Shown here: one piece after another, positions 1-53,320 of the stretch
Position numbering within the stretch: position 1 is the stretch's first letter
How the letters are laid out: each line of letters opens with the position of its first letter
Notes under the pieces: model-generated
Database searches by the model: none
Told to the model about the DNA's origin: nothing
The model's input: the letters and a program-made list of their open reading frames with translations, nothing else
Assembly (NCBI GenBank): GCA_904395905.1
Contig: CAJFNZ010000103.1
Span: forward strand, 1-53,320
Length of the DNA stretch: 53,320 nucleotides
Origin: an uncultured Oscillospiraceae bacterium
Lineage (GTDB): Bacteria > Bacillota > Clostridia > Oscillospirales > Oscillospiraceae
Reading direction: 5' to 3'
Made by a program: the position numbers and the translations under genes

Positions 1-405
1 ATGCCCATCGTCTGCGTGGGCGAGAGCCTGGAGCAGCGGGAGCTGGGCATCACCGAGGACTGGATCTCCATGCAGATTAAGTGCGCCCTGGCCGGCGTGC
101 CCGAGGAGAAGATCCGCAAAATTGTCGTGGCCTACGAGCCCATCTGGGCCATCGGCACCGGCAAGACCGCCACGCCCGAGCAGGCCGAGGAGGTCTGTGA
201 GCACATCCGCACCGTCATCCGCAAGCTGTACGGCGCGAAAATCGCCCGGGCCATCTCCATCCTCTACGGCGGCAGCATGAACGAGAAGAACGCCTTCGAG
301 CTGCTGGCCCAGCCGGACATCGACGGCGGCCTGATTGGCGGCGCGTCCCTGGTGCCGGAGAAATTTGTGAAAATCATTGAGGCAGCCAACCAGCCGACGG
401 CCTGA
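1..405 (+). CDS. tpiA: Triosephosphate isomerase, C-terminal part (5' end outside window)
   Basis: Translation contains [23 protein letters not shown] and [11 protein letters not shown]...[10 protein letters not shown], the hallmark TIM motifs; ORF is open at the window start. Confidence 0.96.
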
Positions 406-419
406 ATTTGTATAATATC

Positions 420-462
420 CACAAAACGGGCGCAGATTTTTCTGCGCCCGTTTTGTGGATTT
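420..462. terminator. Intrinsic terminator after tpiA
   Basis: Inverted repeat tccacaaaacgggcgcaga...tctgcgcccgttttgtgga immediately downstream of the tpiA stop. Confidence 0.85.
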
Positions 463-527
463 AACACTTTTTTCACGCCTTCGCGCCGCGGGTATGGTAC
501 AATGAAGGAGACGAAAGGGGAGCTGTC

Positions 528-956
528 ATGAACATTTTGTTTTTTCTGACACCCAAAGCAAACTGCTCCTTCCTCGAGGAAGACGACACCATGCGCCAGG
601 CTCTCGAGCGGATGGAGCAGGCCGGCTACTCGGCTCTGCCGATTCTCCGCAAGGACGGCACCTACTGCGGCACCCTGACCGAGGGGGACCTGCTGTGGGC
701 GCTGAAAAGCCTGTGCGTCATGGATCTGAAACAGACCGAGGGGCATACCATCATGGAAATCTCGCACCGCCGCGACAACCGGCCCGTGTCTGTGGACACC
801 GATATTGAGGATTTGATTACCAAGGCCACCGACCAGAACTTCGTGCCGGTCATTGACGACCGCGAGAAGTTCATCGGCATCGTCACGCGGAAGGCCATCA
901 TGCAGTACTGCCTGAAGAATTTCTTCGTCCATACCCACGCAGAGGTTGCCATGTAA
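528..956 (+). CDS. CBS-domain pair (Bateman module) protein
   Basis: MNILFFLTPKANCSFLEEDDTMRQALERMEQAGYSALPILRKDGTYCGTLTEGDLL...DNRPVSVDTDIEDLITKATDQNFVPVIDDREKFIGIVTRKAIM; two CBS repeats; -10-like tatggtacaat and an SD upstream. Confidence 0.9.
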   Translation: MNILFFLTPKANCSFLEEDDTMRQALERMEQAGYSALPILRKDGTYCGTLTEGDLLWALKSLCVMDLKQTEGHTIMEISHRRDNRPVSVDTDIEDLITKATDQNFVPVIDDREKFIGIVTRKAIMQYCLKNFFVHTHAEVAM

Positions 957-974
957 CGCGCATTGCGCCGACAG

Positions 975-1012
975 AGCCCCCGCCTCCCGGAACCGCCCGG
1001 GAAGCGGGGGCT
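975..1012. terminator. Terminator hairpin between convergent genes
   Basis: agcccccgc ... gcgggggct inverted repeat with inner tcccgg/ccggga, followed by ttt. Confidence 0.75.
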
Positions 1013-1037
1013 TTGCTGCGCCCATCCGGCGACGCGG

Positions 1038-1676
1038 CTACGCCGCCGGCGTGATGCTGTCGAACACGGCCTGCCAGTCGGCCGACGCCCCCTCGGGCGG
1101 CAGCAGGTAGACGGCCAGCAGGCGGGTCTCGCCGCTGCCAATCAGTGCCACCTGGGCGTTGACGGCGGCGCCGCCGGCGTCGGCGGCCGAGAGGGAGACG
1201 ACCCAGCGGCCCTCGTCCAGGCTCGGCGTGCCGGCGGAAACGGCGCCGTCGGCCAGGCCGCCGGTGAAGTACCGCTCCAGCACCGCCTGGGCGAACTGGA
1301 CGAACTCCTGTTCGGTGGGCGTCTCCAGGCCGGCGGCGGAGACGGTCTGGATGTCGATGCGCGGCGTCGATGCGCCGGCCGGGGCGGTCACGGCCAGGCG
1401 GACCGCGCCGCCGTCGGCGCCGTCGTCCAGCGACGTCACCTGGCACACATCCGGGCGGTAGGAGAAGCTGGCGGACGGCCCCGACCAGAGGACCGAATCG
1501 CCGCTCGCAGCCGGCGTCTCCGGCGTGTCCGGCTGGGAGGGGGATTCCGGGCTCCCCGCCGGCGACGCGGCGGAACCGGCCGGCTGGCTGCCCCAGAAGA
1601 TGGCGACGGTGGCGGCCAGGCAGACGGCCAGCACCGCCACCGAGAGGGCCGCGTAGCCCTTACGCAAGTGCAGCAC
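1038..1676 (-). CDS. Hypothetical single-TM secreted/membrane protein
   Basis: N-terminal basic plus hydrophobic segment (MLHLRKGYAALSVAVLAVCLAATVAIFW), Pro/Ser/Ala linker, C-terminal globular part; starts overlapping the end of the upstream gene by 17 nt. Confidence 0.7.
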   Translation of the reverse strand: MLHLRKGYAALSVAVLAVCLAATVAIFWGSQPAGSAASPAGSPESPSQPDTPETPAASGDSVLWSGPSASFSYRPDVCQVTSLDDGADGGAVRLAVTAPAGASTPRIDIQTVSAAGLETPTEQEFVQFAQAVLERYFTGGLADGAVSAGTPSLDEGRWVVSLSAADAGGAAVNAQVALIGSGETRLLAVYLLPPEGASADWQAVFDSITPAA

Positions 1677-2886
1677 CTCCCAGCGGCATCTGGACGGCGG
1701 CCTCCGACTGCCGCTCCACGGTCCAGGCGGTCTTGTCCTGGGGGAACAGGATGACGGCGGAACACGTCTCGGCCAGCAGGTCCGGCGTGGCCAGGATGAT
1801 GCCCTCGTCGTTCAGGCCGCCGTCGGCCATCCGGCCGGTGTCCCACTCGGAATAGCGGCTGCGCAGCTGGTAGGGGTCGGCGACCAGGAAATAGCCGACG
1901 CCGTCCTGGACGACGTAGTCCTCCAGGACCATGTAGTGCTGGGCGCTGGTGAAGTTGCCCCGGGACATATGGACGATGGCCAGGGCGTTCTCCTCGCCGA
2001 CCATGGTCTGCACCTGCTGCCAGTCGATGGCGGCCTGGCCGTCCGCAGGCGTCTGGAAGTAGTATTCCGGCTCCGGCAGGCCGAAGAGCCCGGCCGCCAC
2101 GCCCATGAATTCGTCGGGCACGCCGTGGGCCTCGATGCGGTAGCCGTTCTCGATGGCGTAGTCGGACAGGTACGTGGGGTCGATTTCCCGGTGGAGGTAC
2201 GTGGCGATGACGCTGCTGACGGCCATGACGCCGCAGGAGCGGTTAATCATGGTGTCGTTGGCCTCGGCCTCGCTGTCGGCGTTGGGGAAGGGATAGGAGG
2301 CCCAGTCGGGGTCGGTCTGGGCGTAGTAGTAAAAGCCGAGGCTCTCGCCGCTGCGCAGCAGGGAGCCGTCGATGCCGGCGGCAATCATCCGCGCCTTGTA
2401 GACGGTGTAGACGTCGTTCTGCATGGCCGCGGGCAGCTGCGGCAGCTGCCCGAGCAGGTAGACCGTCAGCTCGTCCAGCCGCGGCGTCCGGTCCAGGCGG
2501 CAGAAGTCGTAGAGGGTCTGCACCAGGGTCTCCAGGTGGCTGTCGAAGTAGTCGATGACCTCGCCGCGCAGCTGGGTGTGGGCCACAAACTGCGGCTCGT
2601 CCACCTGGGCGAGGGCCTCCTTGACGGCGCGCACCGTCTCGGAGCGCTCGCCGGGGGCGGGGCCCTCCGTGCCGGGATAGGCCGCCTGGAGCAGCTCCGG
2701 CACCTCAATGCCGGAAAAGGCGACGCCGTCCTGGGTCAGGGCGGCGGACTCCCCGGCGAAGATTGGCTCGACCTCCACCTGGGCCAGCACCGCCGACAGC
2801 TGTCCGGCGTCGGCGGCGGCGAAGAGGGCCAGGGCCGCGGCCAGCGCCAGAACCAGCGCCAGGCGGCGCGTGTGGGTTGCGTGCAT
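1660..2886 (-). CDS. Secreted C39-like peptidase-domain protein
   Basis: Start placed at MHATHTRRLALVLALAAALALFAAADAG (signal peptide; SD gaaaggag upstream). Candidate catalytic residues NRSCGVMAVSSV, SAQHYMVLEDY, FLVADPY fit the C39-like papain fold. Confidence 0.75.
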   Translation of the reverse strand: MHATHTRRLALVLALAAALALFAAADAGQLSAVLAQVEVEPIFAGESAALTQDGVAFSGIEVPELLQAAYPGTEGPAPGERSETVRAVKEALAQVDEPQFVAHTQLRGEVIDYFDSHLETLVQTLYDFCRLDRTPRLDELTVYLLGQLPQLPAAMQNDVYTVYKARMIAAGIDGSLLRSGESLGFYYYAQTDPDWASYPFPNADSEAEANDTMINRSCGVMAVSSVIATYLHREIDPTYLSDYAIENGYRIEAHGVPDEFMGVAAGLFGLPEPEYYFQTPADGQAAIDWQQVQTMVGEENALAIVHMSRGNFTSAQHYMVLEDYVVQDGVGYFLVADPYQLRSRYSEWDTGRMADGGLNDEGIILATPDLLAETCSAVILFPQDKTAWTVERQSEAAVQMPLGGAALA

Positions 2887-2900
2887 GGTCAGCTCCTTTC

Positions 2901-3671
2901 TCAAAAGCGTTGCAGCAGGGAAAGTATCAGAAGATGGAGCGGGTAGAAGGCATAGAACCCCCACTTGAGGGCGGGATTCCGGCGGCCCTGGGCGCCGTGG
3001 TAGGCGGCCAGCAGCGGAATCGGCAGCAGGAAGCCCAGCCGGTAGCCGTACAGAAGCCAGGCGGCCGGATTCTGGACCAGTTCCGGAGCCACCGGCAGCA
3101 GATAGCAGGCGAGCCCCACGGCCGTGAAGGCCCACAGCTTTGCCGCCGGACGGTCCCGCAGGGTGCCGAAGGCGAGAATCCAGAAGACGCCGATATACCC
3201 CCAGTCGGCCGGCGTGGACAGGGCGGCCAGCAGGGCCGCCAGCAGGAGGCGCACCGCCAGGGGCAGGCTGCGCCGCTCCCAGACGGCCAGCGCCAGCAGG
3301 CCCAGCAGAAGCCCCCAGAGGACGCTGGTCTCAGCGGTGGGGTCCAGGCCGAAGTAGTGGGTGAACGGAAGATGGGAGAGGAGCGCGAAACAGAACAGGC
3401 GCCGGGCATACCGCCGCAGGTTGGACGTGTGGTAGAAGCCCTCGGCCACAAAGAAACACATGATGGGCATCGTCAGGCGGCCCAGGGTGCGCAGCACAAT
3501 CCACTCCACCGAGCCGGCGCAGAGAAACCCGCTGGCGAAGTGGTCCAGGGCCATCGCGGCCAGGGCGACGGCCTTGAGCCAGTTGGCCGTCAGGCCGCCG
3601 GCGCGGACACGGGCCGCGGCGCCGGCCAGACGGGCGGCCCGGGGGACCAAGGCAGCTTCCGAAGGGAACAC
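2901..3671 (-). CDS. TraX-like membrane protein (acyltransferase-like family)
   Basis: LTANWLKAVALAAMALDHF...LRTLGRLTMPIMCFFVAEGFYHTSNLRRYARRLFCFALLSHLPF...FYAFYPLHLLIL matches TraX family layout. Start assigned at a GTG preceded by ggaggtg. Confidence 0.82.
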   Translation of the reverse strand: MFPSEAALVPRAARLAGAAARVRAGGLTANWLKAVALAAMALDHFASGFLCAGSVEWIVLRTLGRLTMPIMCFFVAEGFYHTSNLRRYARRLFCFALLSHLPFTHYFGLDPTAETSVLWGLLLGLLALAVWERRSLPLAVRLLLAALLAALSTPADWGYIGVFWILAFGTLRDRPAAKLWAFTAVGLACYLLPVAPELVQNPAAWLLYGYRLGFLLPIPLLAAYHGAQGRRNPALKWGFYAFYPLHLLILSLLQRF

Positions 3672-3734
3672 GGGATTTGCACCTCCAGGGGAAGCCCGGC
3701 AAAAGCCGGACCATTCCGGGTATTTCTGCCCTCC

Positions 3735-3745
3735 ATGATACCACA
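3735..3745 (-). promoter_or_regulatory. Extended -10 element (TGTGGTATCAT) for the TraX-like gene
   Basis: Reverse complement of atgataccaca. Confidence 0.45.
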
Positions 3746-3832
3746 GGGGCGGAAAACGAGGCAAATACTCGTTTCGTATCGGATTCTATACGCCGCGCCT
3801 ATATTACGCCGCCGTTCGACAGGGGAAACAGA

Positions 3833-3871
3833 CGCCCCCGCCGCCCCCGGAATCGGCAGGCAGCGGGGGCG
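3833..3871 (-). terminator. Hairpin downstream of KduD-like SDR
   Basis: cgcccccgc ... gcgggggcg inverted repeat. Confidence 0.55.
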
Positions 3872-3896
3872 CTGCGCGCTCCAGCGGGGTATTCCG

Positions 3897-4661
3897 TTAC
3901 ATGACCAGGTAGCCGCCGTCCACGGGGATGACGGCGCCGCCCAGGTAGTCGCTGGCGTGGGAGGCCAGGAAGACGCAGGGGCCCTTCATGTCCTCGGGCT
4001 TGCCCCAGCGGCCGGCCGGGATCCGGCCGAGAATCACCTGGGAGCGGGGGTTGGCCGGGTCGGACAGGGCTGCGCACATGTCGGTGTCCATGTAGCCGGG
4101 GGCCAGGCAGTTGACGTTGATGCCCTTGGCAATCCAGTCGTTGCTCATCTCCTTGGCCATCTGGGTCAGGCCGCCCTTGGCCGCGGCGTAGGCGGGGGTA
4201 ATCATGCCGCCGAAGAAGGCCGCCATGGAGGACACCAGGATAATCTTGCCGTAGCCCTTGGGAATCATGGTCTTGGCGGCCTCCTGGCAGAGGATGAAGA
4301 CGGCGTTCAGGTTGACGTTGATGACGTCGTCCCAGTCCTGGATGGGGAACTCCTCGGCCGGGTGGCGGCGCTGGATGCCGTGGGAGACGACGAGGATGTC
4401 CAAATCGCCGCCCAGCTTCTCCAGGGCCTCGCGGTAGCAGCGGTAGACCTCCTCCCGGACGCCCAGGTCGGCCTTGACGCCGTGGCACTTGAAGCCCTTG
4501 TCGCAGTAGGACTTGGCCACGTCGAAGACCGAGTCGCCGGTGCCGACCAGGCAGACCTCGCAGCCGGCCTCCATCAGGCCCTCGGCCATGCCGTTGCCCA
4601 GGCCGCGGGTGCCGCCGGTGACGAGCGCCTTCTTGCCGGTAATATCAAACAGCTGATTCAT
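3897..4661 (-). CDS. SDR oxidoreductase, KduD/gluconate 5-dehydrogenase-like
   Basis: TGxxxGxG (TGGTRGLGNG), YxxxK (YAAAK), and KduD-like RIPAGRWGKPEDMKGPCVFLASHASDYLGGAVIPVDGGY. Confidence 0.88.
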   Translation of the reverse strand: MNQLFDITGKKALVTGGTRGLGNGMAEGLMEAGCEVCLVGTGDSVFDVAKSYCDKGFKCHGVKADLGVREEVYRCYREALEKLGGDLDILVVSHGIQRRHPAEEFPIQDWDDVINVNLNAVFILCQEAAKTMIPKGYGKIILVSSMAAFFGGMITPAYAAAKGGLTQMAKEMSNDWIAKGINVNCLAPGYMDTDMCAALSDPANPRSQVILGRIPAGRWGKPEDMKGPCVFLASHASDYLGGAVIPVDGGYLVM

Positions 4662-4705
4662 AGGGTAGCTCCTCCTTATGTAATGGGAACAAAATATCCA
4701 AATCT

Positions 4706-4735
4706 AGTATACCGAACGCCGCCCACCCCTGTCAA
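4706..4735 (-). promoter_or_regulatory. Sigma-A-type promoter for the KduD-like gene
   Basis: Reverse strand TTGACA - 18 nt - TATACT. Confidence 0.75.
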
Positions 4736-4828
4736 CCGGGGGCCGTGCGGAATGTCGCCGAAAATGCCGGCCGGTCCGGAGCGGGCGTGGGGCGCCCCTC
4801 CTCCGGTGGGCGGGGGAGGGGCGGGAGG

Positions 4829-5818
4829 TTATTTCGTTTCGAAGACCGAGGGATTGACCACGTTCGGCGGGATGCGGCCCTCCAGCAGGGCCGTCATGCC
4901 GGAGATGCCCTCGTCGGCCATGGCCATGCGGCTGCGCATGGTGAGGCTGGCGATGTGGGGCGTCATGGTGACGTTGTCCAGCTCCAGCAGGCCGGGGTGG
5001 ACGGCGTTGGGCTCCGTCTCGAAGACGTCCAGGCCGGCGCCCTTGATGACGCCGTCCTTCAGGGCGTGGTAGAGGGCGTCCTCGTCCACCAGCTTGCCCC
5101 GGGCCGTGTTGACGAAGTAGGCCGTGGGCTTCATCTTCCGGAACGTCTCGGCGTTGAACATATGGTGGTTCTCGGGGAAGTACGGGGCGTGGAGGGAGAT
5201 GCAGTCGGCCGTGGCCAGCAGCTCGTCGAAGGGCAGATACGTGACGTCGTACTCCTGCTCCACCTCGGGCTTGGCGCGGTACTGGTCGAAGTAGACGACC
5301 TTCATGCCCATGCCCTGGGCCTTCCGGCAGACCCGCTTGCCGATGCGGCCGAAGCCCACGATGCCCAGCGTGCTGCCGGCAATCATGGTGTTCAGGTCGG
5401 AGAACAGCGGGGCAATCCACTCCTTCTGCCGGACCTGGCGGTCGTACCGGGCGACGCCGCGCATGGTGGCGAAAATCAGCGTTGCGCCCAGCTCGGCCGT
5501 GGCCTCGGTGACGGAGGTGGGGGTGTTCAGGATGGGCAGGCCCACCTCGGTGGCGTACTTCCAGTCAATCCGGTCGTAGCCGACGCCGTAGTTGGCGATG
5601 GCCTTGACGCCGTGGGCCAGGCAGGCGTCGATGACGTTCTTGCCGGCGGTGAAGTCGATGGCGAACAGGGCGTCGTACTGGGGCAGCAGCTCCAGGACCT
5701 TCTCCTCGGACATCGTGACGTCGGGCACGTCGGGCATGGTGAACTCGTAGCGGTCCTCATAGGGGGCGAGGCACGCCTCGGGGATCCACTTCGTGAGGAG
5801 GAGTTTCTTCTTTTCCAT
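4829..5818 (-). CDS. D-isomer-specific 2-hydroxyacid dehydrogenase
   Basis: GSTLGIVGFGRIGKRVCRKAQGMGMKVVYFD nucleotide-binding motif; FVNTARGKLVDEDALYHALKDGVIKGAGLDVFETEP. Confidence 0.93.
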   Translation of the reverse strand: MEKKKLLLTKWIPEACLAPYEDRYEFTMPDVPDVTMSEEKVLELLPQYDALFAIDFTAGKNVIDACLAHGVKAIANYGVGYDRIDWKYATEVGLPILNTPTSVTEATAELGATLIFATMRGVARYDRQVRQKEWIAPLFSDLNTMIAGSTLGIVGFGRIGKRVCRKAQGMGMKVVYFDQYRAKPEVEQEYDVTYLPFDELLATADCISLHAPYFPENHHMFNAETFRKMKPTAYFVNTARGKLVDEDALYHALKDGVIKGAGLDVFETEPNAVHPGLLELDNVTMTPHIASLTMRSRMAMADEGISGMTALLEGRIPPNVVNPSVFETK

Positions 5819-5833
5819 CGCTGTGTCCCTCCC

Positions 5834-6628
5834 TTACAGGCTCTCGGTCATGCGGCGGACGTCGCCGCAGGTGCCGGCCCAGTAGGCCTTGAGGACGCGG
5901 AACTCGTCGCCGATGCAGAAGTGCCGGACGCCGAGGCCCTTGTAGTACTCCGCCTTCTCCAGGGTGTCGCACTCGCAGCGGGGCTGCACGCCGCACTCGA
6001 GCGCCGTGCGGATGACGTACTCCTCGACCTCCTTGAGCTCCGCGCCGTGCTCGGAGGCGTTCCAGCCGCGGCTCATGCTGTAATCGGAGGGGCCGAACTG
6101 CACCATATCCACGCCGGGAATCGAGCAGATGGCCTTGATGTTGTCCACGGCCTCGGCCTTTTCAATCATGAAGAGCTTGACCACGTTCCGGGTCATCTGG
6201 ACCTGCTCCATCTGGGGCAGGTGGTCGTGGTAGCGGATCCACCGGCCGTTGGGGAAGCCGAAGCGGCCGCCGTCGGGGCAGTCGGGCGCCATGGCGAAGA
6301 GCGTCTCGGAGACCTCCTCGGGCGTCTTGTGGTCGGCGAACAGGATGCCCTGGAAGCCCATGGCGGCGGCTTTCTGGGCCACGTAGAAGCGGTTCTGGAA
6401 GTCCACCTTGATGATGGAGCCGATGTTGTGCAGCTCGGCGGCCCGGACGAAGTTCTCCATCTCCATCAGGTTGTGGGGCGCGTACTCGGCCAGGAACTCC
6501 ACATAGTCAAAGTTCCCGGTGACGGCGGCGGCCTCCACCGAGGAGGGGTTGATGTTGAACAGCCGGGTGGCCATGGTGGGCTTGCCGGCCTGGAGCAGTG
6601 CGCGAATCTTGTTTTCCGGAACAGACAT
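5834..6628 (-). CDS. HpcH/HpaI aldolase/citrate lyase-family protein
   Basis: MATRLFNINPSSVEAAAVTGNFDYVEFLAEYAPHN...KLFMIEKAEAVDNIKAICSIPGVDMVQFGPSDYSMSRG. Confidence 0.9.
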   Translation of the reverse strand: MSVPENKIRALLQAGKPTMATRLFNINPSSVEAAAVTGNFDYVEFLAEYAPHNLMEMENFVRAAELHNIGSIIKVDFQNRFYVAQKAAAMGFQGILFADHKTPEEVSETLFAMAPDCPDGGRFGFPNGRWIRYHDHLPQMEQVQMTRNVVKLFMIEKAEAVDNIKAICSIPGVDMVQFGPSDYSMSRGWNASEHGAELKEVEEYVIRTALECGVQPRCECDTLEKAEYYKGLGVRHFCIGDEFRVLKAYWAGTCGDVRRMTESL

Positions 6629-6687
6629 GTGGGACGCCTCCTATGTATTGAGTCCATGAAACGGCGGCCTCTCCGCCGTTCGTTCCA

Positions 6688-6716
6688 AGAATAGGTCTTC
6701 CACTGGAAAATGTCAA
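6688..6716 (-). promoter_or_regulatory. Sigma-A-type promoter for HpaI / 2-hydroxyacid dehydrogenase operon
   Basis: Reverse strand TTGACA - 17 nt - TATTCT; hairpin aacggcgg/ccgccgtt in the leader (about 6659-6679). Confidence 0.75.
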
Positions 6717-6768
6717 TGCACAGACTTGGCATAGAGTTTGCGCATCTTGCGATAATGGGGATTCGAGA

Positions 6769-6797
6769 TTGACAAGGACGCGGCGGTGGATTAAAGT
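6769..6797 (+). promoter_or_regulatory. Promoter for AraC-family gene
   Basis: TTGACA - 17 nt - TAAAGT. Confidence 0.6.
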
Positions 6798-6815
6798 GAA
6801 GTCAGAGGTGATTCG

Positions 6816-7664
6816 GTGAAAAGCACGGCATTTTTATCAAAAAATATCACATACCGCTGCGATTACAGCAGCTCTTTGCACAACCACGCCAATGAGCCGA
6901 CGGATTGCCTGCACTACCATGATTTCTACGAGCTGATTGTCTATTTTGGGCAGTCCGGCTCCTTCGCCGTGGGGGAGGATCTGTATCCGCTGGCCTACGG
7001 GGACATCGTCCCGGTGGATATGTTCCTGCCCCACCGGCTGTTCCCGGATCCGAACGGGAGCTTCGAGAGCCTCTCCGCCCAGGTGGATCCGGGATTGCTG
7101 ATTGCTTTCAGCACCCCAACGGCGAACCTGGCCGATTTGTTCCGCCGGCAGGAGGGGCGCAGCCCCATCCACCACGTGGCGCCGGGGACGGCGGCCAAGT
7201 ACCGGCGGCTGCTGGAGGAGTACCGGGCGGCCCGGGCCGACCAGAGCCAGGACATCCTGGTCAAGGCCATCCTCCACCAGCTGCTGGCCTACGCCTACCG
7301 GGACTGCGCCCCCGAGGCGGCCCGGGACAGCGCGGCCAACCAGCAGCTGGAGATTGTCACGCGGCTCATCCACTACATCAACCGCCACCTGGCCGAGCGG
7401 CTGCCGCTGGAGCGGCTGGCCGAGGAGGTCAATTACAGCACGTACTACATCTGCCACATCTTCAAGGCCATGACCAACCGGAGCATCAGCAGCTACATCC
7501 TCGAGAAGCGGGTGGAGCGGGTCACGGGGCTGCTGCGGGGCGGCATGACGGCCCACAAGGCCGCCGAGGCCGTGGGCTTCAACAGTTACAGCCACTTCTA
7601 CCGGACGTTCTGCCGGACGATGGGGTGCAGCCCGGCGGCCTACATGGCCGGCGCCCAGAACTGA
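6816..7664 (+). CDS. AraC-family transcriptional regulator (cupin-like N-terminus)
   Basis: LHYHDFYELIVYFGQSGSFAVGEDLYPLAYGDIVPVDMFLPHRLFP; C-terminal HTH VNYSTYYICHIFKAMTNRSISSYILEKRVERV...AEAVGFNSYSHFYRTFCRTMGCSPAAY. Confidence 0.93.
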   Translation: MKSTAFLSKNITYRCDYSSSLHNHANEPTDCLHYHDFYELIVYFGQSGSFAVGEDLYPLAYGDIVPVDMFLPHRLFPDPNGSFESLSAQVDPGLLIAFSTPTANLADLFRRQEGRSPIHHVAPGTAAKYRRLLEEYRAARADQSQDILVKAILHQLLAYAYRDCAPEAARDSAANQQLEIVTRLIHYINRHLAERLPLERLAEEVNYSTYYICHIFKAMTNRSISSYILEKRVERVTGLLRGGMTAHKAAEAVGFNSYSHFYRTFCRTMGCSPAAYMAGAQN

Positions 7665-7674
7665 AAATCGCGCC

Positions 7675-7698
7675 TGCCCGCCCCCTGCGGGGCGGGCA
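7675..7698. terminator. Bidirectional terminator between convergent araC-like and SDR genes
   Basis: tgcccgcccc ctgc ggggcgggca, perfect 10-bp stem. Confidence 0.75.
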
Positions 7699-7719
7699 AA
7701 CGCGAAGGGTTTGGCGGTA

Positions 7720-8502
7720 TTACAGGTCCTTGGCCTCGGGCAGGCCGCAGCGGCTCCAGCCGCCGTCCACAAACAGGGTCTGGCCGGTGATGCCGCTGGC
7801 CTCCTGGGACGCCAGGAAGCAGACGGCGCTGCCGATTTCCTCGGGGTCGAGCAGGCGCTTCATGGGAATCACCAGCAGGTTGTTGTCGATGTCGATGATG
7901 CCCTCGGCGATGCCCTTGCGGACCATGTCGGTCATGACGTAGCCCGGGGCCACGGCGTTGATGCGGATGTTGAAGCGGCCCCACTCCACGCCCAGCGTGC
8001 CCACGAGGCCGTTGACGGCCGCCTTGGAGATGTTGTACGGCGAGCGGCGGGTCGTGAAGCACTCGGAGTTGGCCGAGGAGATGCAGACGATGCTGCCGCC
8101 GTTCGGCTGGTTCTTCATGTGCCGCGCCGCGGCCCGGGAGGCGAAGTAGTACGCCTTCAGGTTCAGGTCCATGAGGAAGTCGAACTTCTCCTCGGGGAAG
8201 TCCGTGGCCCACTCGCGGATCTGGATGCCGGCGTTGTTCACCAGAATATCGATGGAGCCGTGGTCCGCCACGACGCCGTCAATCAGCTTGTCAATCTCCG
8301 GCACCTGGCGCAGGTCCACCTGACGGGCCTCGGCGGCGCCGCCGGCCTCCTGAATCAGGCGGACCGTCTCCTCGGCCGCCTCGAGGTTGATGTCGGCGAT
8401 GACCAGCTTGGCCCCCTCCCGGGCCAGGCACAGGGCGATGCCCCGGCCGATGCCGGCGCCGGCGCCGGTGACAACGGCAAGTTTCTCCTTGAGTCCACGC
8501 AT
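7720..8502 (-). CDS. SDR oxidoreductase (FabG-like)
   Basis: VVTGAGAGIGRGIA, NNAGI, YNISKAAV, VDGGW. Confidence 0.92.
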   Translation of the reverse strand: MRGLKEKLAVVTGAGAGIGRGIALCLAREGAKLVIADINLEAAEETVRLIQEAGGAAEARQVDLRQVPEIDKLIDGVVADHGSIDILVNNAGIQIREWATDFPEEKFDFLMDLNLKAYYFASRAAARHMKNQPNGGSIVCISSANSECFTTRRSPYNISKAAVNGLVGTLGVEWGRFNIRINAVAPGYVMTDMVRKGIAEGIIDIDNNLLVIPMKRLLDPEEIGSAVCFLASQEASGITGQTLFVDGGWSRCGLPEAKDL

Positions 8503-8588
8503 AGTTTGCTCCGTCCCTTCTTCGATATCTGGAATTGACTCTTGACAAGGCGCAGGAATGTGGATACCATATTCCTGACAATGTTCAA

Positions 8589-8619
8589 ATTATACACATC
8601 CTCGTTAGAACATTCAAGA
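8589..8619 (-). promoter_or_regulatory. Promoter for SDR at 7720-8502
   Basis: Reverse strand TTGAAT - 17 nt - TATAAT. Confidence 0.65.
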
Positions 8620-8756
8620 TTTTTTGAACTTTTCATACAAATTTAACGGTTTTTTGTGCAGCTTGTAAAAAATGGAGCCTTGTTTTTTGGAACATCAGAC
8701 GACAGAGGCTTGACCATGCGCCGCCGGATCCGGCGAGAGAAAGGAGCGTTTCCCCG

Positions 8757-9482
8757 GTGATTATTTTCGGCAAGGAATACACCCGCGCGAACCTGGGCAA
8801 GATCTTCGATTACGCCATGCTCAACCACGACGTCACCCGCCAGCAGGTGCAGGAGCACGTGAAAAAGGGCATCGCCTACAACGTCAACGGCATCCACTGC
8901 AATCCCTACTGGGTGCCGATGATTGCCGATATGCTCGAGGGCACCGGCATTGAGACGGGCCTCTGCCCGGCGTTCCCCTTCGGCGCGGCCTCGACGGCCG
9001 ACAAGGTCCGCCAGACCGAAGAGCTGGCCAAGATCCTCCGCGGCCGGCCCGGCTGCGTGGACTACGTCATCAACGTCGGCGCCCTGCGGGGCGGTGAGTA
9101 CGACGTCCTCAAGGAGGAGGCCGAGGCCATGGTGGCCCTGGGCCGGGACTACGGCCTGACCGTCAAGAGCATCATGGAGAACGCCATGCTCACCGACGAG
9201 CAGCTGGCCGCCGGCTGCCGGATTGTCAGCGAGGCCGGCGTGGACTACGTCAAGGCCGCCAGCGGCCGCGGCGGCTCCCCGGCCATGCGGACGCTGCACA
9301 TCATGCGGGCCAACATCGACGACCGGGTGGGCATCAAGTTCGCCGGCTACGGCACGTACAACCTGACCCAGCTGACCATCATGGGCCTCGTCACCGGCGC
9401 CAGCCTCTTCGGCACCGGCTACGCCCACGAAATCATCGAGGAGATTGACCAGTTCTATAGGGACCTGGTCATCACCAAATAA
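8757..9482 (+). CDS. Divergent DeoC-like (deoxyribose-phosphate aldolase superfamily) aldolase
   Basis: DeoC-like strands with candidate catalytic residues VDYVINVGAL, YVKAASGRGG and VGIKFAGYG; N-terminus and phosphate-loop region deviate from canonical DeoC. Confidence 0.82.
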   Translation: MIIFGKEYTRANLGKIFDYAMLNHDVTRQQVQEHVKKGIAYNVNGIHCNPYWVPMIADMLEGTGIETGLCPAFPFGAASTADKVRQTEELAKILRGRPGCVDYVINVGALRGGEYDVLKEEAEAMVALGRDYGLTVKSIMENAMLTDEQLAAGCRIVSEAGVDYVKAASGRGGSPAMRTLHIMRANIDDRVGIKFAGYGTYNLTQLTIMGLVTGASLFGTGYAHEIIEEIDQFYRDLVITK

Positions 9483-9541
9483 ATTCCCTGGGAGCCCCAA
9501 TGCCTGCAAAACAAAGTTGAATCGGACAAAAGAAAGGACGA

Positions 9542-10375
9542 ATGAATATGGTTGCAGAAAATCTCAAGAAGCTCTTCTCCCTGGAGAACAAGGTCGTGCT
9601 GATGACCGGCGCCGCCGGCGGCATCGGCGCGGAGCTGGCCAAGGGAATGGCCGGCGTGGGCGCCATCCTGTGCGCCTGCGACATCAGCGAGAAGGGCCTG
9701 GCGGCTCTGAAGCAGGCCATCGACGCCGAGGGCGGCGAGTGCCACACCTTCGTCATGGACGTGACGAACAAGGAGAGCATCCACGCCGCGGTGGACGCCA
9801 TCGACAAGCAGTTCGGCCGGGTGGACGTGCTGGTCAACGTGGCCGGCATCAACAAGCGCGAGGGCATCCTGGACGTGCTCGAGGAGACGTACGACCGGAT
9901 TATGGACATCAACCTCAAGAGCGTCTTCATGGTCAGCCGTGCCGTGGCGCCGCTGATGATGAAGCAGCACAGCGGCAGCATCATCAACATCGGCTCCCAC
10001 AACGCCACGGCCATGCTGGGCGGGTGCAGCGTCTACGGCGCCACCAAGAGCGGCGTCGTGGCCCTGACGCGGTCCATGGCCATCGAGTGGGCCGAGTGGG
10101 GCATCCGCGCCAACGCCGTCTCCCCGGGCCACATCCTCACCCCGCTGACCCAGGTCACCTGGGACCATCCGACCCGCGGCGACTACCTGCGCGACCGCAT
10201 CGCCATGCGCCGTCCCGGCAACCCCGAGGAGATCCTCGGCGTGGTCGTGCTGCTGGCCTCGGACGCCTCCAGCTACATCAGCGGCTCCAACTACGTCGTT
10301 GACGGCGGTTGCCTCTGCGGCGGCGCCCCGTGGGACTTCGACAGCGCCTACCGCTACAAGGGCGAGGACCAGTAA
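9542..10375 (+). CDS. SDR oxidoreductase
   Basis: LMTGAAGGIGAELAKG, NVAGINKREG, YGATKSGVVALTRSMAIEWAEWGIRANAVSPGHILTPLT, VVDGGC; start at ATG 9542 or 9548. Confidence 0.9.
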   Translation: MNMVAENLKKLFSLENKVVLMTGAAGGIGAELAKGMAGVGAILCACDISEKGLAALKQAIDAEGGECHTFVMDVTNKESIHAAVDAIDKQFGRVDVLVNVAGINKREGILDVLEETYDRIMDINLKSVFMVSRAVAPLMMKQHSGSIINIGSHNATAMLGGCSVYGATKSGVVALTRSMAIEWAEWGIRANAVSPGHILTPLTQVTWDHPTRGDYLRDRIAMRRPGNPEEILGVVVLLASDASSYISGSNYVVDGGCLCGGAPWDFDSAYRYKGEDQ

Positions 10376-10410
10376 GCCGCCGCGAAATTGACCAAGGAGG
10401 GTTTATCACC

Positions 10411-11439
10411 ATGAAAGCTGTATACCTCAAGGAGCCCAAGAACATCTTCATCGAAGAAATCGAGAAGCCCGTCTACACCCCCGGCCAGGGCAAGGCCCTG
10501 ATTCGGATTAAGTCCATGGGCATCTGCGGCTCCGACATCGGCGCCTACCGGGGCGTCAACCCCATCGTCAGCTACCCCCGGATTATCGGCCACGAGTTGG
10601 CCGGCATCATCGAGGAGATTGACGACAACAACCCCAAGGGCCTCAAGAAGGGCGACCGGGTCGTCCTGGAGCCGTACCTGCACTGCGGCCACTGCTATCC
10701 CTGCTCCCTGGGCCGCACCAACTGCTGCGAGACCCTGGAGTGCCTGGGCGTTCACACCGACGGCGGCATGACCGAGTACTTCCTCCATCCGGACTTCATG
10801 CTCGTGCCGATTCCCGACGATATGCCCTGGGACATCGCCCCCATGTCCGAGCCGCTGACCATCTCCCTCCATGCCCTGCACCGGGCGAAGGTCTCCGCCG
10901 GGCAGCACGTGGCCATCAACGGCTGCGGCGCCATCGGCCTGCTGGCCGCCCTGGCCGCCCTGGCCTACGGCGCGGTGCCCATCGTCATCGACCCGGTGGA
11001 GGAGCGCCTGGCCTACGCCCGCAGCCTGGGCGTGGAGCACACCATCTGCCCGCCGGCCGACGACACGGTGGCGAAGATCCGTGAGCTGACCAACGGCCGC
11101 ATGGCCGAGGTGGTGCTGGAGATGTCCGGCGCCGGCTCCGCCATCCGCCAGAGCCTGGACATGGTCTCCTACGCCGGCAAGATTGTCCTGACCGGCTGGC
11201 CCAAGTCCGAGACGAGCCTGCCCACCAACCTCATCACCACCAAGGAAATCGACGTCCTGGGCGGCCGCAACAGCGCCAAGGAGTTCGAGGAGGCCCTGGA
11301 GCTGATTGAGAGCGGCAAGGTCAACGCCCGGGCCGTGCTGAGCAAGGTCATCACCATGGACGAGGTCCCCGCGGCCGTGGAGGAGCTGTCGGAGTTCCCG
11401 GGCCGGTACCTGAAGATTAACGCCGTCATCGGCGACTGA
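10411..11439 (+). CDS. Zinc-type MDR alcohol/polyol/sugar-acid dehydrogenase (LgoD/sorbitol dehydrogenase-like)
   Basis: GICGSDIGAYRG, GHELAGII, structural-zinc Cys cluster CGHCYPCSLGRTNCC, GCGAIGLLAAL; ATG with aaggagg upstream. Confidence 0.93.
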   Translation: MKAVYLKEPKNIFIEEIEKPVYTPGQGKALIRIKSMGICGSDIGAYRGVNPIVSYPRIIGHELAGIIEEIDDNNPKGLKKGDRVVLEPYLHCGHCYPCSLGRTNCCETLECLGVHTDGGMTEYFLHPDFMLVPIPDDMPWDIAPMSEPLTISLHALHRAKVSAGQHVAINGCGAIGLLAALAALAYGAVPIVIDPVEERLAYARSLGVEHTICPPADDTVAKIRELTNGRMAEVVLEMSGAGSAIRQSLDMVSYAGKIVLTGWPKSETSLPTNLITTKEIDVLGGRNSAKEFEEALELIESGKVNARAVLSKVITMDEVPAAVEELSEFPGRYLKINAVIGD

Positions 11440-11457
11440 GCGGAGGAGGAGAAGCCA

Positions 11458-12537
11458 ATGCCCATCCATCTGAGAGAGAACTGCAAGTACCACCTGATGG
11501 TCCTCACCAGCGTCGGCCTGCGCATCACGCCGAAGGACCGCCAGCCGGTCCACGTGAGCCGGGAGTTCACGCTCCAGGCCAACAGCGCCGAGAGCAACGT
11601 CCTGGGCGTCTCGGCCGCCCTGGGCCTGAAGACGAAAATGCTCACCGCCTTCGTCGAGGGCAGCCCGCTGGCCCAGTTCATCAAGTCCGAGTACCGGGCC
11701 CGGGGCATCGACTTCGAGGGCCCCGAGGTGCCCCAGGGCGGGCCGTGGGGCTACCGCCACCAGATCAACGTGGCCGACTGCGGCTACGGCCTCCGCGGCG
11801 CCCGCGTCTGGAACGACCGCTCCGGCGAGGTGGGCCGCGACCTGAAGTCCGCCGACTTCGACCTGGACCGGATCTTCGTGCAGGAGGGCGTGCAGATCCT
11901 CCACACGTCCGGCCTCTTCGCGGCCATGTCCCCCAACACCATCCAGTTCTGCCTGGACTGCGTCCGGGCGGCCAAGGCGGCCGGCTCGGTCATCAGCTTC
12001 GACCTGAACTACCGCGCCTCCTTCTGGAAGGGCCGGGAGGCCGAGCTGCGCAAGGCCTTCCAGGAGATTGCCTCCCTGGCCGACATCCTCGTGGGCAACG
12101 AGGAGGACTTCCAGCTGGCCCTGGGCATCCAGGGGCCGGAGGCCGGCGGCAAGGGCCTGGCGGCCAAGATTGACGGCTTCAAGGGCATGATTGAGGAGGT
12201 CAAGAAGGCCTATCCCAACGCCTCCATGTTCGCCACCACGCTGCGCGAGGTGGTCAGCGCCAACGACAACCTCTGGGGCGCCATTCTCCACACCGACGGC
12301 CAGTGGTACGTGGAGGAGCCGCGGAACGTGCCGGTCCTCGACCGCATCGGCGGCGGCGACGGCTTCGTCAGCGGCCTGCTCTACGGCGTGCTGCGGGGCT
12401 GGGCGCCGGAGAAGTGCCTCCAGTTCGGCTGGGCCTCCGGCGCGCTGGTGGTCACGCTGCTGACCGACTACGCCACGCCCGCCGACGAGGAGCAGATCTG
12501 GAGCATCTACGAGGGCAACGCCCGCGTCAAGCGCTGA
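11458..12537 (+). CDS. PfkB-family carbohydrate kinase (2-keto-3-deoxygluconate kinase-like)
   Basis: ISFDLNYRASFWKG, DILVGNEEDFQL, and C-terminal PfkB signature DRIGGGDGFVSGLLYG. Confidence 0.9.
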   Translation: MPIHLRENCKYHLMVLTSVGLRITPKDRQPVHVSREFTLQANSAESNVLGVSAALGLKTKMLTAFVEGSPLAQFIKSEYRARGIDFEGPEVPQGGPWGYRHQINVADCGYGLRGARVWNDRSGEVGRDLKSADFDLDRIFVQEGVQILHTSGLFAAMSPNTIQFCLDCVRAAKAAGSVISFDLNYRASFWKGREAELRKAFQEIASLADILVGNEEDFQLALGIQGPEAGGKGLAAKIDGFKGMIEEVKKAYPNASMFATTLREVVSANDNLWGAILHTDGQWYVEEPRNVPVLDRIGGGDGFVSGLLYGVLRGWAPEKCLQFGWASGALVVTLLTDYATPADEEQIWSIYEGNARVKR

Positions 12538-12570
12538 GGCCGGCGGTTCGTCGAATTACACAAACCATAG

Positions 12571-12604
12571 AAAAGAGGTGGGGATTGCTCCCTGCCTCTT
12601 TTTT
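12571..12604 (+). terminator. Terminator after PfkB gene
   Basis: aaaagagg..ggga ttgc tccc..cctctttttt. Confidence 0.85.
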
Positions 12605-12761
12605 GCGCCGAAACCTTCCGGGAATTCCGGGAATTCCGGATATTTTTCCGCATAAATTCTTTTACACGACGTTTACAAAACGACAGAGCGCAAAGCCCGC
12701 GATGACGAGGGGCTGTGCAAAACGCCGAAAAACCGGGCGGAGGTTTAATGAAATTCCCGAA

Positions 12762-12790
12762 TTGACGGTCGAAAAGATATGACGTATAAT
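12762..12790 (+). promoter_or_regulatory. Promoter of the split transketolase operon
   Basis: TTGACG - 17 nt - TATAAT; about 140-nt leader before the ATG at 12933. Confidence 0.75.
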
Positions 12791-12932
12791 AATTTCAACC
12801 TCAGAAATCTCCCCGCAGAAGGGGACGTCCCGCCGGCGGCCAACGGCCGGCGGGCTGCGCGTCAAGTTTCGCAAGCCCCGCATCATACCTCGTTTCCAAG
12901 CAGGATTTAGCTAGAATGGAGGAACATACGTA

Positions 12933-13775
12933 ATGCACTACACAGCACAAGACATCCAAGATGTCAAGAGAAAAGCGATTGACATCCGCGCGGACATCCT
13001 TCAGATGATTCCCAACGGCAAAGTGGGCCATCTGGGCGGCAGCTGCTCCGCGGCGGACTTCACTGCTGCGCTGTATTTCAAGCACATGAAGGTGTTTGAC
13101 GACCCGAAGAACCCCGCCCGTGACCGCTGCATCTTCAGCAAGGGCCACGCGGTGCTGGCGCAGTACGCCTGCTTCGTGGAGCTGGGCTACGTGGACCGCT
13201 CGGAGCTGCCGAAGGTCAAGACCATCAACGGCATCCTCCAGGGCCACCCCGATATGGACCTGACCCCCGGCATCGAGGCCGTCACCGGCTCCCTGGGCCA
13301 GGGCCTCTCCGTGGCGCTGGGCATGGCCCTGGGCCTGAAGCTGGACAAGAGCGATTCCCGCGTGTTCGCCGTGCTGGGCGACGGCGAGATCTCCGAGGGC
13401 CAGATCTGGGAGGCCGCCATGGCCGCCACGGTCTACAAGGCCGACAACCTCTGCGCGATTCTGGACCACAACGGCGTCCAGGCCACCGATGTGACCGAGA
13501 AGGTCTTCCCCATCCACAACATCCAGGAGAAGTGGCGCGCCTTCGGCTGGCACGTCATCGAGATTGACGGCCACAACATCGAGCAGATCCTCGCCGCCCT
13601 GGACGAGGCCAAGGCCACCAAGGGCCAGCCCACGCTCATCTATGCCAACACCGTCAAGGGCAAGGGCTTCGCCTTCGCCGAGGGCAAGGCCAAGTACCAC
13701 AACGCGGCCATGACGGAAGAGGAGTACCAGCAGGCGCTTCAGGCCATCGAGCAGGCCCGCAAGGAGGTTGGTTAA
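12933..13775 (+). CDS. Transketolase, N-terminal (ThDP-binding) subunit
   Basis: GHLGGSCSAADFTAALYF, CIFSKGHAVLAQYA, GSLGQGLSVALGMALG, VLGDGEISEGQIWEA. Confidence 0.95.
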   Translation: MHYTAQDIQDVKRKAIDIRADILQMIPNGKVGHLGGSCSAADFTAALYFKHMKVFDDPKNPARDRCIFSKGHAVLAQYACFVELGYVDRSELPKVKTINGILQGHPDMDLTPGIEAVTGSLGQGLSVALGMALGLKLDKSDSRVFAVLGDGEISEGQIWEAAMAATVYKADNLCAILDHNGVQATDVTEKVFPIHNIQEKWRAFGWHVIEIDGHNIEQILAALDEAKATKGQPTLIYANTVKGKGFAFAEGKAKYHNAAMTEEEYQQALQAIEQARKEVG

Positions 13776-13777
13776 TC

Positions 13778-14710
13778 ATGGAGAAGAAGAACTGCAGAAA
13801 CGCTTACGGCCAGGCCCTGGTGGACCTGGGCAAGAAATACGACAACGTCGTCGCGCTGGAGGCCGACCTGGGCAAGTCCACCATGTCGTATATGTTCGGC
13901 GACGCCTATCCCGAGCGGTACTTCCAGGTGGGCATTGCCGAGCAGAACATGGCCTCGATGGCCGCCGGCCTGGCCCTGACGGGCAAGGTTGCCTTTGTGA
14001 ACTCCTTCGCGGTGTTCTCCAGCGGCCGCGCCTATGACCAGATCCGCTCCTCCATCTGCATCCCCAACCTGAACGTCCGCATCTGCGGCTCCTCCGCCGG
14101 TCTGTCGGACTACGGCGACGGCAAGACCCACCAGTCGGTGGACGACATCGCCATCATGCGGGTGCTGCCCCACATGACCGTTCTCTCCCCGGTGGACGCC
14201 GTGGAGACCGAGAAGATGGTCGCCGCCCTGGGCGAGCTGAAGGGCCCGGCCTATATCCGCATCAACCGCAACGACCTGCCGGTCTACACCGACCCCGACG
14301 CCGAGTACCACATCGGCAAGATCTCCACCATCCGCGAGGGCAAGGACGTGGTCGTCTTCGGCAGCGGCGTGATGGTCTCCCAGGCCATGGCGGCCGCCGA
14401 GGAGCTGGAGAAGGAGGGCATCTCCGTCCGGGTCGTGAACATCAGCACCATCAAGCCGCTGGACGTGGCGGCCCTGAAGGCCTGCTGCGAGGGCGTCAAG
14501 GGCGTCGTCACCGCGGAGGAGCACAACATCTACGGCGGCCTCGGCTCCGCTGTCTGCGAGGCCCTGTCGGACAGCCGCCTGCCCATCAAGATGGTGGGCC
14601 TCCAGGACACCTTCGGGCGCTCCGCGGAGAACTATCAGCTGTTGTTGGAGAAGTATCACCTGATGCCCGCCGACGTGGCGGCTGCTGTCAAAGCCGTTCT
14701 GGGGGCATAA
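13778..14710 (+). CDS. Transketolase, C-terminal (pyrimidine-binding) subunit
   Basis: ALEADLGKSTM, RYFQVGIAEQNMASMAAGLALTGKVAFVNSFAVF, TVLSPVDAVETEKMVAAL. Confidence 0.95.
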   Translation: MEKKNCRNAYGQALVDLGKKYDNVVALEADLGKSTMSYMFGDAYPERYFQVGIAEQNMASMAAGLALTGKVAFVNSFAVFSSGRAYDQIRSSICIPNLNVRICGSSAGLSDYGDGKTHQSVDDIAIMRVLPHMTVLSPVDAVETEKMVAALGELKGPAYIRINRNDLPVYTDPDAEYHIGKISTIREGKDVVVFGSGVMVSQAMAAAEELEKEGISVRVVNISTIKPLDVAALKACCEGVKGVVTAEEHNIYGGLGSAVCEALSDSRLPIKMVGLQDTFGRSAENYQLLLEKYHLMPADVAAAVKAVLGA

Positions 14711-14730
14711 GTCGAAGAATAGGAGACGAC

Positions 14731-15531
14731 ATGCCGCTATCTGCTATCAAGGCCAATCATGTTGCGCTGTCGGAGCGGGTGGAGGAGGAGGTCGTGCGGT
14801 ATATCCAGGAGAACCGCCTGCGCTGCGGAGACCGCCTCCCCAATGAAAAGGAGCTGGAGCTGCGCCTGGGCGTCAGCCGCAGCACCATCCGCGAGGCCAT
14901 GCGCTCCCTGCGGGCGCGGGGCATCGTGACCATCCGGCAGGGCAGCGGAACCTATGTGGCAGATTCCATGGGCGTGTCGGAGGATCCCCTGGGGCTCGGC
15001 TTCCGGTACGACCGGAACAAGACCCTGGCCGACCTTCTGGACATTCGGTTTATGATTGAGCCCTCCATCGCCGGGGCCTGCGCCGCGCGGGCGTCCGACG
15101 AGCAAAAGGCGGAAATCCGCAGGCTCTGTGACGAGGTGGCGGCGATGATTCGCCGCGGGGAGGCCCACGAGGAGAAGGACGTCCAGCTCCACTGCGCCAT
15201 CGCCAAGGGCGTGGACAACGAACTGGTCAACGTGCTCTTCCCGGACGTCCTCAGCGGGATCCAGGTCTATTCGCCGCTGCTGGAGGACCGGCTGCTGGAA
15301 AAGACGATTCTCCGCCATCAGGAGATTGTCGATGCCATCGTGTCGGGCGACCCCCGCGGTGCGTACTACGCCATGGTACAGCACCTGGAGGACAATCGCC
15401 TCGCGATTATCGAATACATTGCAAGCCAGAACAAAAACGCGAAAGGAAGCAAGCAAGATGAAGATTGGTTTTATCGGATTAGGTATTATGGGAAAGCCCA
15501 TGGCCAAAAACCTCCTGAAGGCCGGCTATGA
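14731..15531 (+). CDS. GntR/FadR-family transcriptional regulator
   Basis: RCGDRLPNEKELELRLGVSRSTIREAMRSLRARGIVTIRQGSGTYVA winged HTH plus FCD domain; 3' end overlaps the next gene. Confidence 0.93.
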   Translation: MPLSAIKANHVALSERVEEEVVRYIQENRLRCGDRLPNEKELELRLGVSRSTIREAMRSLRARGIVTIRQGSGTYVADSMGVSEDPLGLGFRYDRNKTLADLLDIRFMIEPSIAGACAARASDEQKAEIRRLCDEVAAMIRRGEAHEEKDVQLHCAIAKGVDNELVNVLFPDVLSGIQVYSPLLEDRLLEKTILRHQEIVDAIVSGDPRGAYYAMVQHLEDNRLAIIEYIASQNKNAKGSKQDEDWFYRIRYYGKAHGQKPPEGRL

Positions 15532-16342
15532 GCTGACGGTCAACGACCTGGTCGAGGCCGCCGTGAACGAGCTGGTGGAAGCCGGCGCCAAGCGCGCCGC
15601 CTCCAACGCCGAAGTGGCCGCCGCCAGCGACGTGGTCATCACCATGGTGCCCAATTCGCCCCATGTCAAGGCTGCCGTCCTGGGCCCCAAGGGCGTTCTG
15701 GAAGGCGCGAAGCCCGGCATGATTCTGGTGGACATGAGCTCCATCAACCCCATCGCCTCCAAGGAAGTCTGCGCCGAGGTGGAGAAGGCCGGCTGCGAGA
15801 TGCTCGACGCCCCCGTCTCCGGCGGTGAGCCCAAGGCCATCGACGGCACCCTGGCCATCATGGTCGGCGGCAAGGAAGAGGTCTTCAACAAGGTCAAGGA
15901 CATCCTGGCCGTCATGGGCAGCTCCGTGACCCTGTGCGGCGACATCGGCGCCGGCAACACCACGAAGCTGGCCAACCAGATTATCGTCGCCGCCAACATC
16001 GCCGCCCTGGGCGAGGCCCTGGTTCTGGGCAAGAAGGCCGGCGTGAAGCCCGAGGCCATCTATCAGGCCATCCGCGGCGGCCTGGCCGGCAGCACCGTCA
16101 TGGACGCCAAGGCTCCCATGATGATGGACGGCAACTTCAAGCCCGGCTTCCGCATCAACCTGCACATCAAGGATCTGACCAACGCCATCGAGACCGGCCA
16201 CGAAGTGGGCGCCAACCTGCCCCTGACCACCGCCGTCATGGAGATGATGCAGTGGCTGAAGGCCACCGGCCACGAGATGGAGGACCACAGCTCCCTGGTC
16301 CGCTACTACGAGTTCCTGGCCGACACCGACGTCAGACGGTAA
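15458..16342 (+). CDS. 3-hydroxyisobutyrate dehydrogenase-family / 2-hydroxy-3-oxopropionate reductase-like (GarR/YihU-like)
   Basis: MKIGFIGLGIMGKPMAKNLLKAGYELTVND, DAPVSGGEPKAIDGTLAIMVGG, GAGNTTKLANQII. Confidence 0.92.
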   Translation: MKIGFIGLGIMGKPMAKNLLKAGYELTVNDLVEAAVNELVEAGAKRAASNAEVAAASDVVITMVPNSPHVKAAVLGPKGVLEGAKPGMILVDMSSINPIASKEVCAEVEKAGCEMLDAPVSGGEPKAIDGTLAIMVGGKEEVFNKVKDILAVMGSSVTLCGDIGAGNTTKLANQIIVAANIAALGEALVLGKKAGVKPEAIYQAIRGGLAGSTVMDAKAPMMMDGNFKPGFRINLHIKDLTNAIETGHEVGANLPLTTAVMEMMQWLKATGHEMEDHSSLVRYYEFLADTDVRR

Positions 16343-16364
16343 GTCCGAGAGGTGCAGCACGGTC

Positions 16365-17399
16365 ATGAAAGCGGTTTACTATGTGGGCGACCAGAAGATG
16401 GAGATGCGGGACATCCCCGTACCCACCCCGGCCGCTGACGAGTATCTGATTAAAATCGACGCCTGCGGCGTCTGCGGCTCCGACTACGAGGGCTTCCTCG
16501 GCAAGACCGGCCGCCGGATTCCGCCGATGATTATGGGCCACGAGTTCGCCGGCACCGTCGCCAAGGCTCCCGAGGGCGGCAAGTACGCCCCCGGCACCAC
16601 GGTGGCCGTGTTCCCCAAGTACTACTGCGGCGTCTGTGACACCTGCAAGAAGGGGCTTGTGAATCTCTGCCCCCACGCCGACTTCGTGGGCGTGATGGAC
16701 GTGGACGGCGCGATGACCGAGTACATCTGCGTCAAGGAGACGTACCTGATTCCCTACTCCGGCTGCGGCGCCGATGTGGCCTCCATGGCCGAGCCGGCCG
16801 CCGTCGCCTACAACGGCGTCAGCAAGATCTCCGACGAGCAGCTGGCCGCGGCCGACAACATCCTGGTGGTCGGCGCGGGCACCATCGGCCTGCTGGTCCT
16901 GGTGTGGCTGAAGTATCGCGGCGCGAAGCACGTGATTGTCAGCGACAACATCGAGTTCCGTCTGGAGCTGGCCAAGCAGCTGGGCGCCGACGATGTCATC
17001 AATCCCAGCGCCTGCGGCGACTTTGTCCAGGCCATCTCCGAGAAGACCGGCGGCAAGATGTGCGACCTCTCCGTGGAGGCCGTCGGCATCAGCCCCACGG
17101 CGGCGTCTTCCATCGACGCGCTGAAGGACGCCGGCACGGCCGTCTGGATTGGCAACGCGGCCAAGATGGTCTCCATCGATATGCAGAAGGTTGTCACGAA
17201 GGAACTGCAAATCAAGGGCAACTACATCTACTCGGTGGAGGACTTCGTCAAGTGTGTCCAGCTGCTGGCGGAGAAGGCCATCAACGTCGAGCCCATCATC
17301 ACCCACCACATGGATATGTCCCAGGGTGTCGAGGCCTTTGAGCGTCTGCGCAACAACAAGGACGGCAAGGCTGTGAAGATTATCCTGACCAACGACTGA
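16365..17399 (+). CDS. Zinc-type MDR dehydrogenase
   Basis: GVCGSDYEGFLGKTGRRIPPMIMGHEFAGTV, CGVCDTCKKGLVNLC, VVGAGTIGLLVLVWLKYRGAK. Confidence 0.93.
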   Translation: MKAVYYVGDQKMEMRDIPVPTPAADEYLIKIDACGVCGSDYEGFLGKTGRRIPPMIMGHEFAGTVAKAPEGGKYAPGTTVAVFPKYYCGVCDTCKKGLVNLCPHADFVGVMDVDGAMTEYICVKETYLIPYSGCGADVASMAEPAAVAYNGVSKISDEQLAAADNILVVGAGTIGLLVLVWLKYRGAKHVIVSDNIEFRLELAKQLGADDVINPSACGDFVQAISEKTGGKMCDLSVEAVGISPTAASSIDALKDAGTAVWIGNAAKMVSIDMQKVVTKELQIKGNYIYSVEDFVKCVQLLAEKAINVEPIITHHMDMSQGVEAFERLRNNKDGKAVKIILTND

Positions 17400-17530
17400 A
17401 ATTCTGCAAACATCCGATACCGTACCACGCATTCCTGCCGATTTGGCCTGTGTTGAAAGCCTGGGAGCGCCCTGCCGCTGCGCAGGGCCCCTCCGAGGGC
17501 AATATGGGGAAAACCCGGGAATCGCGGGGC

Positions 17531-17561
17531 AAAAGGCCCTGCTGAAAGTGGGGCCCTTTTT
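17531..17561 (+). terminator. Hairpin plus T-run between MDR gene and liv-type operon
   Basis: aaaaggccc ... gggccctttttt-like inverted repeat with one bulge. Confidence 0.55.
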
Positions 17562-17746
17562 GCAGACTGCGACTTGTCGAATTGGACAGAATGCGCAAAT
17601 CAGTCTTGGCAAATTTGTGGAATTTCATGAATCCCTGCCGGCGGTTGCCGGCGGCTCCCCAGGAGCCATTGACGGTAGTACGAGATTTCCGGCCCCGCAC
17701 GGGGCCGGGGGCCTCTGCTATAAATTCTAAAAAAGGGGAAGAAAAC

Positions 17747-19039
17747 ATGAAAAAAAGAGCTATCGCGATGTTGCTCGCACTGGTCATGCTGCTTGGACTG
17801 GCGGCGTGTGCCAGTGACACCACTGCCGATACCAGCAGCGGTGACACCACTGCCGACACCGGCAGCACGACCACGGACACCGGCGATACCGGCGACTCCG
17901 GCGACGCCGCCACCAGCGGCGAGACCTTCCGCATCGGCACCTACCTGCAGCTGACCGGCAGCAACTCCGCGGCCGGCACCTCCGGCCAGAAGGGCATCGA
18001 CCTGGCCATCAAGCAGATTAACGAGCAGGGCGGCTTCAACGGCGCCACCGTCGTTGCTGAGCACTTCGACACCACCGGCTCCACCGAGGAGGCCGTGAAG
18101 ATTGTCCAGAGAATGCTCACCGGCGACAACTACGACGCCATCATCGGCTCCGTCAACTCCAACGAGGTCTCCGCCTGCATCAGCTACCTGAATGAGGCAA
18201 AGGTGTACAACTTCGGCCTCGGCACCTCCGCCACCTGGATGGAGGATCCGGACATGATTTACACCTTCCGCGCCAGCGCCAACAACAACCGCATCGCGCC
18301 GCTGGATGTGGACCTGATTCTCGAGCTGGGCTATGACTCCGTGGCCATCATGAACGGCACCGACGACACCGGCGCCTCCACCGCCGACGCCTTCGAGGCC
18401 GCCTGCGAGGAGAAGGGCGTCACCGTCACGACCCGTCAGCAGTGCGACTCCGAGGACACCGATTTCTCCGGCCAGATCAGCCAGATTATCGCGTCCGACC
18501 CCGACTGCGTGTTCATGTCCCTGATTGGCACCACGTTCGGCCCGTTCGTCAAGCAGCTGCGGAACATGGGCTACACCGGCATGATCGGCTGCAAGGAGTG
18601 CTTCTCCGCGGAGTACCAGAACGTCGCCGGCGGCGCCCCCAACACCAACTACATCTTCTACGTCTATCCCTACGTTGCGTACACCAACATCGAGGACTGC
18701 AACATCCCCATCATGCGGGAGTTCCTCGAGGCCTACCAGGCTGAGTACAACGAGCTGCCCGCCCACGAGGCTGCCTACCGTGGCTACGACACGATGATGG
18801 CCATGTGGGAGGCTGCCAAGATTGCCGGCGCCAACGACGACGAGTCCCTGCGCGAAGCCACCAACCAGGTGGTCACCGAGGGCCTGGGCGGCACCATGGA
18901 CTTCACCGACGGCAGCCGCGAGGCGTACAGCAACTTCAACTCCTTCATCCTCGTGGACGGCAAGGATATGCTGGTCTCCGACTGGCTGGCCGAGGGCGGC
19001 TACGAGGCCTACCTGGAGGCTTCCGGCAGAGACAGATAA
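17747..19039 (+). CDS. ABC transporter substrate-binding lipoprotein, branched-chain amino acid (Liv) type
   Basis: Lipobox LGLAACAS; periplasmic-binding type I fold FRIGTYLQLTGSNSAAGTSGQKGIDLAIKQINEQGGFNG; Thr/Asp/Ser/Gly linker. Confidence 0.93.
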   Translation: MKKRAIAMLLALVMLLGLAACASDTTADTSSGDTTADTGSTTTDTGDTGDSGDAATSGETFRIGTYLQLTGSNSAAGTSGQKGIDLAIKQINEQGGFNGATVVAEHFDTTGSTEEAVKIVQRMLTGDNYDAIIGSVNSNEVSACISYLNEAKVYNFGLGTSATWMEDPDMIYTFRASANNNRIAPLDVDLILELGYDSVAIMNGTDDTGASTADAFEAACEEKGVTVTTRQQCDSEDTDFSGQISQIIASDPDCVFMSLIGTTFGPFVKQLRNMGYTGMIGCKECFSAEYQNVAGGAPNTNYIFYVYPYVAYTNIEDCNIPIMREFLEAYQAEYNELPAHEAAYRGYDTMMAMWEAAKIAGANDDESLREATNQVVTEGLGGTMDFTDGSREAYSNFNSFILVDGKDMLVSDWLAEGGYEAYLEASGRDR

Positions 19040-19115
19040 GCCGGACCTGGCGAAACCCTTTTTACAGTTGAATTCTGGAATAGCGCAAGACACCTAGGTA
19101 CTGTATAGCCGAAGC

Positions 19116-19152
19116 TAGAGGGCGGGCAAAGCGCGGGACGTTTTGCCCGTCC
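19116..19152 (+). other. Intergenic hairpin between SBP and permease genes
   Basis: agggcgggcaaa gcgcgggacg tttgcccgtcct, 12-bp stem with one G-U; likely attenuator or 3'-end stabiliser. Confidence 0.6.
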
Positions 19153-19195
19153 TCGTTCTCCCCCGAACTCGGTTATAGGAATAGGAGGTAAGCAA

Positions 19196-20077
19196 GTGCA
19201 AATGTTTTTGACACTGCTGGTCAATGGCTTGATCATCGGTGGTATTTACGGCTTGATTGCATTGGGCTATAGCCTGATTTACCGGGCATCGGGCCTGATG
19301 AGCTTCGTGCAAGGCGATATGGTGACCGTGGGCGCCTACCTGGGCATCACCTTCTACGTGGTGCTGAACCTGCCCATCCTGGTTTCCCTGATTCTGACCT
19401 TTGCCTGTTCGTTCCTGCTGGGCATGATTCTCGAGAAGGGCGTTATCCGCAACCTGCTCAAGAAGAACGTGATGCCCATCTACGTCGTCCTCTCGACGAT
19501 TGCCATTTCCTACATCATTCAGAATACTGCGCAGGCCTTCTACGGCTCCACGGCGCAGACCTTCCCGCAGGTGTTCTCGAAGCCGACGCTGACCATCTTC
19601 GGCATCACGGCGCAGACCGAAGCCTATGTCTGTCTGCTCCTGTCGGTCGTCATGATGGTTGTCCTGCACTTCTTCATGACGAAGACCCGGTTCGGCACCG
19701 CCATGCGCAGCTCTGCCATGGACCCCCTGGCTGCCGAGTCCTGCGGCATCAACACCTCTCTCTCCACCGGCATCACCTGGGGCCTGGCGGCCTCCATCGC
19801 GGCCCTGGCCGGCATGATGCTGGGCCCCATGTACGGCGTGTACACCACCCTGGGCTCCACCATCGGCAGAAAGGGCTTCGCCGGCGCTGTGGTCGGCGGC
19901 TACGGCAATATGTACGGCGCCATGGTCGGCGGCATGATTCTCGGCCTGGCCGAGACCTTCGTCTCCGGTTATGTGGACGCCACGTACCGCAACCAGCTGG
20001 CCTACATCATCCTCATTCTGTTCCTCTTCATTAAGCCCACCGGCATCTTCAATGAAAAGGCCATTCAGGATGTGTAA
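19196..20077 (+). CDS. Branched-chain amino acid-type ABC permease (LivH-like)
   Basis: LLVNGLIIGGIYGLIALGYSLIYRASGLMSFVQGDMVTVGAYLG; VGGYGNMYGAMVGGMILGLAE. Confidence 0.95.
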   Translation: MQMFLTLLVNGLIIGGIYGLIALGYSLIYRASGLMSFVQGDMVTVGAYLGITFYVVLNLPILVSLILTFACSFLLGMILEKGVIRNLLKKNVMPIYVVLSTIAISYIIQNTAQAFYGSTAQTFPQVFSKPTLTIFGITAQTEAYVCLLLSVVMMVVLHFFMTKTRFGTAMRSSAMDPLAAESCGINTSLSTGITWGLAASIAALAGMMLGPMYGVYTTLGSTIGRKGFAGAVVGGYGNMYGAMVGGMILGLAETFVSGYVDATYRNQLAYIILILFLFIKPTGIFNEKAIQDV

Positions 20078-20101
20078 GACTGGAGGAGAGGGGGTAACGA
20101 T

Positions 20102-21085
20102 ATGAACAATTCGATTTTGAAAAAGAAAGTTCCGCTTGGCATCCTGATTGCCGTGCTGCTGATTGCGGTGCCGTTCCTGATTCAGCTGGTTTTCGGCACG
20201 GAATACGGCGTCATGATTGCCTGCATTATCCTGATTTATACCATTGCCGTCTCCGGACTGGATTTGCTCTTCGGTTACAGCGGCCAGATTTCCATGGGCC
20301 ACGCCGCCTTCTTCGTCATCGGCGCGTACACCTCCGGCCTGCTGAACAACTACTTCAACATTCCCCTTTGGCTGACCATCCCCGCCGGCGCGCTGCTGTC
20401 CTGCGGCCTGGGCGCCCTGCTGGCCTGGCCTGCCTCGAAGCTGAAGTTCCACTTCCTGTCCCTGGCGACCATCGCCTTCGGCGAAATCGTGTACTACTTC
20501 CTGTACGTCTCCCCGGGCGGCTTCACCGGCGACTACCTGGGCATCAGCGTCGTCACCATCCCCTTCCTGGGCGGCAGCTACACCAGATGGTATTTCTTCC
20601 TGCTGTTCTTCACGGTCATTGCCCTGGTGCTCAAGCACTTCCTGGTCCACTCCCGGACCGGCCGTGCGTTCCAGGCCATCCGTGAGAACACCCACGCCGC
20701 CAACGGCATGGGCGTCAACGTCCGCAAGAACAAGATTATCGCCTTTGCGGTCAGCGCCTTCTACACCGGCTTCGCCGGCGCCGTCTACGTCCACCTGCTC
20801 CGCTACATCGCTCCGTCCACCGGCCAGCAGAAGCAGTCGGTCCTGTTCCTGACGATGCTGCTCTTCGGCGGCACCGCCTCGATGGTCGGCCCCATCATCG
20901 GCGTCGTCATCATCGAGATCCTGCTGGAGCTGATTCGGCCCCTGCAGGAGTACCAGATGCTCCTCTACGGCATCCTGCTGCTGATTGTCATCGTGGCGCT
21001 GCCCGGCGGCATCTACGGCGGCATCAAGGACCTCATCGTCTCCATCAAGCGCAAGAAGGCTGCCAAGCAGCTGACCAAGAAGTAA
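20102..21085 (+). CDS. Branched-chain amino acid-type ABC permease (LivM-like)
   Basis: GLDLLFGYSGQISMGHAAFFVIGAYTSGLL; GRAFQAIRENTHAANGMGVNVRKNKIIAFAVSAFYTGFAGAVY. Confidence 0.95.
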   Translation: MNNSILKKKVPLGILIAVLLIAVPFLIQLVFGTEYGVMIACIILIYTIAVSGLDLLFGYSGQISMGHAAFFVIGAYTSGLLNNYFNIPLWLTIPAGALLSCGLGALLAWPASKLKFHFLSLATIAFGEIVYYFLYVSPGGFTGDYLGISVVTIPFLGGSYTRWYFFLLFFTVIALVLKHFLVHSRTGRAFQAIRENTHAANGMGVNVRKNKIIAFAVSAFYTGFAGAVYVHLLRYIAPSTGQQKQSVLFLTMLLFGGTASMVGPIIGVVIIEILLELIRPLQEYQMLLYGILLLIVIVALPGGIYGGIKDLIVSIKRKKAAKQLTKK

Positions 21086-21101
21086 GGGAGGGACGAACAG
21101 A

Positions 21102-21857
21102 ATGCTGGAAACGAAAAACGTCACCATTAAATTCGGCGGTCTGACGGCTGTGAACAACGTCACCATGCAGGTCCGTCCCGGGAAGATTACCGCCCTCATC
21201 GGCCCCAACGGCGCCGGTAAGACGACGCTCTTCAACTGCATCAGCGGCGTCTACACGCCCAACAGCGGCGAGGTCATCCTCGATGGCCAGCACCTGGAGG
21301 GCAAGATGGGCTACAAAATCAATGCCGCCGGCATCGCCCGCACGTACCAGGTCATCAACCTGTTCTGGAACATGACCGTGCTGGAGAACGTGCTGGTGGG
21401 GATGCACTCCCGCCTGAAGGCCAACTTCTGGGACAGCCTCTTCAACACCAAGAAGAAGCGCCAGGAGGAGAAGGCCATCGTCGAAAAGGCGCACGAGTGG
21501 CTGAAATTCGTCGGCCTCGACGAGTACGCCAACGACCGGGCCGGCAGCCTGTCCTACGGCAAGCAGCGGCTGCTGGAGATTGTCCGCGGCCTGGCCAGCG
21601 AGCCGAAGGTCATCCTGCTGGATGAGCCCGCCGCCGGCATGAACACCACGGAGAAGGCCGAGCTGGACTCCCTGCTCCAGCAGATCCTCTCCATGGGCTA
21701 CACGATTCTCGTCGTGGAGCATGACATGAAGCTGATTATGAACATCAGCGACTACATCTACGTGCTGTGCCAGGGTTCGCTTCTGGCCGAGGGTACGCCC
21801 GAGGAAATCCAGAACAACCCCGAGGTCATCGCAGCGTATCTGGGAGGTGACGAGTAA
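21102..21857 (+). CDS. ABC ATPase (LivG-like)
   Basis: Walker A GPNGAGKTTLFN, LSYGKQRLLEIVRGLA, Walker B VILLDEPAAGMN. Confidence 0.96.
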   Translation: MLETKNVTIKFGGLTAVNNVTMQVRPGKITALIGPNGAGKTTLFNCISGVYTPNSGEVILDGQHLEGKMGYKINAAGIARTYQVINLFWNMTVLENVLVGMHSRLKANFWDSLFNTKKKRQEEKAIVEKAHEWLKFVGLDEYANDRAGSLSYGKQRLLEIVRGLASEPKVILLDEPAAGMNTTEKAELDSLLQQILSMGYTILVVEHDMKLIMNISDYIYVLCQGSLLAEGTPEEIQNNPEVIAAYLGGDE

Positions 21858-22577
21858 ATGGCCAAGATGCTGGAGCTGATTGATTTCCACTACTACTACG
21901 GCAACATCCACTCCGTCAAGGGCGTCAACCTGGAGGTGGAGGAGGGCGAAATCGTCACGCTGATTGGCGCCAACGGCGCCGGCAAGACCACGACCATGCA
22001 GTCCATCTCCGGCCTGACCGCGCGCCGCGGCGTTGTGGGCAAGATCCTCTTCAAGGGGAAGGAAATCCAGAACTTCAACGGCTACAAGGTCGCCGGCCTC
22101 GGCATTGCCCAGTCGCTGGAAGGCCGCCACGTGTTCGCCAAGCTGACCGTGGAGGAGAACCTGATGATGGGCGCATACCTCCGCAAGGACACCAAGAACA
22201 TCAAGGAGGACCTGAAGGACGTCTACCGTCGGTTCCCCCGCCTGGAGGAGCGCCGCACCCAGATGGCCGGCACCCTCTCCGGCGGCGAGCAGCAGATGCT
22301 GGCCATGGGCCGCGCCCTCGTCAGCCGGCCGACGCTGATGCTCCTCGATGAGCCCTCCCTGGGCCTGGCCCCGCTGATTACGAAGGAGATTTTCGTCGCC
22401 GTTCGGGACATCAACAAGGATGGCACCACGATTCTCTTCGTGGAGCAGAACTCCAAGATTGCCCTGAACACCGCTTCCCGCGGCTACGTCATGCAGACGG
22501 GCGAAATCGTCATGTCGGACACCAGCGAGAACCTGATGGCCAACGAAGAAGTGAAGAAGGCGTACCTGGGCGGCTAA
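21858..22577 (+). CDS. ABC ATPase (LivF-like)
   Basis: GANGAGKTTTMQSISGL, LSGGEQQMLAMGRALVSRPTLMLLDEPSLGLAP. Confidence 0.96.
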   Translation: MAKMLELIDFHYYYGNIHSVKGVNLEVEEGEIVTLIGANGAGKTTTMQSISGLTARRGVVGKILFKGKEIQNFNGYKVAGLGIAQSLEGRHVFAKLTVEENLMMGAYLRKDTKNIKEDLKDVYRRFPRLEERRTQMAGTLSGGEQQMLAMGRALVSRPTLMLLDEPSLGLAPLITKEIFVAVRDINKDGTTILFVEQNSKIALNTASRGYVMQTGEIVMSDTSENLMANEEVKKAYLGG

Positions 22578-22590
22578 GCCCGCCTCCGGG

Positions 22591-22630
22591 GGGATATGCG
22601 GTATAAGGGCTTTATACCGCATATCCCTTT
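22591..22630 (+). terminator. Strong hairpin after liv-type operon
   Basis: gggatatgcggtataa gggct ttataccgcatatccc ttt, perfect 16-bp stem. Confidence 0.85.
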
Positions 22631-22665
22631 TCCCGGGAAACTTTGAACGAAGGAGAGATGGACTG

Positions 22666-23514
22666 ATGTTTCGCTATGGCGTGCAGTGTGCCTTCCAGGA
22701 CCTCCCTGAGCGGATGCCGGTGGTGTTCCGCGGGTCCCTCCGCCAGGTGGCTGAAGACAGCCGCAAGGCCGGCTATGAGGCCATGGAGCTGTACATCTGC
22801 AACCCCAAGGACTACAACGCCGCAGAGCTGAAGGCCGTGGCCGCCGACAACGGCCTGGGCTATTCGGCCATCTGCACCGGTCTGGAGAAGATTCTCAACC
22901 AGCTGTGCCTGACCAGCGAGGACGCCTCCGTCCGCGCCAAGGCCGTGGACCGGCTCAAGGAGCACCTGGACCTGGGCGTGGCCATCGGCTGCCCCGTGGT
23001 GGTGGGCACCATGCGCGGCGACATTCCCGCCTGGGACCAGCGCCAGGTCTACCTGGACCGCCTGGCCGACGCGCTGCGGCAGCTGGACGCCTATGCTGCG
23101 GAAATCGGCGGCGAGCTGCTGGTGGAGAATATCCTCCAGTATGTCTCCAACTATCTCAACAGCCTGGACGAGGTGGGCGGTTTCCTGCGGGAGCTGAACC
23201 TGCCCCATGTGAAGCTGCACATCGATACCCACTCCATGCACATGGAGGAGACGAAGCCCTTTGACGCCGTGCGGAAGTTCGGCGACATCCTGGGCTATGT
23301 CCACTTCTCTGATTCCAACCGGGGCTATCCGGGCTCGGGCGTCGTAGACTTCAAGTCCTACTTCCACGCCCTGATGGACGTGGACTACCGCGGCTATATC
23401 GTGGCAGAATATCAACCGTATCCAACCGCCATGGAAAGCGCCGTGCGGGGCCTGGAGTACATGAAGCTCCTGGAGCGTGCAGCCGAAATTGAGCGGTTAG
23501 AATTTAAGAGGTGA
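22666..23514 (+). CDS. Sugar phosphate isomerase/epimerase (xylose isomerase-like TIM barrel)
   Basis: AEIGGELLVENILQY...LPHVKLHIDTHSMHMEE...GYVHFSDSNRGYPGSGVVDFKSYFHAL metal-site pattern. Confidence 0.9.
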   Translation: MFRYGVQCAFQDLPERMPVVFRGSLRQVAEDSRKAGYEAMELYICNPKDYNAAELKAVAADNGLGYSAICTGLEKILNQLCLTSEDASVRAKAVDRLKEHLDLGVAIGCPVVVGTMRGDIPAWDQRQVYLDRLADALRQLDAYAAEIGGELLVENILQYVSNYLNSLDEVGGFLRELNLPHVKLHIDTHSMHMEETKPFDAVRKFGDILGYVHFSDSNRGYPGSGVVDFKSYFHALMDVDYRGYIVAEYQPYPTAMESAVRGLEYMKLLERAAEIERLEFKR

Positions 23515-23522
23515 CTGAAAAC

Positions 23523-24563
23523 ATGAGCGAGAATAAGTATTTGCAGTGGTTCAGCAGCAAGACGCCCTCTATCTACTGGCATGACTCGGCCGTCCGCGCC
23601 GAGCAGCTGGAGGCCTTTGGGAACGGCGCCGTCGGCATGACGACGAACCCCTTCCTCATCAACTCCACCCTGCACAGCGACACCGCCTTCTGGAAGGAGC
23701 GCCTGGCCCAGCTGCCCGCCGGCCTCAGCGGCGACGAGAAGGTCCAGAGCCTGATTCACTGCGTGACCGGCTACTATGCCCAGGAGACCCGCCCGATTTT
23801 TGACAAGGGGATCCCCGGCAAGGGCTACGTCTGCGCCCAGACGAACCCCAACAAGACCGGCGACACCGAGTATATGATTGCCCAGGCCAAGACGCTGGCC
23901 TCCTGGGCGCCCAACATCGTCGTGAAGCTGCCCGCCACCAACGCCGGCATCGCCGCCTACGAGGAGTGCGTGGCCCTGGGCCTGAACGTGGCCGCGACCG
24001 TCAGCTTCACCGTGCCCCAGGTCCTGACCGTCGGCGAGGCTGCCGAGCGGGGCAAGAAGCGCGCTGAGGCCAACGGCGTCAAGCCGGGCCTGACCATCGC
24101 CGTGCTGATGGTTGGCCGTCTGGACGACTACCTCCGCGACGTGGCCCACGACAGCGGCGCGAACGTCCAGGAGAGCGACATCGTCCAGGCCGGCATCGCC
24201 TGCATCAAGAAGGCGTACAACATCTTCAACGAGCGCGGCTACACCACCTACCTGATGCCCGCCGGCTGCCGCGGCGCCAACCAGGTCGTGGAGCTGGCCG
24301 GCGCGAAGATGATTTTCTCCATCGCCCCGAAGATTACGAAGCTCATCGCCTCCGACACCGCCTGCGAGGAGCGGATCCAGGTGCCCGTGGCCGCCGACGT
24401 CATCGACCGCCTGATGACCATGCCTGAGTTCCGCAAGGCCTACGAGGAGGACGGCATGACCCGGGAGCAGTTCATCACCTACGGCTCCACCAACCGCACC
24501 ACCGACCAGTTCATCAACGACGGCTGGAATCCCCTGGCTGCGTTCGATTACAGCAACATCTGA
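23523..24563 (+). CDS. Transaldolase-family protein
   Basis: GNGAVGMTTNPFLINSTL, NIVVKLPATNAGIAAYEECVALGLNVAATVSFTVPQVL, IDRLMTMPEFRKAYEEDGMTREQFITYGST. Confidence 0.88.
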   Translation: MSENKYLQWFSSKTPSIYWHDSAVRAEQLEAFGNGAVGMTTNPFLINSTLHSDTAFWKERLAQLPAGLSGDEKVQSLIHCVTGYYAQETRPIFDKGIPGKGYVCAQTNPNKTGDTEYMIAQAKTLASWAPNIVVKLPATNAGIAAYEECVALGLNVAATVSFTVPQVLTVGEAAERGKKRAEANGVKPGLTIAVLMVGRLDDYLRDVAHDSGANVQESDIVQAGIACIKKAYNIFNERGYTTYLMPAGCRGANQVVELAGAKMIFSIAPKITKLIASDTACEERIQVPVAADVIDRLMTMPEFRKAYEEDGMTREQFITYGSTNRTTDQFINDGWNPLAAFDYSNI

Positions 24564-24578
24564 GAGGAGTCTGGCGCA

Positions 24579-25331
24579 ATGTTTTGTTTGAACGGCAAGG
24601 TTGCCTTCGTCACCGGCGCGGCCCAGGGCATCGGCCGCATCAGCGCGGAGAAGCTGGCGGAGCTGGGCGCCCAGGTCGCCCTGGCGGACCTGAACCTGGA
24701 GAAGGCCCAGGCTGCGGCCGAGGACATCTGCCAGGCCGGCGGCAAGGCCATCGCCGTGGCCCTGAACGTGGGTGACAACGACAGCATCGAGGCGGCCGTG
24801 GCCAAGACGGCCGAGGCCTTCGGCGGCATTGACATCGTCGTCAACTGCGCCGGCATCCTGGGTACCAAGAGCATCGAGGAGATGCCCCGGGAAGGCGAGT
24901 GGAACCGCGTGCTGGACATCGACCTCTCGGGCACGTTCTTCGTGTGCCAGAAGGCCCTGCCCTATCTGAAGAAGAGCGCGGCGGGCCGGATTATCAACAT
25001 CTCCTCCCTCTCCGGCCGGAACGGCGGCTTTGAGGGCTCCATGGCCTACGTGGCGGCCAAGGGCGGCGTGGTGGCCATCACCCGCGGCATGGCCCGGCAC
25101 CTGGCGCCCTACAAGATTACGGTCAACGCCGTCTGCCCCGGCACCACGGAGACGGAGATGATTCTGGGCTACACCCCCGAGCGCGTGGAAAACCAGCTGA
25201 AGAACATCCTCCTGGGCCGCCTGGGCAAGCCGGAGGAGATTGCGGCTGCGGTGTGCTACCTGGCCTCCGAGGAGGCGGGCTTCGTCACCGGCCTGATGCT
25301 GGACATCAACGGCGGCGGCTACTTCGGCTGA
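24579..25331 (+). CDS. SDR oxidoreductase
   Basis: FVTGAAQGIGRISAEKLAELGAQVALADL, NCAGI, YVAAKGGVVAITRGMARHLAPYKITVNAVCPGTTETEM. Confidence 0.92.
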   Translation: MFCLNGKVAFVTGAAQGIGRISAEKLAELGAQVALADLNLEKAQAAAEDICQAGGKAIAVALNVGDNDSIEAAVAKTAEAFGGIDIVVNCAGILGTKSIEEMPREGEWNRVLDIDLSGTFFVCQKALPYLKKSAAGRIINISSLSGRNGGFEGSMAYVAAKGGVVAITRGMARHLAPYKITVNAVCPGTTETEMILGYTPERVENQLKNILLGRLGKPEEIAAAVCYLASEEAGFVTGLMLDINGGGYFG

Positions 25332-25354
25332 GCGCAGCCGGCAGACACCGAAAC

Positions 25355-25385
25355 AAAAAAGGGGGCCCCTGCGGCCCCCTTTTTT
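25355..25385 (+). terminator. Intrinsic terminator
   Basis: aaaaaagggggcc cctgc ggccccctttttt, 13-bp stem. Confidence 0.92.
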
Positions 25386-25410
25386 CAGAGACGAACAAAG
25401 GAGAAACGGT

Positions 25411-26859
25411 ATGAAAAAAGCGGACATCGGCCTCATCGGCCTGGCGGTCATGGGCGAAAACCTGGTCATGAACATGGCCTCCAAGGGGTTTACCGTGGCC
25501 GTGTACAACCGGACGGTCGCCAAGGTGGACAAGTTTGTCGAGGGCCGCGGCAAGGGCATGTCCATTGTCGGGACCCACTCCCTCCAGGAGCTGGCCGACG
25601 CCCTGGCCAAGCCCCGCAAGGTGATGCTCATGGTCAAGGCCGGCCAGGCCGTCGATGACTTCATCGAGGCCCTGCTGCCCTATCTGGAGGCCGGCGACAT
25701 CATCATCGACGGCGGCAACTCCCACTTCCCCGACACCATCCGCCGCACGGCCTACGTGGAGTCCAAGGGCCTGCTGTACGTGGGCTGCGGCGTCTCCGGC
25801 GGCGAGGAGGGCGCGCTGAACGGCCCCTCGATGATGCCCGGCGGCAGCCCGGCCGCGTGGCCGGCGGTGGGCCCGATTTTCCAGGCCATCTGCGCCAAGG
25901 CCGACGGCGCCCCCTGCTGCGAGTGGGTGGGCGAGAACGGCGCGGGCCACTTCGTCAAGATGGTCCACAACGGCATCGAGTACGGCGATATGCAGCTCAT
26001 CTGCGAGGCCTACCAGCTGATGCGGGGCGTGCTGGGCATGACGGCCGACGAGATGCACGAGGTCTTCGCCCGGTGGAACGAGACCGAGCTGGACAGCTAC
26101 CTCATCGAAATCACCCGGGACATCCTGGCCTACAAGGACACGGACGGCCAGCCCATCGTGGACAAGATCCTCGACACCGCCGGCCAGAAGGGCACCGGCA
26201 AGTGGACGGCCATCGCGGCCCTGGACGAGGGCGTGCCCCTGACGCTGATTGGCGAGGCGGTCTTCGCCCGGTGCCTCTCGGCCATGAAGGAGGAGCGGGT
26301 CACGGCCTCGAAGGCCTTCGCCAAGCCCGAGGCGGCGTTCACCGGCGACCGTGCGGCCCTGCTCGAGGACATCCGCAAGGCCCTGTACGCGGCGAAGATT
26401 ATCTCCTACGCCCAGGGCTTCTCGCTGATGCGCACGGCCGCCAAGACGTACGGCTGGAACCTCCACTACGGCGACATCGCGCTGATGTGGCGCGGCGGCT
26501 GCATCATCCGCAGCGTTTTCCTGGGAAAAATCAAGGAGGCCTTCGACCAGAACCCGGAGCTGAGCAACCTGGTGCTGGATCCGTACTTCAAGGCCCAGAT
26601 TACCGACATGGTGCCCGCCTGGCGGCGGGTGGCGGCGGCGGCCGTGACGTACGGCGTGGCGGCGCCGGCGATGCTGTCGGCCCTGGCGTACTTCGACGGC
26701 TATACCACCGAGTGCCTGCCGGCCAACCTGCTGCAGGCCCAGCGGGACTACTTCGGCGCCCACACCTACGAGCGGGTGGACGCGCCCCGCGGACAGTTCT
26801 TCCACACCAACTGGACCGGCCACGGCGGCGACACCTCCGCCAGCACCTATTCCGTATAA
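25411..26859 (+). CDS. gnd: 6-phosphogluconate dehydrogenase, decarboxylating (long form)
   Basis: IGLIGLAVMGENLVMNMASKGFTVAVYNRT, IIDGGNSHFPDTIRR, GVSGGEEGALNGPSMMPGG, ENGAGHFVKMVHNGIEYGDMQLICEAYQLM. Confidence 0.96.
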   Translation: MKKADIGLIGLAVMGENLVMNMASKGFTVAVYNRTVAKVDKFVEGRGKGMSIVGTHSLQELADALAKPRKVMLMVKAGQAVDDFIEALLPYLEAGDIIIDGGNSHFPDTIRRTAYVESKGLLYVGCGVSGGEEGALNGPSMMPGGSPAAWPAVGPIFQAICAKADGAPCCEWVGENGAGHFVKMVHNGIEYGDMQLICEAYQLMRGVLGMTADEMHEVFARWNETELDSYLIEITRDILAYKDTDGQPIVDKILDTAGQKGTGKWTAIAALDEGVPLTLIGEAVFARCLSAMKEERVTASKAFAKPEAAFTGDRAALLEDIRKALYAAKIISYAQGFSLMRTAAKTYGWNLHYGDIALMWRGGCIIRSVFLGKIKEAFDQNPELSNLVLDPYFKAQITDMVPAWRRVAAAAVTYGVAAPAMLSALAYFDGYTTECLPANLLQAQRDYFGAHTYERVDAPRGQFFHTNWTGHGGDTSASTYSV

Positions 26860-26863
26860 CCAG

Positions 26864-26891
26864 AAGGCCCCTCCCAGCCGGGAGGGGCCTT
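26864..26891. terminator. Bidirectional terminator between gnd and ribokinase-like gene
   Basis: aaggcccctccc agcc gggaggggcctt, perfect 12-bp stem. Confidence 0.9.
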
Positions 26892-26894
26892 GCG

Positions 26895-27785
26895 TTATCG
26901 CTTGCGAAGGGCCGCGCGCACCTCGGCCATCGTCGGGATGGACGGCGCGGCCCCGGGGCGCGTCACGGCGATGGCCGCTGCCATGGAGGCCAGGGCCATT
27001 GCCTCCTGCCGCGCCATCCCCTGGGCCAGGCAGCCGACGAAGTAGCCCAGGAAGGTGTCGCCGGCGGCCGTGGTGTCCACAGCGCGCACCGGGAAGGCCG
27101 CCTGCCGCACCTCGCGGCCGTCCTGCCAGCTGACGGAGCCGCCCTCGCCCAGGGTCAGCAGAATCCCCACGTTCGGGTAACGGGCTTTGAGCGCCTCATA
27201 GCCCGCCTGCACTGATGTCTGGCCGGAGAGGGCGGCGCACTCCAGCTCGTTGATGACCAGCCAGGCGAGGCCGGAGAGGTCCAGGGCCGGCAGCGCGTCG
27301 TCAATGGGCGAGGCGTTGAGGACCACCCGCAGCCCCCGGCCGGCCGCGGCCGGGAGCAGGTAGTCCAGGCTGGAGATCTCGTTCTGGGCCAGGACGAAGT
27401 CGCCGGGCGCCAGTGTGTCCAGCACGGCGTCGATGTGCGCTCGCCCCAGCAGCCGGTTGGAGCCGCCGAAGACGATGATGCAGTTTTCCCCGCTGGGATC
27501 CACCTGGATGACCGTGTGGCCCTGGGGGGCGTCGCAGGGGACGAGCAGGGCGGTGTCCACGCCGGCGGCCTCCAGGCAGGCCCGGAGGGGCTCGCCGCCG
27601 ACGCCCAGCATCCCGGCGTGGCGGACGGCCGCGCCGCTGCGCGCCACGGCAATCGACTGGTTGAGCCCCTTCCCGCCGGGGACGTCGGCCAGCCCGCCGG
27701 AGAGAAGCGTCTCCCCGCCGCGGATGAAGCGGGGCATCTGGTAGACGTGGTCCAGGTTCATCGAACCGAAGTTGACAATCTGCAT
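26895..27785 (-). CDS. Ribokinase-like PfkB carbohydrate kinase
   Basis: MQIVNFGSMNLDHVYQMPRFIRGGETLLSGGLADVPGGKGLNQSIAVARSGA; VRAVDTTAAGDTFLGYFVGCLA. ATG preceded by tgaggaggg. Confidence 0.92.
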   Translation of the reverse strand: MQIVNFGSMNLDHVYQMPRFIRGGETLLSGGLADVPGGKGLNQSIAVARSGAAVRHAGMLGVGGEPLRACLEAAGVDTALLVPCDAPQGHTVIQVDPSGENCIIVFGGSNRLLGRAHIDAVLDTLAPGDFVLAQNEISSLDYLLPAAAGRGLRVVLNASPIDDALPALDLSGLAWLVINELECAALSGQTSVQAGYEALKARYPNVGILLTLGEGGSVSWQDGREVRQAAFPVRAVDTTAAGDTFLGYFVGCLAQGMARQEAMALASMAAAIAVTRPGAAPSIPTMAEVRAALRKR

Positions 27786-27798
27786 GGCAGTTCCCTCC

Positions 27799-27939
27799 TC
27801 ACGGTGCGCCCACGCCGACGCCGGCGGCGTCCAGACGGGCCTGCTCCGCGGCGGCCTCCTCGGGCGTGAAGCCGGCAAAGCCTTCGCCGGGGCCGTGGAC
27901 GACGGCGTATTCATAGAACGCCTCGCCTAAAAAGAGCAT
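27799..27939 (-). CDS. Possible 46-aa small ORF upstream of ribokinase-like gene
   Basis: MLFLGEAFYEYAVVHGPGEGFAGFTPEEAAAEQARLDAAGVGVGAP*; its TGA overlaps the ribokinase SD. Start codon overlaps a promoter -10, so translation is uncertain. Confidence 0.35.
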   Translation of the reverse strand: MLFLGEAFYEYAVVHGPGEGFAGFTPEEAAAEQARLDAAGVGVGAP

Positions 27940-27964
27940 ACCACGGTGCCGGCCGGGCTGTCAA
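27935..27964 (-). promoter_or_regulatory. Promoter for ribokinase-like gene
   Basis: Reverse strand TTGACA - 18 nt - TATGCT with extended TGG. Confidence 0.6.
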
Positions 27965-28073
27965 CCGCGGCCGGACGGAGAAAAAATTCCGCGGACAGCT
28001 TGCGCCGGAAGGAAATCTGTGGTATCCTATCGGTAACAAACCGTTACAAACTGGAAACAAGGAGGGGACGGCG

Positions 28074-28952
28074 ATGCGGCGGTGGCTGGCGGGATGCCTG
28101 GCGATTTTAGCGGTGTTGTCCATGACGGCTGCCGCTGCGCCGGTGTCGGTGACGGTCCGCGGAGATTCGGTCGTGTGGACCGACGCCGCGCCTTACGTGG
28201 AAGACGGCCGCACCATGACGCCGGTGCGGGCCGTGGCGGAGGCCATGGGGCTGGAGGTGGCGTGGGACGGCGCGGACCGCCGGGTGGAGGTGTCGCGGAC
28301 GTACTCGCCGGAGAGCTCCCTCTACCAGGCGGAGCTGCAGTCGGGCCTGCGGGAGTACGTGGCCCAGCGGACGGTCCGGATGTGGGTAGGCAGGGAGACG
28401 TATGAAGTGGTCAACCAGTACGCCGTCTACGACGGCCGGGCGGCCGTCGTCAGCCGCGTGGGGGAGAGCACCGGGGAGATGGACGCCGCGCCGACGCTGC
28501 GGGGCGGCCGGACGTACGTGCCCATCCGCTATGTGGCCGAGCAGTTCGGCTACGACGTCCTCTGGGAGGGCGGCAGCCGGACGGTGCAGATTGTCACCCA
28601 GTTGACGCCCGGGTGGAGCTATGCCTGGTCCATCGAGCCGGGCGGCAGCCTGGTCCTGGCAATCCACACGCCGGTCAACGTGGCCTCGGCGGAGATTACG
28701 TCGGTGACGGTGTCGGGGCTGGCCGGCAGCGCCACGCCGGCGCTGGAGGAGCCCGGCGAGGCCGACCTGGCGCGGATCCGCGCGACGGCGGGGGAGAGCG
28801 CCCAGCTGCTGGATGTGGTGCGCCTGACGTATCCCTTTGCGGCCGGCTCGTCCTATGTGCTCTCCTTTTCCCTGGCGCTGACCAAGGCCAACGGCGCGGC
28901 CGCGGAGGGCGGCGGCTCCTTCCAGGTGACGCTGCCCGCGGCGGCGGAGTAG
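28074..28952 (+). CDS. Secreted copper amine oxidase N-terminal-like (stalk) domain protein
   Basis: Signal peptide; VEDGRTMTPVRAVAEAMGLEVAWDGADRRVEVSR and TLRGGRTYVPIRYVAEQFGYDVLWEGGSRTVQIV repeats. Confidence 0.88.
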   Translation: MRRWLAGCLAILAVLSMTAAAAPVSVTVRGDSVVWTDAAPYVEDGRTMTPVRAVAEAMGLEVAWDGADRRVEVSRTYSPESSLYQAELQSGLREYVAQRTVRMWVGRETYEVVNQYAVYDGRAAVVSRVGESTGEMDAAPTLRGGRTYVPIRYVAEQFGYDVLWEGGSRTVQIVTQLTPGWSYAWSIEPGGSLVLAIHTPVNVASAEITSVTVSGLAGSATPALEEPGEADLARIRATAGESAQLLDVVRLTYPFAAGSSYVLSFSLALTKANGAAAEGGGSFQVTLPAAAE

Positions 28953-28976
28953 CGGCGCACGCGGCATCCAATCAAA

Positions 28977-29010
28977 CGGCGGCTGGAGCCATCCGGCCGC
29001 CGCTTTTTTT
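28977..29010 (+). terminator. Intrinsic terminator
   Basis: cggcggctgga gcca tccggccgccg cttttttt. Confidence 0.85.
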
Positions 29011-29136
29011 CGTAAAACAGAAAAAATCGGGAACAATTCCTGGAGAGGGCCGTCTAATCGCTCGACAACGCGGCCGGCACCGGCTGCGGCGGCCCCGGCA
29101 CCGGGGCGAGAGAACGCGAGAAAGGAATTTCTGACG

Positions 29137-30387
29137 ATGAAAAAACTGTTTGCCCTGCTCTGCGCTGCGGCGCTGCTGCTGTCCCTGGCGGCCTGCGCCT
29201 CGTCGCCGGCCGCGGAGGACACCGCGGAGGAGAATCCCGTGGAGTCCATCGCCCTGCCGGACCTGATGGCCGACATCCTCGACGGCGTGGAAAACCTGCC
29301 CGACTATGAAATTACGGAACTGACCGCGGAGAACTTCGAGTTCTACGCCTTCCTCCCCTACGAGGAGGGCTATGAGGGCGTGACGGCCGACGCGCTGATT
29401 GGCTCCATCGCCCACAGCGTCGTGCTGGTCCGGCTGCCCGAGGGGGCGGACGCGGCCCAGGCGGCCGCCGACATCGAGGCCAACGCCAACCCCAACAAGT
29501 GGATCTGCGTCGGCGCGGAGGCCACCCACGTCCGCCAGCACGGCAACACCATCCTGCTGGTCATGTCGTCGGCGGAGACGGCCAATGCGATTTTGCAGAA
29601 CTTTGACGCCTGCAACGGCGACGAAACCCCCGAGAGCGACCTGGCTGAGGTGGGGGACGCCCAGGAGACCCTTCCGGAAGATGTGGTCAACGACCCGGTG
29701 GCCACGCCCCCCGAGGGGGAGGAGCAGGAGGACCTGGAGGGCAACATGCCGACGCTGACGCCCGATGAGGACCAGACGGACAATATGCCCGCCGTGGATC
29801 CCGGCGACGGCGCCGTGGAGATGCCGACGGTGACGCCGGACGACGATGCCCAGGAGACCGTCACGGTCGTCCCCATCGAGCCGGAGACGCCTGCGGAAAC
29901 GACGCCGGAGGTCCCGGCCACGCCGGAAACCCCGGCCGAGACGCCCGAGACCCCTGCGGAGACCCCCGAGACGCCGGAAACCCCGGCCGAAACCCCCGAG
30001 ACCCCGGCCGAAGGCGGCACGGACCTGGCGTCCACCATGGAGAGCATCCTCTCCGGCGTGGCGGACCTGCCGATGTACCAGGTGACGGACCTGACGGCCG
30101 AGACCTTTGAGTTCTACACCTTTGTGCCGTACGAAGAGGGCTATACGGGTGTGACGGCCGACTCCATGATTGGCTCCATCGCCCACAGCGTCGTGCTGGT
30201 CCAGGTGCCCGAGGGCGCCGACGCCGAGGCCTTTGCCGAGACCATGGCGGCCAACGCCAACCCCAGCAAGTGGATCTGCGTCACGGCGGAGAGCGTCCAG
30301 ACGGCCGTGAAGGGCAATCTGGTGCTGCTGGTCATGTCCGCCCAGGCCACGGCCGACGCCATTGTAGAGAACTTCAACGCCCTGTAA
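29137..30387 (+). CDS. Lipoprotein with two tandemly duplicated domains and Pro/Glu/Thr-rich linker
   Basis: Lipobox LAACAS; N- and C-terminal halves both contain FEFY.F.PYEEGY.GVTAD..IGSIAHSVVLV..PEGADA...NANP.KWICV; ETPAETPE repeats between. Confidence 0.85.
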   Translation: MKKLFALLCAAALLLSLAACASSPAAEDTAEENPVESIALPDLMADILDGVENLPDYEITELTAENFEFYAFLPYEEGYEGVTADALIGSIAHSVVLVRLPEGADAAQAAADIEANANPNKWICVGAEATHVRQHGNTILLVMSSAETANAILQNFDACNGDETPESDLAEVGDAQETLPEDVVNDPVATPPEGEEQEDLEGNMPTLTPDEDQTDNMPAVDPGDGAVEMPTVTPDDDAQETVTVVPIEPETPAETTPEVPATPETPAETPETPAETPETPETPAETPETPAEGGTDLASTMESILSGVADLPMYQVTDLTAETFEFYTFVPYEEGYTGVTADSMIGSIAHSVVLVQVPEGADAEAFAETMAANANPSKWICVTAESVQTAVKGNLVLLVMSAQATADAIVENFNAL

Positions 30388-30396
30388 GCCTGCGGC

Positions 30397-30434
30397 GCGG
30401 GGGCCGGGGCGCCGCCCCGGCCCCCCGCGTTTTG
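30397..30434 (+). terminator. GC-rich terminator
   Basis: gcggggg ccggggc ... ccccggccccccgcgtttt. Confidence 0.75.
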
Positions 30435-30475
30435 TCCCCGGACGGATCCAACGTTTCGATTTAGGAGTGACGCCT

Positions 30476-31870
30476 GTGCTGTTTTCCAGCATCACTTTCC
30501 TCTATGCTTTCCTGCCGCTGACGCTGGCAGCCTATTTCCTGGCCCCGAAGCGGTGGCGCAACGGCGTGCTGCTGGCGGCCAGCCTGTTCTTCTATTTCTT
30601 CGGCGAGCCGGTCTACGTCTGCCTGCTGCTGATTTCCTCGCTCAACGACTATATCTGGAGCCTGCTCATCGAAAAGCACCGGGGCCAGACGCGGCGGATG
30701 AAGGTCTATCTGATTCTCTCCATCGTCGTGAACCTGGGCCTGCTGGGCTTTTTCAAGTACGCCGACTTCCTCATCGGGACCGTCAACAGCCTCTTCGGGA
30801 CGGCAATCCCCCTGACCGGCGTGCCGCTGCCCATCGGCATCAGCTTCTATACGTTCCAGACCATGTCGTATACCATCGACGTCTACCGGGGACGGGCCCG
30901 GGCCCAGCGGAACCTGGCCACCTTCGCCACGTTCGTCAGCCTCTTCCCGCAGCTGATTGCCGGCCCGATTGTCCGCTACACCGACGTGGCCGCCGAGCTG
31001 GAGTCCCGGAAGTCCACGCTGGAGGGGGCCGCCCTCGGCTTCCGGCGCTTCGCCTTCGGCCTGGGGAAGAAGGTCCTTCTGGCCAACGCCATGGGCGAGC
31101 TCTGCGCGGCCTTCCGCGCCACGACCGGCCCCAGCGTCCTCTTCTACTGGCTCTACGCCGTGGCCTACACCCTCCAGATCTATTTCGACTTCTCGGGCTA
31201 CTCGGACATGGCCATCGGCCTGGGGCGGATCTTCGGCTTCTACTTCCCGGAGAACTTTGACTACCCCTATATCGCCCGCTCCATCACCGAGTTCTGGCGG
31301 CGCTGGCACATGACCCTGGGCAGCTGGTTCCGGGACTATGTCTATATCCCCCTGGGCGGCAACCGCACCAGCCGCGGCAAGTGGCTGCGGAACCTGGCGA
31401 TTGTCTGGCTGCTGACCGGCCTGTGGCACGGGGCCAGCTGGAACTTCGTCCTCTGGGGCGCGTTCTTCGGCGTGCTGCTGATGGTGGAAAAGCTCTTTTT
31501 GGAGAAGTCCATGGGCCGCTGGCCGGCCGTGCTGCGCCACGTCTACGTGCTGCTGCTGGTGCTCGTCAGCTTCGTCATCTTCAACGCCAACGGCCTCTCG
31601 GGCGTTCTCTCCGACCTGGGCGGCCTGGTGGGGGCCGGCGGGCTGCCGCTGTCCTCGGCCGAGACGGTGTACTACCTGCGCAGCTACGCCGTGCTGCTGG
31701 CGGTCTGCCTCGTGGCGGCGCTGCCGCTGGGGAAGCGCCTCTACGAGCGCTGCCAGAACGCTCGGGTCCTGGTCGTGCTGGAGCCGCTGGCCGTGGCGGC
31801 GCTGCTGGCGGCCGTGACGGCCAGCCTGGTGGACGGCTCCTTCAACCCCTTCCTCTATTTCCGCTTCTAA
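30476..31870 (+). CDS. MBOAT-family O-acyltransferase (AlgI-like)
   Basis: LLFGYADFLIGTVN-like region, PLPIGISFYTFQTMSYTIDVYRG, FPQLIAGPIVRY, DFSGYSDMAIGLGRIFGF, FWRRWHMTLGSWFRDYVYIPLGGNR, LTGLWHGASWNFVLWG. Start GTG 30476 preferred over 30467. Confidence 0.95.
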   Translation: MLFSSITFLYAFLPLTLAAYFLAPKRWRNGVLLAASLFFYFFGEPVYVCLLLISSLNDYIWSLLIEKHRGQTRRMKVYLILSIVVNLGLLGFFKYADFLIGTVNSLFGTAIPLTGVPLPIGISFYTFQTMSYTIDVYRGRARAQRNLATFATFVSLFPQLIAGPIVRYTDVAAELESRKSTLEGAALGFRRFAFGLGKKVLLANAMGELCAAFRATTGPSVLFYWLYAVAYTLQIYFDFSGYSDMAIGLGRIFGFYFPENFDYPYIARSITEFWRRWHMTLGSWFRDYVYIPLGGNRTSRGKWLRNLAIVWLLTGLWHGASWNFVLWGAFFGVLLMVEKLFLEKSMGRWPAVLRHVYVLLLVLVSFVIFNANGLSGVLSDLGGLVGAGGLPLSSAETVYYLRSYAVLLAVCLVAALPLGKRLYERCQNARVLVVLEPLAVAALLAAVTASLVDGSFNPFLYFRF

Positions 31871-31883
31871 GGAGGTGCGCCCT

Positions 31884-32981
31884 GTGCAGAAAGCCAAATC
31901 CGTGGCCATTGTGGCCGTCTCGCTGCTGCTGTTCTTCGGCATCGCCCTGTGGCAGCTGCTGCTGCCCGACGGCGACGTCTCCCGCGCCGAGCGGCGGAAG
32001 CTGGCCCAGGCGCCGGCGCTGACCCTCTCGGCGGTCTTCTCCGGCGACTATATGGAGGACCTGGAGACGTACCTCCTCGACCAGTTCCCCGCCCGGGACG
32101 GCTGGCGGACGCTCAAGGCCGTCACGCGGTTCTACGTGTTCCGCCAGCTGGACAACAACGGCGTCTACCTGGTGGACGACCAGGTCCTGAAGATGGAGTC
32201 GCCCCTCCAGGAGAACCAGGTGCAGCACGCCGCGAACAAGATGAACGAGGTCATTGAGACGTATCTCCAGGATTCCGAGGTGTACTACGCCATCGTTCCG
32301 GACAAGAACTACTTTGCCGCCGAGGCGAACGGCTACCCCCACCTGGACTACGACCGGCTCTACGGGCTGATGCAGGAGACGGTGAACGGGCAGTACCTGG
32401 AGCTGCGCGACCTGCTGGCGCTGGAGGACTACTACCGCACCGACGCCCACTGGCGGCAGGAGCGTCTGCTGCCGGTGGCCCAGGCCCTGGCCGACGGCAT
32501 GGGGCTGGGGGTCACCCTGGAGCCGGAGGGCGGCTACACGGCCCACACGCTCTCGCCCTTCTACGGGGCCTACTGGGGCCAGTCGGCCCTGCCGGTGGAG
32601 CCGGATACGCTGACGTATCTGACCTCCGCGGCCACCGACGCGGCCTCGATGACCGGCGCGGAGTTCGACGGCCGCTGGCCGGTGTACACCACCGCGCGCT
32701 TCACGGGGATGGACGGCTACGACGTCTTCGCCGGCGGGGCCCAGGCGGTGCTGACCATCGAGAGCCCGCTGGCCAGGACCGACCGGGAGCTGATTGTCTT
32801 CCGGGATTCCTTCGGCAGCAGCCTCGCGCCGCTCCTGCTGGAGGGCTACGCCAAGGTGACGCTGATCGATCTGCGGTACGTGGCCTCGGGCATCCTGGAC
32901 CAGCTGGTGGACTTCCACGGCCAGGACGTGCTGTTCCTCTACTCCACCAGCCTGCTCAACTCCGGGATGCTCCTTCGGTGA
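31884..32981 (+). CDS. DHHW-family protein (AlgJ/AlgX-like partner of MBOAT)
   Basis: FPARDGWRTLKAV, DYYRTDAHWRQERLLPVAQALA, IVFRDSFGSSLAPLLLEGYAKVTLIDLRYV; GTG start with ggagg SD. Confidence 0.9.
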   Translation: MQKAKSVAIVAVSLLLFFGIALWQLLLPDGDVSRAERRKLAQAPALTLSAVFSGDYMEDLETYLLDQFPARDGWRTLKAVTRFYVFRQLDNNGVYLVDDQVLKMESPLQENQVQHAANKMNEVIETYLQDSEVYYAIVPDKNYFAAEANGYPHLDYDRLYGLMQETVNGQYLELRDLLALEDYYRTDAHWRQERLLPVAQALADGMGLGVTLEPEGGYTAHTLSPFYGAYWGQSALPVEPDTLTYLTSAATDAASMTGAEFDGRWPVYTTARFTGMDGYDVFAGGAQAVLTIESPLARTDRELIVFRDSFGSSLAPLLLEGYAKVTLIDLRYVASGILDQLVDFHGQDVLFLYSTSLLNSGMLLR

Positions 32982-33078
32982 GGAAGTCACTTGCGGCCGG
33001 GCGGCGGCTCTGCTATGATGGAACCAACAACATCCCCGCCGCGGCGGGGACGGGCAATCGCCGGAGGAGGGAACTGCG

Positions 33079-33990
33079 ATGACGGACTATGACATTCTGA
33101 TTATCGGCGCGGGGCCGGCCGGCCTGACGGCGGCGGTCTACGGCCTGCGGGCCGGCTACCGGGTGCTGGTGCTGGAGGGCCAGGCCCCCGGCGGCCAGCT
33201 GATGCTGACGCCGGAGGTGGAGAACTACCCCTCCTGGCAGAAGATTTCCGGCTGGGAGCTGGCGTCGAAGATTGCCGGCCAGGCGGAGGCGGCCGGGGCG
33301 GAGCTCCGCGCCGAAGCGGTCACCGGGCTGGAGCTGGACGGCGAGGACCGGGTGGTCGTCACCGAGCAGGGCCGGTACCGGTGCCGGGCGGTCATCCTGG
33401 CCAACGGCGCCAAGCGGCGGAAGCTGGGCTGCCCCGGCGAGGCGGCGCTGACCGGCCGGGGCGTCAGCTACTGCGCCGTCTGCGACGGGGCGTTCTTCCG
33501 GAACCGCACCGTCTGCGTGGTGGGCGGCGGCAACACGGCCCTGGAGGACGCGCTGTACCTGGCGCGGATCTGCGAAAAGGTCTACGTGATTCACCGGCGG
33601 GACAGCTTCCGGGGCGAACGGCGGCTGGCCGAGGCGGTGTGCTCGTCGGAGAAGATCTCGGTCCTCTGGAACACGGCGGTCACGTCCATCGAGGGGGATG
33701 GCCGGGTGGAGCGGGTGCGCCTCTCCGACGGCGGAAGCCTGGAGGTGTCCGGCGTCTTCGTGGCCATCGGCCTGGAGCCGGATAACGGCCCCTTCCGCGG
33801 CGTGGTGCCGCTGGATGCGGGCGGCTACGTGCAGGCCGGCGAGGACTGCCGGACCGGCGTGCCCCGGATCTACGCCGCTGGCGACACCCGGACGAAGGAG
33901 GTCCGGCAGATTCTCACGGCCGCCGCCGACGGCGCCGTGGCCGCCACCCTGGCCGCCGCCGAGTTGGAGGCCGCGGACTTCGGCGGCTGA
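33079..33990 (+). CDS. trxB: Thioredoxin reductase-like NAD(P)/FAD flavoprotein
   Basis: IIGAGPAGLTAAVYGLRAGYRVLVLEG, VSYCAVCDGAFFRNRTVCVVGGGNTALEDALYL, GVPRIYAAGDTRTKEVRQILTAAADGAVAA; CxxC active site (CAVC). Confidence 0.94.
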   Translation: MTDYDILIIGAGPAGLTAAVYGLRAGYRVLVLEGQAPGGQLMLTPEVENYPSWQKISGWELASKIAGQAEAAGAELRAEAVTGLELDGEDRVVVTEQGRYRCRAVILANGAKRRKLGCPGEAALTGRGVSYCAVCDGAFFRNRTVCVVGGGNTALEDALYLARICEKVYVIHRRDSFRGERRLAEAVCSSEKISVLWNTAVTSIEGDGRVERVRLSDGGSLEVSGVFVAIGLEPDNGPFRGVVPLDAGGYVQAGEDCRTGVPRIYAAGDTRTKEVRQILTAAADGAVAATLAAAELEAADFGG

Positions 33991-34054
33991 CGCCGGGGCG
34001 GGACGTTTGCGGGAGGAGGCGGAATCCATCGTGGGGAAGCGCAACGAAGTGCGG

Positions 34055-34129
34055 CTCCATGCAAAGCCAGCAGGTTGCGACGGTTGCATGGAGTAAGGGA
34101 CGGTCGCAACATTGGGATGCCGGCTTTGC
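34055..34129 (+). promoter_or_regulatory. Nested inverted repeats (possible structured leader or operator) upstream of CD3324-like gene
   Basis: ctccatgcaa(34055-64)/ttgcatggag(34084-93); gttgcgac(34074-81)/gtcgcaac(34103-110); gcaaagcc(34061-68)/ggctttgc(34122-129). Confidence 0.55.
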
Positions 34130-34161
34130 TGCTTGACACACGTTGCAAGGAGGAAGCCCCC

Positions 34162-34425
34162 ATGAAGCATCTCAACGCCGGGGCCCTTCTCCCCGAGGCG
34201 CTGGTCAAGGAGCTCCAGAGCTACGTGCAGGGCGCGTATCTCTACGTTCCCACCGACCGGGCGCGGCGCAAGGAGTGGGGAGAGGTGTCCGGCTACCGGC
34301 AGGAGCTGCGGCGGCGGAACCGGGCCATCGTTGAGGCGTACCGGCACGGGGTCTCGATGGACGCCCTGGCCGAAGCGCACGGCCTGTCCGTATCTGCCAT
34401 CCGGAAAATCATCTATCAGAAATAA
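34162..34425 (+). CDS. CD3324-family / Mor-like HTH protein
   Basis: MKHLNAGALLPEALVKELQSYVQGAYLYVPTDRARRKEWGEVSGYRQELRRRNRAIVEAYRHGVSMDALAEAHGLSVSAIRKIIYQK; SD aaggagg. Confidence 0.85.
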   Translation: MKHLNAGALLPEALVKELQSYVQGAYLYVPTDRARRKEWGEVSGYRQELRRRNRAIVEAYRHGVSMDALAEAHGLSVSAIRKIIYQK

Positions 34426-34566
34426 ATGGCGGGGGCCATGCGGCCCCCGCTTTTTGCGTTCTGATTTTGGATACCGTTTGATTCGGAGCCGTTCGGTGGA
34501 TGGCACCCGGGCCGGGGCGGTGGTACCATGGAGGGGACAAAACCAGACGATGGGAGCGAAGCCGCC

Positions 34567-35199
34567 ATGAATCCGAACACCGTATACCCCCGGCGCAACG
34601 ACCGGAACACCGTCTACCTGAAGGCCGTCGTCCGAGACCCCGGCATCACCGTCGGGGACTACACCATGTACCACGACGTCGCCCGCGACCCGCGGCAGTT
34701 TGAACGGAACAACGTCCTCTACCGCTACCCCGTCAACCGGGACCGGCTGGTGATTGGCAAGTTCTGCTCGATTGCCTCCGGGGTGCGGTTCCTGTTCACC
34801 GCCGCCCACCACGCGCTGGGCTCCCTGTCCACGTATCCGTTCCCCATCTTCTTTGAGGAATGGGGCCTGCGGGGCGAGGACGTCACCGCGGCGTGGGACC
34901 GGCGGGGCGACCTCGTCATCGGAAACGACGTCTGGATTGGCTACGAGGCCGTCCTCTTCTCCGGCGTCACCGTCGGGGACGGGGCCATCATCGGCGCCCG
35001 GGCCGTCGTGACGAAGGACGTGCCGCCCTATGCCGTCGTCGGAGGCGTCCCCGCGCGGATCCTCCGCTACCGGTTCCCCGACGACGTCATCGCGGCCCTG
35101 CTGCGCCTCCGGTGGTGGGACTGGCCCGAGGCGCGGATCCGGGCGCACCTGGCAGATCTGCAGGCCGGGCGGCTCCAAGACCTGACAGCTTGCGAATAG
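34567..35199 (+). CDS. CatB/Vat-related left-handed beta-helix O-acetyltransferase
   Basis: VGDYTMYHDVARDPRQFERNNVLYRYPVNRDRLVIGKFCSIASGVRFLFTAAHHALGSLSTYPFPIF...VIGNDVWIGYEAVLFSGVTVGDGAIIGARAVVTKDVPPYAVVGGVPARI hexapeptide repeats. Confidence 0.93.
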   Translation: MNPNTVYPRRNDRNTVYLKAVVRDPGITVGDYTMYHDVARDPRQFERNNVLYRYPVNRDRLVIGKFCSIASGVRFLFTAAHHALGSLSTYPFPIFFEEWGLRGEDVTAAWDRRGDLVIGNDVWIGYEAVLFSGVTVGDGAIIGARAVVTKDVPPYAVVGGVPARILRYRFPDDVIAALLRLRWWDWPEARIRAHLADLQAGRLQDLTACE

Positions 35200-35205
35200 G
35201 GGCCC

Positions 35206-36636
35206 TCAGCCGCCGGTCTCCGCGGAGAGGTACGTGAGGATCCCCTGGGCAATCCCCTGGGCCAGCAGCTGCTGGTACTCCCACGAGGCCAGGTTCTCGC
35301 ACTCGGCCTCGTTGGTCATGTAGCCGGTCTCGACCAGGACCGCCGGCATGTCCGTGTGGCGCAGCACGTAGTAGTTGGCTGTGCGGACCTGGCGGTCATT
35401 GGCGCCGGTGGCCGCCAGGACGGCCGCGTGGATGTTCTCTGCCAGCACCTTGGCCCCGACGCCGCCGGGGAGGTGGTACGTCTCCACGCCCTCGATGGCC
35501 GGGTTCTGGGGGAAGGCGTTGGCGTGGATGCTCACAAAGATGGCCGACCCCTGGGTGTTGGCCTGCTCGGCCCGGGCCGCCAGTGAGACGGTGCTGTCGT
35601 CGCTGCGGGTGTAGGAGACCCGGACGCCGGCGGCCTCCAGCAGCCGCCCCACCTCCAGGGTGATGGGCAGCACCAGGTCTTTTTCATAGTAGTCAAAGTA
35701 GGGCGCGCCCACGTCCGTTCCCCCGTGGCCGGCGTCCAGCACCACCAGGGGGCCGTCTGCCGGCGCGTCGGGGGTCTCCGGCTCCTCGGGCGGCTCCGGT
35801 GCCGTCGCCGGCTGGAGGACGGTCAGCAGGCCGTCGGCGAAGGTGATTTCCAAATCCTCGAGGGAGGCCCCGTCCTGGAGGTCCAGCACGATGCGGGCCA
35901 CACGGGAGACGTCGTAGCCGTGGTCGTACTGGTTGTAGCGGACGGCGGTGACGGCCGTGCCGTTGACGTCCACCCGGCCGAAGCCGCTGTCGGTGAGGAT
36001 GCCGCCGGGGAAGTCGATGACCACGCGGCTGGGGTCGTCGAGGGTGAAGATGTTGGGCTGGGCCGTCGGGTCGGCCGAGACGGTGAGGACGCCGTCGGCC
36101 AGCACCGGCGCGGTCAGGTGGTACGTGACCTCGGGAGCCGAGGTGATGGCCACGGTGGAGGTCTCGTTGTCGAAGGCGACCTGGGCGCCCAGCTGCTCGG
36201 AGACGAAGCGCAGGGGCACCATGGTGCGGGTCAGGCCGTCCAGGGCGGCCATGGTGGCCGGGACGCCGTCGTAGAGGGGCACCGTCTCCCCGTTGACCAG
36301 GGCCTCGGCCGAGCCGACGGTCAGGGTGATGGAGACCTGCCCCGTCTCAATCTGCACCTGGCGGGTGTCCTGCTTCCAGGTCACCTGGGCCCCCAGGTTC
36401 TCCGAGACCACCCGCACCGGCACCAGGGTCCGGCCGTCCAGGAGGAAGGCCGGGATGTCGGTCTCCAGGACCTGGCCGTCCAGGGTCAGGGTGACGGTGC
36501 GCACCTGCCGGGCCGTATACTGGCCGGCGGCGTCCTGGATGTCCAGGGTGGCGTGGACCGGCTCGGCCGCCAGAGCCGGCACGGCCAGCAGCGCGAGCAG
36601 GAGCAGCGGGAATAGGAAAGCGGCAAGTCGTTTCAT
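35206..36636 (-). CDS. N-acetylmuramoyl-L-alanine amidase with stalk and AMIN-like domains
   Basis: Signal peptide; FLLDGRTLVPVRVVSENLGAQVTWKQDTRQVQI stalk repeat; VVLDAGHGGTDVGAPYFDYYEKDLVLPITLEVGRLLEAAGVRVSYTRSDD...FVSIHANAF amidase_3 motifs. Confidence 0.94.
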   Translation of the reverse strand: MKRLAAFLFPLLLLALLAVPALAAEPVHATLDIQDAAGQYTARQVRTVTLTLDGQVLETDIPAFLLDGRTLVPVRVVSENLGAQVTWKQDTRQVQIETGQVSITLTVGSAEALVNGETVPLYDGVPATMAALDGLTRTMVPLRFVSEQLGAQVAFDNETSTVAITSAPEVTYHLTAPVLADGVLTVSADPTAQPNIFTLDDPSRVVIDFPGGILTDSGFGRVDVNGTAVTAVRYNQYDHGYDVSRVARIVLDLQDGASLEDLEITFADGLLTVLQPATAPEPPEEPETPDAPADGPLVVLDAGHGGTDVGAPYFDYYEKDLVLPITLEVGRLLEAAGVRVSYTRSDDSTVSLAARAEQANTQGSAIFVSIHANAFPQNPAIEGVETYHLPGGVGAKVLAENIHAAVLAATGANDRQVRTANYYVLRHTDMPAVLVETGYMTNEAECENLASWEYQQLLAQGIAQGILTYLSAETGG

Positions 36637-36760
36637 GGCAATTCCTTCCTGGATGGTTTGCGGGGCGTCATTACGTGGAGCATATCACATTTTCCGACGG
36701 CCGTCCAGGGGCTCGCCGGGGAAAAAACCTGGAAATCCGCAGTTTCCAACGGTGGGTCTT

Positions 36761-36771
36761 TGTGCTATAAT
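36761..36771 (+). promoter_or_regulatory. Extended -10 TGTGCTATAAT
   Basis: Consensus TATAAT with TG extension 60 nt before the ATG at 36832. Confidence 0.55.
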
Positions 36772-36831
36772 AAGCCCGGAGCCGCGCAATGCGCGGCGGC
36801 AGACATCGCAAAGCACAACTGGGAGGCGGCT

Positions 36832-37560
36832 ATGAGAGCGAAGACGAACCGAACGCGGATTTTGGTCCTGGTGCTGCTGGGCGCGGCCGTGGGGCTGATT
36901 CTGCGCCGCTGGCAGCTGGCGGCGGCCTACGACGAGGCGGGGATGATTCTGCCCGGCAGCGTCAGCACCTGGGTGGTGAGCATCTTCTCGGCCGCGGCGG
37001 CCGCCGCCCTGGCCATCGGCGTGCTGCGGCTGCCCAAACGGGGGGAGTACGAGGAGTGCTTTTCCTCCGGGCGGCTGGAGATGGTGATTTCCGTGGCCGC
37101 GGCCGTGCTGGTGGTGCTGGGCTGCGGCCTGGAGCTGATGCGCGGGCCGACGGCGGTGCGGCTGCTGGTGGGCTTCCTGGGCATTGCCTCGGGCCTCTGC
37201 TTCGCCGTGACGGCCATGCAGCGGTACAACGGCACGATACCCCGGCCGGCTATCCACCTGCTGCCGTGCGTCTACCTGGTGCTGCAGCTGATTGTGGACT
37301 TCAAACAGTGGAGCGTGGACCCGGCCATTCAGGACTACTGCTACGACCTGTTCGCCGCCATCGCCGCCATGTGCGCCGTGTTCCACCTGGGGGGCTTCTG
37401 CGTCGGCTATGGCCGGCGCCGGCTGGCCACCTTCTGGTGCCTGGCCTGCGTGATTTTCTCGGCAATCTCCCTGACCGACGGCACCCTGGGCCGCGGCCTC
37501 CTGGTGGGCGGCCTGGGCCTCTGGACCGGCATCAACGCCTGGCAGCTGCTGGAGGAGTAA
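36832..37560 (+). CDS. Hypothetical multi-pass membrane protein
   Basis: MRAKTNRTRILVLVLLGAAVGLILRRWQLAAAYDEAG... several hydrophobic segments; GC-typical codon pattern. Confidence 0.8.
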   Translation: MRAKTNRTRILVLVLLGAAVGLILRRWQLAAAYDEAGMILPGSVSTWVVSIFSAAAAAALAIGVLRLPKRGEYEECFSSGRLEMVISVAAAVLVVLGCGLELMRGPTAVRLLVGFLGIASGLCFAVTAMQRYNGTIPRPAIHLLPCVYLVLQLIVDFKQWSVDPAIQDYCYDLFAAIAAMCAVFHLGGFCVGYGRRRLATFWCLACVIFSAISLTDGTLGRGLLVGGLGLWTGINAWQLLEE

Positions 37561-37593
37561 ACTGCGACAGGACTCGACACCGGCCATATGAAA

Positions 37594-37622
37594 AGAGGCA
37601 CGCCTGTGGCAGGCGTGCCTTT
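37594..37622. terminator. Bidirectional terminator
   Basis: aggcacgcctg tgg caggcgtgccttt. Confidence 0.9.
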
Positions 37623-37634
37623 CTGCTGCCCGGT

Positions 37635-38813
37635 TCAGCGCAGAGGCCGCAGGGCGCGCGAGAGCATCATGTCGCCGGCGCCCAGGGCGACCACGTCCAG
37701 CCCGGCACAGCGGGCAACGGTCGAAATCGCAGCAGCCCGGCGGGAATCGGCCTTCCCGCTCTGGTAGAGCAGGGAGGGGGACGGGTTGTCGTAGATGCGG
37801 ACCATCAGGGCCACGGCCTGCTCATTGGTCATGGCGCCCAGCGGGTCGAAGCGGCCCTCGCTGCCGCTCATCAGGCCGCAGGCCACCATCTGCGCGACGG
37901 CCTCCCGGGCCCAGTCGGCGATGTCGCCGCTGTCGGTATAGCCGTCCAGGACGGCTTCCTCTCCCTCGGGCGTCTGGCCCAGGGCCTCCAGCAGGCGGCT
38001 GGAGATGACGGCCACCTCCTGGCGGTTGAGGACCTTGTCCTCGGCGTCCGCGTCCACCAGGCCCGCGTCTGCGGCCTGCTCCAGGACGGTCTCGCCCTCG
38101 GCCTCGACGCCGTAGGCCGCCAGGACGTTGAGGGCCATCTGGCAGAAGTCTGCGCGGGTCACGGACGACTGGAAGTCGGTCTCCAGCGTGGCGATGCCGT
38201 TCTCCTCGGCCTGGGCCAGGTACGTGGCGGCCCACTCGCTGGCGATTGCCACGGAGCCCTCCACCGGCGTAATCTCCGCGCCGGAGCGGGAGCAGAGGGT
38301 GTAGGCCACGTAGCAGTCGTTGGGGAAGGCAATCTCCCGGTCCACGCCGGCCTGGCCGTTCCACCGCCAGTTCTGCTCGAAGAGGGTCATGGTCTCGCCG
38401 TCACAGCTCTTGACCAGGGCCCAGTGGTTGTAGCTCTTGTCCCGGGCGGCGGCCGAGCCGTAGAGGACGTCGCCGGGCTTCGGGCTGTCGGTCTCGGCAA
38501 AGTAGAGGTCGTCGTTGTTCAGCACCACCGGCGCGCCGTCGGTGCAGCGCAGCTCCAGGCCGTAGACCTCCTCGTAGTAGCGCAGCACCAGGTCCACGCA
38601 GTAGAGCGTGGGGCCGTTCAGGTTGTAGAGGGCGTCCACGCCGTTCATGGTGTCGGCCACGAAGCCGTCGCCGGTGATGGTCACGTAGGTGCAATCCAGG
38701 GTCGTCTCGGCCGCGGCGGCGGGCACCGCCAGCGCCGGCAGCAGGGTCAGACAGCCCATGGCCGCCAGCAGACGCTGCCATCTTCTCATGCTTCTGCAGG
38801 TCAAATCGGTCAT
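37635..38813 (-). CDS. Secreted amidase/CHAP-like domain protein with C-terminal SLH-like repeats
   Basis: Signal peptide ...LLAAMGCLTLLPALAVPAAAA; YCVDLVLRYYEEVYGLEL...KPGDVLYGSAAARDKSYNHWALVKSCDGETMTLFEQN; SLH-like FDPLGAMTNEQAVALMVRIY. Exact start uncertain (38834, 38813 or 38789). Confidence 0.75.
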   Translation of the reverse strand: MTDLTCRSMRRWQRLLAAMGCLTLLPALAVPAAAAETTLDCTYVTITGDGFVADTMNGVDALYNLNGPTLYCVDLVLRYYEEVYGLELRCTDGAPVVLNNDDLYFAETDSPKPGDVLYGSAAARDKSYNHWALVKSCDGETMTLFEQNWRWNGQAGVDREIAFPNDCYVAYTLCSRSGAEITPVEGSVAIASEWAATYLAQAEENGIATLETDFQSSVTRADFCQMALNVLAAYGVEAEGETVLEQAADAGLVDADAEDKVLNRQEVAVISSRLLEALGQTPEGEEAVLDGYTDSGDIADWAREAVAQMVACGLMSGSEGRFDPLGAMTNEQAVALMVRIYDNPSPSLLYQSGKADSRRAAAISTVARCAGLDVVALGAGDMMLSRALRPLR

Positions 38814-38846
38814 CCCTTCCTGGGTTTGTAACAATGTAACAACACG

Positions 38847-38875
38847 ATAGTAACATTTTGTAACCCAAATGTCAA
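38847..38875 (-). promoter_or_regulatory. Promoter of SLH protein overlapped by GTAAC repeats
   Basis: Reverse strand TTGACA - 17 nt - TACTAT; four GTAAC repeats at 38828, 38836, 38850, 38860 on + strand. Confidence 0.65.
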
Positions 38876-39011
38876 GGATTTTGTTTCCGATTTGTCATTC
38901 ATTCCGGGCAACGACAAGGTTTTGTTTCCCTTTCGTCCGATTTTGTAGTATACTGTACGAAAGACGCCGCCCCCGGGCGGGAAGACTGTCTGAAATTTGG
39001 GAGGAACCCCT

Positions 39012-39431
39012 TTGGAAAATTATTTTCACGTCCGCATGGACAAGCGGGCGGTCAACGCCGTCAGCGCCCTGGGCCTGGCCCACGTGGGCGACGGGGTGTT
39101 CGAGCTGCTGGTGCGCGTGCAGCTGTGCCACGGCGGGAAGCTGCTGCCGGCCGATTTGCACCGGGCCACGGTCCGGCGGGTCAGCGCCCCGGCCCAGGCC
39201 CGGCGGGCCGAGCGGATGCTGCCGCTGCTGACCGAGGAGGAACTGGCCTTTTTCAAGCGGGGCCGCAACGCCCACGCCCGCCACGGCGCGCCCAAGCACG
39301 CCAGCTGCGAGGAGTACGCCAAGGCCACGGGCCTGGAGACGCTCTTCGGCGCGCTGTACCTGCTGGGCCGGCGGGACCGCATCAACGAGCTGTTCGTGCA
39401 GACCATGGAGGAGGAAGACCATGCCTCTTGA
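39012..39431 (+). CDS. mrnC: Mini-ribonuclease III
   Basis: NAVSALGLAHVGDGVFELLVRVQLC...LLPADLHRATVRRVSAPAQARRAERMLPLLTEEELAFFKRGRNAHARHGAPKHASCEEYAKATGLETLFGALYLLGR; TTG start likely. Confidence 0.92.
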   Translation: MENYFHVRMDKRAVNAVSALGLAHVGDGVFELLVRVQLCHGGKLLPADLHRATVRRVSAPAQARRAERMLPLLTEEELAFFKRGRNAHARHGAPKHASCEEYAKATGLETLFGALYLLGRRDRINELFVQTMEEEDHAS

Positions 39432-41184
39432 CGCCGTATTTCTCTCGGCCCTGGCGGCGGAGCTGCGCGGCCGGGCCGTGGGCTGCCGGGTGGACCGGAT
39501 CCACCAGCCGGCCCGGGACGAGGTGGTCCTGCAGCTGCGGGGCCGGGAGGGGACGCTGCGGCTGCTGCTGTGCGCCAACCCCGGCCGCGCCCGGGCCCAC
39601 TTCACCGCCGAGCCCTATGAGAACCCCGCCCAGCCGCCGATGTTCTGTATGCTCCTGCGGAAGCACCTGGTGGGCGGCCGGGTGGCCGAGGTGGTCCAGA
39701 AGCCGCTGGAGCGGGTGCTGGAGCTCTCGTTCGACTGCACCGACGAGCTGGGCGAGCCGGTCCGGCGGCGCCTGGTTGCGGAGCTGATGGGCCGCAACTC
39801 CAACCTGATTCTCTGCGGCGGCGACGGGCGGATCCTCGACTGCCTGCGGCGGGTGGACTTCGAGATGTCCGAGAAGCGCCAGGTGCTGCCGGGGCTCTTC
39901 TACCAGGACCCGCCGGCCCAGCCGCGGCTGGACCCGACGAAGACGGACCGGGCGGCCCTGCGGGACCTCCTGGACCGGGTGGAGGGCCCAAAGCGGCTGG
40001 ACGGCTGGCTGCTGGACACCTTTGCGGCGCTGCCGCCCCTGATTTGCCGGGAGCTGTCGTACGGCTTTTCCGGCGACACCGAGGCGGACCTCGCCGCCTG
40101 CGGCCGCGACGCCCTGGCGGACTACCTGGCCGACGCCTTCTCCCGGCTGACGGCGGGGCCGTTCGAGCCGGTGCTGGTGCTGGTCAACGGCGCGCCCCGG
40201 GACTTCACGTACCGGCCCATCGCCCAGTACGGCGGCGAAACCCGGGTGTACCCCAGTTTTTCCGCGCTGCTGGACGCCTTTTACAGCCAGCGGGAGCGGA
40301 GCGAGCAGCTGCGCCAGAAGGGCCAGGCCATCCACCGGACGGTGGGGAACCTCCGGGACCGCACGGCCCGGAAGCTGGAGAACCAGCGGCGGGAGCTGGC
40401 CGCCACGCGGGACCGGGAGCGGCTGCGGCAGCTGGGGGACATCGTCACGGCCAACCTCCACGCCATCCGTCGGGGCCAGCCGCGGCTGACGGCCGTGGAC
40501 TTCTACGACCCGGAGATGGCGGAGATTGACATCCCCCTCTCCCCGCAGCTCTCCCCGCAGCAGAACGCGGCGAGGTTCTACAAGGACTACGCCAAGGCCA
40601 AGCACGCCGAGAAGGTCCTCACGGACCTGATTGCCAAGGGCGAGCAGGAGCTGGAGTACCTGAACAGCATCCTCGACGAGCTGAGCCGGGCCGAGAGCGA
40701 GAAGGACCTGACCGAGATCCGCGCCGAGCTGACCGAGGGGGGCTATCTCCGCGCCGCCGACCGGAAAAAGGTGCAGAAGACGATGCCCGCCCGCCCGATG
40801 GAGTTCCGCTCCGACGAGGGGTACGCCATCTACGTGGGGCGGAACAACCGCCAGAACGACCAGCTGACGCTGAAGACGGCCAACCGGTACGACCTGTGGC
40901 TCCACACCCAGAAGATCCACGGCAGCCACGTCATCATCGCCTGCGCCGGGCGGGAGGCGCCCGGGGAAATCACCGTCACCCAGGCGGCCATGCTGGCGGC
41001 CTGGTACTCCCAGGCCCGGGAGGGGCAGAACGTGCCCGTGGACATGACGGCCGTGCGCAACGTCCGCAAGCCGGCCGGCGGCAAGCCGGGCATGGTGATT
41101 TATGACCACTACAACACCGTCTACGTGACGCCGGACGCGGACCTGTGCCAGCGGCTCCGGGTCCGGGAAGGAGGCCGCCCATGA
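39421..41184 (+). CDS. rqcH: NFACT/Rqc2-family ribosome quality control protein (RqcH)
   Basis: MPLDAVFLSALAAELR...RAHFTAEPYENPAQPPMFCMLLRKHLVGGRV, NFACT-R GYAIYVGRNNRQNDQLTLKTANRYDLWLHTQKIHGSHVII. Confidence 0.94.
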   Translation: MPLDAVFLSALAAELRGRAVGCRVDRIHQPARDEVVLQLRGREGTLRLLLCANPGRARAHFTAEPYENPAQPPMFCMLLRKHLVGGRVAEVVQKPLERVLELSFDCTDELGEPVRRRLVAELMGRNSNLILCGGDGRILDCLRRVDFEMSEKRQVLPGLFYQDPPAQPRLDPTKTDRAALRDLLDRVEGPKRLDGWLLDTFAALPPLICRELSYGFSGDTEADLAACGRDALADYLADAFSRLTAGPFEPVLVLVNGAPRDFTYRPIAQYGGETRVYPSFSALLDAFYSQRERSEQLRQKGQAIHRTVGNLRDRTARKLENQRRELAATRDRERLRQLGDIVTANLHAIRRGQPRLTAVDFYDPEMAEIDIPLSPQLSPQQNAARFYKDYAKAKHAEKVLTDLIAKGEQELEYLNSILDELSRAESEKDLTEIRAELTEGGYLRAADRKKVQKTMPARPMEFRSDEGYAIYVGRNNRQNDQLTLKTANRYDLWLHTQKIHGSHVIIACAGREAPGEITVTQAAMLAAWYSQAREGQNVPVDMTAVRNVRKPAGGKPGMVIYDHYNTVYVTPDADLCQRLRVREGGRP

Positions 41185-41462
41185 GCGAGCACTGGCGCGG
41201 GAAGCATTACAGCTTCTTTCAGAACACCGCCTGCGAGTATTTTCCCTGCCACAAGACCGACCGGCCCGAGGACTTCAACTGCCTCTTCTGTTACTGCCCG
41301 CTCTACGCGCTGGGGGAGGCGTGCGGCGGAAATTTCCGGTACAACGAAAAGGGGTACAAGGACTGCACCCACTGCCGCATCCCGCACGAGCGGGAGAATT
41401 TCGGCTACATCGTCGGCCGCTTTGAGGAAGTGGCCCGCCTGGCCCGGCGGCGGGAGGAGTAG
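41181..41462 (+). CDS. Cysteine-rich small domain protein (PF04071-like)
   Basis: HYSFFQNTACEYFPCHKTDRPEDFNCLFCYCPLYALGEACGGNFRYNEKGYKDCTHCRIPH; ATGA overlap with rqcH. Confidence 0.9.
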   Translation: MSEHWRGKHYSFFQNTACEYFPCHKTDRPEDFNCLFCYCPLYALGEACGGNFRYNEKGYKDCTHCRIPHERENFGYIVGRFEEVARLARRREE

Positions 41463-41522
41463 GCGGGGCGTATAATTTTGCCGGCCCTTCGCTACAATAC
41501 TCCCGAGAGGAGGGCGAAGGCC

Positions 41523-41678
41523 ATGAAGAAGAAACCCCACAAGCTGCCCTGCGAGCTGCACGACCCGGCGCCGAACACGCCGGTCTGCGGGCAGGCGCTG
41601 GACCTGTCGGACGCGCCGGCCCAGGCGGGCGACAGCCTGCTGCCCCAGCCGGAGCAGGGGCCCGAGGCGTCGCTGTGA
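41523..41678 (+). CDS. 51-aa small protein
   Basis: MKKKPHKLPCELHDPAPNTPVCGQALDLSDAPAQAGDSLLPQPEQGPEASL*; SD gagaggagg upstream. Confidence 0.6.
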   Translation: MKKKPHKLPCELHDPAPNTPVCGQALDLSDAPAQAGDSLLPQPEQGPEASL

Positions 41679-41751
41679 CCGCGGCGCGGCCCGGCGCATA
41701 GACTGGATTGGAGCCGCGGCTCCCATTCTCAAAGACCGGGAGGGAGCGTCC

Positions 41752-41853
41752 ATGTGTCGTCAGAACGGCTGGCCCTTCGTGTGGGGCGGCATCGGCATCA
41801 CCGGTGGCTGGAATACCGGCTGCTGCCGCCGTCGCCGCTGCGGAGGCCGTTAA
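41752..41853 (+). CDS. 33-aa Cys/Gly/Arg-rich small ORF
   Basis: MCRQNGWPFVWGGIGITGGWNTGCCRRRRCGGR*; gggaggga SD 8-9 nt upstream; followed by hairpin 41860-41879. Confidence 0.45.
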   Translation: MCRQNGWPFVWGGIGITGGWNTGCCRRRRCGGR

Positions 41854-41915
41854 AACGCCCGGGCGGCTGCGGCCGCCCGTACATCCGGACGCCCCCGAAG
41901 GTCCCCGCAACGCGC

Positions 41916-41947
41916 GCGCCCGCCTGGTGCTCCAGGCGGGCGCAGTG
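41916..41947. terminator. Terminator hairpin
   Basis: gcgcccgcctgg tgct ccaggcgggcgc agtgttt, perfect 12-bp stem. Confidence 0.85.
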
Positions 41948-41969
41948 TTTTGCGGCGGTGCCGCGCGGG

Positions 41970-42542
41970 TCACGGGATATCGCCCTCGGAGATGGGAATC
42001 AGCGCCTGTAGCAGCTCGTCCCCGGAGACGCCCAGCTGCGCCTCGTCGCCGGCGAACGGGATCTGCAGCCAGTACCGCTGGTCCACCTCGTAGACGTACA
42101 CGTAGAGGCCGGAGCCGATGTCCTGGGTGTCCCCCAGGCGGGTGAGCACCTCCTCGCGCGTCATGGCCGGCGTCAACGCTCGGACCTGGGCGGACGTCAC
42201 CTGGGCCGGCGTTTCGGCGCCCGGCCGCCGGGCGAGGAGCGCCTCGGTCAGCGGGCTGCTTTCACCCGCGTCCATCGTTTGGGCGGCCTCCTTGATTTCC
42301 CGGCGGGAGTAGTCGCGGAACGCCGCGACGGGGATGCCGAGGGATTGGAGATACGCCGCTGCGGCGTGATACTCGATGGCGTCTATGGCGAACGCGGTCA
42401 GCGGCACGGCCAGCAGCAGGCACGCGCAGGCGGCAATCAGCGGCAGGAACCGTCTCCTGCGCCGCTTCCGATAGCGAAGGGCCTCGTCGATGTAGCGGCT
42501 GTCCAATTCGCCCAGGGCGTCGGAGAGCTGTTGCTCGGTCAT
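41970..42542 (-). CDS. Single-TM protein, probable anti-sigma-type partner of ECF sigma
   Basis: MTEQQLSDALGELDSRYIDEALRYRKRRRRRFLPLIAACACLLLAVPLTAFA; translationally coupled (ATGA overlap) to the sigma gene. Confidence 0.7.
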   Translation of the reverse strand: MTEQQLSDALGELDSRYIDEALRYRKRRRRRFLPLIAACACLLLAVPLTAFAIDAIEYHAAAAYLQSLGIPVAAFRDYSRREIKEAAQTMDAGESSPLTEALLARRPGAETPAQVTSAQVRALTPAMTREEVLTRLGDTQDIGSGLYVYVYEVDQRYWLQIPFAGDEAQLGVSGDELLQALIPISEGDIP

Positions 42543-43096
42543 ATTGACACCTCCTGTTCCGTCAGGTATTGTTTCAGCTGTTTGCGGATGCGCGTCAGCC
42601 GGACGGAGACCGTCTTCTCCGGGAGCCCCACCAGCGCGGCGATGGCCCGGTAGCTGTCGGAAAACCAGTGGCGGCGCAGGAAGATGACGCGGTTTTCCGT
42701 GGTCAGCGTGTCCAGAAAGTCCTCCAGGGCGCGGGTCAGCGCGCCAGCCTCCAGGGCACCCTCCACCGTGTTCCGGTCCGGGATGCAGGCTGCAAGCTCC
42801 TCCAGGGCGACGGTGTACTGGCTGCCTCGCTTGGCGGCCTCAATCCTCCGGTAGCGTTTCAACGAGACGTTCCGGACGATTTTCACGAGATAGGACAGCA
42901 GGGGGGCCGGCCGCGCCGGGGGGATGGCGTTCCACGCGCCCAGGTAGGCGTCGTTGACGCACTCCTCCGCGTCCTGCCGGTTGTTCACGATGTTGTACGA
43001 GAGGGTGCGGCAGAGCGCCCCGTACTGGCGGTCCAGCTCCCGGATGCCCTGCTCGGACCGCTGAAAGAACAGGTCTAAAATCGCTTCGTCGTCCAT
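42539..43096 (-). CDS. ECF-type RNA polymerase sigma factor
   Basis: GALCRTLSYNIVNNRQDAEECVNDAYLGAWNAIPP region 2; ENRVIFLRRHWFSDSYRAIAALVGLPEKTVSVRLTRIRKQLKQYL region 4. Confidence 0.93.
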   Translation of the reverse strand: MDDEAILDLFFQRSEQGIRELDRQYGALCRTLSYNIVNNRQDAEECVNDAYLGAWNAIPPARPAPLLSYLVKIVRNVSLKRYRRIEAAKRGSQYTVALEELAACIPDRNTVEGALEAGALTRALEDFLDTLTTENRVIFLRRHWFSDSYRAIAALVGLPEKTVSVRLTRIRKQLKQYLTEQEVSI

Positions 43097-43126
43097 CTGT
43101 TCGCCCCCCTTTCTGTCCTCATCCCT

Positions 43127-43156
43127 ATACTACGCTTTTATCGGCAAATACTACGC
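43127..43156 (-). promoter_or_regulatory. Direct repeat GCGTAGTAT x2 (21-nt period) upstream of ECF sigma gene
   Basis: atactacgc at 43127-43135 and 43148-43156 (+ strand). Confidence 0.5.
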
Positions 43157-43198
43157 CGCCGCACCATATTTTTGGTGGATGTCCGCGCGAAAACAAAT

Positions 43199-43228
43199 CG
43201 CCGCCCCGGGCGGATGCTCGGGGCGGCG
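43199..43228 (-). terminator. Terminator hairpin of DAG kinase-like gene
   Basis: cgccgccccg ... cggggcggcg; T-run on the reverse strand side. Confidence 0.8.
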
Positions 43229-43246
43229 CAGGCTGCGGGGACGGAT

Positions 43247-44176
43247 TCAGGTGTCCGCGTCGCCGAGGGCCGGGACGCCGGCGTCGGCGGGGACCATGAT
43301 GCGCAGGGCCTGGCGGTGGTTGTGGATCTCCGCCCGGCGGAGGCTGCCGCCGAACTCGCCGTCCAGCGTCCACGGCACGTCCTGCTCGAAGTAGAAGTCG
43401 ATGTGCCCGGTCTTCAGGGAGTAGAAGTACTCCTCCCGGGTGAAATCCTGCTTGAGGATGGCGGCGGCCACGTTGTTCAGGTCCAGCAGGCTCCGGATGT
43501 CCCGGACGAGGATGACCTCCGAGAGGCCGTCGGTCAGCGAGATCTCCAGGTCCCGCTTGGCCTTGAAGCCGCCGACGCTGGTGGTGCTGCCCACCAGGCC
43601 GAGAATCACGCGGTCCTCGATGACCCGGTCGGCGGTGACGGCCCGGACGGGGATGGGCCGGATCTCCCCCAGGGCCTGGACGCCGCGGAGCAGATAGGCC
43701 ATCCGGCCGAGGATCCGCTTGTCGTTCTGGGCCGTGCGGTACGCCACGCCCGTGAAGGCCCCGAAGGCCGCCACATAGGCGAACCACCGGTCGTTGAAGC
43801 TGCCCAGGTCGATGCGGGCCTCCCGGCCGCCCACGACGATGGCCGCCGCCTCCAGGCAGTCCTTGGGCAGGCGCAGCGTGGAGGCCACGTCGTTGACCGT
43901 GCCGCCGGGCAGGTACCCCAGGGGCGGCGGGTCCTCCAGGCACATCAGGCCGGAGACGGCCTCGTTGAGCGTGCCGTCGCCGCCGGCCGCCACAATCATG
44001 TCGTACTGCCCGCCGTCGGTGCGGATGACGTCGGGGATCTCCCGGGCCCGGGAGGTGGGATGGACGGTCACGTCGTAGCCGCCCAGGGTGAAGATCCGCA
44101 GGACGTCCATCAGATGCGTGCGGATTTCCGCGTGGCCGGCGTTGGGGTTGACGAAGAAGAGCATCCGCTTCTGCAT
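43247..44176 (-). CDS. Diacylglycerol/lipid kinase-family protein (YegS/DgkB-like)
   Basis: MLFFVNPNAGHAEIRTHLMDVLRIF, IVAAGGDGTLNEAVSGLM, LGYLPGGTVNDVASTLRLP. Confidence 0.93.
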   Translation of the reverse strand: MQKRMLFFVNPNAGHAEIRTHLMDVLRIFTLGGYDVTVHPTSRAREIPDVIRTDGGQYDMIVAAGGDGTLNEAVSGLMCLEDPPPLGYLPGGTVNDVASTLRLPKDCLEAAAIVVGGREARIDLGSFNDRWFAYVAAFGAFTGVAYRTAQNDKRILGRMAYLLRGVQALGEIRPIPVRAVTADRVIEDRVILGLVGSTTSVGGFKAKRDLEISLTDGLSEVILVRDIRSLLDLNNVAAAILKQDFTREEYFYSLKTGHIDFYFEQDVPWTLDGEFGGSLRRAEIHNHRQALRIMVPADAGVPALGDADT

Positions 44177-44201
44177 GGGGCATCCTCCTTCCCGTCAGCC
44201 G

Positions 44202-45941
44202 TCACTGGACGGTCTCGGGGAGGACCACCACGGAGTAATCCACGGTGATGGGCGTTCCGTCCAGGATGCCGTTCAGAAGCGCCTCCTGCCGGGCGGACAC
44301 ATAGTCCTGCTCGGCCAGGCTGCGGGCGTAGTTGTAGTCCCGCGTGGCGGAGAAATACATGATGTGGTAGCCGTAGGGGCTCTCGACGATGCCGTGGTCG
44401 CCGGGCTGGCGGCTCTCGTCGAAGCACCAGTCGTTGAAGGTCTCCACCATCTGGCCGGGACGGATCTCCTCAATCAGGCCGCCGTTGGAGGCCGAGCCGT
44501 CCTCGCTGTACTCCCGGGCCAGCTCGGCGAAGCTCTCCTCCGTGGCCTCGCCGGACTGCCAGATGTCGTAGATCTCCTCGGCCTTGACCCGGGCGTCGGT
44601 CCAGTTCTGCTCGGTCAGCACGGGGTTGCCGTTCTCGTCCAGCTCGGCGTCCTCGTCGGCCTGGGGCATAATCAGGATGTGGCGGACGTCCACCAGGTTG
44701 GGGTCGTCCACGGCGGCGCCCTGGGCGGCATAGTCGCCGGCGTGGTCCGCCAGATAGGATTCCACGTCCTCGTCGGTGTACTCGATGCTGCCGAACAGCT
44801 GGCTCAGGTAGCCGGAGGCCCGCATCAGGCCCTCGCCGAAGGCCATGTAGTCCTCCAGCGTCACGTGGGGGCCGTAGACCGTCTGGACGTATTCGTCCAC
44901 GGTGTAGCCGTTGGCCTCGGCCTCCTGCTCCATGCCGCTGCGGAGGGTCTCCAGATACGCCGTCGTGGCCTCGTCCAGCTGGTAGCCGGCCTCGTCGGCG
45001 TCGCGGCCGACGGCCGCCACCTGCCAGAAGGTCCGCACGGCCTCCTGGAGGAAGAAGTCCTCCCAGGTCTGGGTCTCGCTGTACATCTGCTCCGAGAGGG
45101 GCTGGGAGCTGTCCAGGCCGAAGAAGGCGGCGTAGGAGCCGTAGGTGTTCAAAAAGCTGAAATACTGCTGCCAGAAGTAGAACGACAGCTGGCCGTTGGT
45201 CAGCTCCTGATCGCCGCAGGTGGCCACGACCGCGGCAACCTCCTCGGCCGTCACCTCTTCGGCGGGCTTGGCGTAGGCGTGGGCGACGAAGGCGCCGCTC
45301 TCGTCCACGTGGAGGACGGCCACCGGGTCGTCCTCCGGCGCTTCCGTCTCGCTGTCGCCGGCCGGGTCCGAGGCGGTGTCGCCGGGTTCCTGGACGTCGG
45401 TTTCGTCGTCGGTGCTGCTGAGCGCGGTGTCGGCGGTGTCCGCGCCGTCTCCGGCGTCGCTGCGGCCGCCCAGCAGGGCCACGCAGGCGAGCACCAGCAC
45501 GGCTACGGCCGCCAGGGCCGCGACCAGGAACACGACCGGGCGGGTGCGGCGCTTTTCCCGGGGCGCCTCGGCCGGCGCGGCGGCCTCCGGCGGCGGGGGA
45601 GCGGGCGTGTCCGGGCTGCCGTCCGGCGTGTCAGAGGCCTCGGGGGCCGGAGCTTCCGCCTCCGCGGGGGCGGGCTCGTCCGGATCCGAAGCGGGGGCCT
45701 CCGGAGCGGGCTCGTCCGTGCTCGGGGCGGGTTCCGATGCGTCGGCGGCGGGCGCGGGGGAGTCCGGGGCGGGGGCTTCCGGCTCCGGAGCGGCGCTCGG
45801 CGGTTCCGGCGCGGCGTCCGCCGGGCTCGGGGCCGCGGGGGCTGCCGGCTGCGGATGTTCGTCCGGATCCCTGGGGGCGCCGCACAGGGGGCACACGGCC
45901 ATGTCGTCCTCCAGATGGGCGCCGCAGAGTTTGCAGGTCAT
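44202..45941 (-). CDS. Membrane-anchored parvulin-like peptidylprolyl isomerase/foldase with N-terminal zinc ribbon
   Basis: N-term MTCKLCGAHLEDDMAVCPLCGAP; long Ala/Pro/Glu linker; TM RTRPVVFLVAALAAVAVLVLACVALLG; VRHILIMPQ...FAELAREYSEDGSASNGGLIEEIRPGQMVETFNDWCFDESRQPGDHGIVESPYGYHIMYF. Confidence 0.88.
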   Translation of the reverse strand: MTCKLCGAHLEDDMAVCPLCGAPRDPDEHPQPAAPAAPSPADAAPEPPSAAPEPEAPAPDSPAPAADASEPAPSTDEPAPEAPASDPDEPAPAEAEAPAPEASDTPDGSPDTPAPPPPEAAAPAEAPREKRRTRPVVFLVAALAAVAVLVLACVALLGGRSDAGDGADTADTALSSTDDETDVQEPGDTASDPAGDSETEAPEDDPVAVLHVDESGAFVAHAYAKPAEEVTAEEVAAVVATCGDQELTNGQLSFYFWQQYFSFLNTYGSYAAFFGLDSSQPLSEQMYSETQTWEDFFLQEAVRTFWQVAAVGRDADEAGYQLDEATTAYLETLRSGMEQEAEANGYTVDEYVQTVYGPHVTLEDYMAFGEGLMRASGYLSQLFGSIEYTDEDVESYLADHAGDYAAQGAAVDDPNLVDVRHILIMPQADEDAELDENGNPVLTEQNWTDARVKAEEIYDIWQSGEATEESFAELAREYSEDGSASNGGLIEEIRPGQMVETFNDWCFDESRQPGDHGIVESPYGYHIMYFSATRDYNYARSLAEQDYVSARQEALLNGILDGTPITVDYSVVVLPETVQ

Positions 45942-46011
45942 GGGCTGTCACCTTCACTTTCCGCCGCGTGGGCGGTATTTTTGCATATAGTACCACAAGG
46001 GAGGCCGGGTT

Positions 46012-47274
46012 TCAATCTCCGGCCGGCAAACTTTCCGACGGCACGGGGCTGCCGCCGTAGAGGACGGACGGCGTGGCGATGCGGATGGCGTCGTAGTCCA
46101 CCAGGAACGTGTAGCGGTCGCAGGCGGCGAGGAAGGCGTTTTGATACGTCTCCCGGCGCAAATCGGCCTCGGCCGTCTTCTGCCAGACGGTCGCCGCCTC
46201 CTGGCCCACGTAGTAGACCAGGGCCCAGCCCTCGTCGGTGCGGATGGCGGCGGCGTCGCCGGCCTCGCGCGCCTCGTCGAAGACCCAGTCGCCCAGGCGG
46301 CCCGTCAGGTCCGAGGGGGCGAGGTGCTCCAGGAGGCCGCCGTCGGCGGCCGTCTCGTCGGCGGAGTGGGCCTGGGCCAGGGCGGCGAAGTCGGCCTCGC
46401 TGCCGGATTCGGCCTGCCAGGTGGCCAGGAGCGTTTCGGCCTTGGACTGGGCCGCGGCCCAGGCCTCGTCGCTGTCTCCGTCGGGGGCCAGCAGCACCAG
46501 CCGGACGGTCCGCAGGGCCGTCTCGTCCTTGGTGACGCCCATGGCCTCGTAGTCGGCGGCGTACTGGTCGTAGTAGGCCGACAGCTCCGCCTCGGTGAAG
46601 GTCGGCGACTCATAGAGCGAGTCGGCGTAGGCCGCCCCGAGGTAGGAGTCGGCCAGGTATTCGGCGAACGAGGCCTCCGTGGCGCCGGGGCCGAAGGAGG
46701 CGGCCAGGTAGCCGTCCACGTCGGCGCTGCCGTCCTCGGCGGTATAGCCCTGTCCGGCGGCGTTGTCGGCCAGGGTGGAGAGGACCCGCTCCATGCTCGC
46801 CTGATACGTCTCCGGCAGGGAGAAGCCGGCGGCCTCCGCCTCAAAGACCATGGACATCGTGCTGCGGACCGTGGCCAGGGCCTGGTCGAGGATATAGTCC
46901 TGCCAGCTGGTCTCGCCGTCGTAGGCCTGCTCGTCCAGGGGGCGGGAGGCGTCCAGGCTGTCGGGCAGGCTGCCGTTCTCCAGCAGGTAGTAGTATTCGC
47001 TCCAGAAGTAGTAGTTGAGCCCGGTGTTTTGCAGCGCGTAGTCGTCGCAGACGACCACCGTCCGGGCCATATCCTCGGCGGTGACGGGGCGCTCCCGCAC
47101 GGCCAGGCCGATGCCCACGGCGACGGCAGCGGCCGCGGCCAGGCCGGCGGCCGCCAGCGCGATTCGCCGGGCGCGGCCCTGGGGCAGCCGGAGGCGGAAC
47201 CGCTTTGCCGGGGCCGGTTCGCCGGGCGGCGTATTTCCAAAAGTCACGGGACGATCATCTCCAATCCTAATCAT
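46012..47274 (-). CDS. Second membrane-anchored parvulin-like foldase paralogue
   Basis: TM IALAAAGLAAAAAVAVGIGLAV; ADFAALAQAHSADETAADGGLLEHLAPSDLTGRLGDWVFDEAREAGDAAAIRTDEGWALVYYVGQ aligns by eye with the adjacent gene. Confidence 0.8.
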   Translation of the reverse strand: MIRIGDDRPVTFGNTPPGEPAPAKRFRLRLPQGRARRIALAAAGLAAAAAVAVGIGLAVRERPVTAEDMARTVVVCDDYALQNTGLNYYFWSEYYYLLENGSLPDSLDASRPLDEQAYDGETSWQDYILDQALATVRSTMSMVFEAEAAGFSLPETYQASMERVLSTLADNAAGQGYTAEDGSADVDGYLAASFGPGATEASFAEYLADSYLGAAYADSLYESPTFTEAELSAYYDQYAADYEAMGVTKDETALRTVRLVLLAPDGDSDEAWAAAQSKAETLLATWQAESGSEADFAALAQAHSADETAADGGLLEHLAPSDLTGRLGDWVFDEAREAGDAAAIRTDEGWALVYYVGQEAATVWQKTAEADLRRETYQNAFLAACDRYTFLVDYDAIRIATPSVLYGGSPVPSESLPAGD

Positions 47275-47341
47275 TCGGCCTCCCAGTCTACCACAGGCTT
47301 CCCAACCCATTCAAGGCACAATTTGTAAACATTTTTAGATT

Positions 47342-47620
47342 GCAATACACGACTGCCGTTGCCCGCAAAAAGCCGTACCGCCGCGCGTGCGCGGCACAGG
47401 AACTGGTTCGCCGCACGGAGGTGATGGAGCCCTTACGGGGCAATACACAACTGCGGTGGCCCGCGGAGAGCCGTACCGCCGCGCGTGCGCGGCACGGAGG
47501 CTGGTTCGCCGCACGGCGGGTTTGGGCCCTCGCGGGGCAATACACAACTGCGGTGGCCCGCGGAGAGCCGTACCGCCGCGCGTGCGCGGCGCGGGGCGGT
47601 TCCGTGCGTGGGATGGGCGG
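47342..47620. repeat. Three tandem copies of a 97/98-bp GC-rich repeat (third partial/diverging)
   Basis: gcaatacac(g/a)actgc(c/g)gt(t/g)gcccgc... begins at 47342, 47440, 47537; copies 2 and 3 identical for the first 54 nt; each has hairpin gccgcgc gt gcgcggc. Confidence 0.92.
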
Positions 47621-47739
47621 GTTTCGCTGCGGCGGGGCGGTTGTCATCTCCCCCTTGGGGGAGTATACTGGACGCGTTGGGTGGATCCCCGCGAAATGGG
47701 GCACCCTAGGGATACGCCGAGAAGAAAGGACGAGATACC

Positions 47740-48963
47740 GTGAACGATACCATTCTGCAAGCCTATGCCCGCCTGATTGCCCGGATGGGCGTCCATGTCC
47801 AGCCGGGGCAGGACGTCGTCGTCGAGGCCCAGCTGGACCAGCCGGCCTTCGTGGAGCGGGTGGTCGAGGCCTGCTACGAGGCCGGGGCCCGGACGGTGCG
47901 GGTGGACTGGCGCCACCAGCCCCTGGAGCGGCTCCACACCCGCTACCGGACCGAGGAGGCCCTGGGAGAGGTACGCCCCTGGGAGGAGGCGCGCCTGGCG
48001 GACTACGCCGAGACCCTGCCGTGCCGGATCTACCTCCTCAGCGAGGATCCCGACGGCCTCCGGGGAGTGGACGGCGCCAAGCTGGCCGCCGCCGCCCGGC
48101 ACAAGCGCCAGGTGGCCAAGCCCTACCGGGACCGGATGGAGAACCGCTACCAGTGGTGCATCGCCGCGGTGCCCGGCGCGGCCTGGGCGGCCAAGCTCTT
48201 TCCGGAGCTGCCGGCGGAGCAGGCCGTGGCGCGGCTGTGGGAGGCCATTCTCACGGCCTCCCGGGCCGAAGGCGACGCCGAGGCCGCCTGGCGCGCCCAC
48301 AATGCGGACCTCCGCGCCCGGTGCGACCACCTGAACGGGCTGCACATCCGCTCCCTGCACTACCGGGCCGGCAACGGCACCGACTTGACCGTGGGCATGA
48401 TGGCCGAGGGCCGCTTCCACGGCGGGGCCGACCGGACCCGCCAGGGGGTGGCGTTCAACCCGAACATCCCCTCCGAGGAGGTCTACGTCTCGCCCCGCCG
48501 GGGGCTGGCCGAGGGGATTGTGTACAGCTCGATGCCGCTCTCCTACCAGGGCCAGCTGATTGACGGCTTTTCTCTCCGCTTCCAGGAGGGGCGCGTCGTC
48601 GAGGTCCGCGCCCGGGAGAACCAGGCCCTGCTCGAGGAGCTGGTGGCCATGGACGAGGGGGCGGCCTATCTGGGCGAGTGCGCCCTGGTGCCCTACGACT
48701 CCCCGATTCGGAAGACCGGCATCCTGTTCTACAACACCCTCTTCGACGAGAACGCCGCCTGCCACCTGGCCCTGGGGGCCGGCTTCTGCGACACGGTCGA
48801 GGGCTTCGAGGGCCGGACGCTGGAGGAGTGCCGCGCTCTGGGCGTCAACGACTCCATCCTCCACGAGGACTTCATGATTGGCACCGCCGATTTGGACATC
48901 GACGCCGAGACCTTCGACGGCCGGACGGTTCCCATCTTCCGCCGGGGCGGCTGGGCGTTCTAG
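47740..48963 (+). CDS. M29-family aminopeptidase
   Basis: GVHVQPGQDVVVEAQLDQPAFVERVVEACYEAGARTVRVDW, GADRTRQGVAFNPNIPSEEVYVSPRRGLAEGIVYSSMPLSYQGQLIDGFSLRF, NTLFDENAACHLALGAGF; GTG start. Confidence 0.95.
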   Translation: MNDTILQAYARLIARMGVHVQPGQDVVVEAQLDQPAFVERVVEACYEAGARTVRVDWRHQPLERLHTRYRTEEALGEVRPWEEARLADYAETLPCRIYLLSEDPDGLRGVDGAKLAAAARHKRQVAKPYRDRMENRYQWCIAAVPGAAWAAKLFPELPAEQAVARLWEAILTASRAEGDAEAAWRAHNADLRARCDHLNGLHIRSLHYRAGNGTDLTVGMMAEGRFHGGADRTRQGVAFNPNIPSEEVYVSPRRGLAEGIVYSSMPLSYQGQLIDGFSLRFQEGRVVEVRARENQALLEELVAMDEGAAYLGECALVPYDSPIRKTGILFYNTLFDENAACHLALGAGFCDTVEGFEGRTLEECRALGVNDSILHEDFMIGTADLDIDAETFDGRTVPIFRRGGWAF

Positions 48964-49078
48964 CCGGGAGCGCGTTCCATAGGGTGCGGCCTATCACCCT
49001 GAAACGATTCTCGTATTTCCCCTGGGCCCGCTGCCGGCGTATACTGGAGGAAACGGCGGCATAAGGAGGCCATCATCT

Positions 49079-49654
49079 GTGAACCAGCGACCCCGGCGCG
49101 TCTACCGCACCCTGTTTTTCTCGTTTTTCTATCTGAGCGCCTTCACCTTCGGCGGCGGCTACGTGATGCTTCCGCTGATGCAGAAGAAATTTGTGGACCA
49201 GCTGGCCTGGCTCGACGAGCGGGAGATGCTCGACTACGCCGCCATCGCCCAGTCGGCGCCCGGCGCCGTGGCCGTGGACGCCTCGATTCTCGTGGGCTAC
49301 CGGGTGGCCGGGATCCCCGGGGCGGCGCTGGCGGTGCTGGGCACCGTCCTGCCGCCGCTGCTGATTCTCTCGGTGGTCTCGGCGTGTTACAGCGCCTTCC
49401 GGGACAACCCCGTGGTCAGCGCCGTCCTCCGGGGGATGCAGGCCGGCGTGGCGGCCGTCATCTGCGACGTGGTCCTGACCCTGGGCCGGGACGTGGCGGC
49501 CCGGCGGGACCTGCTCTCCCTGGGCCTGATGGCGGCGGCCTTCCTGGTCACATATTTCGGGGGCCTGAACCCGGTCTGGAGCCTCCTGGCCTGCGGCGCC
49601 GTGGGGGCAATCCGGGCCCTGCTGGCCCGGCGGAAGGGGGGCGCGCGGCCGTGA
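49079..49654 (+). CDS. Chromate transporter family protein, first half (ChrA-like)
   Basis: FFSFFYLSAFTFGGGYVMLPLMQKKFVDQLAWLDEREMLDYAAIAQSAPGAVAVDASILVGYRVAGIPGA. Confidence 0.93.
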   Translation: MNQRPRRVYRTLFFSFFYLSAFTFGGGYVMLPLMQKKFVDQLAWLDEREMLDYAAIAQSAPGAVAVDASILVGYRVAGIPGAALAVLGTVLPPLLILSVVSACYSAFRDNPVVSAVLRGMQAGVAAVICDVVLTLGRDVAARRDLLSLGLMAAAFLVTYFGGLNPVWSLLACGAVGAIRALLARRKGGARP

Positions 49655-50205
49655 TTCTGCTGCATCTCTTTTGGAGCTTTTTCCAGGTGGGCCTGTTCAG
49701 CGTCGGCGGCACCGCAGCCCTGCCCCTGGTCCAGGAGCAGGTGGTCGCCCGCAACGGCTGGCTGACCATGGCCGAGTTCACGGACCTGGCCACGATTTCC
49801 GAGATGACCCCCGGCCCCATCGCCATCAACGCCGCCACCTTTGTGGGCATCCGCCTGGCGGGCATCCCCGGGGCCCTGGTGGCCACGGCCGGCGCCGTGC
49901 TGCCCGGCTGTGCCGTGGTGGCGCTGCTGGCCTGGGTCTACTTCCGCTACCGGAGCCTGCGTCTGGTCCAGAGCGTTTTGGACGGCCTCCGCCCGGCGGT
50001 GGTGGCGCTGATTGCCTCGGCGGGCCTCTCGATTCTGGTGCTGGCCCTCTGGGGGGAGGCCGGGGCGGCTTCCGGCGGCGTCAACTGGATTGCCGCGGGG
50101 CTGTTCCTGGCGGCGCTGCTCGCCCTGCGGCGGTTCCGCTGGAGCCCCATCTGGGTGATGCTGGGGGCCGGCGTCCTGGGCGGGGCCGCGTACCTGCTGA
50201 TTTGA
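49651..50205 (+). CDS. Chromate transporter family protein, second half (ChrA-like)
   Basis: LFWSFFQVGLFSVGGTAALPLVQEQVVARNGWLTMAEFTDLATISEMTPGPIAINAATFVGIRLAGIPGA; GTGA overlap with upstream gene. Confidence 0.93.
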   Translation: MILLHLFWSFFQVGLFSVGGTAALPLVQEQVVARNGWLTMAEFTDLATISEMTPGPIAINAATFVGIRLAGIPGALVATAGAVLPGCAVVALLAWVYFRYRSLRLVQSVLDGLRPAVVALIASAGLSILVLALWGEAGAASGGVNWIAAGLFLAALLALRRFRWSPIWVMLGAGVLGGAAYLLI

Positions 50206-50220
50206 AACGAAAGAATCCCC

Positions 50221-50258
50221 AAAACGCCCGGCGGTTCACACGTGCCGCCGGGCGTTTT
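50221..50258. terminator. Intrinsic terminator
   Basis: aaaacgcccggcgg ttcacacgtg ccgccgggcgtttt, perfect 14-bp stem. Confidence 0.92.
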
Positions 50259-50312
50259 GTCGTGCGCGACAGGTCAGAACGGCGGGATTCCCCACCGTTT
50301 ACATATTTTTTG

Positions 50313-50341
50313 TTGAGTATTCCCGGCGCGTTTGCTATAAT
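50313..50341 (+). promoter_or_regulatory. Promoter of recJ
   Basis: TTGAGT - 17 nt - TATAAT with extended TGC. Confidence 0.75.
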
Positions 50342-50373
50342 GTGAAGAAAAAGCTTTTGGATGTGTATGTGTT

Positions 50374-52431
50374 TTGAAGTACGGAACGTGGAATGTGGCG
50401 GGATACGACCCGGAGGACGCCGAGCGGCTGCGCCGCGCCGGCTTCTCGGCGCTGACCGCCGCGACGCTGTGCAGCCGCGGCCACCGGGATCCGGCCGAGG
50501 CTGCCGCCTTCCTGGGGGCGGAGGGCCCCCTGCCGGACCCGCTGGCCATGAACGGCATGGCCGAGGCGGCCCGGCGCGTCCGGCAGGCCCTGGACCGGGG
50601 CGAGCGGATGGCTGTGTTCGGCGACTATGACGTGGACGGCATCACCGCCACCTGCCTGATGACGGAGTTCCTCCAGTCCCAGGGGGCCGACTGCCTCTCC
50701 TACATCCCCGGCCGGCTGGAGGAGGGCTACGGCCTCAACCGGCCGGCCATCGACCTGCTGGCCGGCCAGGGGGTCCGCCTGATTATCACCGTGGACTGCG
50801 GCATCACCGCCCTGGAGGAGGCCGCCTACTGCCGGCAGCTGGGGGTGGACCTGGTCGTCACCGACCACCACGAGTGCAAGGGCAGCCTCCCCGACGCCGT
50901 GGCCATGGTGGATCCCCACCAGCCCGGCGACGGCTATCCCCACCGGGACCTGGCCGGCGTGGGCGTGGCCTTCAAGCTGGCCGCGGCCATCTGCGGCGAC
51001 CAGCAGGCGGTGCTGGAGCGGTACTGCGACCTGGTGGCCCTGGGCACCGTGGCCGACGTGATGCCCCTGCTGGGGGAGAACCGGACCTTCGTGGCCCGGG
51101 GGCTGGAGCGGCTGAACGCCGCGCCCCGGCCGGGCCTGGCGGCGCTGATGCACGAGTGCGGCTGCGAGCGCCAGCCCGTCACGGCCGCGACGGTCGGCTA
51201 CGTGCTGGCGCCGCGCATCAACGCCGCCGGCCGCATGGGCCAGGTGGAGCTGGCCGTGGAGCTGTTCCTGACCCGGGACCGCCGCCGGGCGGCTCAGCTG
51301 GCTGAGGCGCTCTACCAGCTCAACCGCCAGCGCCAGGCGGTGGAGGCCGAGATCTACGACGAGGCCGTGGCCATGCTCCGGGGCCAGGAGGAGCCGGCGG
51401 CCATCGTCCTGGCCAGCGGGCGCTGGCACCAGGGGGTCGTGGGCATCGTGGCCTCGCGCCTGGCCGAGGAGTACCGCTGCCCGACGTTCCTCATCTGCCT
51501 GGACGGGGACCACGGCAAGGCCTCGTCCCGGTCCTACGGCGGCTTCAACCTCTTTGCCGCCCTGGAGTCCCTGGACGGCCTGCTCGAGAGCTACGGCGGC
51601 CACGAGCTGGCGGCCGGCTTCACCATCCGGCGGGACCGGGTGGACCGGTTCCGGGCGGCCATTGTGGAGCAGGCCGAGGCCTTCCGCCGCTCCGGCGACT
51701 GCCGCTGTGCGCTGGAGATTGACTGCCAGGTGGAGCCGCGGCAGCTGACGCTGGCCAACGTGGAGGCCCTGGACCAGCTGGAGCCCTGCGGGGCCGGCTG
51801 CCCCAGGCCGGTGTTCCTCATGAGCGGCCTGGTGGTGGACCAGATGAGCGAGGTGGGCGGCGGCCGCCACCTGCGGCTCCGGCTCCGGCGGGGCGGGCAC
51901 TGCATCGGCGCGATTTTCTTCTCCACGACCATCCTCCGGGCCGGCATCGGGCTGGGGGACCAGGTGGAGGTGGCCTTTACCCCCCAGGTCAACGAGTTCC
52001 GGGGGACCCGCTCGGTCCAGCTGAACGTGGTGGACATCCGCGCGGCGGCCGAGACGGGCGAGTACGTCCGGGAGCGGGAGCTGTACGCCCGCTGCCGCGA
52101 GGGCCGGCTGACGGCCGCCGAGGCGGGGCTTCTGCTGCCCCAGCGGCCGGAGTTTGTGGCCGTCTGGCGGTATCTGGCGGCCAACTGCCGCGACGGCGGC
52201 ATCGAGGACGACTGCTGCTGCATGAGCCGGAAGATCTCCCGCTACGCCGGGATCCCGGCCAGCTTCGTCCGCACGAAAATCTGTCTGGACGTCTTCGCCG
52301 AGCAGGGGCTCATCCGCCTGCGGCAGACGGGCCGGACGGTCCAGATTACCCTGACCGCCGGCAAGCGGAAGGTGGACCTGGACGACAGCCGCATCATCAT
52401 GCGGCTCAAACAGCTCAAGGCAGGTGACTGA
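50374..52431 (+). CDS. recJ: Single-stranded-DNA-specific exonuclease RecJ
   Basis: MAVFGDYDVDGITATCLMTEFL, LIITVDCGITALEEA, LVVTDHHECKGSLPDAVAMVDPHQ, SSRSYGGFNLFAALESLDGLLESYGGHELAAGFTI; TTG start. Confidence 0.96.
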   Translation: MKYGTWNVAGYDPEDAERLRRAGFSALTAATLCSRGHRDPAEAAAFLGAEGPLPDPLAMNGMAEAARRVRQALDRGERMAVFGDYDVDGITATCLMTEFLQSQGADCLSYIPGRLEEGYGLNRPAIDLLAGQGVRLIITVDCGITALEEAAYCRQLGVDLVVTDHHECKGSLPDAVAMVDPHQPGDGYPHRDLAGVGVAFKLAAAICGDQQAVLERYCDLVALGTVADVMPLLGENRTFVARGLERLNAAPRPGLAALMHECGCERQPVTAATVGYVLAPRINAAGRMGQVELAVELFLTRDRRRAAQLAEALYQLNRQRQAVEAEIYDEAVAMLRGQEEPAAIVLASGRWHQGVVGIVASRLAEEYRCPTFLICLDGDHGKASSRSYGGFNLFAALESLDGLLESYGGHELAAGFTIRRDRVDRFRAAIVEQAEAFRRSGDCRCALEIDCQVEPRQLTLANVEALDQLEPCGAGCPRPVFLMSGLVVDQMSEVGGGRHLRLRLRRGGHCIGAIFFSTTILRAGIGLGDQVEVAFTPQVNEFRGTRSVQLNVVDIRAAAETGEYVRERELYARCREGRLTAAEAGLLLPQRPEFVAVWRYLAANCRDGGIEDDCCCMSRKISRYAGIPASFVRTKICLDVFAEQGLIRLRQTGRTVQITLTAGKRKVDLDDSRIIMRLKQLKAGD

Positions 52432-52435
52432 CGGT

Positions 52436-53320
52436 ATGGAATCTGTACAAGACCATTACACCTCTATGATGGTGGCCATCCGGCGCTACGCGCCCTACGT
52501 GGACCTGGAGAAGGTGGACGCGGCGTTCCACTACGCCGAGGCCAAGCACGCCGACCAGAAGCGGAAGGACGGCTCGCCGTATATCATCCACCCCCTGGCC
52601 GTGGCGGAGATTGTCGCCGAAATCGGCCTGGACACCGACGCGGTGGTGGGCGCGCTGCTTCACGACTGCATCGAGGACACCGACTCCTCCTTTGACGACA
52701 TCGAAAAGCGGTTCGGCAAGACCGTGGCCGAGCTGGTCGAGGGCGTCACCAAGCTGACCCGGGTCCAGTACTCCACCACCGAGGAGCAGCAGATGGAGAA
52801 TCTGCGCAAGATGTTCATGGCCATGAGCAAGGACATCCGGGTCATCCTCATCAAGATTGCCGACCGGCTCCACAACACCCGCACCCTCCAGTACCAGACG
52901 CCGGCCAAGCAAATCAGCAAGTCCATGGAGACCATGGAGATCTACGCCCCCCTGGCCCACCGGCTGGGCATGCAGAAAATCAAGTGGGAGCTGGAGGACG
53001 AGTCCCTCAAGTATCTGGAGCCGGAGGCCTACAACGAGATCATGGCCTATCTGGACGCCCATGAGGAACAGGCCAACCAGTTTATGCGGGGCGTCCAGTC
53101 CAAGATCACCACGCGTCTTTCCAGCGTGGGCATCCACGGCAAAATCTACGGCCGTATCAAGCATGTCTACTCCATCTTCCGCAAGATGAAGTCCCAGCAC
53201 AAGACCATCGACGAGCTGTACGACCTCTACGCCTTCCGCATCATCGTGGACACCATCCCCGATTGCTACAACGTGCTGGGCCATATCCACGACCTGTTTA
53301 ATCTGGTGCCGGGCCGGTTC
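52436..53320 (+). CDS. relA: RelA/SpoT bifunctional (p)ppGpp synthetase/hydrolase, N-terminal part (runs off window)
   Basis: Translated from ATG 52436 (not in supplied ORF track because no stop in window): KRKDGSPYIIHPLAVAEIVAEIGLDTDAVVGALLHDCIEDTD (HD domain), KIADRLHNTRTLQY, KIYGRIKHVYSIFRKM, DLYAFRIIVDT. Confidence 0.96.
   Translation, partial: MESVQDHYTSMMVAIRRYAPYVDLEKVDAAFHYAEAKHADQKRKDGSPYIIHPLAVAEIVAEIGLDTDAVVGALLHDCIEDTDSSFDDIEKRFGKTVAELVEGVTKLTRVQYSTTEEQQMENLRKMFMAMSKDIRVILIKIADRLHNTRTLQYQTPAKQISKSMETMEIYAPLAHRLGMQKIKWELEDESLKYLEPEAYNEIMAYLDAHEEQANQFMRGVQSKITTRLSSVGIHGKIYGRIKHVYSIFRKMKSQHKTIDELYDLYAFRIIVDTIPDCYNVLGHIHDLFNLVPGRF

Follow-up and report, generated by a model that had tools for sequence, protein, structure and literature searches.

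INTRODUCTION

Leader RNAs that respond to antibiotics combine a limited number of elements. In attenuators of the ermC type (ermCL and relatives), an upstream open reading frame (uORF) with its own Shine-Dalgarno (SD) sequence lies before a resistance gene, and mutually exclusive helices sequester the main SD. The leaders of vmlR, lsaA and cplR in Bacillota also contain a uORF, alternative structures and a sequestered SD, and control genes for PLSA-resistance ABC-F proteins (PMC9226507, PMC10201436). Their published uORFs have 3-4 codons (MIN, MAGN and MR[I/M]), and the vmlR and cplR leaders carry an intrinsic terminator (PMC9226507, PMC10201436). In Actinobacteria, the drug-responsive uORF leader of whiB7/wblC controls a DNA-binding resistance regulator through a transcription terminator/antiterminator mechanism (PMC10727445). 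Finally, the uORFC-6-1 motif located before hflX in Bacillales is a covarying RNA with a uORF, for which a response to stalled ribosomes has been proposed (PMC8632094). The known drug-responsive leaders have mostly been described one gene at a time.

Here, we describe a leader RNA located upstream of a CD3324-family helix-turn-helix (HTH) gene in a 53,320-nucleotide stretch of DNA from an uncultured Oscillospiraceae bacterium (hereafter the window). By analogy, this leader would work like the uORF attenuators of erm, vmlR, lsaA, cplR and whiB7, and those of vmlR, cplR and whiB7 constitute its precedent (PMC9226507, PMC10201436, PMC10727445). However, in contrast to the ermC type, its segment A has two alternative partners, its helix P2 would be present in both states, forming a pseudoknot with the off helix, and one RNA serves several unrelated gene families. 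It overlaps with the vmlR, lsaA and cplR group in an Lsa-type ABC-F target, whereas uORFs of 12-38 codons are usual here and a search of the window's leader revealed no terminator. The logic that we propose for CD3324 is that of whiB7/wblC, with an unrelated protein and in another phylum. The uORFC-6-1 motif has a different target, and its conserved Arg-Leu-Arg peptide is not a motif of the uORFs described here.

RESULTS AND DISCUSSION

Competing pairings upstream of the CD3324 gene

An earlier note on this DNA had pointed to three complements upstream of the HTH gene, and all of them are present in the window: CTCCATGCAA (34055-34064) with TTGCATGGAG (34084-34093; 10 of 10 positions paired), GTTGCGAC (34074-34081) with GTCGCAAC (34103-34110; 8 of 8) and GCAAAGCC (34061-34068) with GGCTTTGC (34122-34129; 8 of 8). 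The second helix (P2) can be extended to 11 nt at 91% pairing and the third (P3) to 12 nt at 92% (GCAAAGCCAGCA/TGCCGGCTTTGC). The topology given in the note is also correct, as the 5' arm of P2 lies within the loop of the first helix (P1) and its 3' arm beyond it, which corresponds to a pseudoknot, and the first and third complements compete for a common GCAA. Moreover, the five GTTGC/GCAAC sites that it listed were all found (34041, 34074, 34083, 34106 and 34142); this five-fold repeat is not kept in relatives. The leader comprises the following elements:

34055 to 34068, + strand: segment A (CTCCATGCAAAGCC), whose 5' part pairs with B (P1) and 3' part with C (P3)
34074 to 34081, + strand: 5' arm of P2 (GTTGCGAC), in the A-B loop, forming a pseudoknot with P1 and nested in P3
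34084 to 34093, + strand: segment B (TTGCATGGAG), the 3' arm of P1
34103 to 34110, + strand: 3' arm of P2 (GTCGCAAC)
34118 to 34129, + strand: segment C (TGCCGGCTTTGC), partner of A (P3) or of the SD region
34132 to 34135, + strand: 5' arm (CTTG) of the SD-sequestering hairpin P4, covered by the permutation test of the C flank against the SD region
34146 to 34158, + strand: 3' arm of P4 (CAAGGAGGAAGCC), which includes the SD of the CD3324 gene and can pair with C instead

Segment C reaches the SD region via GGCTTT and the CTTG located 3' of it, and in relatives the 5' arm of P4 reads CTTGA or CTTATTT. The single-sequence fold of this stretch stands out only mildly from shuffled sequences (z -2.36; 3 of 200 equally stable), so that the case for an RNA had to come from comparison. 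No Rfam 15 family reached its gathering score in the window or at the motif in eight other loci. Neither CD3324 nor the leader RNA was named in the literature searched, which covers few subscription journals.

The element precedes unrelated resistance-type genes

A DNA search of 149 relatives gave the first lead. In a same-genus genome, a match at 82% lies upstream of a CD3324 homologue with only 62% protein identity, and in an order-level relative the element precedes a GNAT gene and not CD3324; both relatives retain all arms. The one copy before a GNAT acetyltransferase gene, in L024 (G118; 1458-1547), scores 64.5 bits and has an fhs gene on its other side and no CD3324 gene. The element pattern was present in 8 of 394 genomes of the order versus 0 for a reversed control pattern. 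A relaxed A+B pattern gave at least 118 stretches in Bacillota genome contigs, mostly from Lachnospiraceae, Oscillospiraceae, Paenibacillus and Bacillus, and also from Enterococcus, Thomasclavelia and others.

Dereplication of the matches listed, with element C required, left 93 loci. About 91 of these 93 loci (among the matches listed) precede a gene for a CD3324-family HTH protein (∼71), a Mef-like MFS protein (∼17), or a Cfr or TrmH/TsnR-like methyltransferase. The script count over the 93 loci, among the matches listed, was 65 CD3324, 16 MFS, 2 Cfr and 1 TrmH; the nine leftovers, judged by eye, added six CD3324 (masked or ambiguous bases in two of them, a broken gene in one) and one MFS, and the two false positives were L058 and a reverse-strand match in the near-palindromic L060. 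The target in Lacrimispora celerecrescens (L097) is Cfr (654 bits versus a curated cut-off of 468), while the MFS targets are Mef-like at scores below the cut-off, as is the TrmH-like target, which resembles RlmB/TsnR. In the same L. celerecrescens locus, an Lsa-like ABC-F gene ends ∼55 nt 5' of segment A of the cfr leader.

A covariance model of P2 and P3, without P1, was built on 33 clostridial copies. Applied to 291 class-level genomes, it detected 12 new copies, of which nine precede MFS genes, two CD3324 genes and one an Lsa-type ABC-F gene. Five more were detected in 250 phylum-level genomes, before 4 CD3324 genes (L197 by eye) and 1 P-loop kinase gene. The kinase-like gene (MIKSNCIPKLILISGSPWVGKTTVAEALF..), in L200 (G887), is possibly an unrecognised resistance gene. 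In the reverse direction, 245 genomes were searched for Cfr at the protein level alone. A single match exceeded the cut-off, and its gene is immediately preceded by the element (58.2 bits, E 3.7e-13); the Cfr family search of the order was dominated by RlmN, with one true Cfr. The leader RNA is widespread in Bacillota and apparently undescribed.

Genomes contain one or two copies, which lie nearly always upstream of a gene, in sense with it and close to its start codon. This distribution speaks against a mobile or recombination DNA element, such as an attC-like site or a REP or MITE-like repeat, although the interleaved inverted repeats, the portability between genes and the near-palindromic copies L060 and L107 would suit one. 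No transposase link was seen, the pairing with the SD region would be left without explanation, and the probability of such an element appears negligible. Plasmid searches gave no leader copy, and the mobile cfr (L202), cfr(C) (L201) and cfr(D) (L203) genes examined are without it; chromosomal relatives still carry the leader. The start of cfr(C) in L201 lies ∼52 nt 3' of the aph(3')-IIIa gene. The element was not found in the phage search, and viral contigs gave two matches, one of them (L151) without element C.

The range of targets also bears on translational autorepression, in which the product of the main gene would bind its own mRNA at this site. The CD3324 family does stand behind ∼71 of the 93 copies (among the matches listed), but at least four unrelated protein families follow the element and CD3324 has no recognisable RNA-binding domain, making this explanation very unlikely.

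An upstream ORF runs through the structure

The earlier note mentioned neither the uORF that runs through the structure nor the link to resistance genes, and these two features changed the interpretation. In the window, the uORF is defined by:

34013 to 34021, + strand: Shine-Dalgarno-like GGAGGAGG of the uORF, from sequence reading and an SD scan
34031 to 34096, + strand: uORF with a GTG start and a TAA stop directly 3' of arm B, peptide (M)GKRNEVRLHAKPAGCDGCME followed by the stop

A uORF with an SD and a start codon, entering segment A, is present in 88 of the 93 dereplicated loci (among the matches listed), a count obtained with loose SDs and three start codons and probably including some spurious cases. 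Its stop codon lies shortly 3' of A, or at or beyond the end of B. Typical complete peptides are MCINTKKRNKAFLHAKPVDCDGCME before CD3324, MIKEFLIATHNRLHAKPDVLGDACME before Cfr, MENKDTMLTHDNLHIKPETSGDIYME before ABC-F and MLLAIASAPCKVF before MFS genes, and in Bacillales the typical peptide begins MVWVIDFVLAKLHAKS. A TH(D/N) stretch directly ahead of LH is common to the Cfr and ABC-F peptides. The reading frame is not the same across classes (LHAKP.., ..APCKV and ..SMQS). Purifying selection on the peptide is modest, with a pN/pS of 0.58 in frame 0 versus 1.02 and 0.62 in the other frames, a ratio below 1 with little frame specificity. We considered the CxxC peptide (HAKPxxCDxCME) as a metal sensor and dropped it as a general explanation because the APCKV and SMQS classes use another frame; the cysteines are also variable (L028, L107 and L146).

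The helices evolve as an RNA

Covariation was examined in the 5' regions of relatives, and P1, P2 and P3 all covary. The helices are 92-97% paired in three separate alignments (clostridial, 33 copies; MFS, 16; Bacillales, 27). Cells in which both partners had changed numbered 30 in the clostridial alignment versus 11.7 after shuffling, 14 versus 5.9 in the MFS alignment and 74 versus 25.4 in the Bacillales alignment, and in each of them 0 of 500 shuffles reached the observed number. The covariation scores were about two to four times that of the best slid structure in the three alignments. When partners were permuted between loci, P2 dropped from 18.4 to 13.2 (sd 0.27) and the A:C (P3) extension from 13.5 to 9.5 (sd 0.27). 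Similarly, when the 3' flank of C was matched to the SD region of its own locus, the score was 12.4, versus 10.8 (sd 0.20) with permuted partners; the core C:SD pairing is nearly invariant and hence outside the reach of covariation.

Segment A is invariant among the pattern matches and shows compensatory changes in the model-found copies. As P1 was fixed by the search pattern, it was tested instead in 21 copies found without the P1 pattern. These contained 6 double changes versus 2.2 expected, a value reached by 5 of 2000 shuffles, with pairs extracted by hand and relatedness ignored; examples are CTCCATATAA/TTATATGGAG, CTCCGTGCA/TGCACGGAG and CTCTATGCAA/TTGCATAGAG. In diverged leaders of CD3324 paralogues, pairing is kept while the letters change, e.g. 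GCGAC/GTCGC to GGCAATT/AATTGCC. Compensatory changes are thus found in all three helices, including the one that forms the pseudoknot. Sequence comparison shows that the element is conserved, can stand before different genes and evolves as an RNA.

These results bear on the two alternatives of the earlier note. Its undescribed switching leader RNA finds support: covariation is seen in the helices, all of the alternatives that compete are conserved, the main SD region takes part in this competition and there is no Rfam match. The other alternative, an autoregulatory DNA operator array for the CD3324/Mor-like protein, would account for inverted repeats directly 5' of an HTH protein gene. However, copies of the element also stand before MFS, Cfr, TrmH and ABC-F genes, where no CD3324 coding region intervenes, and the element sits between the uORF start and the main start. 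Moreover, base pairing is kept and the GTTGC words are not, and the compensatory changes fall in non-palindromic, interleaved helices whose arms are asymmetric as operators. We therefore consider an operator array extremely unlikely.

A proposed antibiotic-responsive translational switch

Mutually exclusive conserved helices are present, and one of them involves the main SD region. The best explanation of this leader is an antibiotic-responsive translational attenuator coupled to the uORF, to which we assign a probability of about 0.78. Three pairings compete, namely A:B (P1), A:C (P3) and C:SD region (P4), and P2 is compatible with P1, as a pseudoknot, and with P3, in which it is nested. In the resting state, A:B would be formed and C free to sequester the SD, keeping the main gene off. 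In the induced state, a drug-stalled ribosome in the uORF would cover the 5' part of A (CTCCAT), so that B loses A; the exposed GCAAAGNC would then capture C, weakening the SD hairpin and allowing translation of the main gene. Gene expression is thus probably switched on by antibiotic-induced ribosome stalling, although the switch may work in the opposite direction. A drug that targets the PTC or exit tunnel is the most likely inducer, since cfr, Lsa-type ABC-F, Mef-like MFS and rRNA-methyltransferase-like genes are among the targets and since CD3324 copies are often near a streptogramin-acetyltransferase-like gene.

Constrained folding with a pseudoknot-free model gave a mean SD openness of 0.34 with the 5' part of A masked versus 0.27 with P1 formed. 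It rose in 60 of the 82 loci, the direction that the switch model proposes (Wilcoxon p 3e-5); the effect is small, and openness was hardly altered for non-CD3324 leaders. A transcription-terminator mechanism of the vmlR, cplR and whiB7 type was dropped because no intrinsic terminator was found within the window's leader, the sole terminators being at 34426-34451.

An aptamer would offer a different account of the same structure, the RNA being a riboswitch or other ligand-sensing leader and the uORF incidental. The compact pseudoknotted fold and the near-invariant nucleotides (CTCCATGCAAAG, TTGCATGGAG and CTTTGC) are typical of aptamers, and the uORF frame varies by class. However, the invariant letters are largely accounted for by the double pairing of A with B and C, whereas P2 and the loops vary freely, leaving no conserved unpaired core. 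In addition, the targets are resistance-type and not metabolic, and 88 of the 93 loci (among the matches listed) have the uORF SD and start codon. A ligand-sensing RNA is therefore improbable.

As an attenuator, the leader would be one recognisable RNA with a covariance signature that unrelated resistance genes throughout Bacillota, gut commensals among them, have in common. The motif could also help to find uncharacterised resistance genes, by pointing to any gene that follows it.

CD3324 and its neighbours

The region downstream of the leader contains the following features:

34162 to 34425, + strand: CD3324-family (NF040785) HTH protein of 87 aa (99.4 bits, cut-off 65)
34428 to 34451, + strand: strong intrinsic terminator 3' of the CD3324 gene
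34567 to 35199, + strand: Vat/CatB-like xenobiotic acetyltransferase, streptogramin A acetyltransferase-like (NF000311, E 2.8e-62)

The window's CD3324 protein scores 18.2 bits against Mor (PF08765; gathering cut-off 24.9), and 20 of 20 aligned members of the family match PF08765 at E up to 0.1 (best 8.2e-8), which suggests a distant similarity to Mor. The Vat-like protein is below its curated cut-off (209.9 bits versus 300). This acetyltransferase is a probable functional partner of CD3324: the two genes are paired in 32 loci (among the matches listed), in either order and sometimes with one gene between them. Other CD3324 copies are flanked by TrmH-like methyltransferase, Cfr or MFS genes. 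From this gene context, it is likely that the Mor-like HTH protein of the window regulates the neighbouring resistance-type genes. Directly 5' of the leader lies a gene for a TrxB-like reductase (33079-33990; 335 bits versus a thioredoxin reductase cut-off of 343.45), and no promoter-like site was found between this gene and the leader.

More tentatively, at somewhat less than even odds, CD3324-family proteins could play in Bacillota the part that WhiB7 plays elsewhere. A common RNA that senses ribosome stalling would then drive both individual resistance genes and an HTH regulator of their neighbours, these being the Vat-like acetyltransferase, Cfr, MFS and TrmH-type methyltransferase genes. 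A likely role would thereby be assigned to the unstudied CD3324 family, and a WhiB7-like regulatory layer in Bacillota becomes testable.

In the gap between the CD3324 terminator and the Vat-like gene of L087, L092, L105, L106, L116 and L118, ACCGAA-like and GTGTATTG-like words recur at similar positions. The same words are seen by eye at ∼34470-34505 of the window, as a candidate CD3324 operator. In L072, L073, L125, L131 and L147, a second, different uORF (MKLCIALSGIVK with its stop, or similar) lies before the Vat-like gene and resembles the MKLCIA of MFS leaders. Within this second uORF, CTGGAATAGT is the complement of ACTATTCCAG, located at the start of the Vat-like gene, which makes another attenuator likely. 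Finally, the CD3324 leaders of L010, L015, L017 and L021 are unrelated in sequence and follow the same logic, with a short uORF ending in GATTGAAAG and a stop, followed by CTTTCAAT and, at the main SD, by ATTGAAAGGAG.
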